From positions 248,001 through 312,000 of the forward strand of contig NZ_JAGKTL010000004.1 of the NCBI RefSeq assembly GCF_017908595.1: DNA of 64,000 bases, given 5' to 3'. The notes under the pieces are model-generated. The model worked only from the letters and a program-made list of their open reading frames with translations, ran no database searches and had not been told where the DNA came from. The position numbers and the translations under genes are program-made. Source of the stretch: Rhodothermus bifroesti. Lineage in GTDB: Bacteria; Bacteroidota; Rhodothermia; Rhodothermales; Rhodothermaceae. Below, piece by piece: positions 1 through 64,000 of the stretch; the stretch's first letter is position 1, and each line of letters begins with the position of its first letter.

Positions 1-59
1 CTTGGCAGCGTCTTTGCCGTCGGCATTTCACGTGCGCAGCTAACCTTCTACGGCCCACC

Positions 60-788
60 ATGCTGCTTCGTCTCCAAAACGCTGCTGCTTCGATGACCGA
101 GGCCTTGCGCCAGCAAGAACGGTTGGCCAACAATTTGGCCAACGTCAACACGGTTGGCTACAAACAAGAACGCTTTTTTGTGGAAGCCCTAAATGAACAA
201 CTGGACCTGGAACGGGCACCCCGCAGCGACCGCCGTCTTGCTCAATGGAATGAGCTCACGCAAGGTCCCTTAGAACCTACCGGCAACCCGCTCGACGTCG
301 CCATCGAAGGCGAAGGGTTTTTTGTGGTCACCGACGAAACAACCGGGGCCACCTTCTACACCCGCTCTGGACAATTTATGCTCGACACTGAAGGGGTGCT
401 GAGAACTATCGATGGCCTATTGGTTGAAGGTCAAAACGGCCCTATCCGCCTTTCACCCCTTGAGCAGCGCCAGCCCCTTTCCATCAGTCAAGACGGAGTG
501 GTTCGTGCCGGAGAGCGCGAAATCGACCGCCTGCAGCTTGTACGCTTTGCCCACCCCGAAGCCCTATTCCGCGTGACAGGGGCTCGCTTCGAGGCTGCCG
601 GCCAAACACCAGAACCCCTCGAAAATCCACGCCTACGTCCTGGATTTCTCGAAGGCAGCAACGTCAACCCTGTGCTCGCCATGACCGAAATGATCGAGCA
701 CTTTCATCGATTTGAAACCCAGCAAAAAGTCATTCAAACGACCGACCAACTGCTGGGACAAATTACCCGTGACCTTGGCAAATTCTAA
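60..788 (+). CDS. flgF: Flagellar basal-body rod protein FlgF-like
   Basis: Proximal rod protein of the flagellar basal body, placed in the periplasm by the flagellar export apparatus. The 242-aa product has the N-terminal signature shared by rod/hook proteins, NNLANVNTVGYK at about residues 24-35, and the C-terminal heptad helix that pairs with it (last 35 residues). The middle carries a FlgF/FlgG-type beta domain (GEGFFVVTD around residue 84). It is first of a run flgF-flgG-flgA-flgH-flgI with 18-nt or shorter gaps except where noted, so it is co-transcribed. FlgF is preferred over FlgG because the next gene is a better FlgG and the order flgF-flgG is standard. The upstream 59 bases are too short to identify the preceding gene. 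Confidence 0.9.
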   Translation: MLLRLQNAAASMTEALRQQERLANNLANVNTVGYKQERFFVEALNEQLDLERAPRSDRRLAQWNELTQGPLEPTGNPLDVAIEGEGFFVVTDETTGATFYTRSGQFMLDTEGVLRTIDGLLVEGQNGPIRLSPLEQRQPLSISQDGVVRAGEREIDRLQLVRFAHPEALFRVTGARFEAAGQTPEPLENPRLRPGFLEGSNVNPVLAMTEMIEHFHRFETQQKVIQTTDQLLGQITRDLGKF

Positions 789-806
789 ACCAACCAGCGT
801 GCGCTT

Positions 807-1595
807 ATGCTACGTGCGCTCCGAACTGCTGCCCTGGGCATGAACGCCCAGCAAACCGGTGTCGATACCATTGCCCACAACCTGGCGAACGCTAATACGA
901 CCGGCTTTAAACAGGCCCGGGTGGTCTTTCAAGACCTGCTCTACCAGACCATCCAAACACCTGGCCAAGAAGAAGCCCAGGGCATCACACCGCCAGCCTC
1001 GATTCAGCTAGGCAGCGGGGTGGCCATTGTGGCCACTGTACGTCAATTTACCCAGGGAAGCCTTATCGAAACCGGTAACGCACTGGACCTTGCCATCAAC
1101 GGTGACGGCTTTTTCCAAATCCGTCGGCCCGATGGATCGATTGTCTACACCCGCGACGGGACCTTCACGCTCAATGCCAACGGTACCCTGGTCACGCAAA
1201 CGGGCCTACCGTTGGAACCAGAATTAAACGTCCCGCCCGACACCATCGAAATCCACATCAGCCAGGACGGGGCAGTCTCGGTAAGGCTCCAGGGCGCAAC
1301 AGAAAGCGTGGAAATCGGCCAACTCGAACTCGCACGCTTCCCTAACCCAGCTGGACTACGGGCCATTGGAGGTAACCTTTACGAGCAGACCGAAGCTAGT
1401 GGCTTCCCTATCCTAGGTCCACCGGGTGAGGCCGGGTTTGGCACCGTTCGGCAAGGCTTCCTGGAGGCTGCTAATGTAGACATCGTACAAGAAATGGTTA
1501 ATCTGATCACCGCGCAGCGGGCCTACGAGATCAACTCCAAAATGGTCACCACCAGCGAGGAAATGCTCCAAACGGCTAGCCAAATGAAACGGTAA
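807..1595 (+). CDS. flgG: Flagellar distal rod protein FlgG
   Basis: Distal rod component that forms most of the drive shaft through the P and L rings. At 262 aa it matches the usual FlgG length. NLANANTTGFKQ lies at residues 25-36, GDGFFQIRRPDG in the central beta domain, and the C-terminal helix contains NVDIVQEMVNLITAQRAYE, the family hallmark. ATG start 18 nt after flgF. Its TAA stop shares one base with the flgA ATG (TAATG), implying translational coupling. Confidence 0.95.
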   Translation: MLRALRTAALGMNAQQTGVDTIAHNLANANTTGFKQARVVFQDLLYQTIQTPGQEEAQGITPPASIQLGSGVAIVATVRQFTQGSLIETGNALDLAINGDGFFQIRRPDGSIVYTRDGTFTLNANGTLVTQTGLPLEPELNVPPDTIEIHISQDGAVSVRLQGATESVEIGQLELARFPNPAGLRAIGGNLYEQTEASGFPILGPPGEAGFGTVRQGFLEAANVDIVQEMVNLITAQRAYEINSKMVTTSEEMLQTASQMKR

Positions 1596-2317
1596 TGAAA
1601 CGGGCTCTTCCCATAAGTGTCGCTCTCTGGACCCTGATGGGGCCGGCCATTGCCTCCGACCCCATCGACACGCGGCTTTTGGTTGCCGCCGACTCGCTGC
1701 TTGCAGCGGCTTTTCCAACGCTGCACGGTCACCTCAAGGCCAGCCTAATGCGGTATCAGGTGACGGCCAGTGGGCCCTTGCAGCTTCGGTTACCACCCAC
1801 CACCAAAGATCCCATAGGACACCTGCAGGTCGATGTATGGGTCGCCGATGCTCAGCAGCTCTGGCGCAAAGTCGGCTGGGCGCTCTTTTTTGTGGCTCGC
1901 TACGATTCGGTTGTTGTTGCGCGACGTACGTTCCAGCGCGGGGATAACGTATCGGGAGCTGACCTGGCCATCGTCTGGCAGGAAACCACGCGGCTACGTA
2001 CACCCCCCCTATCACCGCAGCAACTACGCCAGCTCCAAATGCAAGGGCCGCTCGAGGCCATGCGGCGCATTACAGCAGGAGAAGTGCTTCGCGCAGACGA
2101 CCTCAAACCTCCACGGGCAGCTGCTACTGGCGAAACGGTCTGGATGCGCTACCGACGTGGAGCTCTAGAACTGCTGCTGCGCTGCCAAGCCCGCATGCCC
2201 GGCTACGTAGGCGACGAGATCGAACTCTATGCCCCACAAACACAAGCTACTTACCGGGCCCGCCTGACAGCACCCGGATGGGCTGAATGGATCGCAACCC
2301 TCCAAGCTTCTCGATAA
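1595..2317 (+). CDS. flgA: Flagellar P-ring assembly chaperone FlgA
   Basis: Periplasmic chaperone that helps FlgI assemble into the P ring. The 240-aa protein starts with a Sec signal peptide (Lys-Arg at 2-3, hydrophobic core to about residue 20, Ala-Ser cleavage region). Its C-terminal half looks like an SAF/FlgA domain: a ..RGDNVSGADL.. segment followed by a GEVLRADDLKPP-like strand, then the beta-clip end. Position between flgG and flgH agrees. Sequence identity to textbook FlgA is low, so the call rests on architecture and context. Start overlaps the flgG stop by one base. Confidence 0.8.
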   Translation: MKRALPISVALWTLMGPAIASDPIDTRLLVAADSLLAAAFPTLHGHLKASLMRYQVTASGPLQLRLPPTTKDPIGHLQVDVWVADAQQLWRKVGWALFFVARYDSVVVARRTFQRGDNVSGADLAIVWQETTRLRTPPLSPQQLRQLQMQGPLEAMRRITAGEVLRADDLKPPRAAATGETVWMRYRRGALELLLRCQARMPGYVGDEIELYAPQTQATYRARLTAPGWAEWIATLQASR

Positions 2318-2324
2318 TGTGCCT

Positions 2325-2909
2325 ATGCGTAGGGTTTTGTTCATATTCACTTGGCTAACGCTGGGCGCTCTACCGGCTGTAGCCCAAAACTCCTTGTATG
2401 CAGACCCCCGCGCTTTTCGCCAGGGGGATCTGCTTACCATTATTCTGGCCGAGCGTACCGCGGCACAACGCGAAAGCAATTACGAGCAAGCCGCTAACAC
2501 CAAGCTGGGTGGCGCTGCGGCTGTAAGCGGTAGCTTAGGTGGGCGCTTTGGTCTCGATGCCACGTTCGTCCACGAAGGCAAATCGCGCAACGAAACCCTC
2601 CAGCGCGACCTGCTCACCGGCACAGTAACTGCAATCGTTGTGGGCGTCGACACAACGGGGAATTTGCTTATCGAAGGCGAACGGCGGCTCAATGTCAACG
2701 GAGTCACACACTTGATGCGTATTTCCGGACTGGTGCGTCCACTTGACGTGCGCTACGACAACACGGTGTTTTCCTACCAGATTGCGCAGGCACGGATCGA
2801 ATACCACCAGAGCGACGGCCTCACGCGCAAGTTTTTCCGACCGGGCTTCTTTACACGCCTAGGCGCACTGGTACTCCTTGGCGCAGCAATTGCTTGGGGT
2901 ACACAATAA
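2325..2909 (+). CDS. flgH: Flagellar L-ring protein FlgH without a lipobox
   Basis: Outer-membrane L-ring protein forming the bushing for the rod. The product (194 aa from the ATG at 2325; a GTG two codons earlier is possible) has the FlgH core: SLYADPRAFRQGDLLTIIL near the N-terminus and NLLIEGERRLNVNG, VRPLDVRYDNTV and the YHQSDGL region later. Unlike classical FlgH it has no cysteine anywhere, so it cannot be lipidated. It has an ordinary signal peptide ending near AVA-Q and a hydrophobic C-terminal segment (LGALVLLGAAIAWG) that could act as a membrane anchor or final strand. It is shorter than E. coli FlgH (about 230 aa). It sits 7 nt after flgA. Confidence 0.88.
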   Translation: MRRVLFIFTWLTLGALPAVAQNSLYADPRAFRQGDLLTIILAERTAAQRESNYEQAANTKLGGAAAVSGSLGGRFGLDATFVHEGKSRNETLQRDLLTGTVTAIVVGVDTTGNLLIEGERRLNVNGVTHLMRISGLVRPLDVRYDNTVFSYQIAQARIEYHQSDGLTRKFFRPGFFTRLGALVLLGAAIAWGTQ

Positions 2910-2922
2910 ACAGGGAAAGGCC

Positions 2923-4038
2923 ATGCGTCGCTGTTTTATTTGGCTTGGACTGATCGCGTTCTTCTGGCCGCTTCGTGCGGCTGGTCAGCAAGCAGGCCAA
3001 GCGCGTCTAAAAGATCTCATCATGCTTGAAGGTGCTGCACCTGTGCAGCTTGTCGGCTATGGGCTTGTAGTGGGGCTGAACCGCACAGGCGACTTGGCAA
3101 GGGGCCAACGCGGCTCACCCTACACCGTGCAAAGCATCGCCAACATGCTACGGCGTTTTGGCATCACAGTAGATCCTGCACTGCTTCAAGCGCGCAATGC
3201 TGCTGCCGTCATGGTAACAGCGACGCTGGACCCGTTTGCTGGTCCTGGTTCTCGTATAGACGTAACGGTTTCGGCTCTGGGCGATGCGCGTTCGCTTTCG
3301 GGTGGTGTGCTCCTGCAAACGCCTCTGCTCGATCCTGCAAGCGGCCAAGTGTACGCTGTGGCGCAGGGACCTGTCTCAACTGGAGCAGTGTTGGCTTCCA
3401 GTTTCGGATCTTCCGTACAAATTAATCACACCAACACCGGCCGCGTGCCGGGCGGCGGTCTGGTCACACACCCCCTGCCGGTGCAGCTTAACGGCTCCCA
3501 ATTAGGGCTGGTACTCAAACGGCCCGACTTCACCAATGCCACACGCATTGCAGAGGCCATTAATGCCCGCTATCCGAACGCAGCTGAAGTGGTGCATGCT
3601 GGACTGGTTCGCCTAAGCGTTCCCAATGGCATCGACAACCCAGCCCAACTTTTGGCCGAACTGGAGGGGTTGAGCGTAGCCGTTGACATTCCAGCCCGGG
3701 TAGTGATCAACGAACGCACGGGAACCATTGTCGCAGGCGGTAACGTGCGCATTAGCGAAGTCATGATCACCTACGGCAGTTTGGTCATCGCAACGCAAGC
3801 GGATCCCTTTGTGTCTCAACCCCTACCTTTTAGCCGAGGCGAAACGGTCACCGGAGCCCGCGCCACCGTTGAAGTCCAGGAAGAGGTTACGCGCTCGGTC
3901 GTGCTAGGTCCTAACGCGGATGTAGCCCAACTGGCTGCCGCACTTAACGAGCTGGGGCTAACTGCCCGCGACATCATTGCCATCTTTCAGGCTATCGATC
4001 GTGCCGGTGCCCTTCAGGGGGAACTGGTCATTCTCTAA
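2923..4038 (+). CDS. flgI: Flagellar P-ring protein FlgI
   Basis: Periplasmic P-ring subunit. 371 aa from the ATG at 2923, preceded by GGGAAAGG; the frame opens further upstream at 2878 inside flgH, but the chosen start gives a clean signal peptide (MRRCFIWLGLIAFFWPLRAA). The mature N-terminus RLKDLIMLEG and VQLVGYGLVVGLNRTGD is diagnostic, as are DVTVSALGDARSLSGG, GGLVTHPLPVQ and the C-terminal LGLTARDIIAIFQAIDRAGALQ. Length and motif order match the family. FlgA, encoded two genes upstream, is its chaperone. Confidence 0.96.
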   Translation: MRRCFIWLGLIAFFWPLRAAGQQAGQARLKDLIMLEGAAPVQLVGYGLVVGLNRTGDLARGQRGSPYTVQSIANMLRRFGITVDPALLQARNAAAVMVTATLDPFAGPGSRIDVTVSALGDARSLSGGVLLQTPLLDPASGQVYAVAQGPVSTGAVLASSFGSSVQINHTNTGRVPGGGLVTHPLPVQLNGSQLGLVLKRPDFTNATRIAEAINARYPNAAEVVHAGLVRLSVPNGIDNPAQLLAELEGLSVAVDIPARVVINERTGTIVAGGNVRISEVMITYGSLVIATQADPFVSQPLPFSRGETVTGARATVEVQEEVTRSVVLGPNADVAQLAAALNELGLTARDIIAIFQAIDRAGALQGELVIL

Positions 4039-4051
4039 AACACGACCCGCC

Positions 4052-4402
4052 ATGCCTACAGAAATTACTGCGGCCACAAGCGGTAGCGGCACGCGAGCCC
4101 TGCTAGGGCTGCGTCAACCCCGCACACCAGAAGAGGCAGCGCAACAGTTTGAAGAAATCTTGCTGCGCCAGTTTGTCCATACCATGACGCGCAACCTGTT
4201 TCGCAGTTCACTCGACGGAGAGGAAGCGCCTGGCTGGATGGAAAGCTACCGAGATACGCAACGCGACGTATTGGCTGATGTACTGGCACGCCACCTAGCA
4301 GCGCAAGATCGACTAGGGATTGCTGAGCTATTGCTACGCCAGTGGCAGCGTGCCGGGTTTATCGATGCGGAATCTACCCAAAAGGTTAAACAAGCGCTAT
4401 GA
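4052..4402 (+). CDS. flgJ: Rod-binding protein (FlgJ N-terminal domain only)
   Basis: Rod cap/scaffold protein that helps rod subunits polymerise. The 116-aa protein starts at the ATG 13 nt after flgI; the upstream extension to 3977 lies inside flgI and is not credible. EEAAQQFEEILLRQFVHTM matches the Rod_binding domain, followed by helical segments containing SYRDTQRDVLADVLARH. The C-terminal muramidase domain of enterobacterial FlgJ is absent, so peptidoglycan opening must come from another enzyme. The stop overlaps the flgN start (ATGA). Confidence 0.85.
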   Translation: MPTEITAATSGSGTRALLGLRQPRTPEEAAQQFEEILLRQFVHTMTRNLFRSSLDGEEAPGWMESYRDTQRDVLADVLARHLAAQDRLGIAELLLRQWQRAGFIDAESTQKVKQAL

Positions 4403-4941
4403 ATCCTTCCCAGGTCAACAGCCCTGCCAGCCTAGTGCAGCAGCTCATCGGTACGTTGCACCAGGAGCTTGCCTTATTTGCCGAGCTGGAGCAATGCCTG
4501 GAGACGCAGCTTGACGCGCTGCGCCAGCACAACGTGGAAGCCTTAGAAGAGGCTGCAATGGCCACCAGTAACCGACTTACCCGTCTGGAACGGCTTGAGC
4601 AAACACGCCTACGCCAAGGGCGACTGCTGCGACGCATTTTAAAACTAGAGCCCTCAGCTTCTGGAGAACAACTCTTAACTGCTCTAGCAGCCCTCCCTGA
4701 AGGGGCTTCCGCAACGCAAACCTTACGCCAACTTCAGCAAGCCTTGCAGACCCAGCAAGAACGCACGCGTCGCCAGTGTGAAACGCTTGAGTTTGCATTA
4801 CAATACGCGATACATATAGGACAAGAGCTCCTAGAATTCCTACAGGAGCTCGAGCAGCCAGCCACTGCCCGCGTCTACACCCCCACAGGCCGCACGACCC
4901 CAGCCTCACCCCAGCGCTCAGTGGTTAACCAAGTAGGGTAA
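4399..4941 (+). CDS. flgN: FlgN-like flagellar export chaperone
   Basis: Predicted cytosolic chaperone for the hook-filament junction proteins FlgK and FlgL, encoded immediately downstream. The 180-aa product is almost wholly alpha-helical and Gln/Leu/Glu-rich, with long heptad stretches, and ends in a disordered tail with YTPTGRT, resembling the Y-x-x-x-G tail seen in FlgN proteins. It shares ATGA with the flgJ stop. Sequence conservation in FlgN is poor, so the name relies on coiled-coil character plus position directly before flgK. Confidence 0.8.
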   Translation: MNPSQVNSPASLVQQLIGTLHQELALFAELEQCLETQLDALRQHNVEALEEAAMATSNRLTRLERLEQTRLRQGRLLRRILKLEPSASGEQLLTALAALPEGASATQTLRQLQQALQTQQERTRRQCETLEFALQYAIHIGQELLEFLQELEQPATARVYTPTGRTTPASPQRSVVNQVG

Positions 4942-4948
4942 AGCGGGC

Positions 4949-6343
4949 ATGAGTATCCATCAACTGTTTAGCCTGACGCGCCGATCGTTTCAAACGATCC
5001 AGGCTGCCATCAACACTGCTGGACAGAACGTAGCCAATGCGAACACAGAAGGCTACGCGCGCCGTCGTGTAACGCTCGAAGCGGTCAACCTACGCGACGT
5101 AGGCATCCATATGGCTTTACCTCCTCGTTCGGCTACCGGGTTAGGGGTTTCTGTAGCTACTTACGAGCGGTTGCGCGACCATCTGCTTGACGTGGCCCTA
5201 TGGAACAGCCAAGCCAGTCTAGGTGCTGCCGACGAAGAATCGCGCATTTTTCAGGTGCTCGAAAGCCTCTTAGCCAGCAACGACAAAACCGGTCTGCCGG
5301 CGCTGCTTAACGAATTCTGGAACCGATGGGCAGACCTGGCCGACCATCCCATGGACACCGGCGTGCGCGAAGCCCTCTACGGCCAAGCCCAAACGCTTGT
5401 CGATACGTTCCATCGCCTAGCACGCGACTTGGAGACCCTTCAGGGACAAACGCTGACGGCGCTGCAAGAAAATGTTGACAAGGTCAACACCTTGTTTAAA
5501 GCATTGGCCGAGCTGAACGTAGCCATTCGTGAAGCCCGACTGCGCGGAAACCCCGATCTGGTTGCCGAAGACCGTCGCGACGCGCTCGTTAAGCAACTTG
5601 CCGAACACCTGCCCATTCAGGTGCAGGCGCAAGAGGACGGAACGTACCACCTTATCGTAAGCGGCATGGCCGTGGTTCAGGGCGACCAGGTTCTGCCGCT
5701 CACGCTGAGTCTTAGTGGTTCGGTTCCTTCGCTTACGTTTGGCACAACCGGAATTCCTTTCCGCGCGCCCCAAGGCCAAGATGGGAAAATTGGCGCGCAA
5801 ATGCGCCTGCTAACCCAAACCCTACCTGAGGTTCGCCAAGATCTCGATACACTGGCTGCTACCCTCGTAAGCAGCGTCAACACGCTGCATACTGCTGGCT
5901 ATGGCTTAGATGGACTCACCGGCAGACCGTTCTTTGATCCGGCAGCTACAACAGCTGCCACCATTGCGCTCTCAACCGACGTGCAGGCCGATCGCCGAGC
6001 TATCGCAGCCTCAGGCGATCCAACGGCACCGGGCGACAATAGCACTGCCCGCCAGATTGCCGCCCTTCGGGATACCCTCCTGCTGGCAGGGGGTAGCGAG
6101 ACGACCGAAACCTTTGCCCTTAACCTGGCAGGACGGATCGGGAGCGCAGCCCGCGATGCAAATGACCGCCTTACGCGCAACCGCGCAGTGGTTGACCATT
6201 TAGACGTCCTGCAACAGGGCGTAATGGGCGTCTCGCTCGACGAAGAGCTGGCCAACCTAATTCGCTTTCAACAAGCCTACGCGGCCACAGCACGCGTACT
6301 GGACACTGCGCGCCAAATGATGGATACCCTACTGAGCCTTTAA
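4949..6343 (+). CDS. flgK: Flagellar hook-associated protein 1, FlgK
   Basis: Hook-filament junction protein. The 464-aa product has the N-terminal GQNVANANTEGYARRRVTLE motif, a long helical D1 segment (residues 80-220 region with many heptads), a compact central domain and a C-terminal LDEELANLIRFQQAYAATAR helix. It is shorter than E. coli FlgK (547 aa), the missing length falling in the surface-exposed middle. It begins 8 nt after flgN, its probable chaperone, and is followed by flgL after 10 nt. Confidence 0.95.
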   Translation: MSIHQLFSLTRRSFQTIQAAINTAGQNVANANTEGYARRRVTLEAVNLRDVGIHMALPPRSATGLGVSVATYERLRDHLLDVALWNSQASLGAADEESRIFQVLESLLASNDKTGLPALLNEFWNRWADLADHPMDTGVREALYGQAQTLVDTFHRLARDLETLQGQTLTALQENVDKVNTLFKALAELNVAIREARLRGNPDLVAEDRRDALVKQLAEHLPIQVQAQEDGTYHLIVSGMAVVQGDQVLPLTLSLSGSVPSLTFGTTGIPFRAPQGQDGKIGAQMRLLTQTLPEVRQDLDTLAATLVSSVNTLHTAGYGLDGLTGRPFFDPAATTAATIALSTDVQADRRAIAASGDPTAPGDNSTARQIAALRDTLLLAGGSETTETFALNLAGRIGSAARDANDRLTRNRAVVDHLDVLQQGVMGVSLDEELANLIRFQQAYAATARVLDTARQMMDTLLSL

Positions 6344-6353
6344 GTAAGTACCA

Positions 6354-7286
6354 ATGAAGCCGCTGCACATTGCCTTTAGCCGCCAACAGAGTCTCTATCA
6401 GCTCCAGGCCGAGCGGCAAATTCAGGAACGCCGACTGGAATTGGCCCGACTGCAGGAACAACTGGCCACCGGACGGCGCGTCAACCGTCCATCTGATGAC
6501 CCCGCAGCCTATAGCCAGAGTCGTGCAATCCAGCTCCTCACGCAACGCTACGAGCAACATGCACGCACCTTGACTACCAGTAAAGCATGGCTAACGGCCA
6601 CCGAGAATGCCCTGAACACCCTCACTGAGCTATTTAACAGCGCCTATGAAGAAGGGCTGCGCATGGCTACCGATTCCGCTGCTGCTGATGACCGGGCCAC
6701 GACAGCTGCCCTTTTAGAACAGCGGCTTGAAACCGTGCTCGACCAGCTCAACGCTCGCCACAATGGAGCATACCTGTTTGCTGGCACGCGCACCAATGCC
6801 GCACCTTTTCAGCGTAGCGGCACGGTCATTGTTTATACCGGCAACAACCAGCAGCGACTTCAAGAAATCGCACCAGGGCTGACGGTTGCAACTAGCCTCA
6901 CCGGCAACCAACTTTGGGAAGTGGACGAAAACAGTGATGGTACTCCAGACTTTACCCTCACCGAGGCCTGGCAAGACCTCATCGACGCTTTAAGGGCTGA
7001 CGACACCGCCCAAATTCGTACAGCCATGGCTCGGCTCGAAAAAGCCCGCGACCACCTGATTGCGCGCACCGCTGAGGTCGGCGAAATGTCCCGCAGAATT
7101 CAGCTGGCAGAAACCCAAATGCAAGACCTGCAGCTGCAGCTCGAGACGCAGCGCAGCGACCTGGAAGATGCCGATGTGGCCCAACTGGCAACCCAGATGC
7201 AGCGGCACCAGTTAGGCCTAGAAGCAGCTTTGCAGGTAACTTCACGCGTTTTGCAAACTAGCCTTCTAAACTATTTGCAATGGTGA
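6354..7286 (+). CDS. flgL: Flagellar hook-associated protein 3, FlgL
   Basis: Second hook-filament junction protein, related to flagellin. 310 aa. The N-terminal helix contains LATGRRVNRPSDDPAAYSQS (flagellin-type N-terminus); the C-terminal helix has DVAQLATQMQRHQLGLEAAL and ends SLLNYLQW. The middle contains AYLFAGTRTNAAPF, typical of FlgL. Its TGA stop overlaps the ATG of the next gene (TGATG), so the operon continues into the TPR/HDOD genes. Confidence 0.95.
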   Translation: MKPLHIAFSRQQSLYQLQAERQIQERRLELARLQEQLATGRRVNRPSDDPAAYSQSRAIQLLTQRYEQHARTLTTSKAWLTATENALNTLTELFNSAYEEGLRMATDSAAADDRATTAALLEQRLETVLDQLNARHNGAYLFAGTRTNAAPFQRSGTVIVYTGNNQQRLQEIAPGLTVATSLTGNQLWEVDENSDGTPDFTLTEAWQDLIDALRADDTAQIRTAMARLEKARDHLIARTAEVGEMSRRIQLAETQMQDLQLQLETQRSDLEDADVAQLATQMQRHQLGLEAALQVTSRVLQTSLLNYLQW

Positions 7287-8104
7287 TGAGTGACGCGTTT
7301 TTGAACAGTTATCGCCTTCCTGTCCCAGCATTCGACCGGACAGAGCGTTTGCCCTCCCTCCTGCGTCCACTTTGGGAAGCGCTCCGGCACCACCAGCCGC
7401 ACTTGGTGCTTACGCAAGCGCCGCAGTTGCTCGAGCATCCAGCATTAGAAAGTGCCGAGCTGCGTGCAGCAGTGCTTAGTGCTTTAGGCGCAGCCCGCCT
7501 GCAACTGCGCCAGTACGAAGGCGCCAAGCGTATGCTGCGTTTGTCGCTGGCTGCTTTACCACACCAGTGGCTTGCCCGGCGTCTACTGGTTACCTGCTAC
7601 GAACGCGAACGACGTTTTGCTGAAGCGCAAGCTCACCTTTCGGAGCTGGTCAATCTGCCTTCCGGGGCAGCATGGGATGAACCGCTACCTGCTTCGGACT
7701 GGCATCTAGGCATGGCCGCGCTGGCCTGGCACTTGCGGGATTGGGAAGCTGTAGCCTGGCACGTGGCCCAGGCCTTTCCTGAAGGCCTTGCAACGATGCC
7801 CCCAGCCCTACAGGCCGATTTGCTGCGCCTGGCCCTTTACCGCAACCGCCCAGACGAAGCCAGTCGCGTCGCAGCCCACTTGCTTACGCAGCAACCCAAC
7901 GACCAAGCGATCGATGTGCTGCTTGAAACCTTAGTGCAACGCGGCTGGAAAGCTGAAGCTTGTGCCCTATACCGTGAAGCCTACTACCGCTATCCAGAAA
8001 GTGAGCGCCTACGCCGCCGCCTGGTGGCCCTCTGTCTACAAACCGGCGCCATTGAAGAAGCACGCCGGTTAGCATGCCAAGGTGTGCTAACCGTAGAAGG
8101 ATAA
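7286..8104 (+). CDS. TPR-like helical repeat protein, flagellar operon
   Basis: Unrecognised protein of 272 aa from the ATG that overlaps the flgL stop; another in-frame ATG lies two codons upstream. It consists of paired amphipathic helices with TPR-like spacing (for example LGAARLQLRQYEGAKRMLRL, LRLALYRNRPDEASRVAAHL and LCLQTGAIEEARRLA), so it is probably a protein-binding scaffold. There is no signal peptide or membrane segment, so it is cytosolic. It lies between flgL and an HDOD protein in the same transcription unit, which suggests a role in flagellar assembly or its control; the partner is unknown. Confidence 0.7.
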   Translation: MSDAFLNSYRLPVPAFDRTERLPSLLRPLWEALRHHQPHLVLTQAPQLLEHPALESAELRAAVLSALGAARLQLRQYEGAKRMLRLSLAALPHQWLARRLLVTCYERERRFAEAQAHLSELVNLPSGAAWDEPLPASDWHLGMAALAWHLRDWEAVAWHVAQAFPEGLATMPPALQADLLRLALYRNRPDEASRVAAHLLTQQPNDQAIDVLLETLVQRGWKAEACALYREAYYRYPESERLRRRLVALCLQTGAIEEARRLACQGVLTVEG

Positions 8105-8118
8105 GTTACCGACCTTCC

Positions 8119-9051
8119 ATGTCTACGGCCCGACCCACGCTAAGCCGATTGGAGCTGCGCTGTCCGCCGCTTCCACAGACGCTCACGGAAGCTGTGGGGC
8201 TTTTAAACCAGCCCGACCAGCTGGAAGTGCGAGCGGTGACGCGCTTGGTCGAGCGGGACCCTGTGGTCGTCGCCCGTCTATTGCAAATCGTCAACTCGGC
8301 TTATTACGGGCTGCGTCGCACCGTCAGCAGTGTCGAACGGGCCGTTGTACTGCTTGGACCGGTCAGTGTGGCTGGGATCATTATCGGGATGCAGATGTTG
8401 CGGTTGCGCGCTGCACTTCCTAGCCAAACGCTGGCTTGTTTTCATCGCCTTTCGCAGCATAGCCTGGCTACGGCTTTCCTAGCCCGTCATCTTTTGGGAC
8501 TGATGCATCCACGCGCTAGCAACCAGCTCAGCATCGGCTTTACAGCTGGTCTACTGCACGACTTCGGCAAAATTATTCTGGTGTATAACTTCCCAGATGA
8601 AGCAGTCGCCTTCTACGATCAGCAACGCCTGACGCAGACCGTCCAAGCACGGGACGAACAGGAGCTGGAACGGCTGCTTTTTGGCTTTGATCACACCGAA
8701 GCCGGCGAATACGTAGCGCATAAGCTAAATTTTCCAGACGTGCTCATCGATACCATTCGCTTTCATCATGCACCTGACCAAACGCCACCTTCCCGCGAGG
8801 CCTACTGGCTTACCCCGGCCATTGCTGTGGCCGATCGCATCGCCCGCACAATGGGATATGCCTTTACCCACCCCTTACACCCCGATGAAGCCCTAAACCA
8901 CCCTGCATGGGCGCTGCTGCTCGACCAATACCAGGCCGTCGAGTGGACTCCAGAAAGTCTGCTCACGCACTGCATGCAACAGCAGGAATACCTAGGCCAA
9001 CATGTACAATCGCTCAGCCTCCCCAACCCTCCTACACGTACCCGGCCATGA
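8119..9051 (+). CDS. HDOD domain signalling protein
   Basis: HDOD (catalytically inactive HD-related output domain) protein of 310 aa, using the ATG 14 nt after the TPR gene; the longer frame from 8074 overlaps that gene. The HDOD core begins LPQTLTEAVGLLNQ, continues ERDPVVVARLLQIVNSAYYG and has LLHDFGKIILVYNF and IRFHHAPDQ. HDOD proteins are found in chemotaxis, motility and c-di-GMP circuits, often beside receivers. Here the stop overlaps the ATG of a CheY-like gene by 4 nt, so the two are probably made together as partners. Confidence 0.88.
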   Translation: MSTARPTLSRLELRCPPLPQTLTEAVGLLNQPDQLEVRAVTRLVERDPVVVARLLQIVNSAYYGLRRTVSSVERAVVLLGPVSVAGIIIGMQMLRLRAALPSQTLACFHRLSQHSLATAFLARHLLGLMHPRASNQLSIGFTAGLLHDFGKIILVYNFPDEAVAFYDQQRLTQTVQARDEQELERLLFGFDHTEAGEYVAHKLNFPDVLIDTIRFHHAPDQTPPSREAYWLTPAIAVADRIARTMGYAFTHPLHPDEALNHPAWALLLDQYQAVEWTPESLLTHCMQQQEYLGQHVQSLSLPNPPTRTRP

Positions 9052-9455
9052 AACTCCTACTGGTTGAACCCTCACAGCTGCGCTGTCGCATTGGCAATAT
9101 CCTACGCTTGGGCGGCATAGAGGACCTGCAGGAAGTCACTAGCGGTCAAGAAGCCCTGCGTATGCTCAAACAGCAGTCGGTAGACTTGGTACTTATTGGC
9201 CCCTACGTAACCGATCCCCCTGGGCCGGAGCTTCTACGCCAGCTACGCCAGCTTGAGGGGCATCAACACACCGCTACGCTCATCTTTCTCGAAACCCCTA
9301 CCGACGAACACGTGCTAGAAGTGGCCGAACTCAATGTAAGCGGCATCATTGTGGTGCCATTTGAGGATGCCTACCTGCTTGCCCGCGTGCGCGAAACGCT
9401 GCGCCGCAGCCATAAAGCCTATCGTAAGCAGCTGCATATTGTGCGCGCAGCATAG
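9048..9455 (+). CDS. Degenerate CheY-like receiver (pseudo-receiver)
   Basis: 135-aa stand-alone receiver-fold protein that starts with KLLLVEPSQLR and overlaps the HDOD stop (ATGA). The frame extends upstream inside the HDOD gene but the ATG at 9048 begins exactly at beta-1. The active site is lost: the acidic pair is E7-P8, the phospho-acceptor position in VDLVLIG is Gly51, the Thr/Ser position reads LET, and the conserved Lys before Pro-Phe is Val103. It therefore cannot be phosphorylated in the normal way and more likely works as a constitutive binding module for the HDOD protein. Last gene of the flagellar operon, converging on the chemoreceptor with a 2-nt gap. Confidence 0.8.
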   Translation: MKLLLVEPSQLRCRIGNILRLGGIEDLQEVTSGQEALRMLKQQSVDLVLIGPYVTDPPGPELLRQLRQLEGHQHTATLIFLETPTDEHVLEVAELNVSGIIVVPFEDAYLLARVRETLRRSHKAYRKQLHIVRAA

Positions 9456-9457
9456 CA

Positions 9458-11665
9458 CTACACCACTTGTTCTTGCAAGCGGAAACGGACAATATGGCGT
9501 TCTAGCTCAGTTATGCTCTGATGGAGTCCATCGAAGCGCTCCCGAATTTGCTGGGCTCCTTGGGAAATGGCATGAATAGCCTCCGTAATCATCACCACGC
9601 TCTTTGCCATTTCTTCGCTAGTAGCTGCCTGCTGCTGGCTAGCTGAAGCAATCTGCGTGACCATGTCCATGGTTTCTTCGGCATTACGGAGCAGCGTGTT
9701 AAATTGCATACGCATGGCTTCGGCCTGCATCAGCCCAGCTTCAAGCTCTGTATAGCCCTGCTCCATCATGCGTACAGCTTCTTCCGTTTCTTGCTGCACG
9801 CGCTGAATCATCTCGGCAATCTCCCGCGTAGCTTGCGCTGTCCGCTCCGCCAATCGCCGCACCTCATCGGCCACCACGGCAAACCCCCGTCCCGAATCGC
9901 CAGCCCGCGCAGCCTCAATAGCCGCATTCAGAGCTAAGAGATTGGTCTGCGTAGCGATTTCTTCAATCACCGACACAATCGCACCAATTTGTTCACCCGA
10001 TTGACCCAACTTGCGCACATAGGAAACCGATTCCCGAACAGTTTGTGCCAAACGGTGGATGCTTTCCATCGTTTGCTGCAAGGTTAGTTCGCTTTCTTGA
10101 GCTGTCTTTTTGCTTAGTTGGGCTACCTGTGCTGTATGCTTAGCGCTCTGCGCATTGGATTCGGCCGTACGCGCCATTTCTTCAATAGCAGCGGCCACAT
10201 CGTTGGCTTGCTGCGTCTGCTGCATAACTTGATAAGCCAACACATCCGTAGCCTGTCGAATTTCTTCAGTATCGCTACGCACCATCTTGGTCAGCAGGTG
10301 CACCTGATGGATCATCTGCTCTAGGTTCGCCACCGCCTGATTAAATCCTTCAAAAAGTTGCTGAAACGCTATTTTGTATGTTTCCGCATCGGACAGTTTT
10401 TCTAACCGCACCGAAAGATCTCCCTCTGCAAAATCCCGCATTTGCTCAAGGATATAGGCCACATTAGCTTCCAAGGAAGCTTTTTGGGCTTCGATATGTG
10501 CAATAGCTTCTTGGATGCGTACTGCCTGCTGCGCCTTTTCGGCTTCCAGACTTTGAATGGTTTGCGCTACAGAGTCAGCGAGCTGGTTTAGCACATGACC
10601 AATTTGGGCAACTTCATCTTTGCTATCCTCCCCGAGCACGCGTGCAGCTAAATTTCCTTGTTGGAGCTCTTGGGCGACGGCAGCGACCCGCTCAATACGA
10701 TGGCTTAATTGCTTTCCTCCCCAATGGGCAGCCAAGGCCAAAAAGCCTATTGCAAGCAAGCTAAACCCCCCAATCCACCAAGCCTGAGCTCGCGCCTTGC
10801 CCAAAGCAGTTGCTGCAGGGACTTCTAGCCCTAGCACAAACGGGCCACTCTGGGCGCGTCGATAGTAGCCAATATAAGCTGGTCGATTGGGGTCCTGAAA
10901 AGTACCAAATGCCTCCCCATCTGCCTCACCTACCGCCCTCATGACACCACTGCGATGCCATACTTCTGGATCTTCTTTGCTATGCACAATTTCCCTCCCC
11001 TCTAGTGTACTTAAAAACAAACGCGATCCCTCAGGAAGCTGGGCATGCTCGGCGTTCATCCACGACAAAAGGTGCTGTATCACCACCTCAATTACAACTA
11101 GTCCTACCGCCTGCCCATCTTCGGTACGTACCGGATGCAAAACGAGCTGGTGATAATGGTCGCGCTCTTCAAAGCCAAAAAAGTCGGTCAGTAAAGGCTG
11201 CTGCAGGGCTTGTACAAAATAAGATAACCCACGAATTGATTGCCCTTCATGGGTATTGGTTGCATTGCCATGGGGCGGACTTAACCGAACAGTTCCTTCT
11301 ACATCGCTCAGAAAGACGTGATGATAGGCGCCCCACTTCGCTTCTTGGATCTGACGTAACACCTGCTCGGCCGCTTCTTTACTTCGTGCTTCAGAAGGAT
11401 TTCTGAGATACGCTATCACTGCGGGATGACCAGCCAGTGCAGCAGCATCTTGCAACAGCTGACGGTAATACTGCTCCGCAGCATTGTCTTTGACCTCAGC
11501 CACAAGCCGAAGCTTCTCTAAAGTCAACGCTTCAGCCAAATGCACCACACGCCATAAAACAACGAAAGAAAAAGCAATGAAAGGCAGCAGCGTAATACCA
11601 ATAGTAGCAATCACAAACTGTCGCCGTAACGAAAAAGTACGGATGATTCGAAAAAGAACCTGCAT
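9458..11665 (-). CDS. Methyl-accepting chemotaxis protein
   Basis: Transmembrane chemoreceptor, 735 aa from the ATG at 11665. The frame can be read to 11860, but that would run through the promoter and into the divergent symporter. Order: short cytoplasmic N-terminus, TM1 (about 15-37), a periplasmic Cache-like sensor of about 255 aa, TM2 (about 293-315), HAMP linker, then a signalling coiled coil whose hairpin tip carries [20 protein letters not shown] and [18 protein letters not shown] near 565-607. No C-terminal CheR-tethering pentapeptide is visible (ends RLQEQVV). A sigma-28-like box lies 40 nt upstream, tying it to the flagellar regulon. The ligand cannot be told from sequence. Confidence 0.93.
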
Positions 11666-11704
11666 AGGCGCGCACTGGTTTGGGGTAAAAGAATTCCTAC
11701 CCAA

Positions 11705-11731
11705 GTATCGGCGCCACGTTTGGCCGTTAAA
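11705..11731 (-). promoter_or_regulatory. Sigma-28-like promoter of the chemoreceptor
   Basis: On the minus strand GCCGATAC (plus-strand 11705-11712) matches seven of eight bases of the sigma-28/FliA -10 box GCCGATAA. At the canonical 11-nt spacing the -35 position is TTTAACGG (11724-11731), a weak match. It lies 40 nt before the chemoreceptor ATG, a typical distance. The downstream gene class supports it; no start-site data are available. Confidence 0.5.
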
Positions 11732-11789
11732 GCGCGCGGATACCGCTTCCAAAACGCACCTGCGGCTACCTTTTCCGCGCACGCTGCCG

Positions 11790-11797
11790 TAGATTTG
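11790..11797 (+). promoter_or_regulatory. Bacteroidota-type -7 box for the symporter
   Basis: TAGATTTG fits the Bacteroidota -7 consensus TAnnTTTG exactly and lies 31 nt before the symporter ATG. A good TTG -33 element at 19-21 nt is not visible; only a T-rich TTTT at 11771-11774 is nearby. The rest of 11666-11828 holds only the divergent chemoreceptor promoter. Confidence 0.4.
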
Positions 11798-11828
11798 GCA
11801 GGCAATCATCAATGATTTCTTTTTGCCT

Positions 11829-13622
11829 ATGCATCTCACGTGGCTCGACGGCGCGCTCATTGTCGCTTACTTTTTGTTTTCCATAGGGATTGCCCTGTAC
11901 TACTATCGCCGCGCTGGACAGAATACCGCAGAGTTCTTCCTTTCAGGTCGGAATATGCCTTGGTGGCTGGCTGGCACAAGCATGGTAGCCACTACGTTTG
12001 CAGCCGACACGCCTTTGGCGGTATCAGAGCTGGTAGCCTACAACGGCATTGCAGGAAATTGGCTTTGGTGGAACTTTGCTTTAGGGGGTGTGCTGACGGT
12101 GTTTTTCTTTGCCCGCCTGTGGCGTCGAAGCGGTGTGTTGACCGATGTGGAGTTTGTCGAACTGCGCTACAGTGGCCAAGCAGCTGCTTGGCTACGTGGC
12201 CTCAAGGCCGTTTACTTTGGACTGTTCATGAATGTGATCATTCTGGGGTGGGTGTCGCTGGCCATGCAAACGGTCATTGACATTTTATTCCCCGGACTAA
12301 CGCTTTTTGGCCGCACGTCGTTTGTGGTACTGGGCATCGAGATGAGCGCTTCGCTTGTGCTGGTTGGCCTATTGGTGCTTCTTGTGGGCGGGTACTCGCT
12401 GCTTTCAGGGCTGTGGGGGGTCGCTGTCACCGACGTGTTCCAATTTGTGCTGGCTATGGGCGGCACAACGCTGCTGGCCATTTTTGCGCTGAACTTGCCT
12501 GAGGTGGGGGGTATTGCTGGCCTTAAGGCCCGGCTTCCTGAAACAACGTTTCACATGCTTCCTACCGTAGGGGAAGCTGTACAAGGGGTAGGCGTTCTGG
12601 CACTTTCGATTGCGGCCTTTGCGGCTTATATCGGCGTGCAGTGGTGGGCAAGCTGGTATCCCGGTGCCGAACCTGGTGGCGGTGGCTATATTGCACAACG
12701 GATGATGAGCGCTAAAGACGAGCGCCACGCGTTGTTTTCAGCCCTTTGGTTCAACATTGCACACTATTGCATACGTCCCTGGCCCTGGATCCTTACGGCG
12801 CTGGTGGCGCTGGTGCTGTTTCCAGGAGAAAATCCGCGGAATGCCTACGTGCTCGTGATGCGCGACACATTGCCATCAGGCCTGCTGGGATTACTGGTTG
12901 CAGCGTTTCTGGCAGCTTTCATGAGTACCGTCTCGACGCAGCTGAACTGGGGCGTATCGTACTTGGTCAACGACTTTTGGCGGCGTTTTGTCCGGCCTAA
13001 TGCCAACGAAAAACATTACGTGCGTGTAGCACGTGTGCTAACGTTTGTGCTGGCTGTCATTAGCGTACTGGTAACCAGCCAACTTCAGTCGATCAGCGGT
13101 GCCTGGAGCCTTATTCTTACCGCCTCTGGGGGACTAGGGCTAGTGTTGATTTTGCGTTGGTACTGGTGGCGTATCAATGCCTGGAGTGAACTTACCGCCA
13201 CACTGGTTCCTTTAGTGCTGGCTGGACTGGCCTTTTTAGGCATCCCCGTTCCAGGACTGCTGGATCCTTTTCCTACGAACCTATTTGCCGTGGTTGCCTA
13301 TACTACGCTGGCTTGGGTGACCGCTACCGTGTTTACGCCCCCTACCGATGCGGCAACGCTCGATGCCTTTTATCGCCGGGTACGCCCTGTAGGACCGGGT
13401 TGGAAGCCGGTCGCTGTTCGACATCCCGACATTCAGCCAGAAACCATGCTAAAGACCTTAGCCCTCGACTGGCTGGCTGGCGTGGTGCTTGTCTACAGCA
13501 TTTTGTTCGGCATAGGCCAGGTCCTCTTAGGATCTCAGCTACTTGGCTTGAGCCTTCTTATGCTAGCCTGCGCCACAGGCATGCTGCTTTGGCGCCGCCT
13601 GCGCCGCTTGCCCACTGCTTGA
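11829..13622 (+). CDS. Sodium:solute symporter family protein
   Basis: Inner-membrane Na+-coupled transporter of the SSS family, 597 aa from the ATG (a TTG two codons earlier extends it trivially). Many hydrophobic spans are seen, including the N-terminal [20 protein letters not shown], followed by [20 protein letters not shown], which is the family signature (R-N-x-P-W-W after TM1), and [12 protein letters not shown] in the unwound TM region. The highly Trp-rich segment [20 protein letters not shown] also fits. The substrate is unknown. It is monocistronic between the divergent chemoreceptor and the groES-like gene. Confidence 0.9.
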
Positions 13623-13685
13623 GGCCGAAACGTCCTAAGGCTTGCTTGCGTATTATTGCTGATTTAAAGCAGGTAAGTAGCATTT

Positions 13686-14117
13686 ATGCATACCTTTCGA
13701 GGTGAGCTCATTATTGTAGGTGACCGGGTGCTAATTGAACCTGAAGAAGGCGAGCGCCAGACCAAAACCGGTCTATACCTTCCTGCCACGGTAGTAGAGC
13801 ACGAACGCGTAGGGACGGGGCGTGTCATCAAAGTAGGACCGGGCTATCTGATGCCCAATCCTGAGTACTCTGAAAGCGAACCCTGGGCCCCTAATCGGGA
13901 AGCGGTTCGCTACCTACCACTTCAAGCCCAGCCCGGTGACTATGCTTTCTTCCTCAAGAAAGATGCCATTGAGCTGACTTACGAAAACCGCAACTACGTC
14001 ATCGTCCCTCATAATGCTATTCTAGCCCTGGTACGCCCCAGTGCGGAAGACCTTCTGGAAAAGCTCGAAAAGCTGGACGATTTAGATGACCTGGAAGATC
14101 TGCTCGGCAATGCTTAA
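13686..14117 (+). CDS. GroES-like co-chaperonin with acidic tail
   Basis: 143-aa protein with the GroES fold: IIVGDRVLIEPEEGERQTKT then GLYLPATVVEHERVGTGRVI, matching strand-loop-strand and the chaperonin-binding mobile loop. It is about 45 aa longer than GroES, with an insertion in the middle (YLMPNPEYSESEPWAPNREA) and a Leu/Asp/Glu-rich C-terminal helix (EKLDDLDDLEDLL). No groEL is next to it, so it is likely a second co-chaperonin or a GroES-fold protein with its own role rather than the housekeeping groES. Its stop overlaps the convergent kinase gene by 4 nt. Confidence 0.75.
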   Translation: MHTFRGELIIVGDRVLIEPEEGERQTKTGLYLPATVVEHERVGTGRVIKVGPGYLMPNPEYSESEPWAPNREAVRYLPLQAQPGDYAFFLKKDAIELTYENRNYVIVPHNAILALVRPSAEDLLEKLEKLDDLDDLEDLLGNA

Positions 14118-15919
14118 AGCTGTTGCCACCAGCGATGGGTATCCTCAACAGCAGGTAGTGGCCGGTTATTTGGACCTACAGGCATTGGCGTAGGCGCAGG
14201 AGCCCCTTCTAAACGTGGCAGCGAACGCAAACGCAGTAGATAGGCCAGATATTTTCTGAAACTCACGTTTGGCAATGCGGCCAAACGCTTGCGCAGTTGA
14301 TCTAGTTCGGTTTGTTGGGCCTGCATTTTTTCGCGAATGCGCTGCATTTCTTCCTCAAAGCGCGCTAACCGGTGCTGCACGTAGTGCGCTAGACGGAGCG
14401 CTTCGGCGGGCGACAACTGATCGGGCAATTCCTCTTGATAGCGTGCTACCAGGGCTGCACGCCACAGGTTTACCCGTGCCCGCGTTTCATCGCTCAGCTG
14501 GCGGGCTTTGGCCACACGCTCTGGCGTAGCCTGATAGGCATTCCGAATACCAGCTGCTTTGAGGCGAATGACCACCTTGTGCGAAAGGCCTTCAAAGCTG
14601 GCTGCTTCGTCAATAAAATGATACTTCAAGCGATCCCGAAGTGCTGCTTCTTGCAACTCGCGTAAGCGGGCTTGCTGCAGCTGCTGTTGCTGGGCCAGAA
14701 ACGCCTTTCGCTCCTGGTCAAGACGGGTAAGCTGGCGTTCTAGATCGCTCAGCAGACGTACAAAAAAGGCTTGTTCGCGTTGAAGGCGGCGCCGGCGTCG
14801 CACCACGGCGTTACGTTGGTAGCGATAGGCTGCCAGTCCCAACCCCCCAAGCACGCCAACACCCCAAAAGCTTACACCAAGCCATAGTCTTATGCCAAAA
14901 CCAACCGCTCCAGACAAGGCACTCCAACCTAAAAGCGCTGGTAAAAACGCACGTTCAACCCCAACGCGTGCGGCTGTAGTAGCGCTTGGCCGATGCTTTC
15001 GCTGACGTGAAAGTCGAACTACAGGGGCCCCGTGCTGCACCTGCTGCAGTGAAGGCACTTGCCTGGGTTCCAGGTGGCATGCGTGACGGAGTGCAGCGGC
15101 TAAAGGTCGCACAGGTTCCAGCGTTAGGAGCTCCTGAAAAAGGGGTGAGCGATCTGGGGCATAAAAATCATGAGCCCGAAACAACAGCGCTTCTTCACCG
15201 CCGTAGCGTTCCCAAAGATCAGGCCGATAGCGCAGCGCTTGAAGGGCTGTAAAGATAACCAACGCAGGAAAACGGTCAATCCAGGGACCGTAATCTGTTT
15301 CACTCCGATCCGGATGCTGATAGTTACGGTGTCCTAGCTCGGGGCTTCTGCGCCTGTGCAGTGCTGGTACGTAAACAGCATCGTAGTCAATTAGCGTTAA
15401 GCGAGGCTGCCCGGCTTCCAGGCTAACCAGCACATTTCCATGCTGCAGGTCTCCATGCGCCACTTCGGCTGTTTCGAGCTGCTGAAGGAGCGCTACCCAA
15501 GCCTGAGCAAGCTGTTCAAGCACTGTGGGCTCAGCCAGGTGCTCAGCGACAAACCGGTTGAGCGGCACGCCTTCTACCCACGCCATCTTAAGCACGGGAT
15601 AGCGCTGTCCTTCTAGCTGTATGCCTTCGGGCAGAAACGTAAACGGGACAAAGGGCAATGTTGGGTGGTGTTTGAGCTGCTGGGCTAGGGCTCGGTAGCG
15701 GACTTCTAGATCGGCTACTGGTGCATGGAAGCATCGCACGGCCCACCGTTGGGTACGCGCACGGAGCACAAAAACCGTGGCAAAGGCACCGCTTATGACC
15801 CGAGGTAGTCCCAGCGCGTCCACTTCAGGCGTGGCTTGCTGCAGCTCGGGGTCTAAAAAGGCGGCCTGCGGCCATTGTACCGCCTCACGATATTGGCTTG
15901 GGGTAGGATAGCACGGCAT
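14114..15919 (-). CDS. YegI-like protein kinase with helix-hairpin-helix region
   Basis: Predicted Ser/Thr kinase, 601 aa from the ATG at 15919 (17 nt after the phosphatase stop); a TTG at 15952 would overlap the phosphatase and is less likely. Kinase features: SGAFATVF glycine loop, WAVRCF at the beta-3 position (Arg where most kinases have Lys), HGDLQHGN catalytic loop at about 155-162 and LIDYDAVYVP for the DFG region, then ELGHRNYQHPDR. These are the motifs of the E. coli YegI family. Then come hydrophobic segments, a long Gln/Arg-rich coiled coil, an HhH-like GLSHKVVIRLKAAGI segment and a second coiled coil. Last gene of the vWA-PP2C-kinase triad. Confidence 0.85.
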   Translation of the reverse strand: MPCYPTPSQYREAVQWPQAAFLDPELQQATPEVDALGLPRVISGAFATVFVLRARTQRWAVRCFHAPVADLEVRYRALAQQLKHHPTLPFVPFTFLPEGIQLEGQRYPVLKMAWVEGVPLNRFVAEHLAEPTVLEQLAQAWVALLQQLETAEVAHGDLQHGNVLVSLEAGQPRLTLIDYDAVYVPALHRRRSPELGHRNYQHPDRSETDYGPWIDRFPALVIFTALQALRYRPDLWERYGGEEALLFRAHDFYAPDRSPLFQELLTLEPVRPLAAALRHACHLEPRQVPSLQQVQHGAPVVRLSRQRKHRPSATTAARVGVERAFLPALLGWSALSGAVGFGIRLWLGVSFWGVGVLGGLGLAAYRYQRNAVVRRRRRLQREQAFFVRLLSDLERQLTRLDQERKAFLAQQQQLQQARLRELQEAALRDRLKYHFIDEAASFEGLSHKVVIRLKAAGIRNAYQATPERVAKARQLSDETRARVNLWRAALVARYQEELPDQLSPAEALRLAHYVQHRLARFEEEMQRIREKMQAQQTELDQLRKRLAALPNVSFRKYLAYLLRLRSLPRLEGAPAPTPMPVGPNNRPLPAVEDTHRWWQQL

Positions 15920-15936
15920 GACAGCCTGCACGCTTC

Positions 15937-16629
15937 CTAGGATTCTAGACAAAAAATCACTACCGCTGTCACATCGTCGTTACGCAGCGTCCGATGCTGG
16001 CGAGCCGTTCGCAACTGGGCTGCCAATTCAACCGAAGTCAACCTGAGCGGCAATGTTGGATCAAAGCGCAGCAGCCAAGCAGCCAAAGCATCCGTTGCTA
16101 AAATAAACGCATCGCCTGGCCTCCAGCGTCCTTTGAGGACAACTGCAGCTGCATCGACGTTTGCCTGACTACTAATCAGGGCTGGGCGCTGGCTAAACTG
16201 ATCGGGGTGGCTTAGCGGCCAAGCTTGGAGCAACTGTTCTTGCCGCAAATGGAACAAAACCGCATCGCCAACAGCTACGGCCTGCCAGTTACCATTAGCT
16301 TGGAGCCCCAAGCCCAGTAGTGCTGCACACGCGCCTTCATCTAGCTTGGCCGCCAAGTACCAGGGAAGTGGGGCAATGGGCAAGTTTTTCTCCCAGCCAG
16401 CACGCCACTTAGGAAGACAGGTATTCAAATCCTCGAGCGTCAAGGGTAACTCTTGACAGAAGCTTTGCGCAAGATAACGCGCCCAGCTTCCGGCAAATGC
16501 CGTCTCGGTTGCACCATCCGACACCGCAGCGGCAAAAGGCCATCCTGGACGCACGGCAAACGCATCTTCGTAAGCCGAGCTTTCAGCTTCGGTGCGCGGC
16601 ATCCAGAACGTCCAAACCAGAGGGAACAT
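15937..16629 (-). CDS. PP2C-family Ser/Thr phosphatase (YegK-like)
   Basis: 230-aa cytosolic PP2C-type phosphatase. The metal-binding motifs are in order: YEDAFAV (about 20-26), AVSDGATE (36-42 region), ACAALLGL, AVGDAVLF, LATDALAAWLL and RNDDVTAVVI near the C-terminus. It resembles the short PP2C found with YegI-type kinases. It should reverse phosphorylation by the kinase encoded downstream. It lies 6 nt after the vWA gene, so the three genes form one transcript. Confidence 0.88.
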   Translation of the reverse strand: MFPLVWTFWMPRTEAESSAYEDAFAVRPGWPFAAAVSDGATETAFAGSWARYLAQSFCQELPLTLEDLNTCLPKWRAGWEKNLPIAPLPWYLAAKLDEGACAALLGLGLQANGNWQAVAVGDAVLFHLRQEQLLQAWPLSHPDQFSQRPALISSQANVDAAAVVLKGRWRPGDAFILATDALAAWLLRFDPTLPLRLTSVELAAQLRTARQHRTLRNDDVTAVVIFCLES

Positions 16630-16635
16630 AACGCT

Positions 16636-17499
16636 TCAGCGCAAGGTGCTGGGACGCGTACCAATCTCCAGAAAATGCACTAGGGCCACCGGATCGGCAT
16701 TAAACACGAATCCTCGCGTGTCCATGGTCACCCGGTAGCCCTCTTGCTCAGCTGCAGCGCGCATGGTAAAGGGCAGCGTGCTGGACATTTGGAAAAGCTG
16801 AAGGGCATAGGTATCGCGCGGCAAGGCATCGACGCTATCGGGGAGCATCAAGGGCGGTTCTTCAGAAGAAGAAAGGTGCACGTTAAAAAGTAGCGTCTCC
16901 CCATCGTCGGTGGCAAAGCTGCGCAGCTGCTGTGCGTAGCGCAACGGATCGCCATCGGTTGCTTCGCCATCGGTGATGTTGATCACGATAGGCGGAAAGC
17001 TACTGGGGTGCACGTCGATCCAGGTGCGTACCATTTGAGCAGCCAGGTCAAGCGCTTGGCACATGGGCGTACCGTTTTTGGCGTAAGGATCGAACCAGAC
17101 AGGAAACTTAACGCGCCGCTCCGTCCACCCCCCTTGGCCATCGGGCACTTTTTTTAATCGTTCCTCTAAGCGGAGGGGGCGCTCAGCCAGATGGCTGAGA
17201 GGCACCCAGTCACCGACGATCCGATAGTCTTCCGCGGGTCGAATGAGCGGCTGCACGCGTTCGCCATAGCCCACCACCCCTACGTAGAAATAGTCGCGCA
17301 CGCCGTCTTCTTTGGCGCAGCGCAGGATCAGGTTTTGAAGTAGCCGATTGACCACATCCGCTAGTACGCGTGCCTTGCTTGGTGCAGCATCGCCTCGCTG
17401 CTCAGCGCCCCCAAAGGGTTCTTGCATCGAAGCCGATTGATCCAGCAAAAACAAGATCGCAGCCGGCGTGCTGCGGCTGATCTCTGCAGAATAGGCCAT
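16636..17499 (-). CDS. TerY/YegL-like vWA domain protein
   Basis: 287-aa von Willebrand factor A domain protein with an intact MIDAS: LLDQSASM supplies Asp20, Ser22 and Ser24, NGTPMCQAL gives Thr144 and ITDGEATDGD gives Asp177. No signal peptide or membrane segment, so a cytosolic TerY/YegL type rather than a batA-like membrane type. In the TerY-P module described in the literature, such a vWA protein is encoded with a PP2C phosphatase and a YegI-like kinase, exactly the order here; it probably acts as metal-dependent scaffold or substrate. First gene of the triad, 59 nt after the TPR gene. Confidence 0.88.
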   Translation of the reverse strand: MAYSAEISRSTPAAILFLLDQSASMQEPFGGAEQRGDAAPSKARVLADVVNRLLQNLILRCAKEDGVRDYFYVGVVGYGERVQPLIRPAEDYRIVGDWVPLSHLAERPLRLEERLKKVPDGQGGWTERRVKFPVWFDPYAKNGTPMCQALDLAAQMVRTWIDVHPSSFPPIVINITDGEATDGDPLRYAQQLRSFATDDGETLLFNVHLSSSEEPPLMLPDSVDALPRDTYALQLFQMSSTLPFTMRAAAEQEGYRVTMDTRGFVFNADPVALVHFLEIGTRPSTLR

Positions 17500-17558
17500 G
17501 GCAGGTTGTAGGATGCTCGTTTAAGGCAGGGATAGAACGAAGCGGGGGTAGAAGGGGT

Positions 17559-18332
17559 TCAGCGGAGGCGGCGCAAAAGCGCTTGGGCCTCAGCTTGGTA
17601 GAGGGAATCGTTCGGCTCGCTAGGAGACAAGGCAAGCGCGCGCTCTAGCGCGCGCCGTGCTGCTTCAGGCTGCTTCAAGCGGAGCAGCGTACGTCCCAGC
17701 TCTAGATAGTGTACCACGCGTGGTTTGAGTGTCAGTGCTTGCCGAAAGTCTGCAGCCGCCTGCTCTAGCGAAGCCCGCGGTAGCCCTCCATAGACCACTT
17801 TAACGATTGCACGTTCCAGGGCACTCAGTGTAGCCACCTCGTAATACCAGCGGCCACGCAGGTGGTATGCAATGTCGTTTTGGGGGTCCAGGAACAGAGC
17901 GCGATCGATATAGGCTTTGATTTGGCGAGCGTGCTCGACTTTGGCCTGGGGATGGGAAACCAAAGCCAGCCGACCGGCAGCAATTGCCGCAGCCACATAG
18001 GCACGGCTGTTGAGCGAGTCAAGCGCAATCGCTGCTTGTGCATCAGCCAGGGCAGCTTGGTACCATTGGCGCTGTTGCGCTTTCTCTGAAGCTCGAAGGC
18101 CCTGCTCAACGCGCAGACGGGATCGGCGCCAGAGCCACTCAGCGCGATCATGCTCATACTGCAGCCCAGCTTCCACCACTTCAAGGGCTTTGGCAAATGC
18201 CCCAGCCTGCCACAAGCTATCGGCTTGGTACAGCCTAATCGAGGAAGAGGCAGATTGACCTAACGAGGCTACAGCGCTCACGATCGCAACGGCCAGTCCA
18301 ACGAGCAGCTGGCCTAGGGCTGCTGCGTTCAC
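17559..18332 (-). CDS. RMDN-like TPR protein with signal peptide
   Basis: 257 aa from the GTG at 18332, one base after the PSP1 stop; the frame extends upstream but only within the PSP1 gene. It starts with a signal peptide or anchor (hydrophobic to about residue 22) followed by TPR helices. The C-terminal half resembles the eukaryotic 'regulator of microtubule dynamics' (RMDN/FAM82) repeat domain: LDPQNDIAYHLRGRWYYEVA, VYGGLPRASLEQAAADFRQA and HYLELGRTLLRL. Bacterial members have no known function. Co-directional with the vWA-PP2C-kinase genes and possibly their extracytoplasmic sensor, which is inference. Confidence 0.75.
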   Translation of the reverse strand: MNAAALGQLLVGLAVAIVSAVASLGQSASSSIRLYQADSLWQAGAFAKALEVVEAGLQYEHDRAEWLWRRSRLRVEQGLRASEKAQQRQWYQAALADAQAAIALDSLNSRAYVAAAIAAGRLALVSHPQAKVEHARQIKAYIDRALFLDPQNDIAYHLRGRWYYEVATLSALERAIVKVVYGGLPRASLEQAAADFRQALTLKPRVVHYLELGRTLLRLKQPEAARRALERALALSPSEPNDSLYQAEAQALLRRLR

Positions 18333-18333
18333 G

Positions 18334-19269
18334 TTACGCCTGCATTGGCGGTCGGAGATAAGGCTGCACCTCCTCCAGCGACAGGTCTTCCCAGGTCCCA
18401 TCTTCGTATTGAATCCAAACGCGGCGTTTGAAAATATCCAGTTTTTGGACAGTGCCGCGTCCACGTTCTGTTTCCACCGGGGTATCTACAGGAGGATAAT
18501 CCCGCAGCGCTTCCATGTACTGTTCGAGCTCGTAGTTAAGGCAGCACTTCAGCCGGCCACATTGGCCGCTTAAACGCGAAGGGTTCAAGGGGAGGTTTTG
18601 CACTTTAGCTGCCTGGGTGGCTACTGGTTTAAACGTATGCAGCCAGGTAGCGCAGCAGAGCTCACGACCGCAAGAGCCAATACCCCCGACGCGGGCTGCT
18701 TCGTCGCGGGCGCCGATTTGACGCAGCTCTACGCGGGTGCGAAACGTTCGTGCTAGATCGCGCACCAGCTGTCGAAAATCAACCCGGTGATCGGCGGTGA
18801 AGTAAAAGGTGATCTTTTTATGATCAAACTGCCATTCGGCATCAACGAGCTTCATGGGCAGCTCAAGGCGTTCTATCGCCTCGCGGGCCACATAGAAGGC
18901 CTCAATTTCCTGCTGTTTATTGGCCTCCCAGCGTTCAATGTCTTCCAGTGTAGCCAGGCGAACGATACGGGGAAATTCAGCTTCCTCATCCAGTCCCTGT
19001 GCACGCACGCGAAGCCGAACCAGCTCGCCGGTCAGGTGCACGATGCCAAAGTGCAAGCCGCGATCGGCTTCCACGATCACATAGTCCCCTGCTTGCAGTT
19101 CTAGTCGATCGGCATTCCGGTAGAGCCCTTTACGCCTACCTTTAAAGCGTACTTCCACAATGTCGTAGGTAGGCTGTGGGCCGTAGAGATGGCCTAGCCA
19201 GTCGAATACGTGTAGCGACGGGCAATCTCCGCCACAACCGCGTGAAGTGCATCCGCTGCTGCAGGCCAT
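18334..19269 (-). CDS. PSP1 domain protein (RicT/YaaT-like)
   Basis: PSP1-family protein of 311 aa from the ATG at 19269; longer frames overlap holB, and this start gives the Cys-rich opening common in the phylum (CSSGCTSRGCGGDC). The hallmark double-cysteine motifs are present, GSCGRELCCATW and SGQCGRLKCCLNYE, plus the ADHRVDFRQLVRDLA core. In Bacillus the homologue RicT/YaaT sits in an Fe-S containing complex affecting RNase Y and phosphorelay; whether that applies here is unknown. rny is present in this window. Adjacency to holB is conserved in many bacteria. Confidence 0.88.
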   Translation of the reverse strand: MACSSGCTSRGCGGDCPSLHVFDWLGHLYGPQPTYDIVEVRFKGRRKGLYRNADRLELQAGDYVIVEADRGLHFGIVHLTGELVRLRVRAQGLDEEAEFPRIVRLATLEDIERWEANKQQEIEAFYVAREAIERLELPMKLVDAEWQFDHKKITFYFTADHRVDFRQLVRDLARTFRTRVELRQIGARDEAARVGGIGSCGRELCCATWLHTFKPVATQAAKVQNLPLNPSRLSGQCGRLKCCLNYELEQYMEALRDYPPVDTPVETERGRGTVQKLDIFKRRVWIQYEDGTWEDLSLEEVQPYLRPPMQA

Positions 19270-19333
19270 AGGATAATCCAGCTCAGACGAAACAGCTTTG
19301 TTGAAAGATCGGCCATAGGCACAAAGTTCCGGC

Positions 19334-20509
19334 CTAGGCCAATCCGAGCACCCAAGGGTCATCCAGCGCCATGAGAAGCCGCTCTGGGGCTTTTCCACGC
19401 ATGGCCTCTTGGAGGCCAGCGGCTAAGACGCTAAGCACCAGCAGCGGTTGGACATTGCGCTCAATGAGCACTATGGCTTCCTCAAGAAGACGCACCATAC
19501 CTTCTAAATCGGCTTGAGGTAAGTTTTGACAAAAGCGCGCAATGGCTTCGCGTTGATCAATGTTGATTAGCGGTGCGTTTTCCCCAAGTGTGCGATAAAA
19601 GACCAAGTCACGTACCCAGCTTAGCATAAGCCGCAAAAGGCCTTTGAGCCGTTCCCTGCCCAGTTCAGCTAGTGCCTCGAGCTGTTCGATCAGCGCTTCA
19701 CTGTGAAAACGATAAGCTTGCCGGAAGAAATCCAGGGCCTGTTGACGATCGGCCTGAAGCACTTCGTTGGCCAGCAGATCCAGCGCACGGCTGTAGGAGC
19801 CATCGGCCATGCGGGCCAGCACCTGTGCCTGCTGCTCGGGCACCCCCTGGTGCAAAACCAACGCTTGGGCAATCACGTCGGCGGGCAAAGGATCAAAACG
19901 TAAGGCTTGGCAGCGGGAACGAATCGTTGGCAGCAGCAGCTCCGGCCGTTCTGTAGTGAGCACAAAAACCGTTTGGGGTGTCGGCTCCTCGAGTAATTTC
20001 AAAAAGGCATTTGCGGCCTCAACGCGCATGCGATCGGCGTCGACCAAAATGGCTACTTTGTAGCGCCCTTCAAGCGGCTTGAACCCCATAGTGCGCCGCA
20101 ATGCTTCGTTAATACGGGCCACAGTGTAGAAAGCCTGTTTGCTAGGCGTCTTGGTAGGATCGTCGAGTACAGGCCGGCGCATGTAGTCTACCGTAGCATA
20201 GGGCTCAACGGCCAAGCGGGCCAAACGTTCGTGCAGATCCTCCGGATCAGCATCGCTAGGATAGGGCAGCAGCACCTGCACGTCGGGGTGAATCAAGCGC
20301 TGCACCTTGGTGCAGCTAACGCATTGGCCACAGGGGGCACTACCGTTTTGCTCACATTCCAGCGCCTGCGCCAACTTTAGGGCTACCGCCCGCTTTCCTG
20401 TTCCATAAGGACCGTAAAATAGGTAAGCATGGGCGATGCGATGGCTTTCCAATGCCCGGCGCAGCGCTTCAACTACACGTGCTTGTCCCAGAATCTGCTC
20501 CCAAGCCAT
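19334..20509 (-). CDS. holB: DNA polymerase III delta' subunit
   Basis: Clamp-loader subunit, 391 aa from the ATG at 20509 (a GTG two codons upstream is unlikely). N-terminal AAA+ domain: WEQILGQARVVEAL, Walker-like GPYGTGKRA, a four-cysteine zinc module (CEQNGSAPCGQCVSC), ILVDADRMRVEAANAFLKLL and TIRSRCQALRF sensor region. The C-terminal collar domain follows. Delta' rather than DnaX because it is short and lacks the extended tau/gamma C-terminus. Heads the minus-strand operon holB-PSP1-TPR-vWA-PP2C-kinase. Confidence 0.9.
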   Translation of the reverse strand: MAWEQILGQARVVEALRRALESHRIAHAYLFYGPYGTGKRAVALKLAQALECEQNGSAPCGQCVSCTKVQRLIHPDVQVLLPYPSDADPEDLHERLARLAVEPYATVDYMRRPVLDDPTKTPSKQAFYTVARINEALRRTMGFKPLEGRYKVAILVDADRMRVEAANAFLKLLEEPTPQTVFVLTTERPELLLPTIRSRCQALRFDPLPADVIAQALVLHQGVPEQQAQVLARMADGSYSRALDLLANEVLQADRQQALDFFRQAYRFHSEALIEQLEALAELGRERLKGLLRLMLSWVRDLVFYRTLGENAPLINIDQREAIARFCQNLPQADLEGMVRLLEEAIVLIERNVQPLLVLSVLAAGLQEAMRGKAPERLLMALDDPWVLGLA

Positions 20510-20634
20510 GAGCACTTTTGTAGGTTTTGCACGCTATTAACGGGCATGGCGGAAACAAAGTGCCAGCACGCAGCATTTGGCCAGTGGTCCTTGCAAACCC
20601 TGGGAAAGTGCCTGTAATTTTCTGTTGCTTTAGT

Positions 20635-20708
20635 GGCGCGGTAGCTCAGTCGGTTAGAGCGTCGGATTCATAACCCGGAGGTCGAGGGTTCGACTCCCTC
20701 CCGCGCCA
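20635..20708 (+). tRNA. tRNA-Met (CAT), elongator type
   Basis: 74-nt cloverleaf. Acceptor GGCGCGG/CCGCGCC pairs perfectly; D arm GCTC/GAGC; T arm GAGGG-TTCGACT-CCCTC. Anticodon loop TTCATAA gives CAT. The innermost anticodon-stem pair is A-C, the next is G-C. The first acceptor pair is G-C, so it is not the initiator. A lysidine-modified Ile-CAT tRNA cannot be fully excluded. The CCA end is not encoded. Confidence 0.92.
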
Positions 20709-20710
20709 CA

Positions 20711-20744
20711 AAAAAGCGCCTCAGACCGTGCTGAGGCGCTTTTT
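20711..20744. terminator. Bidirectional terminator after tRNA-Met
   Basis: A perfect 14-bp inverted repeat, AAAAAGCGCCTCAG (20711-20724) and its complement (20731-20744), with a 6-nt loop and A/T tracts on the outer sides. It can end the tRNA transcript on the plus strand and the EF-G-like gene, whose stop is 10 nt away, on the minus strand. Confidence 0.9.
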
Positions 20745-20753
20745 GATTGAGGG

Positions 20754-22874
20754 TTAGGCTTCTTGCATGGCTTCCGCCTCGGCCACCACCTTATCCTGCA
20801 CGTGACGAGGCATAGGCTCGTAGTGACTAAAGCGCGCCCGATGGATCCCTCGTCCTTGGGTTAGGGAGCGCAGTGTTGTGGCATAGCGGTACAGCTCGGC
20901 CTCTGGGACCAAAGCTCTGATTTTTTGGAAGACGCCTTCGGTCTCAATGCCTTGAATGCGTGCCCGACGCGTGTTGAGGTCCCCCATTACGTCCCCAGTA
21001 AAAGCTTCGGGCACCATCACTTCGACCTCATCGATGGGTTCTAGGAGTACGGGTTGTGCTTTTTTGAAAGCCTCGCGAAAAGCCATTCGGGCAGCCGTGC
21101 GAAAGGCGGCCTCGTTGGAATCGACCGGGTGCATACCGCCGTGGTAAATAATCACACGCACGTCGCCTACCGGATAGCCTGCAATCGGGCCGTTTTGCAT
21201 TGCTTCTAAGACGCCTTTTTGGATAGCTCCAAAAAAGCGTTTCATGTCGATCACGCCACCTACAATGGCATCAACAAAATGCACCCGTGCCCCCCAGGGC
21301 GTTTCGGCTGTTACCTCGCCACGCACCGTGATATCCGAAGGCGGCACAAAAGGCTCTGTAAGCGGCTCAACGTGCACCGAGATGTCGGCAAACTGCCCGG
21401 CGCCACCGGTTTGTTTTTTATGGCGGTAAGCCGTGCGCGCACTGGTCTGAATGGTCTCTCGATAGGCCACTTTGGGCTTAACAAACTCGATTTCGACTCC
21501 AAAGCGATTTTTAAGCCGAAAGCGGGCAATTTCCAAGTGCATCTCCCCTTGTCCCGCCAGCACGATTTGTCGCAAGAGCGGATCTTGGATGATCTGCAGC
21601 GAAGGATCCTCTTCCACAAGTTGGTGCATTCCTTGCATCATCTTGTCTTCATCGCCTTCACGCAAGGGACGTACGGCCACGGCGTAGCGCGGCTCTGGAA
21701 AATGAATTTTCGGGAGCACAAACGCAGTTCCTTTGGGCCGTAGCGTGTTGTTGGTGTGCGTGTCACGCAGCTTGACCGTAGCGCCCAAGTCGCCAGCCAC
21801 CATTCGGGGGACCCCTTCGCGATGGTGACCGTTCATGACGTAGAGCGTAGCCAGGCGTTCTAGTGCACCTGTCTGGGCATTTTCTAGGTCCATGCCCTGC
21901 TCCAGCGTGCCCGAGTAGACCCGAAGGTAGGAAAAGTCGCCCACATGCGGCTCCGCCATGGTGCGAAAGACAAAAGCTACCGGCGGCCCTGAAGGATCCG
22001 CCTTCAAAGTACCCCCATTTTCTAAGGGCGCAGGTGGCATGTCGGCAGGTGAAGGTGCCACATTCACCAAGAAGCTCAGCAGTCGAGGGATTCCAATCTG
22101 CTCTGTAGCACTGGTCACAAAAATCGGAAAGAGCTGCCGGTGCAGCACGGCCGTCCGCAACCCTAGCCGCATCTCATCTTCGGTGAGCGTACCTTTTTCA
22201 AAGTACAGCTCCATTAACCTTTCATCGTTTTCTGCAATGTCTTCAATAAGCGCCATATGTAGGGCTTCGGCTTCTTCACGGAAAGCCGGATCAATTTCGG
22301 TTTCGACTGGAGGCCCGCCTTTGGGGTAAATTAGCTGTTTCATGAGCAGTACATCGATAATGGCCCTTGAGCCCGTGCCAGCCGGAATCTGCAGCACCGT
22401 TGCTCCTCGGCCAAAGCGCTCTTTAATCTGCGCCACAAGTGTCCGAAAATCGGATTCCGCATGATCGATATGGTTCAGCACAAACATCGAAGGGATGCTG
22501 CGCTGCAAGCCGTAGGTCCAAGCCAACTCAGTACCTACTTGCACCCCTTCGACGGCATTCATCACGTAAATAGCCAGGTCGGCCACGCGCAGTGCCGCCA
22601 GTACTTCACCTGCAAAATCCAGATAGCCGGGTGTGTCGAGCACATTGATTTTATGCTCCTGCCAAGGCACATGCAGCAGGGAGGTAAACACCGACATGCC
22701 GCGCTCTTTTTCACTGGGATGATAATCACTGGCCGTGTTGCCTTCTTCAATCGAACCCATGCGCGACAGCACACCGGCTGTAAAAAGCATAGCTTCGGCC
22801 AGCATGGTTTTGCCACTACCTTGATGGCCTACCAAAGCGACGTTTCGGATATGCTTGGCCTCATAGACTTTCAT
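20754..22874 (-). CDS. EF-G-like translational GTPase (paralogue)
   Basis: 706-aa five-domain GTPase of the EF-G family. P-loop GHQGSGKT, switch I region SEKERGMSVFTS, DTPGYLDF and a domain IV loop KKQTGGAGQFADI are present. Two features set it apart from canonical EF-G: the G4 motif reads NHID in place of NKxD, and switch I differs from the usual QEQERGITI. It fits the EF-G-2/FusA2-like paralogues, which bind GTP and the ribosome but are often not the main translocase. Strong Shine-Dalgarno AGGAGGT lies just upstream. Transcribed divergently from tsaB; no rpsL/rpsG nearby, unlike a housekeeping fusA. Confidence 0.88.
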   Translation of the reverse strand: MKVYEAKHIRNVALVGHQGSGKTMLAEAMLFTAGVLSRMGSIEEGNTASDYHPSEKERGMSVFTSLLHVPWQEHKINVLDTPGYLDFAGEVLAALRVADLAIYVMNAVEGVQVGTELAWTYGLQRSIPSMFVLNHIDHAESDFRTLVAQIKERFGRGATVLQIPAGTGSRAIIDVLLMKQLIYPKGGPPVETEIDPAFREEAEALHMALIEDIAENDERLMELYFEKGTLTEDEMRLGLRTAVLHRQLFPIFVTSATEQIGIPRLLSFLVNVAPSPADMPPAPLENGGTLKADPSGPPVAFVFRTMAEPHVGDFSYLRVYSGTLEQGMDLENAQTGALERLATLYVMNGHHREGVPRMVAGDLGATVKLRDTHTNNTLRPKGTAFVLPKIHFPEPRYAVAVRPLREGDEDKMMQGMHQLVEEDPSLQIIQDPLLRQIVLAGQGEMHLEIARFRLKNRFGVEIEFVKPKVAYRETIQTSARTAYRHKKQTGGAGQFADISVHVEPLTEPFVPPSDITVRGEVTAETPWGARVHFVDAIVGGVIDMKRFFGAIQKGVLEAMQNGPIAGYPVGDVRVIIYHGGMHPVDSNEAAFRTAARMAFREAFKKAQPVLLEPIDEVEVMVPEAFTGDVMGDLNTRRARIQGIETEGVFQKIRALVPEAELYRYATTLRSLTQGRGIHRARFSHYEPMPRHVQDKVVAEAEAMQEA

Positions 22875-23020
22875 AGGCTACCTCCTAAGTTTTTAGGCGG
22901 ACAAAGCGCTTCCGGCTAGCCCAGGCAAGCACGTTGTCCGGCTTGCTGCCCCCAAAGAACCGCTCTGGGAGTGGCTTGTTTAAGATACGCGCGTAGCCTA
23001 AATAGTCAAGCCTCACGGAA

Positions 23021-23746
23021 ATGAAATCGCTGCTTTTAGCGCTAGAAACAGCCACGGAGGTGTGCAGCGTGGCGCTGCTCAACGGTGACAGCTTGTACTT
23101 TGAGGCTACGCTACAGCAAGGGCGGATCCACGCCGAAAGACTGGCTCCTTTGATTGCTACCGCACTCGAACATAGCGGCGTTCAAGCAGCTGAGCTGCAG
23201 GCTGTGGCGGTGTCGATGGGTCCAGGATCGTACACCGGGCTCCGCGTAGGTGTCAGTACGGCAAAAGGGCTTTGCGAAGCCACAAACGCAGCGCTTATAG
23301 GCGTACCCACGCTTGAGGCCTTGGCTGCCTCGGTTATGCCGTATGCTGAGCCCGAAGATGTCATTATTCCGCTGCTGAACTCTCGGCGTAGCGAAGTGTA
23401 TGCTGCAGCCTATCGGATTGGCCCAGAAAACACATTGCACCCTCTGGCCAAAGCTGTGGCCTATGAGGCCGCAGAGCTGGCCAGCTGGCTTGAGGCATTA
23501 GGCCTTAACGGCCGACTACACCTGGTCGGCGAAGGTACAACACGCGTAGCTCCCTACCTACCGAAGCAACCGGGGCTCCGCTTGCTGGACCCTCATACGC
23601 ACTTGATGCGCGCCTTTTGGGTGGGCCGCTTAGGATGGAGGCGCTACCAGCAAGGACAGATTGCAGACGTAGCGTCGTTTGAACCCTTGTACCTGAAGGA
23701 TTTTGTCGTAAACCGCGCTACGCCGCAGGCATCCCTAACCTCCTAA
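23021..23746 (+). CDS. tsaB: tRNA t6A synthesis protein TsaB
   Basis: TsaB (YeaZ), the ASKHA-fold partner of TsaD in making N6-threonylcarbamoyl-adenosine at position 37 of ANN-decoding tRNAs. 241 aa with LALETATEVCSVALL at the N-terminus, VSMGPGSYTGLRVGVSTAKG and PTLEALA, all standard. It lacks the metal-binding histidines of TsaD, as expected. tsaD is at 36209 in the same window but a different transcription unit. accD follows after 18 nt. Confidence 0.95.
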   Translation: MKSLLLALETATEVCSVALLNGDSLYFEATLQQGRIHAERLAPLIATALEHSGVQAAELQAVAVSMGPGSYTGLRVGVSTAKGLCEATNAALIGVPTLEALAASVMPYAEPEDVIIPLLNSRRSEVYAAAYRIGPENTLHPLAKAVAYEAAELASWLEALGLNGRLHLVGEGTTRVAPYLPKQPGLRLLDPHTHLMRAFWVGRLGWRRYQQGQIADVASFEPLYLKDFVVNRATPQASLTS

Positions 23747-23764
23747 CGAACATAAAGCTGAAGT

Positions 23765-24649
23765 ATGGCCTGGTTTAAACGCAAAACCCAAGGCATTCTT
23801 ACCGCACGCGATGAGCAGAACGACTTTCCCGAAGGCCAGTGGGCCAAATGCCCCACGTGTGGCCACATCCTGCATCGGAGAGCGCTGGATGACCACGCAA
23901 AGGTTTGTCCCAAGTGCGGCTATCACTTCCCGATGACCAGCTTAGAGTACTTCCGCCTGCTGTTCGACGAAGGGCGGTTTGTACTACACGATCAACACTT
24001 AACGTCGGCCGACCCGCTAGGCTTTGTAGACCGCAAGCCGTACACGGTTCGGATTGAAGAAGCCCGAAAGCAGACTGGGCTTAACGAAGCTGCTCAGCGG
24101 GCAACCGGTACCATCGGGGGATACGCCGTATCGGCTGCGGCGCTTGACTTTCGCTTTATCGGCGGCTCGATGGGATCGGTTGTAGGAGAGATTGTGGCCC
24201 GCGCTATTCAGACGGCTTACACCGAACGCATCCCGCTACTAATCATCTCGCAAAGCGGGGGAGCGCGCATGATGGAAGGCATTCTAAGCCTGATGCAGAT
24301 GGCCAAGACCGCTGCCTTGCTCACCCGATTGGATGAAGCCCGCGTGCCCTACATCTCATTGATGAGCAACCCGACAACCGGAGGTGTAACGGCTTCATTT
24401 GCCATGTTGGGCGATATTAACCTAGCTGAGCCTGGAGCGCTGATCGGCTTTGCGGGACCACGTGTCATTCGGCAAACCATCGGGCAGGACCTACCGCCTG
24501 GCTTTCAAAGCGCTGAATTTCTGCGAGAGCATGGCTTTATTGACGATGTGGTTGACCGGCGTCAGTTGCGGCGCTATTTGATACATCTGCTCGACTTGCT
24601 GTGCGAGCCTGCAGGCTTGCCCTTGCCGAAGGACACCTCTACGTCGTAG
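23765..24649 (+). CDS. accD: Acetyl-CoA carboxylase carboxyltransferase beta subunit
   Basis: Catalyses carboxyl transfer from biotin-BCCP to acetyl-CoA in fatty-acid synthesis, with AccA. 294 aa, typical length. N-terminal zinc ribbon CPTCGHILHRRALDD...CPKCGYH, then the crotonase-like core with ISQSGGARMMEGILSLMQMA, the acyl-CoA binding LMSNPTTGGVTASFAMLGD and GFAGPRVIRQTIGQDLPPGF. No alpha subunit is nearby. Confidence 0.96.
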   Translation: MAWFKRKTQGILTARDEQNDFPEGQWAKCPTCGHILHRRALDDHAKVCPKCGYHFPMTSLEYFRLLFDEGRFVLHDQHLTSADPLGFVDRKPYTVRIEEARKQTGLNEAAQRATGTIGGYAVSAAALDFRFIGGSMGSVVGEIVARAIQTAYTERIPLLIISQSGGARMMEGILSLMQMAKTAALLTRLDEARVPYISLMSNPTTGGVTASFAMLGDINLAEPGALIGFAGPRVIRQTIGQDLPPGFQSAEFLREHGFIDDVVDRRQLRRYLIHLLDLLCEPAGLPLPKDTSTS

Positions 24650-24785
24650 CTTAGCTTCTGAACCAAGCGCATCGGACGCATATCGCAGCAATCGCTACGA
24701 GGTGTATTGGAGACCGGTTTTTATAGCCTTGCTGCCTCACCAAAGGCAAAAAGGCTGGCGTGTAGTTTGTTTTGCCAAGCGTTCG

Positions 24786-27700
24786 ATGCGTACCGTGCTG
24801 CGTGCTGCTACATGGGGTGGGGTTCTGCTCATCGGAGGGCTTTGCCTGGTAGGATTGGGCAGGCCGGCGCCTAATGGTGCCCTGCTTTTTCTCTGGCCTC
24901 CAGATAGCCTGCGGCAAGACACCACAGGCGCCGATACGCTGCCTACACCACGGGCCGATCGGCTTTTGCCCCACCGACAACGCGACCTCCCCTATGCCCG
25001 CCTGCATCCCCGCAGCCGTTCACTTACTACGCTCGTTCCTGGAACGTGGCAGCGTGCGGTTGTACTAGATTCAACCCACCTGGTCTACCATATCTACGAG
25101 CGTCTAGGCCGCACCGACGTGCGCATACCTGTAACGCTCGACCTAAAAAGCTACCGAAAGCTACGTCTGCACCAAGCCTTGCGCCAAAACTGGCAAACGG
25201 TCCAAACGCAACGGCAACGCCAAGCCAGTCAACAACGCCGCAGCGGCCTAGGCCTTAGCATTGCTATCCCAGGTGGCCGGCAAAGCGCCTTTACTACGAT
25301 TTTTGGGCGACCTGAAGTCGACCTGCGCGTTAACGGCCAAGCCGACATCAATGCTGGTTTCAATTACCGAAAAAGCGACCAACAGGTCGCCTTCTTTGGC
25401 CGCTCGGCCCAGATCGATCCAGACTTCAAACAAGATCTGCGCCTAGGGATTACGGGCACCATTGGCGACAAACTCCGCGTTAACGTCAACTGGGACACCA
25501 ACAACCAGTTCGACTACCAAAATCAGCTCAAGCTAGAGTACACCGGCTATGAAGATGAAATCATTCAGCGCATTGAAGCTGGAAACGTGATGCTCCAAAC
25601 CCCCTCCCAGCTTATCCGTGGGGGGCAAAGCCTGTTTGGGATCAAAGCACAATTTCAGCTCGGCGGCCTACGGCTCACTACCGTTGCCAGCCAAGAGGAA
25701 GGTCAAGCGAACGCCCTAAGCATTAGCGGCGGTTCACAAACCACCACCTTTACTCTGCAACCGACCGACTACGACGAGGGGACGCACTTTTTCCTGGCCT
25801 ACTACTTCCGCAACCGCTGGGAAGATGCCCTAGCCGATCCCCCTAACATCCGCATCGCCAACGGCTTTGAACGCATTACCGAAATTGAAGTCTGGAAGCT
25901 CGTCTATCCTGTTCGCGATGATGAAAACGTCCGCCAGGTTGTAGCTATTGTCGACTTGGGCGAACCAGCCGAGCTCCTTACCTTAGCCGACGGCTACACC
26001 CGGGCAGATGTCGGAGCGCTACCGGATAACCGTAACGACCGCTATGATGATACCCCTGGAGGTGAGGTCGATGCCTTTTTGCGTAATGGGCAGGCCAATG
26101 CCGCAGCTTACTTGAAAGAGCAACGGGGTCTCACCGAAGATGACTTTCAAACCGGCCGATTTAAACGACTCGAACCCGGCAGGGACTACACGTTTGACGA
26201 GGTGCTGGGTTACCTTTCCCTTAACCAAAGACTGCAAGAAAACGAAGCACTAGCCGTTGCATTTCGCTACCGAGCCGGTGGACGCATCTACCAGGTGGGG
26301 GATTTTTCTTCGGAAACCGGGGGGGCCAGTGGAGGACAAGATGAAAACCGCCTAGTCCTGAAGCTGCTCCGTCCCGGTCAGCTTCGCCAACCTGCTCCAG
26401 CGACAGGCTACAATCCAGCAGTCTGGTACCTTGAACTGCGCAACATCTACCGCCTACCCGGACGCAGCATCAATCCCGAAAACTTTGAACTGGATATTTT
26501 TTACCGGCCACCTGGGAAAACAGCCCAAAAATATCTGTCTGAGCTAGGCGCGCAGCGCACCTTGTTGCAACTCTTAGGACTTGACCGACTCAACCAAGAC
26601 CAAGCTCCTATCCCAGACAACCGGTTCGATTTTCTGGTGAACTTTACGATCAATCCTGGCAACGGCCTGCTCATTTTTCCATTTCTAGAACCCTTCGGCA
26701 AACGCTTAGCCCAACTCATCGAGCAGACCAGCTTGCCCAACGATCAAAAAGCCGCACTGCGCAACCAATACGTCTTTCAGGACCTCTACGTGCAGAAAAA
26801 AGAAAATGCCCGGCGCAACACGCAACACAACGTGTACACGATTGAGGGTTCCTACAAAAGCGCCGTGCAGGATTTCTACGACTTACGTGCCTATGCTGGG
26901 CTGGTCCAGGGTTCTGTCCGTGTTACTTCAGGGGGTACACCCCTTCAGGAAGGGGTAGACTTCGTGGTCGATTACCAAGGCGGCACTGTGCGCATCACCA
27001 ATCCAGCCTATCTCACTCCTGGCCGTGAAATTCAAATCACCTACGAGCAAAACGCGCTTTTCAACCTGCAAAAGAAAACGCTCTTGGGCATGCGGGCCGA
27101 TTACACGCTGGGAGAAAAGCTGGCCTTGGGGGCTACGATGATGCGGTTGAGTCAGAAATCGCCCGTCGACAAATTTCGCCTGGGAGAAGAGCCCATTGCC
27201 AACCTGATCTGGGGCATTGATGGTTCGTTTACCGCCCAGTCTGAGTGGCTTACCCGCGCACTCGACGCCCTGCCGCTCCTGCAAACCCGAGAGCCTAGCG
27301 AACTGTCCTTCTCAGGCGAATTTGCTCAACTTCGGCCTGGCCATGGCCAGACGCTGGCTTTTGAGCGCACGCGCCGTGAGCTGCGCAACGCGCATCGGGA
27401 CTTTAACATCGATGAGCTGCGCGGCATTTCCTATATCGACGATTTTGAAGGCTTTGAAAATACCTTCTCGCTCAAACAACCTGGCAGCTGGCGCTTGGCC
27501 TCTCCCCCCGATTCGACCGCTCGCTATCCCGCTGGCTTTGTAGGTACGCTTTACGATTCGCTCCGCACTACCTGGCGCGGCGTTTTCGCCTGGTATCAAC
27601 TTAGCGAGATCCTGGTGTCCGACTTAGCCCGCCGCGCTCCAGTGTATGACCCCGAAGCTGTCCGCCCCGTACTCATCACCGACGTCTTCCCCAACCGAGA

Positions 27701-30700
27701 CGTTCGCGGCGAGCTGACCCAAACGCTACCAACGCTCGATATCTATTTCAACCCGTACATGCGCGGGCCTTACAACTATAGCACCGACCTCGAAGACTTT
27801 CTGGCTCATCCGGAAGAAGTGTGGGGCGGCATGATGCAGCCAATCCCTCAAGGCTACACCGATTTCAACTTAAGGAATATCGAGTTTGTGGAATTTATTT
27901 TCCGTCCTTTCCCCGAAAATCCTGAGCGGGATGCGGGCTCAGAGGCTAAACTCTACATTGACCTAGGTGCGATCTCTGAGGACGTGATTCCTAACGGCAA
28001 GCTCAACGCCGAAGACGGGCTCTCGATGACCGATCCAAGCAGTGGCTTTCGAGGGGACCAGTGGAGCCGCTATCCTACAGGCATTCAGAACAACTCGGTT
28101 GACTTAGACCTCAGCACACGCCGCACCGAAGACCTAGGCCTCGATGGCTTAGCCTCCTACGACCCTTCGGCTTATCCTGAAGTGTATACCGAACAGTTTC
28201 ACTTCCGAAAGTTTTTGGAAAGCCTTGATCCCAACCATGGGGACCTGCGCTACCGCGCAGAAGTAGCGCGGGCATTGCGCGACCCTTCGGGAGACGACTA
28301 CCAGCCCTTTGATAACGATGCCTTTTTCAATGACCCTGAACTTTTCCCTTCCGAGCTTTACCCGAATGGGGTTCCCCTACAGCAGCGGTTTGCGTTTTAT
28401 TTTCCTGGCCTGGAACTCAATGCCTATGAAACCCAGAACCAACTCGCTCGCGGCGGCATTCGGCGGGGCAATTCCCGCATTCCCGATACCGAAGACCTGA
28501 ATTTTAACGGCTCCCTGGATACCGAAAACAGCTACTTTCAGTATGAAATTCCGCTCAGCAAAGCAGCGCTCGATTCGTTAGCCCAACCCGGGCGTGAAGA
28601 CGACTACGTGGTTGGTGCCATTACCAATAGCCGGGGGGAGACCTGGTACCAGGTCCGCATCCCTGTCCGCAATTACACACGTAAAGTGGGCAATATCCAG
28701 GATTTTTCGCTCATTCAGACCATTCGGGTGTGGACGACGGGCCACCGTGTTCCGATCACGTTGCGTTTTGCTACCTTTGAGCTGGTAGGCAGCCAGTGGC
28801 GTAAAGCTGAAGAAGTGGCTGTTGAAGAGCGCACACCTTCGGATACGCTGTTTACCAACACCCGGGTGAGCATCTCCAGCGTCAGCAACGAAAAAAATCC
28901 AGATATTTACCGTACGCCCAGCGGAGCCATTATCAGCCAAGTGCGCACTACCACAGGCGTTGTCCGCAACGCCCGCGAGCAAGCCCTTGTCCTTCGCGTC
29001 GAAAACCTTTATCCCGGCCACCAGCGCGGCATCTACAAAACGTTTACCCAAGGGCTGGATTTACTCAAGTATTCCAACCTGCGCATGTTCGTCCACCTGC
29101 ACGGCACTTTAGCCGATGGCACTCCCCTAGAAGCTCTGGCGCAACAAGACCCTGAAGGCGCTCGCCAGAAAGTACGGCTTTTTGTGCGCCTGGGTGCCAA
29201 CGCCAATAACGACTACTACGAATACGAACAGCCCCTGATGCCCAGCTCCGTTACCTCGGGCAGCAGCGATGAGCTATGGCAGACCTTTCAACGATGGGGC
29301 GACCGGGTGATTGACCTCAACTCGGTCAATATCCTGCTGGGGGCCTTCAACGAACTTAAAATCGCCCGTGATGCAGCAGGCTTCCCGGCCGACAGCGTTT
29401 TCTGGAACAAAATCAACGGTCAGCCTACGGCGCCAGGCGTCCCCGATGCCGATGCTTTTGCCCCACCCGGCAGCCGACTGGCGGTCAAAGGCAATCCATC
29501 GCTCAGTCGCATCACGATGATCATCATCGGCGTGCGCAATCCGGCTGCTGAAAACAGTGCCGATCCGCGCGATCGTCTCGAAGAAGTCGTTGTGTGGCTC
29601 AACGAGCTGCGTGTTTCGGGATACGACGAAAAAAATGGCTATGCGGGTTTGGCTAACCTCAACCTTAAGCTGGCCGACCTTGGCCGCGTGCGGGCGAACT
29701 TCCGCATGCAAACCGACGGCTTCGGTGCGCTCTCCAGCACTTTAGGGGAACGTGAGCAAAACAATCAACAGAGCTGGAGTATTGCCACCGACATTAACCT
29801 AGACCGGCTGCTGCCGCGCCGCTACGGTTGGTCTATCCCGTTCTCGCTGCAGCTTCAGTCCAGCACCACCACACCTCGCTTCGATCCGGCACGGGGCGAC
29901 GTGCGCCTCCAGGAAGTGCTAAACCAGATCAGTCTCGACAGCACGCGCTCCCGCAGTGAGCAGGCCCAGGCCCGCCAAGAGGTGCTCGAGCGCGTACAGA
30001 CGCACAACATGACGCGCTCCTACAGCTTCCGGGTCCAAAAACAGGGCTCTAAGTCTTGGCTCATGCGCACGTTGGTTGATGGGCTCAATTTCAGCTATGC
30101 CTTTGCGGCAACCGAAGGACGCAGTCCAACGCAGCGCTTTAATACGTCCTGGCGCTGGACGACTTCTTTAAGCTACCGGCTTAACGTCCGTCGTCCCCGC
30201 ACAGTACGTCCTTTCGCTTTCTTAGACGACGTGCCTTTGGTAGGCCTGCTGGCTGGGCTGCAGTTTAATTACCTTCCCCAAAGCCTTTCTTGGTCGGGCA
30301 GCGCCAACCGCAACTTTTCCGCCAACCAAGATCGTGGACCTGTGCTGCCTGGCCAGCGCAATCCTACGTTGCCAGATCTGGTCATCAGCCCTATTCGGGA
30401 GCAGCATAGCCTGGCACACAGCCGAAATTTCAGCCTACAGTACAACCCCTTCACGTTCTTCAACCTCAGCTTCGACACCAACACGCAGCAGAGCCTCAAT
30501 GCGCTGAGCGTTGACACCGTCTATCAGGTGGTCACGCGCGACACGGTTTATCGCGGCCTGCGTATGGAAGAGGCGATTGCTCGCGGCTTAATCGCACCGG
30601 AAGATGCAGGCGTGCGGGCTTTCGAGCAATACCGTCTCCAGCCGGTTCCCTTCCACCGCGTCTTGCGGCGCACACTTGAAGGTGCCGAAGGTTTGCGCAC

Positions 30701-32408
30701 CGATCGCTACCAGCAACGGTTCACCGCAAATTTGCGCCCCGACTTAGGCCGTCGCCTAAACTGGCTGCGCTTGCAAGACGTGAGCTACACAGCACAGTTT
30801 GCCTGGCAAAACGGCTCCATTCAGCGTAACACAGGAGCCAGCGTTTCTAACCAGGCGTCGCTGAGCAGCGGTCTTACACTACAACCCCGGGAGCTCTGGC
30901 GCAAGTTTGCTTTCTACCGCAAGCTGGAAGAGCAAGAGCGTCAAGCCGAACAGCGCCGCCGTCAGCCTCAGACGCAACAAGACGAAGACAAACCTCGGCC
31001 GCTGATTCGTCCACCCAACCCCATTGTCCTGCTCCGCCGGCTCTTTTTGGCTGTGACTGGCATCGAAAACCTGCAGCTTTCTGGTCGCGCCAACTGGAGC
31101 AGCGCTTCAAGCAACGTGGGCCGAGGGCCTATCGACAGCGTACGCGTCGCCTATAGCCTTTGGGATGCCTTGCACGGGCGTGGACCTTCGGTCGGTTATC
31201 GCTTTGGCCTAGACCGCCGCATCGATTTATCCAATCGCGTACTCGACCCTAGTCTCCAGGTGGCCGACCAGTTATCGAACGACTATGAACTTCGGGCTTC
31301 GACCTCGCTGCGGCTGAGTCCAACGCTTCAGGTGACGCTCAACTGGAACGTTAATTGGAACACGCGCACGGACTATTCCTACCGTCCCAACCCCAACGGT
31401 CTTGTAGACACCACCATGAGCAATAGAGGAAGCAGCCGCGCTTCAGTTTGGGCCTTTGGCGCTTCTTACCTCGACCTTTTCCGTCGCCAGCTGGATACCT
31501 ATCGAAAAGATTTAGCCCAAGCTTCTAATCCTGCCCTCTTTGGCGACGAAAACGGGGACGGGCGCGTGGCGCTGACCAATGCCACTGTAGTCGCCGACTT
31601 CCGAAGCGCCTTCACGCACAGCTTGGGTCGGCTTGGCACGCACACCCCTATCCCCCTACCAAGCTGGCAGATCAACTATACAGGGCTGTCTAACTGGCCC
31701 TTGTTCCGCAGCCTGGCCCAAGGCGTCACGCTGCGCCACGGCTACAGTGCCGACTACAGTAGTGACTATCGCACCAACCTAAACGCCCTCTCCGACGATC
31801 CCAGCGTTGCCTTTGGCACGTTTAGCTTAGGCAATCGCCGCATTCGCTATCGCTTCTCGCGTTATGAAGTCAGCGCCGTGCGCATTAACGAGCGCTACCA
31901 ACCCCTCCTAGGCTTAGACATTACCTGGAAAAATCGGCTTCAGACCAACCTCTCCTGGTCTCAAAGCCGCAGCTATTCGCTCTCGACCAACAACGAAATT
32001 AACGCCAGCAAAACCGGAGAGCTCACGCTGAACCTGAACTACCAGGTTCAAGGTCTACGCATCCCGTTTTTACCAATCAAACGCCTCCAAAACCGCGTTG
32101 GGATAAGCCTAAGCCTTTCACGGGCTACGACCGATGAGCGTCGCTACTCGCTGTTTCGCGCCCTACAGGCAGCAGCTGACAATCCCGAAGCCTTCGACCC
32201 CCACAATGCCCTCAGTCCCGACTTTGCCCCACGGTTAACGTCCTGGACACGTACAACCATTGCACCCCAGATCTCCTATCAGTTCAGTAACCGCGTATCG
32301 GCCGCCTTTCAGCTCCGTTACGAACGCTTCGAAAGCGCCGACAGCCGCGTTCCCTCTTCGACCACCATGCAAGGTGGCTTTAACGTGCGCGTGAGCATCT
32401 CCAACTAA
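24786..32408 (+). CDS. sprA: SprA, type IX secretion outer-membrane translocon
   Basis: Giant outer-membrane protein (2540 aa) that forms the export pore of the type IX secretion system. The ATG at 24786 is chosen over a GTG at 24702 because it begins directly before a signal-peptide-like segment (MRTVLRAATWGGVLLIGGLC). Beta-strand-rich throughout; YIDDFEGFENTFSLKQPGSW near residue 885 is a characteristic SprA segment, followed by repeated strand pairs with Asn/Arg/Tyr-rich sequence. The length matches SprA (about 2400 aa in Flavobacterium). A DENGDGR calcium-loop-like stretch occurs near residue 2260. No porV or gld genes are adjacent; the gene stands alone between accD and lipB. Confidence 0.93.
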   Translation: MRTVLRAATWGGVLLIGGLCLVGLGRPAPNGALLFLWPPDSLRQDTTGADTLPTPRADRLLPHRQRDLPYARLHPRSRSLTTLVPGTWQRAVVLDSTHLVYHIYERLGRTDVRIPVTLDLKSYRKLRLHQALRQNWQTVQTQRQRQASQQRRSGLGLSIAIPGGRQSAFTTIFGRPEVDLRVNGQADINAGFNYRKSDQQVAFFGRSAQIDPDFKQDLRLGITGTIGDKLRVNVNWDTNNQFDYQNQLKLEYTGYEDEIIQRIEAGNVMLQTPSQLIRGGQSLFGIKAQFQLGGLRLTTVASQEEGQANALSISGGSQTTTFTLQPTDYDEGTHFFLAYYFRNRWEDALADPPNIRIANGFERITEIEVWKLVYPVRDDENVRQVVAIVDLGEPAELLTLADGYTRADVGALPDNRNDRYDDTPGGEVDAFLRNGQANAAAYLKEQRGLTEDDFQTGRFKRLEPGRDYTFDEVLGYLSLNQRLQENEALAVAFRYRAGGRIYQVGDFSSETGGASGGQDENRLVLKLLRPGQLRQPAPATGYNPAVWYLELRNIYRLPGRSINPENFELDIFYRPPGKTAQKYLSELGAQRTLLQLLGLDRLNQDQAPIPDNRFDFLVNFTINPGNGLLIFPFLEPFGKRLAQLIEQTSLPNDQKAALRNQYVFQDLYVQKKENARRNTQHNVYTIEGSYKSAVQDFYDLRAYAGLVQGSVRVTSGGTPLQEGVDFVVDYQGGTVRITNPAYLTPGREIQITYEQNALFNLQKKTLLGMRADYTLGEKLALGATMMRLSQKSPVDKFRLGEEPIANLIWGIDGSFTAQSEWLTRALDALPLLQTREPSELSFSGEFAQLRPGHGQTLAFERTRRELRNAHRDFNIDELRGISYIDDFEGFENTFSLKQPGSWRLASPPDSTARYPAGFVGTLYDSLRTTWRGVFAWYQLSEILVSDLARRAPVYDPEAVRPVLITDVFPNRDVRGELTQTLPTLDIYFNPYMRGPYNYSTDLEDFLAHPEEVWGGMMQPIPQGYTDFNLRNIEFVEFIFRPFPENPERDAGSEAKLYIDLGAISEDVIPNGKLNAEDGLSMTDPSSGFRGDQWSRYPTGIQNNSVDLDLSTRRTEDLGLDGLASYDPSAYPEVYTEQFHFRKFLESLDPNHGDLRYRAEVARALRDPSGDDYQPFDNDAFFNDPELFPSELYPNGVPLQQRFAFYFPGLELNAYETQNQLARGGIRRGNSRIPDTEDLNFNGSLDTENSYFQYEIPLSKAALDSLAQPGREDDYVVGAITNSRGETWYQVRIPVRNYTRKVGNIQDFSLIQTIRVWTTGHRVPITLRFATFELVGSQWRKAEEVAVEERTPSDTLFTNTRVSISSVSNEKNPDIYRTPSGAIISQVRTTTGVVRNAREQALVLRVENLYPGHQRGIYKTFTQGLDLLKYSNLRMFVHLHGTLADGTPLEALAQQDPEGARQKVRLFVRLGANANNDYYEYEQPLMPSSVTSGSSDELWQTFQRWGDRVIDLNSVNILLGAFNELKIARDAAGFPADSVFWNKINGQPTAPGVPDADAFAPPGSRLAVKGNPSLSRITMIIIGVRNPAAENSADPRDRLEEVVVWLNELRVSGYDEKNGYAGLANLNLKLADLGRVRANFRMQTDGFGALSSTLGEREQNNQQSWSIATDINLDRLLPRRYGWSIPFSLQLQSSTTTPRFDPARGDVRLQEVLNQISLDSTRSRSEQAQARQEVLERVQTHNMTRSYSFRVQKQGSKSWLMRTLVDGLNFSYAFAATEGRSPTQRFNTSWRWTTSLSYRLNVRRPRTVRPFAFLDDVPLVGLLAGLQFNYLPQSLSWSGSANRNFSANQDRGPVLPGQRNPTLPDLVISPIREQHSLAHSRNFSLQYNPFTFFNLSFDTNTQQSLNALSVDTVYQVVTRDTVYRGLRMEEAIARGLIAPEDAGVRAFEQYRLQPVPFHRVLRRTLEGAEGLRTDRYQQRFTANLRPDLGRRLNWLRLQDVSYTAQFAWQNGSIQRNTGASVSNQASLSSGLTLQPRELWRKFAFYRKLEEQERQAEQRRRQPQTQQDEDKPRPLIRPPNPIVLLRRLFLAVTGIENLQLSGRANWSSASSNVGRGPIDSVRVAYSLWDALHGRGPSVGYRFGLDRRIDLSNRVLDPSLQVADQLSNDYELRASTSLRLSPTLQVTLNWNVNWNTRTDYSYRPNPNGLVDTTMSNRGSSRASVWAFGASYLDLFRRQLDTYRKDLAQASNPALFGDENGDGRVALTNATVVADFRSAFTHSLGRLGTHTPIPLPSWQINYTGLSNWPLFRSLAQGVTLRHGYSADYSSDYRTNLNALSDDPSVAFGTFSLGNRRIRYRFSRYEVSAVRINERYQPLLGLDITWKNRLQTNLSWSQSRSYSLSTNNEINASKTGELTLNLNYQVQGLRIPFLPIKRLQNRVGISLSLSRATTDERRYSLFRALQAAADNPEAFDPHNALSPDFAPRLTSWTRTTIAPQISYQFSNRVSAAFQLRYERFESADSRVPSSTTMQGGFNVRVSISN

Positions 32409-32462
32409 AGGGCACGCTGGAGAACCTGTGGCGTAAAATCTTGCACAAAGCTAAGGTGCACC

Positions 32463-33230
32463 ATGGCTGAAGCTGTCGTTGTTTGTCGGCTGGGGCGTAT
32501 GGCGTATGGGCCAGCCTGGGCGTTGCAAAAGCGCCTGCAAGCCCGGCTGGTAGCCGCTAAACGTCGCGAGCCGCCCGAGCCCCTTCCTCATGTTTTTTTG
32601 CTGGTAGAACATCCCCCGGTGTATACGCTCGGTAAAAACGGTCGGTTGGAGCACTTGCTTCTCTCCGAAGAAGCCCTACGGGCCCGCGGAGCCGAGTTTT
32701 TCCATATCGATCGCGGGGGAGATATCACATTTCACGGCCCTGGTCAGCTGGTCGGCTATCCGATCTTAGACCTCGACCGCTTCTTTACCGACATTCATCG
32801 CTATCTGCGTGAGCTTGAAGAAACCATCATCCGCACTTGTGCAGACTATGGTTTACGCGCTACGCGCATTGCCGGACGCACTGGTGTGTGGATCGGTCCC
32901 GACAGCCGAGGGCCAGAGCGTAAAATCTGCGCCATGGGCATTCGCTGCAGCCGCTGGGTAACCATGCATGGCTTTGCCTTCAATCTCAATACCGATTTGC
33001 GCTATTTTTCGTTCATTATCCCCTGCGGCATCGCAGACCGAGGCGTTACTTCCTTAGCAGCTGAGCTGGGTCACCCCGTCGATGAAGCTGCTGTGCAAGC
33101 GCGCCTATTGCATCACTTTGCCAACTGCTTCAACGCCGAGCTGACTTTGTATGACGGGGATGCAGCGTTCCATTTTCTCAACGCTTATCTAAACCCACGG
33201 GAACCCGTTTCCCCTGCTTCGGTTAAGTGA
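32463..33230 (+). CDS. lipB: Octanoyl-(ACP):protein octanoyltransferase LipB
   Basis: First enzyme of lipoate biosynthesis, moving octanoate from ACP to E2/GcvH lipoyl domains. 255 aa. [20 protein letters not shown] is the conserved substrate-pocket region, [20 protein letters not shown] carries the catalytic lysine, and [14 protein letters not shown] the catalytic cysteine. Start has an AAGGTG Shine-Dalgarno. It is slightly longer than average, with extra residues at both ends. Confidence 0.95.
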
Positions 33231-33262
33231 GCATCCTTTTTTAGAATCTGCCATTATTGGGT

Positions 33263-33616
33263 ATGGCCGCTTTCGACCTCGACCAGTTTACGCGCCGCCT
33301 CATTGCTGAGGCTCTTTTCTATGACGAAGAATACGGCGCCCTGGGCAACCTGAGCCTGATCGATCCACGCGAGGGCAAAGAGCGGTTTATCGCTTCCTAC
33401 GTTCCTGAAGAAGGTACCTTCAGCATCGAAGAGGCTACCGACTGGGAAAAAGGCGAAATCGACGAAGAGGTTGGGTATGCTTTGGCGGTAGATTCACGTG
33501 AGTATGCAGCCTACGATACGCCCGAAGCAGCGGCCGAAGCACTGCTAGCCTTAGCACGTGAGCATAACTTGCTGCCGAGCATCACACTCCTTTTTGAAGA
33601 AGACGAGGTCAGTTAG
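33263..33616 (+). CDS. Small acidic protein of unknown function
   Basis: 117 aa from the ATG at 33263 (a TTG two codons upstream is less likely). Glu/Ala/Tyr-rich, no signal peptide, no membrane segment. Alternating strand and helix segments such as GNLSLIDPREGKERFIASYV and YALAVDSREYAAYDTPEAAA hint at a small compact fold. It lies 32 nt after lipB and its 3' end overlaps the convergent DUF423 gene by 8 nt. I do not recognise it. Confidence 0.65.
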   Translation: MAAFDLDQFTRRLIAEALFYDEEYGALGNLSLIDPREGKERFIASYVPEEGTFSIEEATDWEKGEIDEEVGYALAVDSREYAAYDTPEAAAEALLALAREHNLLPSITLLFEEDEVS

Positions 33617-33989
33617 GCAGCACACCTTTCCACAGTTCCCAGGCTAGCAGTCCCCAACCTATAATCCAGAGCGTTCCTCCCAAGGGAGCAACCGCGCCCC
33701 AGTGGGGTGCGTTGGCCAGTACCAGGACGTAGAGGCTTCCGGAAAATAGCCCAATGCCTCCGACGAAAGCCCATCCAGCGTATTTGAGCCTTATTGAGGG
33801 TCGGGAGAAAAGCATCCAGCCTGTCATCAAAAGTGCCAGGGCATGGTACATCTGGTAGCGCACGCCAGTCTCAAACGTCTGCAACCGTTCCGGCGTAACG
33901 TGCGGCGCCAACCCATGGGCCGCAAATGCGCCTAAGGCTACAGCCATACCCGCTGTTAGAGCACCCAAAACGAGAAAACACCGAGCCAT
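33609..33989 (-). CDS. DUF423 membrane protein (YgdD-like)
   Basis: 126-aa inner-membrane protein with four predicted spans. ALTAGMAVALGAFAAHGL at the N-terminus, then the QTFETGVRYQMYHALALL segment and a closing ANAPHWGAVAPLGGTLWIIG segment are the DUF423 pattern (E. coli YgdD). Function unknown in the family. It converges on the acidic protein gene with an 8-nt overlap. Confidence 0.9.
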   Translation of the reverse strand: MARCFLVLGALTAGMAVALGAFAAHGLAPHVTPERLQTFETGVRYQMYHALALLMTGWMLFSRPSIRLKYAGWAFVGGIGLFSGSLYVLVLANAPHWGAVAPLGGTLWIIGWGLLAWELWKGVLPN

Positions 33990-34039
33990 ACACGTAACCG
34001 CTAACCAAGTTGCTCCTCACAAAAGAACAACACAAAGCC

Positions 34040-34540
34040 CTAGCGGGGTGCGGCCGGATATCGAATTTCAAATGGAAAGATGCGATCGTTAAGCTTCAGG
34101 GTGTAACTCCCTGGCTTCCAGCTGCCCTCTAGTGGCAGGTAAAACCGAAACGGTTGTCGCACAGGGCGGCAGCGTTTTCTGGCTGGGCGGTGCATCCAGA
34201 GCTGCACACGCAGCAGGTTTCCAGCCCGCTCTTGCGCTACGGTATCCAGCGCAGCACAAGCCTCTGGAAGACTGCCTTTAATCAAAAGCTCTACCTTCTG
34301 CTCTCCGGTAGGCTGGTCGTCGAGTGGGGCTATGCGTACATGCACGGTATCGATAGGGACAAGATAGCGCAGGTATTGCTGGTCTACTTTAGGAGGCGTT
34401 AAGTCTAAGGTCAGACGTTCATCCGGGGCGTGGCCTACGTAGCGATGTCCAAAGCGATCATCGGGAGAGACAAGCCGAGGTGCAGAGGCACAACTCCCCA
34501 TCAACGTAATGATTAAAAACAAGCTAGGTACCCAGCGCAC
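34040..34540 (-). CDS. Putative lipoprotein of unknown function
   Basis: 166 aa from the GTG at 34540, 7 nt after the rsfS stop; the upstream open frame lies inside rsfS. The N-terminus is hydrophobic and ends LMGSC, a plausible though imperfect lipobox, so it is probably a membrane-anchored lipoprotein. The mature part looks like a two-layer beta domain (VDTVHVRIAPLD-like strands, FRFYLPLEGSWKPGSYTLKL). No family recognised. Downstream gene in the LytR_C-rsfS operon. Confidence 0.65.
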   Translation of the reverse strand: MRWVPSLFLIITLMGSCASAPRLVSPDDRFGHRYVGHAPDERLTLDLTPPKVDQQYLRYLVPIDTVHVRIAPLDDQPTGEQKVELLIKGSLPEACAALDTVAQERAGNLLRVQLWMHRPARKRCRPVRQPFRFYLPLEGSWKPGSYTLKLNDRIFPFEIRYPAAPR

Positions 34541-34547
34541 ACCTGGC

Positions 34548-34994
34548 TCAGCCCATCTGAGCGGCCACCGCCTGAAGCAGACGCACGGTAGCCCCCGATC
34601 CAGTTTCCGGGACTGATTCCTGAGGGGCATCACCCCAGAGTCGTTCTAGGTTGTAAAACGCTCGTTTTTCTGGAGTAAAAATGTGCACGACCATGTTGAC
34701 ATAGTCAAGCAGCACCCACTGCAAATGGTCCCGTCCCTCGATATGCCATGGCCGCTCTTGGCATTGCTGAGCAATGCGCTCTTCCACCGCATCGGCAATT
34801 GCCCGAATTTGTAGGTCCGATTCACCGGTGCACAACACAAAGAAATCGGCCACGCCGCTAACCTGACGCATGTCCATCACCACCAGGTCGCGGGCTTTTT
34901 TATCTAAAGCTGCGTCCACGGCATGCTGCGCCAATACGTGAGCTGGAAGCAATGTCCGGCGTCGCGCACGTGTTTTTGCCATTACTTGTCGCAT
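34548..34994 (-). CDS. rsfS: Ribosomal silencing factor RsfS
   Basis: RsfS (YbeB/RsfA) binds ribosomal protein L14 and blocks subunit joining when nutrients are low. 148 aa; an alternative ATG four codons in is also possible. Core: VMDMRQVSGVADFFVLCTGE, QIRAIADAVEERI, then HIEGRDHLQWVLLDYVNMVV and HIFTPEKRAFYNLERLW, all diagnostic. It carries an extended C-terminal tail of about 30 residues. Lies 17 nt after a LytR_C-domain gene, a common arrangement. Confidence 0.95.
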   Translation of the reverse strand: MRQVMAKTRARRRTLLPAHVLAQHAVDAALDKKARDLVVMDMRQVSGVADFFVLCTGESDLQIRAIADAVEERIAQQCQERPWHIEGRDHLQWVLLDYVNMVVHIFTPEKRAFYNLERLWGDAPQESVPETGSGATVRLLQAVAAQMG

Positions 34995-35011
34995 AGGCAG
35001 TCTTTCAACGG

Positions 35012-35467
35012 TTATTCTTGAAACGGCGCCAGCGAAGCATAGTCTTGTCCTACAATCACTGAGGCATCCAGAAACAGATCCGGACGAATTTGCTGCTGGA
35101 CGCGCTCTTCAGGGATGCCCAGTGCCGCAGCCACTTTACGGGCTGCTTCCAGATCACCTACGCGATCAATCACCAGGGAATGTGGTTCTATGCGCGTATA
35201 GTTGCCGACCTCCACTACATCAAAACCGCGCTGGCGCAAATAGTGCGTTGTGCGGGCGGCCACGCCCTCTACACCACAAGCATTTCGCACTTCTACCTGA
35301 ATAATTTTCCCAATAAGCTGCGCGGGATTTTTCTCGCGTGCGGGGTCAACTCGGGGGGCCAACAAGCGCACACCTAATGCATACAGCAGCAAACCGACGC
35401 CCGCCAAGAGCACCACAAGCAGTAAACCTTCCCATCGTTTTGGACGCTGCGTCCGCTTACGCCGCAT
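35012..35467 (-). CDS. LytR C-terminal domain (LytR_C) membrane protein
   Basis: 151 aa with a basic N-terminus, one transmembrane segment (about 15-35) and a periplasmic LytR_C domain: QVEVRNACGVEGVAARTTHY followed by LRQRGFDVVEVGNYT. The domain is found at the end of LytR-CpsA-Psr cell-wall ligases; here it stands alone, so it is not itself the ligase. Likely cell-wall related. First gene of a short operon with rsfS and a lipoprotein. Confidence 0.82.
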   Translation of the reverse strand: MRRKRTQRPKRWEGLLLVVLLAGVGLLLYALGVRLLAPRVDPAREKNPAQLIGKIIQVEVRNACGVEGVAARTTHYLRQRGFDVVEVGNYTRIEPHSLVIDRVGDLEAARKVAAALGIPEERVQQQIRPDLFLDASVIVGQDYASLAPFQE

Positions 35468-35541
35468 AGGTCAACTAGGATAAAAAACGCGACACACCGC
35501 GCGGTATGCCGCGTTGGCTTGGGTATTTCCCACAACGTGCA

Positions 35542-36045
35542 TCACGGATCGTTCCAGAATAGCGAGGCACCGTATGGCCGAAATGGATAGTATCCGTAAG
35601 GATAAAGGTAATAGCCGTAGGGACTCTGACGTACGGAAAACTGAAGCAGCATATTTTCGCGTGGGCGGTAAGCTACTTCAGCATTGCGCAGGAAAATCTG
35701 CGGCCGACGCTCTAGTCCTAGACTGCCACCAAAAGGTGAATGCGCCACCCCAATGTCAACCCGTGCAGCCAGCTTATCGCTAAACTGCCACAGCATAGAG
35801 TTGGTGTAAACCCCCAGCGAATAGCTGTAGCCCCCAATCGTTCCCATGCTCATCTCATAGGTGTGTTGCATGCGAAAGTGCTCCGCGCTGAACAAATCGT
35901 TGAGCGAGAATCCCGATCCCATGCTGTAAAGCCGCATAGGAGCGCGTTGCACCGCAGCAGGCACATTTTCACGAAGCTGGGCCTGAGCTGGAGCGGCTAG
36001 ACCTAACATCACCATCAAGCCAACCAGTAAGAGCGTCTTGCGCAT
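35542..36045 (-). CDS. Small secreted/outer-membrane protein
   Basis: 167 aa with a classical signal peptide (MRKTLLLVGLMVMLGLAAPA, cleavage near AQA-Q). The mature part has alternating aromatic/Gly/Ser strands (TYEMSMGTIGGYSYSLGVYT) that suggest a small beta-barrel or periplasmic beta protein, and a Tyr/Pro/Gly-rich C-terminus. Resembles uncharacterised Bacteroidota outer-membrane proteins; no family named. Promoter-like sequence lies upstream. Confidence 0.65.
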   Translation of the reverse strand: MRKTLLLVGLMVMLGLAAPAQAQLRENVPAAVQRAPMRLYSMGSGFSLNDLFSAEHFRMQHTYEMSMGTIGGYSYSLGVYTNSMLWQFSDKLAARVDIGVAHSPFGGSLGLERRPQIFLRNAEVAYRPRENMLLQFSVRQSPYGYYLYPYGYYPFRPYGASLFWNDP

Positions 36046-36079
36046 GGCATTGCTATTTTTTTAGCCCCGCAGGTTGTTG

Positions 36080-36110
36080 TAAGAGTAAGCTTTCGCTGGT
36101 TTATTGTCAA
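36080..36110 (-). promoter_or_regulatory. Promoter-like sequence for the small OM protein
   Basis: On the minus strand TTGACA (36105-36110) is followed, 20 nt after its TTG, by TACTCTTA (36080-36087), a partial match to the Bacteroidota -33/-7 pattern TTG and TAnnTTTG. It is 35 nt from the start of the downstream gene. The remainder of 36046-36208 shows nothing else I can name. Confidence 0.35.
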
Positions 36111-36208
36111 GAACGGCCAATCGTCTTAATTGTTGCCTGCGCTGGAAACCTTTCCCTCCCTTAGGCATGCTTTTTCGCCAACTGAGAAGTCATCTTTTGG
36201 CCTAAATC

Positions 36209-37219
36209 GTGCCAAAGGTTATTCTAGGAATTGAAACTTCATGCGACGACACAGCGGCGGCTGTTGTTGTCGAAGGGCAACTGCGCTCGAGTGTGGTCGC
36301 CTCACAACAAGCGCTGCATAACCGTTATGGAGGGGTAGTGCCTGAACTGGCCTCACGCGACCATCAACGCCAAATTGTGCCCGTTGTGCGGCAGGCCCTT
36401 CAGGAAGCCCAGCTTCAGCCCGCCGATGTCGATGCTGTAGCCGTCACTTATGGTCCAGGACTGATCGGATCGCTGTTGGTGGGGCTTAGCTTTGCGAAAG
36501 CCTTTGCCTTAGGCCTTGGGCGACCGCTTATTGGCGTCAACCATTTGGAAGGCCACATGTATTCGGTCTTTCTCACGGCTCCCTCGCCTCCTTTTCCCTA
36601 CTTGTGCTTAGTGGTCTCTGGAGGACACACGCAACTGGTGCGCGTAGAAGCGGGTTTTCAGCACGAAGTGCTCGGACGCACCCGAGATGATGCGGCAGGC
36701 GAAGCTTTCGATAAGGTCGCCCGCCTTCTTGGCCTGGGCTATCCTGGAGGGCCTGAAATTGACCGGCTAGCCCAGAAAGGCGATCCTGCTTTTATCCGCT
36801 TTCCGCAGCCACGCCTAGAGGGCTACGACTTTTCATTTAGTGGGCTAAAAACAGCCGTGCTGTATTATCTGAACCAGTTTTCCGAGACAGAACGCGACCG
36901 TCTCCTTAGGCATCATCTTGCCGACCTTTGCGCAGCATTTCAGCAAGCTGTAGTTGACGTGCTCATCGATGCCTTGCGACGCGCTGTCGAAGCCACCGGC
37001 ATTCGGCACGTGGCTATCGTGGGCGGGGTTTCGGCCAACTCGGGACTTCGTGCCGCAGCCGAAGCCTTGAGCCAAGCCCTGGATTTTCGGCTGTATATTC
37101 CACCTATGGCTTACTGCATGGACAATGCAGCTATGATTGCCATTACCGGCTACTTTAAAGCCCAGGCAGGACTCACAAGTCCGCTGACATTATCGGCCAA
37201 GCCCACGCTCGCTGCCTAA
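36209..37219 (+). CDS. tsaD: tRNA t6A synthesis threonylcarbamoyltransferase TsaD
   Basis: Catalytic subunit for t6A37 formation on tRNA. 336 aa from a GTG start that begins VILGIETSCDDTAAAVVVEG. The metal ligands are present: VNHLEGHMYS (His-x3-His) and the VVSGGHTQLV region, with YDFSFSGLKTAVLYYL and VGGVSANSGLR later. Works with TsaB (23021) and TsaC/TsaE elsewhere. The stop is 2 nt before the chorismate mutase gene. Confidence 0.96.
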   Translation: MPKVILGIETSCDDTAAAVVVEGQLRSSVVASQQALHNRYGGVVPELASRDHQRQIVPVVRQALQEAQLQPADVDAVAVTYGPGLIGSLLVGLSFAKAFALGLGRPLIGVNHLEGHMYSVFLTAPSPPFPYLCLVVSGGHTQLVRVEAGFQHEVLGRTRDDAAGEAFDKVARLLGLGYPGGPEIDRLAQKGDPAFIRFPQPRLEGYDFSFSGLKTAVLYYLNQFSETERDRLLRHHLADLCAAFQQAVVDVLIDALRRAVEATGIRHVAIVGGVSANSGLRAAAEALSQALDFRLYIPPMAYCMDNAAMIAITGYFKAQAGLTSPLTLSAKPTLAA

Positions 37220-37221
37220 AA

Positions 37222-37593
37222 ATGTGTGCTATGTCGCTGGAATGCTTACAGCACGCGCTGGATCGCGTCCAAAACCATCGCCCAGAGCTCCCAGAATCGC
37301 CGACCGAAGCTGATATGATTCCTTGGCGTCAGCGCATCGACGCCATCGACCTGGTGATCCTGCGCCTGCTCAACGAACGCGCCCGCTGTGCGAATTATAT
37401 TGGCTACATCAAAAAAAAGCTGGGCTTGCCTATCTACGTGCCCGAACGTGAAGAAGAGGTGTTGCGCAATGTATTGACTGCAAACGAAGGCCCCCTATCC
37501 AATGACGCGGTTCGGCGCCTTTTTGAGCGCATCATCGATGAAACGCGTTCACTAGAACGGCAGAAGTACCAAGACCCAACGCCAAACAGCTAA
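37222..37593 (+). CDS. Chorismate mutase (AroQ type)
   Basis: 123-aa all-helical monofunctional chorismate mutase converting chorismate to prephenate for Phe/Tyr synthesis. WRQRIDAIDLVILRLLNERA starts the AroQ helix, IGYIKKKLGLPIYVPEREEE gives the catalytic Lys/Arg region and FERIIDETRSLERQ the closing helix. A second ATG lies three codons in. Its stop overlaps the mltG start (TAATG), so the two are translationally coupled. Confidence 0.9.
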   Translation: MCAMSLECLQHALDRVQNHRPELPESPTEADMIPWRQRIDAIDLVILRLLNERARCANYIGYIKKKLGLPIYVPEREEEVLRNVLTANEGPLSNDAVRRLFERIIDETRSLERQKYQDPTPNS

Positions 37594-38627
37594 TGCGACG
37601 TGTATTGCTGCTTGTAGGACTTACGCTGGGCTTGGTCTGCGGGGCTGCGATACTCTGGTTAGTTGTCGCCTCCAACACGCCTACTTTCGAAGGCCGTCGC
37701 GGCGTCAAGATCCCTCCCGGAGCTTCGCTTGAGCAAGTGGCCGATTCCTTGCAGGCCGCAGGTGTGTTGCAGCACCGCAGACCATTTGTCTGGCTGGCGC
37801 GGCTTACCGGATGGCATCGCCAAATCAAAGCTGGCTACTATACGTTTGCTACAGGCACTTCAACCTATCGCATGCTCAACGTCTTACGACGCGGGCTGCA
37901 ATCCCCAGTGCATGTCTTGATTCCACCAGGCTCTCGGCCCGAAATCGTTGCAGCCTTCGTCTGCCGCGTGCTGGCCTGCAGCCCCGATTCGCTCCTAAGT
38001 GCCCTCCGCGATTCTGCACTGGCGGCTGAGCTGGGCACCGATACGCTCCATCTGTTTGGTCGCCTGCTGCCAGACACGTATTACTTTTTTTGGCTTACCG
38101 CGCCGCGCGACGTGGTGCGGCGCGTACATGCGGCATTTTTGGACTTCTTTACCCCTGAGCGGCGTGCCCTTGCCGACAGCCTGGGCCTAACGATTGATGA
38201 AGTCGTGACGCTGGCCTCTATCGTCGAATGGGAAGCAAGCCCCAAAGAGCGCCGCCGCGTGGCTGGTGTATATCTGAACCGCCTGCGGCGTGGTATGCCG
38301 CTCCAGGCCGACCCTACAGTACAATACGTTATTCTTCAACAAGAAGGCCAGAAGCGTCGCTTGCTATTTTCTGACTATCGCATCGACCACCCCTATAACA
38401 CCTACCGGTATCGTGGTCTACCTCCAGGCCCAATTACGAACCCATCCCGAAATGCCTTAGAGGCGGTGTTGAATGCCGAGCAGCACGACTATCTGTACTT
38501 TGTAGCCGATGGCGAAGGCGGGCACGTCTTCAGCCGGACGTTTCAAGAACACGTCGAGGCTGCCCGTCGCTACCGACGTCTTGTGGAGCGACGCCGTATG
38601 CTTACCGACGGCGTGGACGCCCCATAG
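37593..38627 (+). CDS. mltG: Endolytic murein transglycosylase MltG
   Basis: Inner-membrane lytic transglycosylase thought to end glycan-strand growth. 344 aa with one N-terminal transmembrane segment (about 4-26), a LysM-like region (GVKIPPGASLEQVADSLQAA) and the YceG catalytic domain: TLASIVEWEASPKERRRVAG with the catalytic Glu, MPLQADPTVQYV and YNTYRYRGLPPGPITNPS. Its last 26 nt overlap the convergent porin gene. Confidence 0.95.
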   Translation: MRRVLLLVGLTLGLVCGAAILWLVVASNTPTFEGRRGVKIPPGASLEQVADSLQAAGVLQHRRPFVWLARLTGWHRQIKAGYYTFATGTSTYRMLNVLRRGLQSPVHVLIPPGSRPEIVAAFVCRVLACSPDSLLSALRDSALAAELGTDTLHLFGRLLPDTYYFFWLTAPRDVVRRVHAAFLDFFTPERRALADSLGLTIDEVVTLASIVEWEASPKERRRVAGVYLNRLRRGMPLQADPTVQYVILQQEGQKRRLLFSDYRIDHPYNTYRYRGLPPGPITNPSRNALEAVLNAEQHDYLYFVADGEGGHVFSRTFQEHVEAARRYRRLVERRRMLTDGVDAP

Positions 38628-40182
38628 GCTGTGCTGAACCTAGCGTATAGCTCAACCCCACCACAAAGCGGCTGCGCCGCACCGTTTCCCGTACAAAAGG
38701 CGGCCGCTCGACGTCGGCATAGGGCTGATAGTAGTCGTCAAACTGCTCCTGCGTCCAGCCTAAATCCAGCCGAAACGACTCGGCCAATTGCAGGGAAATT
38801 CCTAAGGAACCCCAAACGCGCTGCCGATCTGCCTCGGAGCGTTGAATCTCCGAGGTATGAGGATCGGGAAAAACCGCTAGCCCTCCATAAAGCGTTGTGC
38901 TTCCCAATTGATAGGCTAAGCCTAATCGGGCGTTGAGTACGGGCTCGAGCTCCTCGCGCACGCGGCGGTTTAAGTCCTGTATGAATGCCTGATTGCTGGC
39001 AGCGTCAAAGCGGAGCTGCGACCAATCGATGGCCTCCAGATCCAGGCTCACGTGCAAACGGCTGGTCTGGTAAGCAATGCCCGTACGCAACCGCCAGGGA
39101 GTGCGGATCTCATAGCGGAACGTGCCTGTACCCGCATCGCCCGACTGTCCGCCGTAGGCCAGCGACCCCCCTGTGTCGAAGAAAGTCTCTAGCACGCTGC
39201 CATAGTCCTCGCGCACTCGGAAAAACACAGGGGTTTCTATGCTAACGCCAAAACGCCACTGCGGCGAAAGCCGAGCCGAAAGGCCACCCCGCATGCTAAA
39301 GCCCTCCAGTCTTGAAGTGAAGTATTCACGGACTTGCAAAAAGTCAAACCCGGCCAGCACGCGGTTTTCATTCAATATGACTGCATAGAGTGCTTCCGTG
39401 TTCTCGTTCCGGAAGTCTTCTTCTTCAAAACGCCGTTCAAACCGATAGCGACCGCTGGTAAACCCAAGGGAAAAGCCCAAAAACAGGTTCCGGGCTGCCT
39501 CGATGGCTGCACCCAAGCTAAGTTCATTGAGGCCACCTTCTTCGGTGACTTCACCGATTTGCCGGATCGTTGTACCAGGTGCGACAGCCTGATAGAATGG
39601 ATAGCGCCCAGCCTGGTATTCATCAGGCAAAAACTCAATAGCACCTGCCTGGTAAGCCATAAATGGGATGTCGTGATGAAAGACCAGTTGACCTTCTGAG
39701 GTCACCTCGTACTCTCCGGGATAGGGCAAGTAGGAATCGGTGATCGAACTGGTGTTGTTTTCACCCTGGAAGTAAAGGCGGCGCGTGAAGTCAGCTGTGC
39801 GGGCATACGCTAAGCCAAGAACCAGCGAACCACGTACAGTAGGCGCTTTATAGACGGCAGCCAAATGGTCTAAGTCGGTTGCACGCAGTTCGCTTTCCCA
39901 ATCGAAACGGGTAGGCGTATGGTAGATGGCTGCATCACGAGCATTAAGCCAGCTCAGCCCGCCGGCAATCTCTGAGTGCGTATAGTAGCCTAGCCCCGCT
40001 GGATTGCTATAAAGCACGCCATAGTCGGCCAGTCCAGCTGCACTGGTACCCGATAGCGCAGTCAAGCGAGCCCCTACGGCAGGAAGACGCTGCGAAAAAC
40101 GCCAGGCATCATCTACACTTTGGGCCTGAGCATGCAGCACACCAAGCAAACAAAGACTCCAGCAAAAAATTACCTGCTTCAT
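38602..40182 (-). CDS. FadL/OmpP1-like outer-membrane transport protein
   Basis: 526-aa beta-barrel with signal peptide (MKQVIFCWSLCLLGVLHAQA). Near the mature N-terminus it has GARLTALSGTSAAGLADYGV and LYSNPAGLGYY, the NPAG hallmark of the OMPP1/FadL/TodX family, then many alternating strands and a C-terminal strand ending VVGLSYTLG. Probably imports hydrophobic compounds; the substrate is unknown. It converges on mltG with a 26-nt overlap and is followed upstream by the aromatic-rich lipoprotein gene. Confidence 0.82.
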   Translation of the reverse strand: MKQVIFCWSLCLLGVLHAQAQSVDDAWRFSQRLPAVGARLTALSGTSAAGLADYGVLYSNPAGLGYYTHSEIAGGLSWLNARDAAIYHTPTRFDWESELRATDLDHLAAVYKAPTVRGSLVLGLAYARTADFTRRLYFQGENNTSSITDSYLPYPGEYEVTSEGQLVFHHDIPFMAYQAGAIEFLPDEYQAGRYPFYQAVAPGTTIRQIGEVTEEGGLNELSLGAAIEAARNLFLGFSLGFTSGRYRFERRFEEEDFRNENTEALYAVILNENRVLAGFDFLQVREYFTSRLEGFSMRGGLSARLSPQWRFGVSIETPVFFRVREDYGSVLETFFDTGGSLAYGGQSGDAGTGTFRYEIRTPWRLRTGIAYQTSRLHVSLDLEAIDWSQLRFDAASNQAFIQDLNRRVREELEPVLNARLGLAYQLGSTTLYGGLAVFPDPHTSEIQRSEADRQRVWGSLGISLQLAESFRLDLGWTQEQFDDYYQPYADVERPPFVRETVRRSRFVVGLSYTLGSAQPMGRPRRR

Positions 40183-40265
40183 AACCGTTGCATACGCATT
40201 GGTGCATTAGGAGACACTCCCCTCCCTTTACTGCAGATGAGCCTTTCGCCGGTACGCTTTAAGCC

Positions 40266-41507
40266 TTAGCCGCCACGGCGTGCACCTCCCCGAGCTGACG
40301 ATTCTGAACTTCGGCTGCTGCCTGAAGACCGTACGGCCGGGGCTGAAGTTCGTGCAGGGGGCGCCGACTGCACCCGAGGGGGTGGGCTACTGGGCCGCGC
40401 TGGAGCTTGATGCACGCGGGGAGGCGTTGGTGCTGGCCGTACCGTCGTGCTAGAACGCTCTGGGTGCGCTGGCTGCGCGGTCGGTGCCCATAAGCGAGAA
40501 CCGCTATCCTGTCGCTGGTAGGAGCGATGGTCACGCGTTCCCTCTCGGTTGCCGGATTGCCGGGTTCCTGATGATCTTGATCCTTCGGAAGGTGGTACCG
40601 CCCGCGGCCGTTCCTCACGCTGCGGTGCAGATGGCGGCTGCGCTTGTGGGGCATAGCGATCGGCAGGCTGCCGGGTTACGGCAGGCCGCTCTGCGGGTGG
40701 CGCAGCACGCCCTTCAGCTTCACGCCCAGCTTCACGCGAAATCACCGATCGCCCAGTGGTCGCTCTTGGCGTATTGGAACGATGCACGTCCACAGGCTGC
40801 TCGCGAGAAACCGACCGTGACGCTGGAACGCTCTGGGGAGTTCGACCCTCGATCCCAGTTGACGATCCACGCGGTGTGATCACCGCGCCTGGTGTTGTGC
40901 GCACAACCGATCGCGTCTCGGTATCGTCCCGACCATCGTAGCGATTACGACCGCTAGTGCGCGGGCTGCGCCCAACCCAAGCATCACGCCCAAGCGCACT
41001 CCCTCGCGGCGCATAGTTCCACACGACCCGTCGCCCAGGAGGCACGTACCCATAATAGACCGGATAATACGCCCAATAGTAGGGGCTATAGTAACCAAAT
41101 CCGTAGAACCAGTACGCGTATCCGTGATACGGGAAAAAGAACGGATCGCCCCAGTAAAAGCTTAGCCGAAAGCGAAAACTTGGATAGTAGAACGGGTCGC
41201 AGTAGAATGGATCGTAATACCACGGATCAAAACAGTCGTAGTAGAAGAACGGATCTCCATAAAAACGTGCAAAATAGCGCCGGTAGTAGTATGGCCCGCG
41301 TTCGTAGTAGTATTCCCGGACCACCGTGCTGTCCCCATCGTAGCGTTCAACGACGACGCGATCCGGCCGCGGGGTATAGTTACGCTCGGTGACCGCCAGT
41401 TGCGTGTAGCAACCGGTCAGTCCAAACGCCATCAGGCCAAGAAGCAGCAGGGTCCCCAAGCGCTGGCGGGCAAAGCCCAAAGGGACAACGTTTCGTAGGC
41501 GAGTCAT
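40266..41507 (-). CDS. Aromatic-rich, Pro/Arg/Ser-tailed lipoprotein
   Basis: 413 aa. N-terminal lipoprotein signal with lipobox LTGC (Cys33). Residues about 66-155 are extraordinarily rich in Tyr, Phe, Trp, Pro and Asp, in short repeats such as YYDPFYCDPFYYP and YYSPYYWAYYPVYYGYVP. From about 160 to the end the sequence switches to low-complexity Arg/Ser/Pro/Ala/Thr, apparently disordered. Opposite-strand open frames over it are compositional shadows. Homologous YXPXYY-type lipoproteins occur in Bacteroidota, but the function is unknown. It could be a surface adhesin-like or structural protein. Reading frame is intact and codon use is like its neighbours. Confidence 0.7.
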   Translation of the reverse strand: MTRLRNVVPLGFARQRLGTLLLLGLMAFGLTGCYTQLAVTERNYTPRPDRVVVERYDGDSTVVREYYYERGPYYYRRYFARFYGDPFFYYDCFDPWYYDPFYCDPFYYPSFRFRLSFYWGDPFFFPYHGYAYWFYGFGYYSPYYWAYYPVYYGYVPPGRRVVWNYAPRGSALGRDAWVGRSPRTSGRNRYDGRDDTETRSVVRTTPGAVITPRGSSTGIEGRTPQSVPASRSVSREQPVDVHRSNTPRATTGRSVISREAGREAEGRAAPPAERPAVTRQPADRYAPQAQPPSAPQREERPRAVPPSEGSRSSGTRQSGNREGTRDHRSYQRQDSGSRLWAPTAQPAHPERSSTTVRPAPTPPRVHQAPARPSSPPPRVQSAPPARTSAPAVRSSGSSRSSESSARGGARRGG

Positions 41508-41582
41508 GGCTTGGGCCCGAAATAGGGTTGCGAGGATTGTCTCAAAGAGTTAACGTCACGCTGACCTAAAAGGTTTGCCTAG

Positions 41583-41613
41583 TTGCACTCGGCCATAGCC
41601 AAGCCTATATTCG
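41583..41613 (+). promoter_or_regulatory. Possible proS promoter in a 225-nt gap
   Basis: The intergenic stretch 41508-41732 separates the divergent lipoprotein and proS genes. TTG (41583-41585) and TATATTCG (41606-41613), spaced by 20 nt, fit the Bacteroidota TTG / TAnnTTTG pattern with one mismatch. It lies about 120 nt before the proS ATG. Apart from AT-rich sequence near 41625-41690 nothing else is recognisable in this gap. Confidence 0.3.
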
Positions 41614-41732
41614 GCGCGTGCCCGTAAAAAAAGAACCAAATTATAGACCACACTTGATATTTCGATATCCTCAGGCGTTAAAGGGGCTTCAGTGGCCTTG
41701 ATGTCCTGTTTTACTGCCAATCATTGTACACT

Positions 41733-43223
41733 ATGGCTGACGTCATTACACCGCGCTCGGTAGATTACGCTCAATGGTACGTTGACGTGGTTCGGGCAGC
41801 CAAGCTGGCCGACTATTCCCCCGTACGCGGCTGCATGATTATTCGTCCCAATGGCTACGCGCTTTGGGAAAACATGCGGGCCGTACTCGACCGCATGTTC
41901 AAAGAAACCGGTCACGAGAACGCCTACTTTCCTTTGTTTATTCCGGAATCGTTTCTAGCCAAAGAAGCCGAGCACGTTGAAGGCTTTGCCAAAGAGTGCG
42001 CCGTAGTCACGCATTCCCGGCTTAAGCTCGATGAACATGGTCGGCTGGTGCCGGACCCGGAGTCTCGCCTGGAAGAAAATCTCATCGTTCGCCCCACCAG
42101 CGAGACGATCATTTGGGATGCCTTTAGCCGTTGGATCCAATCTTGGCGCGACTTGCCTATTTTGATCAACCAATGGGCTAACGTGGTACGCTGGGAGATG
42201 CGCACGCGGCTGTTTCTGCGTACTATGGAATTTCTCTGGCAAGAAGGCCACACAGCCCATGCAACACGTGAAGAAGCCATCGAGGAGGCGCTGCGCATTC
42301 TGGATATCTATACCACGTTCGCCGAGGAGTATATGGCCATGCCGGTCATCCAGGGCGTCAAAACGCCTAGTGAACGCTTCGCCGGCGCTGTAGAGACGTA
42401 TTGCATTGAAGCGCTCATGCAGGATGGCAAAGCCCTGCAGGCTGGAACCAGTCATTTTCTGGGACAAAACTTTGCTAAAGCCTTCAACTGCGTCTTCCAA
42501 AACCAAAATAACGAGCTGGAATACGTTTGGGCTACCTCATGGGGCGTTTCAACACGGCTTATTGGAGCCTTGGTCATGACACACTCCGATGACCAAGGGT
42601 TAGTTTTGCCTCCACGGTTGGCTCCTACGCAGGTGGTCATTGTCCCGATCTTTCGTAACGATACAGAAAAATCGGCTGTCTTGGAGCAGGCCATCCGTCT
42701 TGAGCGAGAGCTCAAAGATGCTGGCTTTACTGTAAAGCTCGATGCACGTGAGACGTACCGGCCCGGCTGGAAGTTCAACGAATATGAAGTTCAGGGCGTG
42801 CCGGTACGCTTAGCGATTGGGCCACGAGATGCCGAACAGGGTACCGTTGAACTGGCCCGCCGTGACACGCGCACCAAAGAAACCGTGCCTCAAGCGGGCC
42901 TGTCGACGCGCGTACGCGAAACGTTGGAAGCCATCCAGCAAAACCTACTGGCCCGCGCTCGTGCCTTCCGCGATGAAATGACCACACGGGTAGATACCTA
43001 CGAGGAATTCAAGGCTGTGCTCGAAGAAAAAGGCGGCTTTATCCTAGCTCCCTGGGATGGTACGCCAGAAACAGAAGCACGCATCAAAGAAGAAACCAAA
43101 GCGACGATTCGTTGCATTCCGCTTGACCGCGATGCGGAGCAATTGGGTACGCGTGAAGCAGGGCGCGATATGCTCACTGGTAAACCTTCCAAAGAGCGCG
43201 TACTCTTTGCCCGAGCGTATTGA
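41733..43223 (+). CDS. proS: Prolyl-tRNA synthetase, short archaeal/eukaryotic-like type
   Basis: Charges tRNA-Pro. 496 aa from the ATG at 41733 (a TTG three codons earlier is less likely). Class II motifs: [18 protein letters not shown] near the N-terminus, [17 protein letters not shown] (motif 2 region) and [16 protein letters not shown], then the anticodon-binding domain and a C-terminal domain ending RVLFARAY, typical of ProRS type 3. It lacks the INS editing domain of bacterial-type ProRS. Monocistronic. Confidence 0.93.
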
Positions 43224-43359
43224 AAGCCTTGAGGAACAGACGATATTGTTCTTGGGTAGGGTCAAACACAATTTGGTAACCTAACGCACCCGCTATTCCG
43301 GCAAGGCAACTGCTACTACGTTTTTGGAGATCGAACTTAAAACCCGGAGCGGGTGGGCT

Positions 43360-45810
43360 ATGGCTCGTTGGGTTTTGCTGCTACTCAGCGGGTGGGGCAT
43401 CGTTCCTGCGCTACAGGCTCAGGGGTGGGGACGGGTAGCTGGACGCGTCACCGATGCCGAAACCGGTGCACCGTTACCCTCCGTAACGGTGCTGGTTGAC
43501 GGCACAAACTACGGCACAGCGACCGATGAAGCTGGAAGGTATCAGTTTCGGCTGCCTGCCGGTCGCTACGTGCTGCGCTTTTCGGCAGTAGGATATGCCA
43601 CGCAACGCGACTCGGCAGTGGTGGTGCGCGACCAGACCACGTTGCTCGACGTAGCGTTGCGGGTCGAGGTGGTTCGCTTAGAAGATGTTACTGTCGAAGC
43701 GCGTGCCGTAGAGGCCGAAGCTGGTGTGTTTCGCCTAGATCCAGAAACAGCGCAACGCATCCCCACCCCGCTGCAAAGTGGCTTTCAAGCCTTAAAGGTG
43801 CTGCCTGGTGTGGTTTCCAACAACGAGCTTTCCTACCAGTATTCTGTTCGCGGTGGAGGCTACAATGAAAACCTAGTTTTCATCGATGGCTTTGAAGTTT
43901 ACCTTCCGTTTCGCGCCCAGAAAGGCGAACAGGAAGGTTTAGGCTTGCTGAATTTAGCCCTTGCGGAGCGCGTTGCCCTTTACGCTGGCGGCTTCCCAGC
44001 GCGTTATGGCGGTAAGCTTGCTTCTGCATTGGAAGTGACCTATCGTCGTCCCTACCAAGAGCCGCTCAAAGGTTCAGCTACGCTGTCGCTGCTCGATGCC
44101 GGTATGGCCGTGGGATCCTCAGTGCGCCAAGGGAAGCTAGGCTGGATGCTGGGCGTGCGCAAAGCACGCGCCCGCCGCTTTTTTAGCACCCAAGAACTCA
44201 AGGGCAACTACCAGCCAGATTATACCGATGTGCAGGGCACGTTGACGCTGCGGCCATCTGCACGACACACGTTGGAACTTCTAGGCATTGCAGCCCAGCA
44301 CAATTTCTTGCTTGACCCCGGCACGCGCAAAACCTATTTCGGCACCGTTAGCTTTGATCCTACTAAGCCCTCAAACCTGGAATCCATCTGGCTGAACTAT
44401 GACGGTCAGGAGCGCGCCGGTTTTCATACCTACTTTGGAGGCATGCGCTGGTCGAGCTGGCTAGGCAGCAGCGCTCGCCTAGCCCAGGAGTTGGCGTATT
44501 TCGAAACTGTCGAAGAAGAAGCGCGGGATGTGCGAGCCGATGCAGTGCTCTACCAAGTCGACCCAGGTAGCGGTGAACATGTGCCTGAAGGATCAGCTCG
44601 GCAGCGAGACGTTGCCAATAACCAGGTGCGCGTGCAAACGTGGACGGCGACCCAACGCTGGCAGTTTTATCCGCATGGACACGCTCTGGAGGGCGGGGCT
44701 TACGTGCGTCAGCTGGTTTTTACTGATCGCCTGGACGAACGCGCTGTAGCCGTTGGTGCGAATCCTTCCGGCGATGGGTTGCTTCGCGTTGTGCTCGACA
44801 GCTTACGTGCCCAGGTACACCTGCGTACCTGGCAAGCCGGTGGCTACGTGCAAGATGCGGTGGAGCTACTCCCTGAAAACCGTCTGTTCTTGACCGCAGG
44901 TCTGCGCCTGGACTACTTTGCCTTTAACCATCAATGGACGCTTTCGCCACGGCTATCCCTTCGCTACAAAGCATCTGAGCTGCTTACCTTAAGCGGAGCT
45001 TGGGGCATCTACTACCAGCCTCCCTCCTACCAGGAACTACGCGGCCAACCCACGCCCGAACGTCCCTTAAGTGATCAACTCAACCGCAACCTTAAAGCCC
45101 AGCGTGCCCATCTGCTGGTTGCTGGTGCCGAATACTTCCTACCGCGCCAACGGCTTTATCTGCGCACCGAAGTCTACTGGAAAGACCTGGACCAGCTCAT
45201 CTCTTATGAGGTCGAAAACGTCCACCTCGAATACAGCGGCCTCAACGACAGCTATGGCTATGCTTATGGCCTCGACCTACAGGTACGCGGCGAATTTGTC
45301 CCTGGTGTCGAAAGCTGGGTCAACTATAGCTTTTTAGTTACCCGCGAGCATTTTTTGCCTGCCTATCAGAACAGCTACAACCGCGGCTGGCGCCCGCGAC
45401 CTACCGACCAGCGGCACACGCTTTCCCTTTTTGTGCAAGACTATGTTCCTGGAGATCCCACCTGGAAGCTCCACCTGCGCATCCTGTTCGGCAGCGGACT
45501 ACCCTACACCCCACCAGTCCCCGGCCAGCGCGTCGGTACCTATGTAGCCCAGGTTCCAGGTCCACGCATGTCGGCTCGCTATCCAGAGTATCAACGCGTA
45601 GACCTAGGAGCCACCAAGACGCTGGAGCTCACCCAGCTTCCAGATGGCCGTCCAGTGCACGTGGAGCTGACAGCCGAGCTGCTCAACGTGTTTGACATGA
45701 CCAATACCGTAGATTACACGTGGATTCCCGGACAAAATGGGATCTGGAAACGTATTCCTACCCGTCTGACACCCCGTACGTTCAACGTACGGCTACGCGT
45801 GCAATTTTAG
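43360..45810 (+). CDS. TonB-dependent outer-membrane receptor
   Basis: 816 aa from the ATG at 43360; a TTG at 43324 would add a poor extension. Signal peptide, then a carboxypeptidase-regulatory-like beta domain (GRVTDAETGAPLPSVTVLVD, TATDEAGRYQFRLPAGRY), a plug domain (GFQALKVLPGVVSNNELSYQ with SVRGGGYNENLVFIDGFEVY) and a 22-strand barrel ending in the aromatic strand FNVRLRVQF. No susD partner or ligand-specific gene is adjacent; the substrate is unknown. Converges on endonuclease V with a 4-nt overlap. Confidence 0.92.
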   Translation: MARWVLLLLSGWGIVPALQAQGWGRVAGRVTDAETGAPLPSVTVLVDGTNYGTATDEAGRYQFRLPAGRYVLRFSAVGYATQRDSAVVVRDQTTLLDVALRVEVVRLEDVTVEARAVEAEAGVFRLDPETAQRIPTPLQSGFQALKVLPGVVSNNELSYQYSVRGGGYNENLVFIDGFEVYLPFRAQKGEQEGLGLLNLALAERVALYAGGFPARYGGKLASALEVTYRRPYQEPLKGSATLSLLDAGMAVGSSVRQGKLGWMLGVRKARARRFFSTQELKGNYQPDYTDVQGTLTLRPSARHTLELLGIAAQHNFLLDPGTRKTYFGTVSFDPTKPSNLESIWLNYDGQERAGFHTYFGGMRWSSWLGSSARLAQELAYFETVEEEARDVRADAVLYQVDPGSGEHVPEGSARQRDVANNQVRVQTWTATQRWQFYPHGHALEGGAYVRQLVFTDRLDERAVAVGANPSGDGLLRVVLDSLRAQVHLRTWQAGGYVQDAVELLPENRLFLTAGLRLDYFAFNHQWTLSPRLSLRYKASELLTLSGAWGIYYQPPSYQELRGQPTPERPLSDQLNRNLKAQRAHLLVAGAEYFLPRQRLYLRTEVYWKDLDQLISYEVENVHLEYSGLNDSYGYAYGLDLQVRGEFVPGVESWVNYSFLVTREHFLPAYQNSYNRGWRPRPTDQRHTLSLFVQDYVPGDPTWKLHLRILFGSGLPYTPPVPGQRVGTYVAQVPGPRMSARYPEYQRVDLGATKTLELTQLPDGRPVHVELTAELLNVFDMTNTVDYTWIPGQNGIWKRIPTRLTPRTFNVRLRVQF

Positions 45811-46466
45811 GCTTTTCGGCTTAATTGGTCGGCCAAGCGGGTTGGCTCTGGAAGCCTAAAGCGTGTGGTGCAACGCAGCGTCAGGGCTATGGCATCCTCA
45901 AGCGTAATGCGATGCCCAGCACTCACATAAACGGGCCTAACGCCGGCACGCGTACGCACAACAGCCCCAATCACTTCACCATGATCGTAGAGTGGCGTCC
46001 AGCTGCCTTTTTCCAAAGCCGGTTCTTCATGGTGCCCTATGAGGCGCGATTTTGCCACACCCAAAGCTGGGTGGTCAAGTAAGACGCCCAGATGCGTAGC
46101 CAGCCCACAGCGCCGAGGGTGCGCTATGCCTTGGGCATCAACCATAAGCACGTCGGGTGTACCCTTAAGGCGCTCCAGCACAGCGAGCAGCAGCGGCACC
46201 TCGCGAAAGCTGAGTAGTCCTGGAATGTAAGGAAAGGCTACTGGCCCCTCAAAAAAGGCGGTTTCAACAACGCATTGTGCAGTAAGGTGCCACACAACAG
46301 CCGCGGCCCGCCCTTTTCCTGCGCGAACGCTGACGTCCAAACCCGCCACCGTTTTGACAGCGCTCAGTGGCGTTAGCTGTACCCGTTGCGCAAGCCAACA
46401 CTGCAGCGCCTGCGCTTCAGGCGGCGTTAAATCCCAAGTATGCGTTAAACGCGCTCGAAGGCCCAC
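45807..46466 (-). CDS. nfi: Endonuclease V (deoxyinosine endonuclease)
   Basis: Cuts the second phosphodiester bond 3' of deoxyinosine and similar lesions. 219 aa from a GTG start. Catalytic motifs: VAGLDVSVR (first Asp), PYIPGLLSFREVPLLLAVLE (the family PYvPGlLsFRE signature), MVDAQGIAHPRRCGLATHLG (second Asp; DAQG in place of the usual DGxG) and GVAKSRLIG. It is read toward the TonB receptor gene, with its start near tRNA-Val. Confidence 0.92.
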   Translation of the reverse strand: MGLRARLTHTWDLTPPEAQALQCWLAQRVQLTPLSAVKTVAGLDVSVRAGKGRAAAVVWHLTAQCVVETAFFEGPVAFPYIPGLLSFREVPLLLAVLERLKGTPDVLMVDAQGIAHPRRCGLATHLGVLLDHPALGVAKSRLIGHHEEPALEKGSWTPLYDHGEVIGAVVRTRAGVRPVYVSAGHRITLEDAIALTLRCTTRFRLPEPTRLADQLSRKA

Positions 46467-46566
46467 GGTGTGTATTTAGGCTTTGCGTGAACGCACACGC
46501 TTGGGGAACTTGTACTAGGGAAGCGGCTTGAAATGTCCGCGTTCGAAAAGATATATTTCACCCCGC

Positions 46567-46640
46567 GGGTCCTTAGCTCAGTTGGTTAGAGCGCCACGTT
46601 GACATCGTGGAGGTCAGTGGTTCGAATCCACTAGGACCCA
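46567..46640 (+). tRNA. tRNA-Val (GAC)
   Basis: 74-nt cloverleaf: acceptor GGGTCCT/AGGACCC, D arm GCTC/GAGC, anticodon stem CCACG/CGTGG with loop TTGACAT (anticodon GAC), T arm CAGTGG-TTCGAAT-CCACT. All stems pair. CCA is not encoded. Only 5 nt separate it from the end of the DUF5916-type gene on the other strand. Confidence 0.95.
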
Positions 46641-46645
46641 CCCTT

Positions 46646-49138
46646 TCAGGCATTCCAGGTATACGTCCATTTGACCAGCAGCACGCTAGTGGGCGAGCGG
46701 TGCAGCGTACGCCAGGCAAAGTGCCATAGGTTACCCGTACCCATTGCTTCCCAGAGCTGCTGTCCCCACGTCCAAACAACAAACAGGGTTGATCCGGGCC
46801 GGTATTCGTAGCGCAAAATGAGGTTGGCGTTTACCGTAGCTCGCCGGAAATCGGGATCCCCATAGCGCTCCCGGTCATAGGGCACGGGTAAAGGCTCCAG
46901 GCGTCCTGAGGAGCTGAGCTGTTGAAAATTCCGGTAGTGACCGCGTGCCCCAAACCACTGCAAATAGCCCTGGAGTGTGAGATTGCGCGTAAAGGTGTGT
47001 GCACCGCGTAGCGTAAAGCTGAAACGGTCAACATCACGCTGGCCAAAAACGCTGGTTGTCAGATGGGGTGCTTCGAGCCCTTCGACATTCTGCGCCCAGG
47101 CAACCTCACGACGCCGAAAGCTGAAGCCTGGATTGAGATAGATGTCGGTGCGCTCACTGACGCGAAGGATAACACCAATCCCCCCATTCCAAGCGCGCCC
47201 GCCAAGGCGATCTGCCTGGTAGCTGCCATTCAGAGACAACACCACGGGCTGGCGCTCGTCTGTTCTGATACCAGCCCAGACATTCCAGCGCTGAGGGCTT
47301 CGAAATAGCCCTGCACCCCGAGATTCATAGGGATCCCAGCCTTCGGATTCCACATTGAGTCCTAGGTTGGTGCGCCAGAAATTACGCCATTGCACATTTA
47401 TGTTTGGGCTTATCCCCCAGCGTAGATATAGCCAAGGATCGAGCCGGTAGATCCACCAGTAGTTTTGGTTCAAGCGCACCTGCAGGAACGGTCCCCAGGG
47501 TTGCAGCTGGCGAAGCTGCAGCCACGCATACATGGCTGTAAAATTGGTCATTGTGTGAAAGCCTACATCGTTCGGGTCATAGTCTGCTGTAGCCATATTG
47601 GCTCCTATCACGCCCACAACATGTGGATGTCGGAATGACCCTAAGCGTGCCTGCGCTTGATAGCCAACCTGCGTGGGCCCTTCTAGCCGTACTCTTCGGC
47701 TGAAAGAAACCAACCCTTCGGTAGCTAAGCCATAGTCCCAGGGATTCCAACGCCAGTCGAGGCCCCCCGTGTAGGCCTGCTGCACTGGACCTGCTTCACG
47801 CCAGGTTGCAGTGCCAAGGAGTCCAACATAAGAGGCTGGAGCCGCCAGTTCACGTTGCAGCCGACCTACGGTATAGTTGGTCAGCGGTTCGGTCCGCATA
47901 CGCTGGCGCACGCCGTTAACGTGCTCCCACGTGGAATACGTGCGCTGCGTAAGGGCGTCGAGCATGCCAAACGCCCAGCCGCCTGCGGTCTTACCGCTGA
48001 GCTTTGCCGCTGCGAGTATAGGCACTGCTACTGGATTATCCACAAGGCGCCAGTGATCCAACGCACCCGTATCCGGCTGGCTATCATAGCCTTGCGGCTG
48101 TCTACCGATCCGGCGTGAATAGAACAGGTACGTCTGTAAAGCCTCATCTCCCCCTGCCCCTACGGTCTGGAAAATAGCAGTACCTTCGAGAAAAAAAGGT
48201 CTTTTTTCAGGATAAAACGTTTCAAAGGCGGTCAAATTCAGCACGACCTCGTCGAGCTCTACCTGCCCAAAATCTGGATTGATCGTCACGTTTACCACGG
48301 TGCTGCTCGAAAGGCCGTACTGCAAGTCTCCGCCCAGACGCAACGTAGGCGATAGCGGGTGCAGGTAGCGCGGCTCAAGATGGGTACTCCACCGCGTGAC
48401 ACCTGTAACCGCATAAGGGATCAGCTGAAACATACGAGGAGGGTGGATGCCTTCTAAACCCTCGAGGGTGCCAAATCGTGAGACAAACCCTCCCGAGGCT
48501 TTAGGTATATAGGCCCAAAAAACCTGTTCATTTTTACGGCCAATGATGCGGCCAAAGTTAATCCCCCAGCGCAGGGTGTCGCTGCGGCTAAAGCGCAGGG
48601 TTGAAAACGGAATGCGAAACTCAGCACTCCAGCCATCAGGGCGCATTGCCGCATGAGCTTCCCATAACGCATCCCAGTTAAAATCTTCTGGGGCATTACC
48701 ATCGTTAGCGATCAGAAAATCGGCTTTAGTCCCGGCCGCATTTACCAGAAATGCAAAAGCTGTTTTGCGATCGTGGTAGCTGTCGATAAACACACCTGCC
48801 CAGTCGGCCGGCACCATACGGTCACGTCGGGCCAAGCGATGCACAATCTGTGCGGGATCACGATCGAAGCATACAAATGCAATATAGAGCGCATGGTCGT
48901 CATAGAGCACGCGTACCTCGGTACGCTCGGTTGCAGGCTGGCCGTCGTGTGGTTCACGTTGCCAGAAGTCCGCAGCTACGGGCGCGCGTTGCCAGATGGA
49001 CTCTTCAACCCGTCCGTCTAAGTCCAGCGTTTCGGTTAGTCGCACTGCTTGAAGGGTAGGCGGTACTTGGGGCTGCGCTACAGCTGCTGCAGTACCAATA
49101 ATCCAAAGACTAGCCCAAAGGATACACAGGTTTTTCAT
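46646..49138 (-). CDS. CBM9/DUF5916-type outer-membrane protein
   Basis: 830 aa from the ATG at 49138 (a GTG two codons upstream is less likely). Signal peptide, then a CBM9-like N-terminal domain (LDLDGRVEESIWQRAPVAAD, VLYDDHALYIAFVCFD and WSAEFRIPFSTLRF), then a large beta-rich DUF5916 part with NPDFGQVELDEVVLNLTAFE and FYPEKRPFFLEG, the family signature, and a C-terminal barrel. Such proteins are common in Bacteroidota; the ligand is unknown. Gene runs divergently from the peptidase C26 gene; the 245-nt gap 49139-49383 between them shows no clear element. Confidence 0.88.
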   Translation of the reverse strand: MKNLCILWASLWIIGTAAAVAQPQVPPTLQAVRLTETLDLDGRVEESIWQRAPVAADFWQREPHDGQPATERTEVRVLYDDHALYIAFVCFDRDPAQIVHRLARRDRMVPADWAGVFIDSYHDRKTAFAFLVNAAGTKADFLIANDGNAPEDFNWDALWEAHAAMRPDGWSAEFRIPFSTLRFSRSDTLRWGINFGRIIGRKNEQVFWAYIPKASGGFVSRFGTLEGLEGIHPPRMFQLIPYAVTGVTRWSTHLEPRYLHPLSPTLRLGGDLQYGLSSSTVVNVTINPDFGQVELDEVVLNLTAFETFYPEKRPFFLEGTAIFQTVGAGGDEALQTYLFYSRRIGRQPQGYDSQPDTGALDHWRLVDNPVAVPILAAAKLSGKTAGGWAFGMLDALTQRTYSTWEHVNGVRQRMRTEPLTNYTVGRLQRELAAPASYVGLLGTATWREAGPVQQAYTGGLDWRWNPWDYGLATEGLVSFSRRVRLEGPTQVGYQAQARLGSFRHPHVVGVIGANMATADYDPNDVGFHTMTNFTAMYAWLQLRQLQPWGPFLQVRLNQNYWWIYRLDPWLYLRWGISPNINVQWRNFWRTNLGLNVESEGWDPYESRGAGLFRSPQRWNVWAGIRTDERQPVVLSLNGSYQADRLGGRAWNGGIGVILRVSERTDIYLNPGFSFRRREVAWAQNVEGLEAPHLTTSVFGQRDVDRFSFTLRGAHTFTRNLTLQGYLQWFGARGHYRNFQQLSSSGRLEPLPVPYDRERYGDPDFRRATVNANLILRYEYRPGSTLFVVWTWGQQLWEAMGTGNLWHFAWRTLHRSPTSVLLVKWTYTWNA

Positions 49139-49383
49139 ACGCACAGGTAGGTTAAGGAGGGCAAGCGTCGAGACCGCTTCTCAATTCAGGTAGGCCGGCA
49201 TGCGTCTACGCAATACCCAAAAGCAGGTTACAGTCCGATTCTAGGTGTGGCAAAAAAGAAAGCGGTCCCACCATCAAACGCGTATACAAAGCCTCAGCTT
49301 TTATTCGAAACAATCGATCTGCTTTTGAAGCAACCTCTGAGGGTCGCTGTGCATTACAAGGCAAGTCTGACGTACGTCTTGGT

Positions 49384-50103
49384 ATGAAGCCTCGCATTTT
49401 TGTCCCCATTGCACTCACCGAGGAAAAGCTGCATTTTCGCTTGCGGCGTGCTTATCTCGACTGCATTATTGCGGCTGGAGGTCTGCCCGTAGTTGTACCG
49501 GTAACGTTATCGCTGGAAGACCTGCGCACACTATTCGAGCAGGTTGATGGTGTGCTTTTAACAGGAGGGGCCGACGTTGATCCTGTCCATTATGGGCAGG
49601 TGCCACACCCGGCTACCTATGGCATTGACCCGGATCGGGATCGCACTGAGCTGGCACTGGTTCGCTGGGCCGTTACAGCAGACAAACCACTGCTGGGGCT
49701 TTGCCGAGGCTTGCAAGTGCTTAACGTGGCTCTTGGGGGTACGCTGATCCAGGACATTCCTTCGCAATGTCCCCATGCGCTTCCGCACGATGGCGAAGCC
49801 CTTGGCCAGCCGCGTACGGCGCTGCTACACGAAGTCACCGTCCAACCCAACTCACGCCTTGCCGCACTGCTTAAGCAGCAGCGCCTAGCGGTCAACAGCC
49901 TGCACCACCAGGCCATCGATCAGTTGGCTCCCACACTGGTTGCTACGGCCCATGCCGACGATGGCCTCATCGAAGCCGTGGAGGTGCCCACCTGCCGCTT
50001 TGTGCTGGGCGTTCAGTGGCATCCCGAGGAATTGGCACCAACTCGGCCCGATATGCACCAGCTTTTTGCCGCTTTTGTGGAAGCCTGCCGTTTAGGCCTC
50101 TAA
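49384..50103 (+). CDS. Peptidase C26 / gamma-glutamyl hydrolase (PuuD-like)
   Basis: 239-aa class I glutamine-amidotransferase-fold hydrolase. The GGADVDPVHYG and RDRTELALVRWAV segments, the nucleophile in LGLCRGLQVLNVALGG and the His-Glu pair in GVQWHPEE make the catalytic triad complete. PuuD-like enzymes cleave gamma-glutamyl-GABA or similar compounds; the true substrate cannot be told. No polyamine genes are nearby. It lies 77 nt before thrS, possibly on a separate transcript. Confidence 0.88.
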   Translation: MKPRIFVPIALTEEKLHFRLRRAYLDCIIAAGGLPVVVPVTLSLEDLRTLFEQVDGVLLTGGADVDPVHYGQVPHPATYGIDPDRDRTELALVRWAVTADKPLLGLCRGLQVLNVALGGTLIQDIPSQCPHALPHDGEALGQPRTALLHEVTVQPNSRLAALLKQQRLAVNSLHHQAIDQLAPTLVATAHADDGLIEAVEVPTCRFVLGVQWHPEELAPTRPDMHQLFAAFVEACRLGL

Positions 50104-50180
50104 GGCCGCAGCCCGTTTTGGGAGCATCGTCCTGCGATTACGGGTAGAAAGGCCAACACAAACCGAGGTGTCATAGGACA

Positions 50181-52178
50181 ATGGCAGATCCGCTGCAAAC
50201 GGTTACAGAGAAAGAGGTCATCCGCCTTACACTACCCGACGGATCGGTGCAGGTTTTTCGCCGGGGGATTACAGGCCGAGAGCTGGCCGAACGCCTTTCT
50301 CCTCGCCTGGCCCGCGAAGCGTTGGCCATCGAGGTTAATGGCGAGGTGCGCGATCTAAGCCGTCCCATTGAAGAAGATGCCCGCATACGCCTGTTAACTT
50401 GGGAAAACCCTGAAGGCAAAGCTGTCTACTGGCATTCAACGGCCCACTTGATGGCCGAAGCGCTCGAAGCCCTTTATCCCGGTGTCAAGTTTGGTATTGG
50501 ACCGCCCATTGAGCAAGGGTTTTACTACGATGTCGATTTGGGCGAGCGCAAGCTTTCCGCCGAAGATCTTGAGCGTATCGAAGAAAAAATGCGAGAGCTA
50601 GCGCAGCGCGATGTACCTTATGAGCGCATTCCGGTGTCCAAGGAGGAGGCGCTAGCATACTTCAAGCAAAAGGGCGATCCTTATAAAGTCGAGCTGATTG
50701 AGGAGCTTGAAGACGGAACGATAACCTTTTACCGTCAGGGGAATTTTACGGATTTGTGTCGCGGCCCTCACCTGCCCTCAACGGGTTACATCAAGCACTT
50801 TAAGTTGTTGAACGTAGCTGGGGCTTACTGGCGCGGTGACGAGCATCGGCCGCAGCTCACGCGTATTTATGGGATCAGTTTCCCCAAAAAGCAGGAACTG
50901 GAGCGCTATTTGCATCAGCTCGAAGAAGCCCGCAAACGCGACCATCGCAAGCTGGGACGGGAGCTGGAGCTGTTCACGTTTAGTCCAAAGGTAGGGCCTG
51001 GTTTGCCGCTTTGGCTACCGCGCGGTGCCACACTTCGGGAGACGCTTATTGGCTTTTTGCGGGAGGAGCAAATTCGGCGTGGCTACTTGCCTGTTGCCAC
51101 CCCCCACATCGGTCGTCTGGAGCTCTACAAAACAAGCGGGCACTATCCGTATTACAAAGATAGCCAGTTTCCCCCCATGCTCGAAGATCCGGAGACAGGC
51201 GAAGGCTACTTGCTGAAACCGATGAACTGCCCACACCACATTATGATCTATGCCGACCGGCCCCGCTCCTATCGCGAGCTGCCTATCCGATTGGCCGAGT
51301 TTGGGCAGGTTTATCGGTATGAGCAAACCGGTGAACTCAGCGGCTTAACCCGCGTGCGGGGCTTTACGATCGATGACGCGCACATCTTCTGCCGTCCTGA
51401 TCAAGTCAAAGAAGAGTTCAAAAACGTCATCGATCTGACGCTTTACGTCTTTCGGGCGCTTGGCTTTGAGGAATTTGAAGCGCAAATTTCGCTGCGCGAT
51501 CCCAATAACCGGGAAAAGTACGTAGGCGACGATGTGCTCTGGGCACAGGCCGAGCAAGCCATTCGTGAAGCAGCGGCAGAAATGGGCCTCGAGGCCACCG
51601 AAGAGCTAGGCGAGGCCGCGTTCTACGGCCCCAAGCTCGACTTCATGGTGCGCGATGCGCTAGGCCGCCGCTGGCAGCTGGGAACCGTACAGCTTGATTA
51701 TATCCTGCCAGAGCGCTTCGATTTGTACTACATCGGCGCCGATAACCAAAAACATCGGCCTGTCATGATTCACCGCGCGCCTTTTGGCTCGCTGGAGCGC
51801 TTTATTGGGGTACTCATCGAACACTGCGCAGGCAACTTTCCCCTTTGGCTGGCGCCTGTTCAGATTGCCGTGTTACCCCTAAGCGATGAGCTGAACGCCT
51901 ATGCGGCATCGGTGGGTCGCCAGCTTCAGGAAGCGGGCTTTCGGGTTGAAGTTGATACGCGCAGCGAAACCATCGGCTACAAGATTCGTCAAGCAGAAAC
52001 CCAAAAAATTCCGTACATGCTCGTTGTAGGTCGCCGCGAGCGTGAACAAGGCACAGTAGCTGTACGCAAGCATGGTGCTGGTGACCAAGGAAGCTGCTCC
52101 CTGAGTGACTTCATCGCCCAATTGCGCGCCGAGATCGAAGCAACGATGCACCGCACTGCAGCTTCCACCACAATCTAA
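50181..52178 (+). CDS. thrS: Threonyl-tRNA synthetase
   Basis: 665 aa, full bacterial ThrRS: N-terminal TGS domain (LPDGSVQVFRRGITGRELAE), the SAD editing domain (YWHSTAHLMAEALEALYPGV, with downstream FTDLCRGPHLPSTG), the class II core with LKPMNCPHHIMIYADRPRSY and VQLDYILPERFDLYY, and the anticodon-binding domain at the C-terminus. It heads the classic thrS-infC-rpmI-rplT-pheS-pheT order. The 77-nt leader has a possible stem (CCCGT with ACGGG) but no clear terminator or anticodon mimic. Confidence 0.97.
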   Translation: MADPLQTVTEKEVIRLTLPDGSVQVFRRGITGRELAERLSPRLAREALAIEVNGEVRDLSRPIEEDARIRLLTWENPEGKAVYWHSTAHLMAEALEALYPGVKFGIGPPIEQGFYYDVDLGERKLSAEDLERIEEKMRELAQRDVPYERIPVSKEEALAYFKQKGDPYKVELIEELEDGTITFYRQGNFTDLCRGPHLPSTGYIKHFKLLNVAGAYWRGDEHRPQLTRIYGISFPKKQELERYLHQLEEARKRDHRKLGRELELFTFSPKVGPGLPLWLPRGATLRETLIGFLREEQIRRGYLPVATPHIGRLELYKTSGHYPYYKDSQFPPMLEDPETGEGYLLKPMNCPHHIMIYADRPRSYRELPIRLAEFGQVYRYEQTGELSGLTRVRGFTIDDAHIFCRPDQVKEEFKNVIDLTLYVFRALGFEEFEAQISLRDPNNREKYVGDDVLWAQAEQAIREAAAEMGLEATEELGEAAFYGPKLDFMVRDALGRRWQLGTVQLDYILPERFDLYYIGADNQKHRPVMIHRAPFGSLERFIGVLIEHCAGNFPLWLAPVQIAVLPLSDELNAYAASVGRQLQEAGFRVEVDTRSETIGYKIRQAETQKIPYMLVVGRREREQGTVAVRKHGAGDQGSCSLSDFIAQLRAEIEATMHRTAASTTI

Positions 52179-52262
52179 GATCTAATGCGGAACTCAAAGG
52201 CGCCATTGGCGTGAGTGAGCCCCAAGTAAGCTGAACCTGTAAACCTAAACCCGAAACGAGCT

Positions 52263-52781
52263 ATCGTTAAGCCAGACAAATTCCGGGTCAACGAAGAAAT
52301 CCGCGCGCCCCGTGTACGTGTCGTTGACCCCGAGGGTCAGCATGGGATTTATGACCTCAAAACCGCTCTCGAAATGGCGCGCCAACGAGGGCTAGACCTA
52401 GTAGAAATTGCCCCGCACGCCGACCCTCCGGTATGTAAGATTGTAGACTACGGGAAATTCCGCTACGAGCAGCAAAAAAAGGAAAAAGAGGCGCGCCGTA
52501 AGCAGCAAGCGCAGCAAATTAAGGAGATTCGGTTCCGGCCGCACACCGATACCCACGATTTTGAGTTTAAGGCCAAACACGCCCGTCAGTTTCTGGAGGA
52601 CGGCAACAAGGTCAAGGCGTGGGTGCAGTTTCGCGGCCGTGACATCATTTACCAAGAAGCGGGCCTCGAGGTGCTGCAGCGGCTTATCAATGCGCTGCAG
52701 GATGTTGCTAAAGTCGACCAACCACCGCACATGGAAGGGCGTCGAATGACCTTGATCTTAGCGCCAGCGAAGAAAAAGTAA
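52263..52781 (+). CDS. infC: Translation initiation factor IF-3, predicted AUC start
   Basis: IF-3 keeps the 30S subunit free and checks start codons. The frame from 52263 gives 172 aa beginning KPDKFRVNEEIRAPRVRVVD after the first two codons, the normal IF-3 N-terminus, then DLVEIAPHADPPVCKIVDYG and KEIRFRPHTDTHDFEFKAKH. Between the in-frame stop at 52227-52229 and the internal ATG at 52374 there is no ATG, GTG or TTG. Starting at 52374 would delete about 37 residues of the N-terminal domain. The ATC at 52263 is therefore the likely start, matching the AUU-type starts by which infC autoregulates in other bacteria. No strong Shine-Dalgarno is seen. Confidence 0.9.
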   Translation: MVKPDKFRVNEEIRAPRVRVVDPEGQHGIYDLKTALEMARQRGLDLVEIAPHADPPVCKIVDYGKFRYEQQKKEKEARRKQQAQQIKEIRFRPHTDTHDFEFKAKHARQFLEDGNKVKAWVQFRGRDIIYQEAGLEVLQRLINALQDVAKVDQPPHMEGRRMTLILAPAKKK

Positions 52782-52787
52782 TCAGCC

Positions 52788-52862
52788 ATGCGAAATTTCT
52801 GCGACTTTCGCAAACGCTACCGTATCCAAATTGCTCGTAAAACCCGTACATGCGTATCATAA
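52788..52862 (+). other. Short basic ORF and hairpin in the infC-rpmI gap
   Basis: The 110-nt gap between infC and rpmI holds an open frame of 24 codons (MRNFCDFRKRYRIQIARKTR then TCVS) starting 6 nt after the infC stop, without a Shine-Dalgarno. The same bases form a hairpin, TGCGAAA (52789-52795) with TTTCGCA (52806-52812), loop 10 nt. Ribosomal protein L20 represses its operon through such leaders in other bacteria, so the RNA structure may matter more than the peptide. Either could be chance. Confidence 0.25.
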
Positions 52863-52891
52863 GCACCCCTTTTGGCAGATAGAAATAAGCC

Positions 52892-53098
52892 ATGCCGAAG
52901 CTCAAAACAAATAGTGGGGCCAAGAAACGCTTTAAGGTGACCGCTACAGGGAAGATTAAGCGGCAACGAGCGTTTCACAATCACCTACTGACCAAGAAGT
53001 CTTCTAAGCGCAAGCGCCGCCTGCGCCAAAGTGCCTTGGTTGATACCACCGATGTGGGTCGCATTCGGCGCCTACTGTGCATTGGAGTGAAAGGATAA
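52892..53098 (+). CDS. rpmI: 50S ribosomal protein L35
   Basis: 68-aa basic L35. [20 protein letters not shown] with [17 protein letters not shown] is the standard sequence pattern. Contains one internal Cys near the C-terminus. 18 nt before rplT in the conserved infC-rpmI-rplT order. Confidence 0.97.
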
Positions 53099-53116
53099 CA
53101 CTTTTGGGGAAAGACT

Positions 53117-53467
53117 ATGCCACGGGCTACCAATAAAGTTGCTGCACGCCGGCGGCGGAAGAAAATTTTGAACATGGCAAAGGGTTACTGGGGCCGGCGT
53201 AGCAAGATTTACACGATTGCCAAGCATGCCGTTCATAAGGCGCTGCAATACGCCTACCGGGATCGACGGCAACGCAAGCGGCAATTCCGGCGGCTCTGGA
53301 TTATCCGTATTAACGCAGCAGCCCGCCTCAACGGCTCGACCTACTCTCGCTTTATGGGTGCAGTGCGCAAAGCGGATGTTCAGCTCAACCGCAAAGCGCT
53401 GGCCGACTTGGCCGTGCATGATCCCAACGCGTTTGCCCAAATCGTCCGGGTCGTTACGGCTGCATGA
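53117..53467 (+). CDS. rplT: 50S ribosomal protein L20
   Basis: 116-aa L20, needed for early 50S assembly and in many bacteria the autorepressor of this operon. [40 protein letters not shown] and the globular end with [19 protein letters not shown] are all typical. Its TGA stop shares ATGA with the Phe-containing leader ORF, which couples that leader to ribosomes coming off rplT. Confidence 0.98.
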
Positions 53468-53517
53468 AGCCGCAAACCTCCATCCGATTTTTTACCGCCT
53501 GCGCCGCTAGCCTGTAA
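53464..53517 (+). CDS. pheST leader peptide with tandem Phe codons
   Basis: 17-codon [20 protein letters not shown] followed by TAA. It overlaps the rplT stop as ATGA and therefore needs no Shine-Dalgarno of its own. Two adjacent TTT codons (53488-53493) would stall a ribosome when charged tRNA-Phe is scarce. The E. coli pheST leader peptide likewise has an Arg followed by a Phe run. The stop codon lies just before the alternative hairpins of the attenuator. Too short for any usual gene caller. Assigned from position, codons and the RNA structure that follows. Confidence 0.7.
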
Positions 53518-53577
53518 GCAGGGCGCTGCGCGGAAAATTGTCCACAGCCCGCCCCTGCTACAGGCCGGCGGGCTTTT
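53501..53577 (+). promoter_or_regulatory. pheST transcription attenuator
   Basis: Four segments give mutually exclusive pairings. 1:2 pairs GCGC (53501-53504) with GCGC (53523-53526) plus CCTG (53511-53514) with CAGG (53519-53522). 2:3, the antiterminator, pairs GCAGGG (53518-53523) with CCCTGC (53553-53558), extendable by two pairs past a bulge. 3:4 is the terminator: AGCCCGCC (53546-53553) with GGCGGGCT (53567-53574), inner CCTG/CAGG, then TTTT. A ribosome stalled at the Phe codons would cover the 5' part of segment 1 and favour 2:3, allowing read-through into pheS. Confidence 0.7.
53546..53577 (+). terminator. Rho-independent terminator arm of the pheST attenuator
   Basis: 8-bp GC-rich stem plus 4-bp inner stem with a CTA tip, followed by TTTTGTATTT. 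It ends 17 nt before the pheS ATG. Without attenuation it would simply end the thrS-rplT transcript. Confidence 0.75.
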
Positions 53578-53594
53578 GTATTTCCTATGAGGCT

Positions 53595-54620
53595 ATGGCA
53601 ACAGTTTCGCTGCACGAAGCCCTTGAAGCCCTGCGTCAGGAAATCACACAAACGCCTATCGACTCCGAAGCAGCTGCTGAGGCGTTTCGCATTCGCTTTT
53701 TAGGACAGCGTAGCGGGCAGCTCACGCATCTTTTTAAGCGCCTACGTGAGCTTCCGCCCGAGGAGCGCCCACTACTGGGTGGGCAGCTCAATGCGCTCAA
53801 ACGCCTGGCCGAGCAGCGTCTGGAGGAAGCCCGCCTGCGCCTACGCCCAACCCCGACGGGGAGTGCTGAAATCCCCGATTTGACCCTACCGGGTCGTCGC
53901 ATGTTCACTGGGTCGCTTCATCCACTGACGCAAACGCTCGAAGCCATCGTGCGCGTCTTCGAACAGCTCGGCTTTGCTGTAGTCGAAGGCCCCGAAATCG
54001 AAGACGACTGGCATAATTTCTCAGCGCTCAATTTTCCACCCGACCATCCGGCTCGGGATATGCAGGACACTTTCTTCCTGCATCAGGGTGCCAGCTACGC
54101 GGAAGCTGTTGTGCTGCGCACGCACACCTCACCAGTGCAGATCCGCGTCATGGAACGTATGCAACCGCCTATTCGCATCATTGCCCCGGGCCGCGTCTAT
54201 CGCAACGAAGCCGTCTCCTACAAATCGTTTTGCCTGTTCCACCAGGTCGAGGGCCTCTACGTCGACCAAAACGTCTCTATGGGCGACCTCAAGCAAACGC
54301 TGCACTTGTTTGCCCAAGCGCTTTTTGGAAAAGATGTGCGCATGCGCTTTCGTCCCAGCTATTTTCCCTTCACCGAACCCAGCGCCGAAGTAGACATCTG
54401 GTGGCCACTGCCCGACCATCCTGAAGGCGGACGCTGGATGGAGATTCTTGGCTGCGGTATGGTGCACCCTAACGTATTTCGCGCTGTAGGGATCGACCCC
54501 GAACGCTACACGGGCTATGCGTTTGGAATGGGCGTCGAACGCATCGCTATGCTTCGCTATGGTATCGACGACATTCGTTTATTTTACGAAAACGACGTGC
54601 GTTTTCTGGAGCAGTTTTAA
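53595..54620 (+). CDS. pheS: Phenylalanyl-tRNA synthetase alpha subunit
   Basis: Catalytic subunit of the alpha2-beta2 PheRS. 341 aa from the ATG at 53595; the longer frame from 53538 would run through the terminator and is rejected. N-terminal coiled coil with [20 protein letters not shown], class II motif region [42 protein letters not shown] and motif 3 at [18 protein letters not shown]. pheT follows after 6 nt. Confidence 0.97.
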
Positions 54621-54626
54621 CGCACC

Positions 54627-57092
54627 ATGAAGCTTTCCTATCGCTGGTTGACCGAATATATCGACTTGGAGCTTACGCCTCAGGCACTAGCCGAGGCGTT
54701 GATTGGGCTGGGTCTGGAAGTCGAAGCGGTAGAGCCGCTGGGTACAGCCTTAGAAGGCGTGGTTATCGGGCGCGTGCTCAGCGTACAACCGCATCCCAAT
54801 GCCGATCGCCTGACGCTCTGCCAAGTCGACGTAGGCAGCGACAAGCCGCTGTCTATTGTTTGTGGAGCTCCCAACGTAGCCGCGGGTCAAAAAGTTGTCG
54901 TAGCAACACCGGGAGCAACCTTGTTACTTACTGATCGCGAAGGACAGCGCCAAGCTGTCACGCTCCGTAAAACCAAAATCCGCGGGGAGCTTTCCGAAGG
55001 GATGATTTGTGCTGAGGACGAACTGGGGCTTTCGGATGACCATTCGGGCATTCTGATTCTTCCTGAACAGACTCCTGTGGGGCTTTCCTTCGCCGAATAC
55101 CTCCGCCGCCAGGGACTGGTGTTGCCCGACTATCGGCTGGAAATTAGCCTGACGCCCAACCGGGCTGATGCCACCAGTCATATCGGTATTGCACGCGACC
55201 TCTCGGCCCTTACTGATCGTCCACTGCGTCTACCTAAGGTCACTGTTCCTGAACCCGGTGGCGAAGCAGCTCGCTATGTGCAGGTGATCGTCGACGCACC
55301 AGAGGCCTGCCCGCGATATGTGGCCTTGCTGGTACGCAATGTGCGCATTGGTCCTTCGCCCTTATGGCTACGGCAGCGGCTGGCGGCGATTGGCTTACGT
55401 TCTATCAACAACGTAGTCGACGTCACGAACTTTGTCTTACACGAATGCGGTCAGCCGCTACACGCTTTTGATTTCGACCGGCTTTGTGGTGGAAAGATTC
55501 ATGTTCGCTTAGCCCATGCTGGTGAAGCGCTGACTACGCTGGACGGGAAAACCCGCCAGCTTCCAGAAGGGGCTTTGCTCATTTGTGATGCCGAACGGCC
55601 TGTAGCTTTAGCCGGCATCATGGGCGGCCAAAATTCTGAAGTTACCGATAGCACGACCAACATCTTGATCGAAAGCGCCTATTTTGATCCGGCTACGATT
55701 CGCCGCACAGCACGTGCCCTGGGCCTACAAACAGATTCTTCCTACCGCTTCGAGCGGGGAGTCGACCGAAGCCTGCAGTGCTGGGCGGCTGCCCGTGCAG
55801 CCCAGCTCATTGTTGAGGTTGCCGGAGGTGAGCTTGTGCCGGGCATGGTCGAGGTGCACTTTGGGCAGCCCCAAACACATACCCTTCAGCTTCGGATTGC
55901 GCGCATGCAGCAGGTGCTAGGCACAGCCATACCGGCCAGCGAGGCAGCCCGCATTCTTGATCGCTTGGGCTTTGCCCCCAAAGTTGTAGGCGACGTGCTG
56001 CAGTGCACCGTCCCCACATACCGTCCTGATGTAGCCGAAGAAATCGATCTTATTGAAGAGGTGGCCCGGGTATATGGCTATGATCGACTGGCAGAGCCTT
56101 CCACATTTGTTGTGCCGGCCCGGGTCATAGAAGAACCACCGGCCCAGAGGCTGCGGCGGCGCGTCCGCACCCTGCTCTCCAGTATGGGTCTTCGAGAAAT
56201 CTATACGAACAGCCTGCTGCCACGGGAAGTCGCTTATCGTTTTGCTTCCGAGGCCGCAACCCACAGCTACGGTCTCGTTGAAACGCTCAACCCGATTTCG
56301 GCAGAGATGGCTGTACTGCGGCCATCGCTACTGCCAGGCCTGCTGCAAACCATAGTTTACAACCAAAATCGAGGGCAGCAGGTGCTGCGCTTTTTTGAGT
56401 TTGGGCGCGTTTTTTCCCGCACGGAACGCACCGATACGTTGGTACCTGGCTTTGCTGAGCACGAAGCCTTAATCATCGGTCTCAGTGGCCCCCAGGCCCC
56501 AAAGGGGTGGGATACGCCAGCGCGAATGGTTGATTTTTTCGATCTCAAGGGACTTCTCGAAACGCTTTTTGAGGCCCTTCATTTGCGCGATCAGGTGCAT
56601 TTACTGCCCACCGACACGCCGCGAGCAACCGCAGCATATCAGTTAAATATTATGGCCGGGACACGCCTTTTGGGCCATGTGGCCCGCTTATCGGATGTGC
56701 TGGCCGAAACCTACGAACTACGGACGCCGCTTTACTATGCCGAGCTGCACTGGGAGGCTTTTGCTGAGATTGCCCATAGCGCAGCGCGTCGCCGCTACCG
56801 ACCATTTAGTCGTTTCCCAGAAGTGGACCGAGACCTAGCCATACTCGTTGCGCGAACCCAACCGGTAGGTCCGCTTCTAGAAGCCATCCGCGAAGCTGGC
56901 GCTCCCTTGCTGCGGCAAGCAGAAGTTTTTGACCTGTACGAGGGCGAGCGCATTCCCGTAGGCCAAAAAAGCGTGGCCGTGGCGCTACGCTTTGGCGCCG
57001 ATCGGACGTTGACCGATGCTGAGGTCGACGCCCAAGTGGCTGCCATCTTGAACGTCCTTACCCAACGCTTTGGGGCCCAGCTTCGACAGTAG
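54627..57092 (+). CDS. pheT: Phenylalanyl-tRNA synthetase beta subunit
   Basis: 821-aa PheRS beta chain, which binds tRNA and edits Tyr-tRNA-Phe. MKLSYRWLTEYIDLELTPQA opens it, then the EMAP/tRNA-binding domain (HPNADRLTLCQVDVG), B3/B4 editing domain (SLTPNRADATSHIGIARDLS, then the B4 segment LDGKTRQLPEG), B5 (GYDRLAEPS end), the catalytic-like core and the C-terminal FDX-ACB domain with RYRPFSRFPEVDRDLAI. Normal length and complete. Confidence 0.97.
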   Translation: MKLSYRWLTEYIDLELTPQALAEALIGLGLEVEAVEPLGTALEGVVIGRVLSVQPHPNADRLTLCQVDVGSDKPLSIVCGAPNVAAGQKVVVATPGATLLLTDREGQRQAVTLRKTKIRGELSEGMICAEDELGLSDDHSGILILPEQTPVGLSFAEYLRRQGLVLPDYRLEISLTPNRADATSHIGIARDLSALTDRPLRLPKVTVPEPGGEAARYVQVIVDAPEACPRYVALLVRNVRIGPSPLWLRQRLAAIGLRSINNVVDVTNFVLHECGQPLHAFDFDRLCGGKIHVRLAHAGEALTTLDGKTRQLPEGALLICDAERPVALAGIMGGQNSEVTDSTTNILIESAYFDPATIRRTARALGLQTDSSYRFERGVDRSLQCWAAARAAQLIVEVAGGELVPGMVEVHFGQPQTHTLQLRIARMQQVLGTAIPASEAARILDRLGFAPKVVGDVLQCTVPTYRPDVAEEIDLIEEVARVYGYDRLAEPSTFVVPARVIEEPPAQRLRRRVRTLLSSMGLREIYTNSLLPREVAYRFASEAATHSYGLVETLNPISAEMAVLRPSLLPGLLQTIVYNQNRGQQVLRFFEFGRVFSRTERTDTLVPGFAEHEALIIGLSGPQAPKGWDTPARMVDFFDLKGLLETLFEALHLRDQVHLLPTDTPRATAAYQLNIMAGTRLLGHVARLSDVLAETYELRTPLYYAELHWEAFAEIAHSAARRRYRPFSRFPEVDRDLAILVARTQPVGPLLEAIREAGAPLLRQAEVFDLYEGERIPVGQKSVAVALRFGADRTLTDAEVDAQVAAILNVLTQRFGAQLRQ

Positions 57093-57125
57093 TATATTGA
57101 GAGATAAAACGTTTGGAGGTGGCAC

Positions 57126-57464
57126 ATGGGAAACCGGCGTAACCGTAAGTCACGGCGGAGTCGCCGCCCACATCGCAGTGGGCCAGTACACCTGCGCAGC
57201 TTGGAGGCGCTAGAACAGCTTCGCGACCGCGTAGCCGAAACGGCACGTGAGCTAGCGCGATTGCGTGCCGAGCAATTGATGCTCCGAGAGCAGCTTGCCG
57301 CGCTGGCCAATGCTACACCTAACTTGCCATCGACGGGTGCTGGCACGCGCGTCGTCTTTCCTGAAGACCCAGAGGCTTTGCAGCAAAAAGTGCAAACCTT
57401 TATTGAAGCCGTCGATCATTACTTGTCCCAAGACTTGGGAGCTTCTCCACCGCCTGCTGCCTAA
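57126..57464 (+). CDS. Small coiled-coil protein upstream of zapA
   Basis: 112 aa: an Arg/Ser-rich N-terminus (MGNRRNRKSRRSRRPHRSG), a heptad-repeat helix of about 45 residues (LEALEQLRDRVAETARELAR) and a second helix near the end (EALQQKVQTFIEAVDHYLSQ). A GGAGGT Shine-Dalgarno precedes the ATG. It lies 6 nt before zapA and may be a partner in division-ring bundling, by analogy with coiled-coil ZapB; no homology is claimed. Unrecognised family. Confidence 0.65.
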   Translation: MGNRRNRKSRRSRRPHRSGPVHLRSLEALEQLRDRVAETARELARLRAEQLMLREQLAALANATPNLPSTGAGTRVVFPEDPEALQQKVQTFIEAVDHYLSQDLGASPPPAA

Positions 57465-57470
57465 GGCGCG

Positions 57471-57812
57471 ATGGATACACGCATGGAAAAATCCATTCGG
57501 GTCACCATTATGGGGCGCGACTACCCCTTACGCATCCGCCCTGAAGACGAAGAGCTCATGCGCCAATTGGCAGCTTCTATTGATGAAAAAATGCGTGCCT
57601 TCCGGGCTGCTCATCCCGATCAGCCGGAGCTAACGGCTGCAGTCATTGTGGCCCTTTCGCTAGCCGAGGCGCTGCATGAAACCCAAACGGCGCTGCGCGC
57701 CCTGGATGCGGAACTATACGACACCTTTAAGGAACTTTTAGACTGGCTTGAGCATCCCGAACGCATTGCAACCTTGCCGGAATCGGAACAGCCCGACCAC
57801 GACGCGATATAA
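57471..57812 (+). CDS. zapA: Cell division protein ZapA
   Basis: ZapA crosslinks FtsZ filaments. 113 aa (another ATG four codons in). KSIRVTIMGRDYPLRIRPED followed by ELMRQLAASIDEKMRAF is the ZapA N-terminal beta-alpha pattern; a long coiled-coil helix follows (ALSLAEALHETQTALRALDA). Its 3' flank carries a 6S-like RNA, an arrangement known from other bacteria where zapA neighbours ssrS. Confidence 0.9.
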   Translation: MDTRMEKSIRVTIMGRDYPLRIRPEDEELMRQLAASIDEKMRAFRAAHPDQPELTAAVIVALSLAEALHETQTALRALDAELYDTFKELLDWLEHPERIATLPESEQPDHDAI

Positions 57813-57861
57813 AGCGGCGGCTCGCAAGCCTGCGCCATGCGTAATAAAGGGACCTAACACC

Positions 57862-58035
57862 TTTGCGCAAGGGAGCCTTCCTTCCGGCCCGGACGACAGG
57901 CCTCAGTCCTGACCACGTCGGGATCTCCTTCCTTCACGGAAGGGGCCGAGGAAGTCGGAACGGCTGGAGCGGCACCCACTGTGTCGAATTGGGGGTTCCT
58001 TGAACCCGGGCTGCAGGCTTGTAGCCTTTCGCTTC
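57862..58035 (+). ncRNA. ssrS: 6S RNA candidate
   Basis: The 297-nt gap between zapA and rny holds a rod-like RNA of about 174 nt. Pairings from the base up: GCG 57865-57867/58030-58032, AAGG 57869-57872/58025-58028, AGCCT 57874-57878/58015-58019, GCCCGG 57887-57892/58006-58011, then a large internal bubble, CTCAG 57902-57906/57964-57969, CTGAC 57909-57913/57954-57958, TCGG 57918-57921/57946-57949 and CTCCTTCC 57925-57932/57938-57945. In the 3' bubble strand GGGTTC/GAACCC (57993-58007) can form a hairpin that competes with the closing stem, as in 6S RNA after pRNA synthesis. Size, bubble, terminator and zapA neighbour agree; 5' end is estimated. Bases 57813-57861 show no gene. Confidence 0.65.
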
Positions 58036-58036
58036 C

Positions 58037-58078
58037 TACCCCGGTAGGGTTGCCTAACCTACCGGGGTATCTTTTTTT
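58037..58078 (+). terminator. Strong terminator after the 6S-like RNA
   Basis: Perfect 12-bp stem TACCCCGGTAGG (58037-58048) with CCTACCGGGGTA (58058-58069), 9-nt loop, then C and seven T. Orientation fixes transcription on the plus strand and separates the RNA from rny. Confidence 0.93.
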
Positions 58079-58109
58079 AAAAAGCACCTAACGAAAAGCG
58101 AGACCTCCT

Positions 58110-59798
58110 ATGGAACTCATGCTGATCGCCGGCTTGATGGTACTGGCTGTAAGCGCCGGCATTGTGCTAGATAGATTATTGCTGACGCGCATCGGTGAAA
58201 ACGTGCTCAAGGCTGCCCGCATGCGTGCCCAGCAGATCCTAGCCCAAGCGGAAGCTGAGGCCCATAACTACCGCCGGGAGCACCTGGAACAGGCCGAAAT
58301 GGCGTTGCAGCAGCAACGAGAGGCCTTTGAACAAGAACAAGCAGAAGCCCGGAAAGCGCTTCAGCAAGCCCAGGAACGCCTTATCGAACGTCAGGAAGCG
58401 CTTAACCGGCGTACACTTCGGGTTAATGAACGTGAAAAAACGCTCGCTAAGGCAGCCGAAGCCATCGAAGCGCTACGCCGCGAAGCAGATGCTCAGGTGC
58501 GCCAGGCTGAGGCACTGCACCAGCAGGTGCAAACCCTCTGGGAAACCCTCCAGCGCCAACAGGCTATGCTGGAGCAACGCACACGCGAGCTAAGCGACCT
58601 ACAGCAAGCGCTGACCCAAAAGCAGGAAGAGCTAAAGCGCCTGCAGGAAGAGCAGCTTTGCAAGCTTGAACAACTGGCTAGTATGACGCGGCAGGAGGCC
58701 CGTGAAGTCCTCTTGGCTCAAATGGTGGAAGAGGCCAAGCTCGAAGCAGCCTCCATGATCAAAGAAATCCGCGATGAGGCCCGCATGAAAGCCAATCGCG
58801 AAGCCCGAAAAATCATTCTAACGGCCATCCAGCGTACAGCCGCCAGCCATGCTATCGAAAATACCGTCTCGGTGGTCAACATCCAGTCGGACGAAATGAA
58901 GGGCCGCATCATTGGGCGCGAAGGTCGTAATATCCGTGCTTTTGAGGCGGCTACTGGCATCGAAGTCATTGTCGACGACACGCCTGAGGCTGTAATTCTT
59001 TCTGGCTTTAATCCAATCCGGCGAGAGATTGCTCGCCTGGCACTAACCAAACTGATCCAGGATGGCCGCATCCATCCGGCCCGCATTGAAGAGGTGGTTG
59101 AAAAAGCTACGGCCGAAATCGAGGAGGAGATTCTCGAGACGGGCGAGCGCACCGTGATCGAGCTCAACCTACACGGTATGCACCCTGAGCTCATCCGGCT
59201 TATTGGCCGCATGCGCTATCGCACCAGCTACGGGCAGAACCTGCTAGCGCACTCTATTGAGACAGCGCGGATTGCTTCCTTGATTGCAGCTGAGCTAGGG
59301 CTTGATGCAGCAAAAGCCCGTCGTGCAGGTTTGCTACACGACATTGGCAAGGTGGTTGAGGAAGACATCGACCAGCCACATGCACTGGTGGGCATGGAGC
59401 TGTGCCGCAAGTACAAAGAAGACCCTGAGGTGTGCAATGCCGTAGGTGCACATCACGATGAGATTGAGATGACGACGCTGATTGCGCCTATTGTGCAAGC
59501 GGCCGATGCGATCTCAGGTGCACGGCCAGGCGCCCGGCGCGAAGCACTTGAAGCTTACATCAAACGACTGGAAAAACTAGAAGCGCTAGCCAGTTCATTC
59601 GCGGGTGTAGAACGCGTTTATGCCATTCAAGCCGGCCGTGAAGTGCGTGTCATTGTGAACCACAGTCTGGTTTCGGATGCCCAAGCCGAGCAACTGGCCA
59701 TTGACATTGCAAAGAAAATCCAAAGTGAAATGCAGTATCCGGGCCAGATTAAAGTGACTGTCATCCGCGAAGTACGCTCGGTCTCGTATGCCAAGTAA
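58110..59798 (+). CDS. rny: Ribonuclease Y
   Basis: Membrane-anchored endoribonuclease that begins mRNA decay. 562 aa: one N-terminal transmembrane segment (about 3-24), a very long coiled coil to about 245, the KH domain ([20 protein letters not shown]) and the HD domain with [20 protein letters not shown] and [20 protein letters not shown], ending in the [19 protein letters not shown] tail. Complete and normal length. Its 3' end overlaps the following regulator by 11 nt. Confidence 0.97.
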
Positions 59799-60585
59799 TA
59801 CCATAGCCAGTCCTTTACCGACGGCAACTGCCTCGGAGCCGTTACGGCTTTTTTTAATCACTGACGATCCCTTGCTCGTAACGGCAGTTCAACTCAGTTG
59901 CCCTCCACCGCACACCGTGCAGGTATTTAGCCTAAAAGCCCTAAGCAACCCCAACCGTACCCTTTCGGAGCAGGGTCATGCCCTGCTGCAAGCCGCTTGT
60001 GAAGCGAGCGCGGTGCTTGTCGACTGGCAGCTTGCAATGGCCCCTCTTATTAACACCTTAGGGTTTTATTTGCGACAACAAGGCGTAGCTCCGCTCATTG
60101 CCCTATACCGCAGCGGTCCTGACGCCCAGATTGCCGCACTGGTTGCCGGTGCGGATGCTGCGTTAACGCTTCCTTTGCAGCCCGCATTGATTCAAGCGCA
60201 CCAGATAGCCTACCGACGCCTGGTGCGCGACGTGCGCGCTGCTATCGCTACGCCCAATGCTCCCCTCGTCCAACAAGTTGGGCGCCTGCGGTTGGATCGT
60301 GCCGCCCATCGCTTTTTTGTAGATAACCAGGAAGTTGAGGTCACCCCACGCGAATTTGCTCTACTGGATTTTCTGCTGTCTCGTGCGAATATCGCCTGCT
60401 CGCGCCAGGAAATCTTGGCCCACGTCTGGGGCTTAAATTTCGATACAGGAACCAATATGGTCGACGTTTACATGCATTTTCTGCGACGCAAGCTGGAAGC
60501 GTATGGGTTAAAAAACATTATCCGTACCATTCGGGGCTATGGGTATCGCCTAGATTTACCCATAGCAGAAGAAAAAAAGTCATAA
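59788..60585 (+). CDS. OmpR-type response regulator, atypical receiver
   Basis: 265 aa. Receiver-like N-terminal part with acidic pair Asp26-Asp27 (LITDDPLL), a putative acceptor Asp79 in AVLVDW, but no Lys before the Pro at the fourth strand (TLPLQP) and a poorly conserved middle. The C-terminal winged helix is clear: [32 protein letters not shown] and [14 protein letters not shown] with [11 protein letters not shown]. No histidine kinase is adjacent, so it is an orphan or phosphorylation-independent regulator. Overlaps rny by 11 nt, implying coupled translation. Confidence 0.85.
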
Positions 60586-60776
60586 CTTCCCTTGCAGGGC
60601 CCAACTTTGGCGCGCGTGCTGCGTTTCATTGGTGCTTGTATGCCGCAGGCTCCCGATAGACTGACCCTGGCCTTGTAGGCACGCCGGGCGGCATCGTGCG
60701 GAGTCCGAGCATGTCTCGGACGAAAGGGCAGCCGATCGGGAAAGAGGCTTACTGCTATAGGAGGCGTTATAGCGCT
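60586..60776 (+). promoter_or_regulatory. Structured leader of the membrane protein gene
   Basis: 191 nt without a convincing ORF. It contains the hairpin GTCCGAG (60703-60709) with CTCGGAC (60715-60721), followed by a purine-rich CGAAAGGGCAGCC stretch and a GGAGG Shine-Dalgarno at 60760-60764, 12 nt before the ATG. A GTG-started extension from 60696 would read through the hairpin and is poor. I could not match it to a known riboswitch; it may be plain 5' UTR with promoter. Confidence 0.3.
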
Positions 60777-61559
60777 ATGGTGTATGCTGCGCGTATGGAG
60801 CGGTGGGGGGGCTACAGTGCGCTGCTTATGGCTGCATTATTCTTTGCTGCGCTCCTGCTTACCACCTTCCTACCGCCAGCCGAGGTATCGGTAGTCCCCT
60901 TTTGGCTCCACGTGCTTGTCGACTACCTGCTGGCAATCATGGGTCTGCTGGGGTTGGCCTTAATTCCTGCCGTGCAGCAACGATTGCAGACCTTAGATAC
61001 GCCTATTGTACACTGGACCGGGGGAATTGCCCAATTGGGCTTTGCGCTAACCGCCATCCTCAGCTTCTGGCAAGCAGACTATGAAACCAATCTATGGCGC
61101 GATGCCAGCCCAGAAGCTTCTGGCACGCTGGCCTTTTTAGCTGGAGGATGGGCCGGGTGGCTGCAGGTGCTCATGGAACGCATCCCCCGAGGATGGCTAG
61201 AAATGGCGGGCGTAGGTCTATGGATCTTTGTAGTCAGCTTGCTGGGCCACCGCTTGCCCGTATGGCCTACTAGCCTAGCTCAGATGGGGCTGGTTCTGGG
61301 GCCCGCAATGGCGGCCATTGCCTTAGGCGCGGCAACACGGCTAGCTTTTCTACAGGTGTTTGGCTTGTTAAACTATCTGGTGCTTTGGCCGCTTTGGCTT
61401 TTCCGCATGGGCTGGTTTTTGCTCCATCCTGTACCCTTGCCTATTCCCCTACCCCGCTTGGAGCAGGTGCGACGTACTGCTTCGGCTTGGGGACGGCGCC
61501 TGCGGATACGACGTGCCGCGCCTGTGCGTCCTCCTACAGGCGCTTCTGAGCCCTCTTAG
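60777..61559 (+). CDS. Polytopic membrane protein of unknown function
   Basis: 260 aa from the ATG at 60777. About six to seven hydrophobic spans, for example YSALLMAALFFAALLLTTFL, FWLHVLVDYLLAIMGLLGLA and LMGHR-flanked segments near the middle, then a basic cytoplasmic tail (RRLRIRRAAP) with a Pro-rich end. No motif recognised. Stop codons overlap with the convergent gene by 4 nt. Confidence 0.65.
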   Translation: MVYAARMERWGGYSALLMAALFFAALLLTTFLPPAEVSVVPFWLHVLVDYLLAIMGLLGLALIPAVQQRLQTLDTPIVHWTGGIAQLGFALTAILSFWQADYETNLWRDASPEASGTLAFLAGGWAGWLQVLMERIPRGWLEMAGVGLWIFVVSLLGHRLPVWPTSLAQMGLVLGPAMAAIALGAATRLAFLQVFGLLNYLVLWPLWLFRMGWFLLHPVPLPIPLPRLEQVRRTASAWGRRLRIRRAAPVRPPTGASEPS

Positions 61560-62317
61560 TAGCGAAGCGCTAGACGCGCGCTGTCGGGCAACGCTCGAAA
61601 TACAGCACGTACGTCAGCAGCCGGCATCTCGAGCATGATGGATAACGGAACAGGCATCGGTTGTCGCCGCAGCAGGCTGGCAAGCAGTCGTCCTTCACGC
61701 CATAAGTGGGTACTCAACATAAAGGCCCAGCGAGCTACCTGCTCGCTGAGCGTGGCAGGTGGCGACAAGAGCCAAAGCTCAATACCCTGATCAAACTGCA
61801 AGTACACCCACACCCCTCCAGAATCCTCCGGTGGCGGCAAAATGGGTGGACGGCTCTGCGCCTCTAGGGTGTCGCGCGGCGCTTCTACCTCGGTGATCGG
61901 GATCTTAGGAATAGAGGCTCGATAGGCCTGCAAAATATAAGGCTTCTCCTGGGTACTGAGCAGTGCGCGCAAAGGTCGCTTCTGCACGCTAACCGCCACT
62001 TCCCGCACCGGCAGACCGCCAATTTCCAAAGCCAAACGCGCTTCCACCAGGTCTACTACAAGCCCTACCTGGCGCGTTGCAGCCATCTCTAAACGCTGCT
62101 CAAGTACCTGGCGCAACACCTGCAGAGAGTCCAGCGATGGCGGCAGTGGCTTTAGCGGCGCAGTGCGTGGGCTAAAGAGCAATGGCAAAAGGCTCAAAAG
62201 CAGTAACACCCCCAACGAAGGCCCTACCGCCCAAAGCCAAAACGCTTTATGGCGCACCATAGCCTTGTAAGGCTGGGTGCGCAACTTTTGTAGGAATGCC
62301 GTAAAACGCAGCTTCAT
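61556..62317 (-). CDS. Single-pass membrane protein linked to L,D-transpeptidases
   Basis: 253 aa. Basic cytoplasmic N-terminus, one transmembrane segment (about 26-48; AVGPSLGVLLLLSLLPLLFS), a Pro-rich linker and a periplasmic domain with mixed strands and helices. No family recognised. It lies 4 nt after the L,D-transpeptidase gene in the same direction, so it probably acts in the same envelope pathway. Confidence 0.65.
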   Translation of the reverse strand: MKLRFTAFLQKLRTQPYKAMVRHKAFWLWAVGPSLGVLLLLSLLPLLFSPRTAPLKPLPPSLDSLQVLRQVLEQRLEMAATRQVGLVVDLVEARLALEIGGLPVREVAVSVQKRPLRALLSTQEKPYILQAYRASIPKIPITEVEAPRDTLEAQSRPPILPPPEDSGGVWVYLQFDQGIELWLLSPPATLSEQVARWAFMLSTHLWREGRLLASLLRRQPMPVPLSIMLEMPAADVRAVFRALPDSARLALRY

Positions 62318-62321
62318 TTTT

Positions 62322-62990
62322 TCAGTAAATAAACACCGGTGCGCCCACCGGCAGCGTCCGGTAAACAGCCTCTAGGTCGTCATCGCCTAAACGCACGCAT
62401 CCATGCGTTACGGGCATGCCCAATAGGCGCTGGTAAAGGGTGCCGTGGATCAAGTACCCATTCCCAATAGCCAAAGCGTAGCGCCCCAGCACTCCATATT
62501 CATAACGTTCTGGGGAGCCCGGTGGAGGGATCGGTTTGCCCTCTTCCACAAAGGCCCAGTCGGGCTTATGCCAAACGGGATTGACGATCTTGGATTGGAT
62601 AAAAAACTGTCCGCGTGGGGTTTGAAACAGCCAGCTTTTACCCCCACTACCCTTGAGGTAGACATAGCTTCCTGTAGAGCAACGCCCTTCACGAATCAGT
62701 TTTCCATTTTTGTAAAGCCAGAAATGATTTTCCGTTGTACTGACCACTAAGTAGGCATCGCGTGGACGCCGCCTCAGGAGTCGTCGCTCTAGGCGCGCCA
62801 CTTCCCGCTCCAGGCGCTGCTTATCTTCTTCTGCAGCGGCCCAAGCGGTCTCAGGCAGCGGGGGCTGTGCCATCCAGGCCATTACCCCCAAAGCCATTTC
62901 ACGTACCTTAGGCGCCAGACTTGCCGCCATGATCATGAGCAGCAGTCCGGTGCCCATGCCCAAACGTTGGGCTTTCTGCTTAACGTCCAT
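62322..62990 (-). CDS. L,D-transpeptidase (YkuD domain)
   Basis: 222-aa periplasmic enzyme tethered by an N-terminal transmembrane segment (about 8-30), followed by a short coiled coil and the YkuD domain starting DAYLVVSTTENHFWLYKNGK. Active-site motif IHGTLYQRLLGMPVTHGCVR has the His and the nucleophilic Cys (Thr in place of the more usual Ser before His-Gly-Cys). Such enzymes make 3-3 peptidoglycan links or attach proteins to the wall. Overlaps the upstream L,D-transpeptidase gene by 11 nt. Confidence 0.92.
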   Translation of the reverse strand: MDVKQKAQRLGMGTGLLLMIMAASLAPKVREMALGVMAWMAQPPLPETAWAAAEEDKQRLEREVARLERRLLRRRPRDAYLVVSTTENHFWLYKNGKLIREGRCSTGSYVYLKGSGGKSWLFQTPRGQFFIQSKIVNPVWHKPDWAFVEEGKPIPPPGSPERYEYGVLGRYALAIGNGYLIHGTLYQRLLGMPVTHGCVRLGDDDLEAVYRTLPVGAPVFIY

Positions 62991-64000
62991 AGTTTGCTGT
63001 CGGATTGCGCATTAGGCGCAAGATTGGCCAAGATTCCAGGGCTCCCACAATAACCACAGGGGTGCCTACAGGAACCAATTCAAAAAGCTGGCGCATTTCT
63101 TCGTTACGTAATGCCACGCAGCCTTCTGTCCAATCTACACCCCGTCCCCCCTCGCCATGTATTTCAATGAGTCCGCCAATTTGGGCATTCGGGGGCAACC
63201 TACCCTCTCGTCGCGCTCGGATAAAGCGTGCCCGATCGACCTCGTTTGGATAATCTAGCAGCAGAGCCCGATAGTAACGCGTTTCTCCTGGTCCCAATTT
63301 TCGAATAACGCGGTACTTGCCTTCCGGCGTTGCGCGATCGCCTGCATAAAGCTTAGGCCCCATCCAGTTCGGCCCAAGCTCTACCGTAAAAGTAGCGAGG
63401 TGCTGCGTGCCGCGATAAACGTAGCACCGGCGAGCCATTTTATCGACCACAAGCAACAGGCTTCCACGACGGCGGGCTTCCTGACGTGCTTCTTCAACCC
63501 ATTGCCGCCAAGTGGGCAGTTGCGCTAGGTAGTGGCTGACGTAGTCTCGTAGTTGTTCTTCGAGCACCTGGAGGCGATGCTGCGCTGCTGCTGCCTGCTC
63601 GGAGGCAACCCACAGGTCTCCGCTTTCTAGAGCTTTATGTGCGGTATGGTAATGCGTTTGGGCCTCCTGAAACTGCTGGCTCCATGCCGATCGATAGGGT
63701 AAAGTTTCCAGCCATTGTGCCAGGGAATCCAGCAGGGGCGCCAGCTGACGCAGCATCTGGTGGCTTTGATGGTAGAGCGAGTCGCGCACCTGTTCCGCTC
63801 GTCGTGCAGCTGCCCAGGCTTGCTGTTCGGCCTGTCGCGCTACGGCTTGCGCTTGCGCATACTGCTGCCAGGCCCACCAGCGCTGATTGGCTTCTTGCCA
63901 CTGCATCAGCGCTTGTTTCCAGGAGCGCTGCGCTTGCTCCCATAACGAAGCGGCATAACGCTCAGCTTGTGCTGCACGTGCCTGCGCTAGAGCCTCTCGA
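62980..64000 (-). CDS. L,D-transpeptidase with coiled-coil N-terminus (partial)
   Basis: Open to the window edge, so the 5' end is missing; an ATG at 63906 is probably internal because the Ala/Gln/Glu coiled coil continues upstream without a break (ending RSWKQALMQWQEANQRWWAW across it). C-terminal YkuD domain: LLLVVDKMARRCYVYRGTQ, GDRATPEGKYRVIRKLGPGE and GLIEIHGEGGRGVDWTEGC, the latter with catalytic His and Cys and the YafK-like WTxGCVAL form. Likely a periplasmic peptidoglycan-modifying enzyme with a long helical stalk. Start of a three-gene minus-strand operon. Confidence 0.9.
   Translation of the reverse strand, partial: REALAQARAAQAERYAASLWEQAQRSWKQALMQWQEANQRWWAWQQYAQAQAVARQAEQQAWAAARRAEQVRDSLYHQSHQMLRQLAPLLDSLAQWLETLPYRSAWSQQFQEAQTHYHTAHKALESGDLWVASEQAAAAQHRLQVLEEQLRDYVSHYLAQLPTWRQWVEEARQEARRRGSLLLVVDKMARRCYVYRGTQHLATFTVELGPNWMGPKLYAGDRATPEGKYRVIRKLGPGETRYYRALLLDYPNEVDRARFIRARREGRLPPNAQIGGLIEIHGEGGRGVDWTEGCVALRNEEMRQLFELVPVGTPVVIVGALESWPILRLMRNPTANYGR

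Follow-up and report, generated by a model that had tools for sequence, protein, structure and literature searches.

Organisation of the locus

The analysed window is a stretch of 64,000 nucleotides from a Rhodothermus bifroesti contig (NZ_JAGKTL010000004.1). It contains four minus-strand genes between a PSP1-domain gene and a convergent Cpn10-like gene (Table 1). Three of these form a triad encoding a vWA protein, a PP2C-type phosphatase and a Hanks-type kinase, and the fourth, upstream of the triad, encodes a TPR protein. The gaps are 17 nt between kinase and PP2C, 6 nt between PP2C and vWA, and 59 nt between vWA and TPR. The stop codon of the PSP1 gene is 1 nt from the GTG of the TPR gene, and the kinase gene and the Cpn10-like gene overlap at their ends by 4 nt. 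Scans found 5 promoter-like sequences (2.5 expected) and 13 terminator-like sequences (8.2 expected), none of which lies between the four genes. A preliminary description of this DNA had the three triad genes adjoining on the minus strand, 6 and 17 nt apart and placed after holB and PSP1, and the coordinates agree with it on both points.

Table 1. Genes and protein regions of the triad locus and its borders (positions in the window).
Feature	Position	Strand	Product details	Evidence
Cpn10-like gene, downstream border	13686..14117	+	Convergent with the kinase gene	Pfam Cpn10, E 5.9e-13
Kinase gene	14114..15919	-	601 aa from ATG at 15919	PADLOC STK_OB, E 3.6e-86, kinase half only
Kinase protein regions	residues 1-300; 320-369; about 438-497; 504-548		Hanks-type domain (1-300); predicted TM hairpin (320-369); coiled coil; HhH (about 438-497); coiled coil (504-548); C-terminal WW motif	
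PP2C-type Ser/Thr phosphatase	15937..16629	-	230 aa	Pfam PP2C_2, E 4.2e-7 (above cut-off); PADLOC PP2C, E 3.1e-26
TerY-like vWA protein	16636..17499	-	287 aa, complete MIDAS	PADLOC TerY, E 5.4e-94, full model
RMDN/PTPIP51-like TPR protein, predicted exported	17559..18332	-	257 aa, GTG start, N-terminal hydrophobic segment	Pfam RMD1-3, E 3.8e-12
PSP1-domain protein, upstream border of the cassette site	18334..19227	-		Pfam PSP1, E 1.5e-36
DNA polymerase III delta'-like subunit (holB), upstream anchor	19334..20509	-	Present in 40/40 relatives	Name from the preliminary description and the sequence

The order vWA-PP2C-kinase on one strand is kept in 56 of 58 complete loci. The motifs that had been described as intact are invariant across the family: the MIDAS residues D20, S22, S24, T144 and D177 in 62/62 vWA sequences, the metal residues D22, D38, D180, D218 and D219 in 59/59 PP2C sequences, and the kinase residues H155, D157, N162 and D178 in 55/55 sequences. 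The conserved gene order together with these invariant motifs is far beyond chance.

Conservation of the vWA protein

Of the proteins in the block, the vWA protein changes least across Rhodothermales. Its median identity across the order is 76.7%, compared with 70.1% for PSP1 and 62% for the EF-G homologue (three sequences only), whereas the kinase, PP2C and TPR proteins reach 46.3%, 43.3% and 41.2%, respectively. Within the genus the vWA protein has 90.6% identity and the kinase 66.5%. No match to the vWA protein is found among PDB sequences. The slow change of this protein beside a fast-changing kinase and phosphatase suggests that it may contact a partner that itself hardly changes. Such slow evolution is unlike that of a fast-evolving defence sensor.

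The kinase: membrane hairpin, tail and ATP site

The AlphaFold2 model of the kinase (mean pLDDT 83, pTM 0.51) consists, in order, of the kinase domain, two hydrophobic helices (residues 320-342 and 345-369), a long coil, the HhH region and a second long coil. Foldseek ranks PknB (1mru) first, with an E-value of 1.2e-6, and the search against PDB sequences returns a sub-threshold match only. The pair of hydrophobic helices is basic on both flanks, which is consistent with a TM hairpin that is likely to leave both the kinase domain and the tail in the cytoplasm. Five triads (L083, L086, L087, L118 and L120), from MAGs of Rokubacteria, Gemmatimonadetes and, in one case, a betaproteobacterium, have a kinase of only about 350 aa without any tail.

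The position of the VAIK lysine, R62 in R. bifroesti, is Arg in 38/55 sequences and Lys in 17/55. Helix C has no conserved acidic residue, R74 and Y75 being invariant there instead, and the DFG motif is DYD throughout the family. Judged from the invariant catalytic residues on the one hand and from R62, the missing helix-C Glu and DYD on the other, kinase activity is likely but not certain. The preliminary description was right about the intact kinase loop; it overlooked the Arg at the ATP-binding Lys position and a tail that differs from the defence type. If the kinase were an inactive scaffold, the vWA-PP2C pair would be the working part of the module, and the three departures from the canonical ATP site speak for such a reading. 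The invariance of D157, N162 and D178, the interchange of K and R at position 62 and the behaviour of E. coli YegI all argue against it, and we consider it very improbable. YegI lacks conserved motifs according to the title of a 2020 paper cited in PMC13232886, and as reported in PMC13232886 it still autophosphorylates.

The RMDN-like TPR protein

The TPR protein matches the Pfam family RMD1-3 (PF21033) with 46.4 bits, where the cut-off is 26.7, and it matches the PDB sequence 7cc7 (E 5e-13). Its AlphaFold2 model (pLDDT 92) also has 7cc7 as top Foldseek match (E 1.8e-10), with a bacterial sterol transporter high in the ranking. These sequence and fold matches bear out the RMDN-like label given earlier to the exported TPR protein encoded ahead of the triad. 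The TPR domain of PTPIP51/RMDN3, which the Rhodothermus protein resembles in fold and sequence, binds and transfers phospholipid (PMC11881430); the Rhodothermus protein differs in being bacterial and predicted to be exported. The hydrophobic N-terminus is retained in relatives and, read by eye, often finishes in an AxA-like motif, which supports the predicted export.

The TPR gene is found beside the triad in Rhodothermus (7/7) and Salinibacter (3/3), at a distance of 59 to 485 nt from the vWA gene, and in eight further loci. It is missing at the triad sites of five other lineages and beside the relocated triad of Roseithermus. The seven empty sites all lack it too, and none is seen next to the triad among the loci compared outside Rhodothermales. 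The linkage that was to be checked is therefore real but optional inside two or three clades, several MAG lineages among them, and much of it can be put down to common descent. In three MAG loci (L065, L066 and L068) the TPR gene is tandem-duplicated upstream of the triad, with two copies in each. In another MAG a DUF2147 gene occupies the place of the TPR gene (L076:5178-5657).

The phospholipid binding and transfer reported for the PTPIP51 TPR domain led us to consider a relay for envelope or lipid stress, in which the exported TPR protein would sense lipid or envelope damage and signal to the membrane-hairpin kinase. The linkage to the triad and the absence of the TPR gene from empty sites fit this relay, as do the best fold match to a phospholipid-binding domain, the high rank of the sterol transporter and the predicted TM hairpin of the kinase. 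It is harder to reconcile with the six triads that do without a TPR gene and with a distribution that follows clades, so that the linkage may equal shared ancestry, and the predicted hairpin leaves a very short periplasmic loop. We regard such a relay as unlikely. A fuller version, in which a resident, non-defence branch of TerY-P connects a lipid-binding exported TPR protein through the membrane-hairpin kinase to a possibly nucleic-acid-binding HhH tail, would amount to a relay from envelope to genome and is similarly doubtful. No description of an envelope-to-genome phosphorylation relay was found in the literature examined.

Site and history of the triad

The triad lies beside holB, which may be followed by PSP1 and the TPR gene, and/or beside the convergent cpn10-like gene, with the order kept, in Rhodothermus, Salinibacter, Longimonas, one further genome (G016) and several MAGs. 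Seven genomes have an empty site. Six of them have 6-121 nt between PSP1 and cpn10; in the seventh (G009) holB directly meets cpn10. The triad of Roseithermus has been relocated away from the holB/cpn10 site. A distant triad (vWA 52%, kinase 36%) is present at another locus in G011 and G024 (L057 and L059), and G024 has both kinds. In two loci (family f14, L139:6605-8240 and L140:7298-8927) an unrelated ORF of ~530 aa fills the gap between holB and cpn10, and there is no triad.

Mapped on a host tree of holB, PSP1, EF-G and cpn10, the presence of the triad requires 5 changes, compared with a mean of 11.6 for shuffled data. The Rhodothermales copies form one clade in the triad-protein tree (100% support), and its Rhodothermus and Salinibacter groups match those of the host-gene tree; both are quick trees made without bootstrap, with an unsure root. 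The simplest history is one gain in the ancestor of Rhodothermus and Salinibacter followed by vertical descent and about four losses, the root being unsure. Given these losses the module is dispensable, and an essential housekeeping role is unlikely. The suggestion of a different, housekeeping use can be kept in part: the fixed syntenic site and vertical inheritance make a stable, non-tellurite role probable, but the losses speak against an essential one.

In the rest of the phylum the triad is almost missing; in all, 12 of 296 genomes have it. Distant relatives are scattered among Chloroflexi, Bacillota, Gemmatimonadetes, Rokubacteria, archaea and others, a distribution that makes ancient horizontal transfer likely.

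The triad genes are not always contiguous. In other Rhodothermus species (L056:4318-7289, also L061 and L062) an isocitrate lyase gene (aceA) and a gene for an XRE/IrrE-domain regulator split PP2C from the kinase, and tight co-expression is therefore not essential. The R. bifroesti genome contains no isocitrate lyase orthologue, the match being partial at 41%. G010 has, between PP2C and kinase, an opposite-strand gene for a TPR protein whose N-terminal domain is unassigned (L053:3620-5233).

Relationship to TerY-P systems

The assignment to the TerY-P type agrees with the PADLOC models, which are matched by all three proteins. The vWA protein matches TerY with 313 bits over positions 1-277 of 277, the phosphatase matches PP2C with 90 bits, and the kinase matches STK_OB with 288 bits over positions 3-310 of 562. 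No OB-fold C-terminus was found on the Rhodothermus kinase, where the STK_OB match stops at position 310; near full-length STK_OB matches, tail included, occur in Simplicispira, Brevundimonas and a planctomycete. With the match ending there, the Rhodothermus triad is classed from its sequence as TerY-P in the broad sense, not as the OB-tailed type that was assayed against phages.

The TerY-P system behind the PADLOC models is reported to protect against T7-like phages (Gao et al. 2020; PMC7699616). The triad matches these models, and the earlier statement that the signal and targets of such triads are unknown therefore leaves out a tested phenotype. In an anti-phage role, a phage activity would inhibit PP2C or displace the vWA protein, and the unleashed kinase would stop the infected cell. 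Such a mechanism has been suggested for TerY-P, and it has been demonstrated for the kinase-phosphatase toxin-antitoxin module KKP (PMC11341870). The phage phenotype of the family and the patchy, repeatedly lost presence of the triad keep this role in consideration, but it accords poorly with a single fixed chromosomal site amid housekeeping genes and vertical descent, with a kinase tail that lacks the OB fold of the assayed system and with an unusually slow-evolving vWA protein. Clustering of neighbours found no recurring defence genes around the triad in other phyla; the neighbour sets there comprise 3-4 loci each and include an ABC-transporter ATPase, a transporter-like membrane protein, short regulators and others. 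We judge anti-phage defence to be a real but minority possibility.

Two further readings were rejected. We reject a role in tellurite resistance, because TerD (PF02342), the Ter family searched for, is absent from 21/21 genomes (R. bifroesti and 20 relatives), in line with the earlier remark that no ter genes are in view. A mobile element is unsupported, with 0 phage matches and 2 plasmid matches to the triad, both distant.

A proposed resident phosphorylation switch

The sequences show one gene block that joins a kinase, predicted to be anchored in the membrane, to a PP2C phosphatase and a vWA protein with a metal site, and that has descended vertically within Rhodothermales at a fixed site between holB-PSP1 and cpn10. 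We propose, with a probability of roughly 0.55, that the triad is a vertically kept, membrane-anchored TerY-P switch of reversible Ser/Thr phosphorylation for resident stress or envelope signalling, belonging neither to a tellurite system nor, probably, to a mobile defence island. This reading is favoured because of the fixed site, the vertical descent, the slow evolution of the vWA protein and the lack of defence neighbours. The vWA protein would tie kinase and phosphatase, via its metal site, to a strongly conserved partner, and the phosphatase would hold the kinase off. A cue would then release the kinase, which would phosphorylate a target in the cytoplasm and might do so on nucleic acid via the HhH tail. 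Where it is present, the exported RMDN-like TPR protein may add an envelope or lipid input. The module would derive from the same stock as anti-phage TerY-P. The YegI/PphC pair, as reported in PMC13232886, offers a two-enzyme precedent.

Several observations weigh against the switch. Evolution is fast in the kinase and in PP2C (identities of 46% and 43% across the order), the module has been lost about four times on the simplest history, and protection against T7-like phages is on record for a TerY-P member whose tail is different (PMC7699616). In other Rhodothermus species the aceA-regulator pair comes between PP2C and the kinase, and R62 together with the missing helix-C Glu leaves the use of ATP by the kinase unproven.

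Comparison with known systems

The TerY-P system of Gao et al. comprises the same three protein families, with the full-length TerY match and the kinase-domain match to STK_OB (3-310). It differs from the Rhodothermus triad in the kinase tail, where a TM hairpin, a coiled coil and HhH replace the OB fold, and in that the Rhodothermus triad is at a fixed chromosomal site. Related triads of vWA, PP2C and kinase accompany CoCoNuT (McrBC-type) nuclease systems (PMC11090510); their kinase terminates in a zinc ribbon, and nuclease operons lie alongside, neither of which is found at this locus. In KKP (PfkA-PfkB-PfpC) a phosphatase likewise balances kinase activity (PMC11341870), but this prophage-borne system has two kinases and no vWA protein and is an analogue only.

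What is new is the combination of a TerY-P catalytic set with a YegI-like tail, a fixed chromosomal site and an optional RMDN-like partner; HhH-tailed kinases may feature in the 2012 comparative-genomics Ter paper. The triad provides a natural contrast to anti-phage TerY-P, with the same vWA protein, phosphatase and kinase domain, a different kinase tail and clean presence and absence between relatives. Two questions thereby become testable: which partner the vWA protein has, and whether TerY-P began as a defence system or as a physiological switch that was recruited to defence. Should the module prove ordinary, the yeg orthology and the tellurium label are still corrected.

The E. coli YegL-PphC-YegI proteins have the same gene order and the same kinds of domain. 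A profile of the HhH tail finds YegI at E 2.9e-5 against a background of the ORFs of the loci, the reversed YegI sequence giving no match, and a hydrophobic double segment precedes the HhH tail in the YegI sequence as well. In contrast, YegI is not detected with the kinase-domain profile (E 170) or the TM/coiled-coil profile, PphC has no BLAST similarity to the Rhodothermus PP2C, and YegL matches the vWA protein over 48 residues only (E 8e-4 for that pair), so that most of the vWA protein is without detectable similarity. Orthology with the E. coli yeg genes is thereby rejected for the catalytic domains, and of the relationship to yegI-yegK-yegL put forward earlier the shared kinase tail stands, the catalytic domains being only remotely related. 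According to PMC13232886, YegI is located in the membrane and is dephosphorylated by PphC. The Rhodothermus triad may bear on YegI-PphC-YegL, whose kinase tail it has in common.
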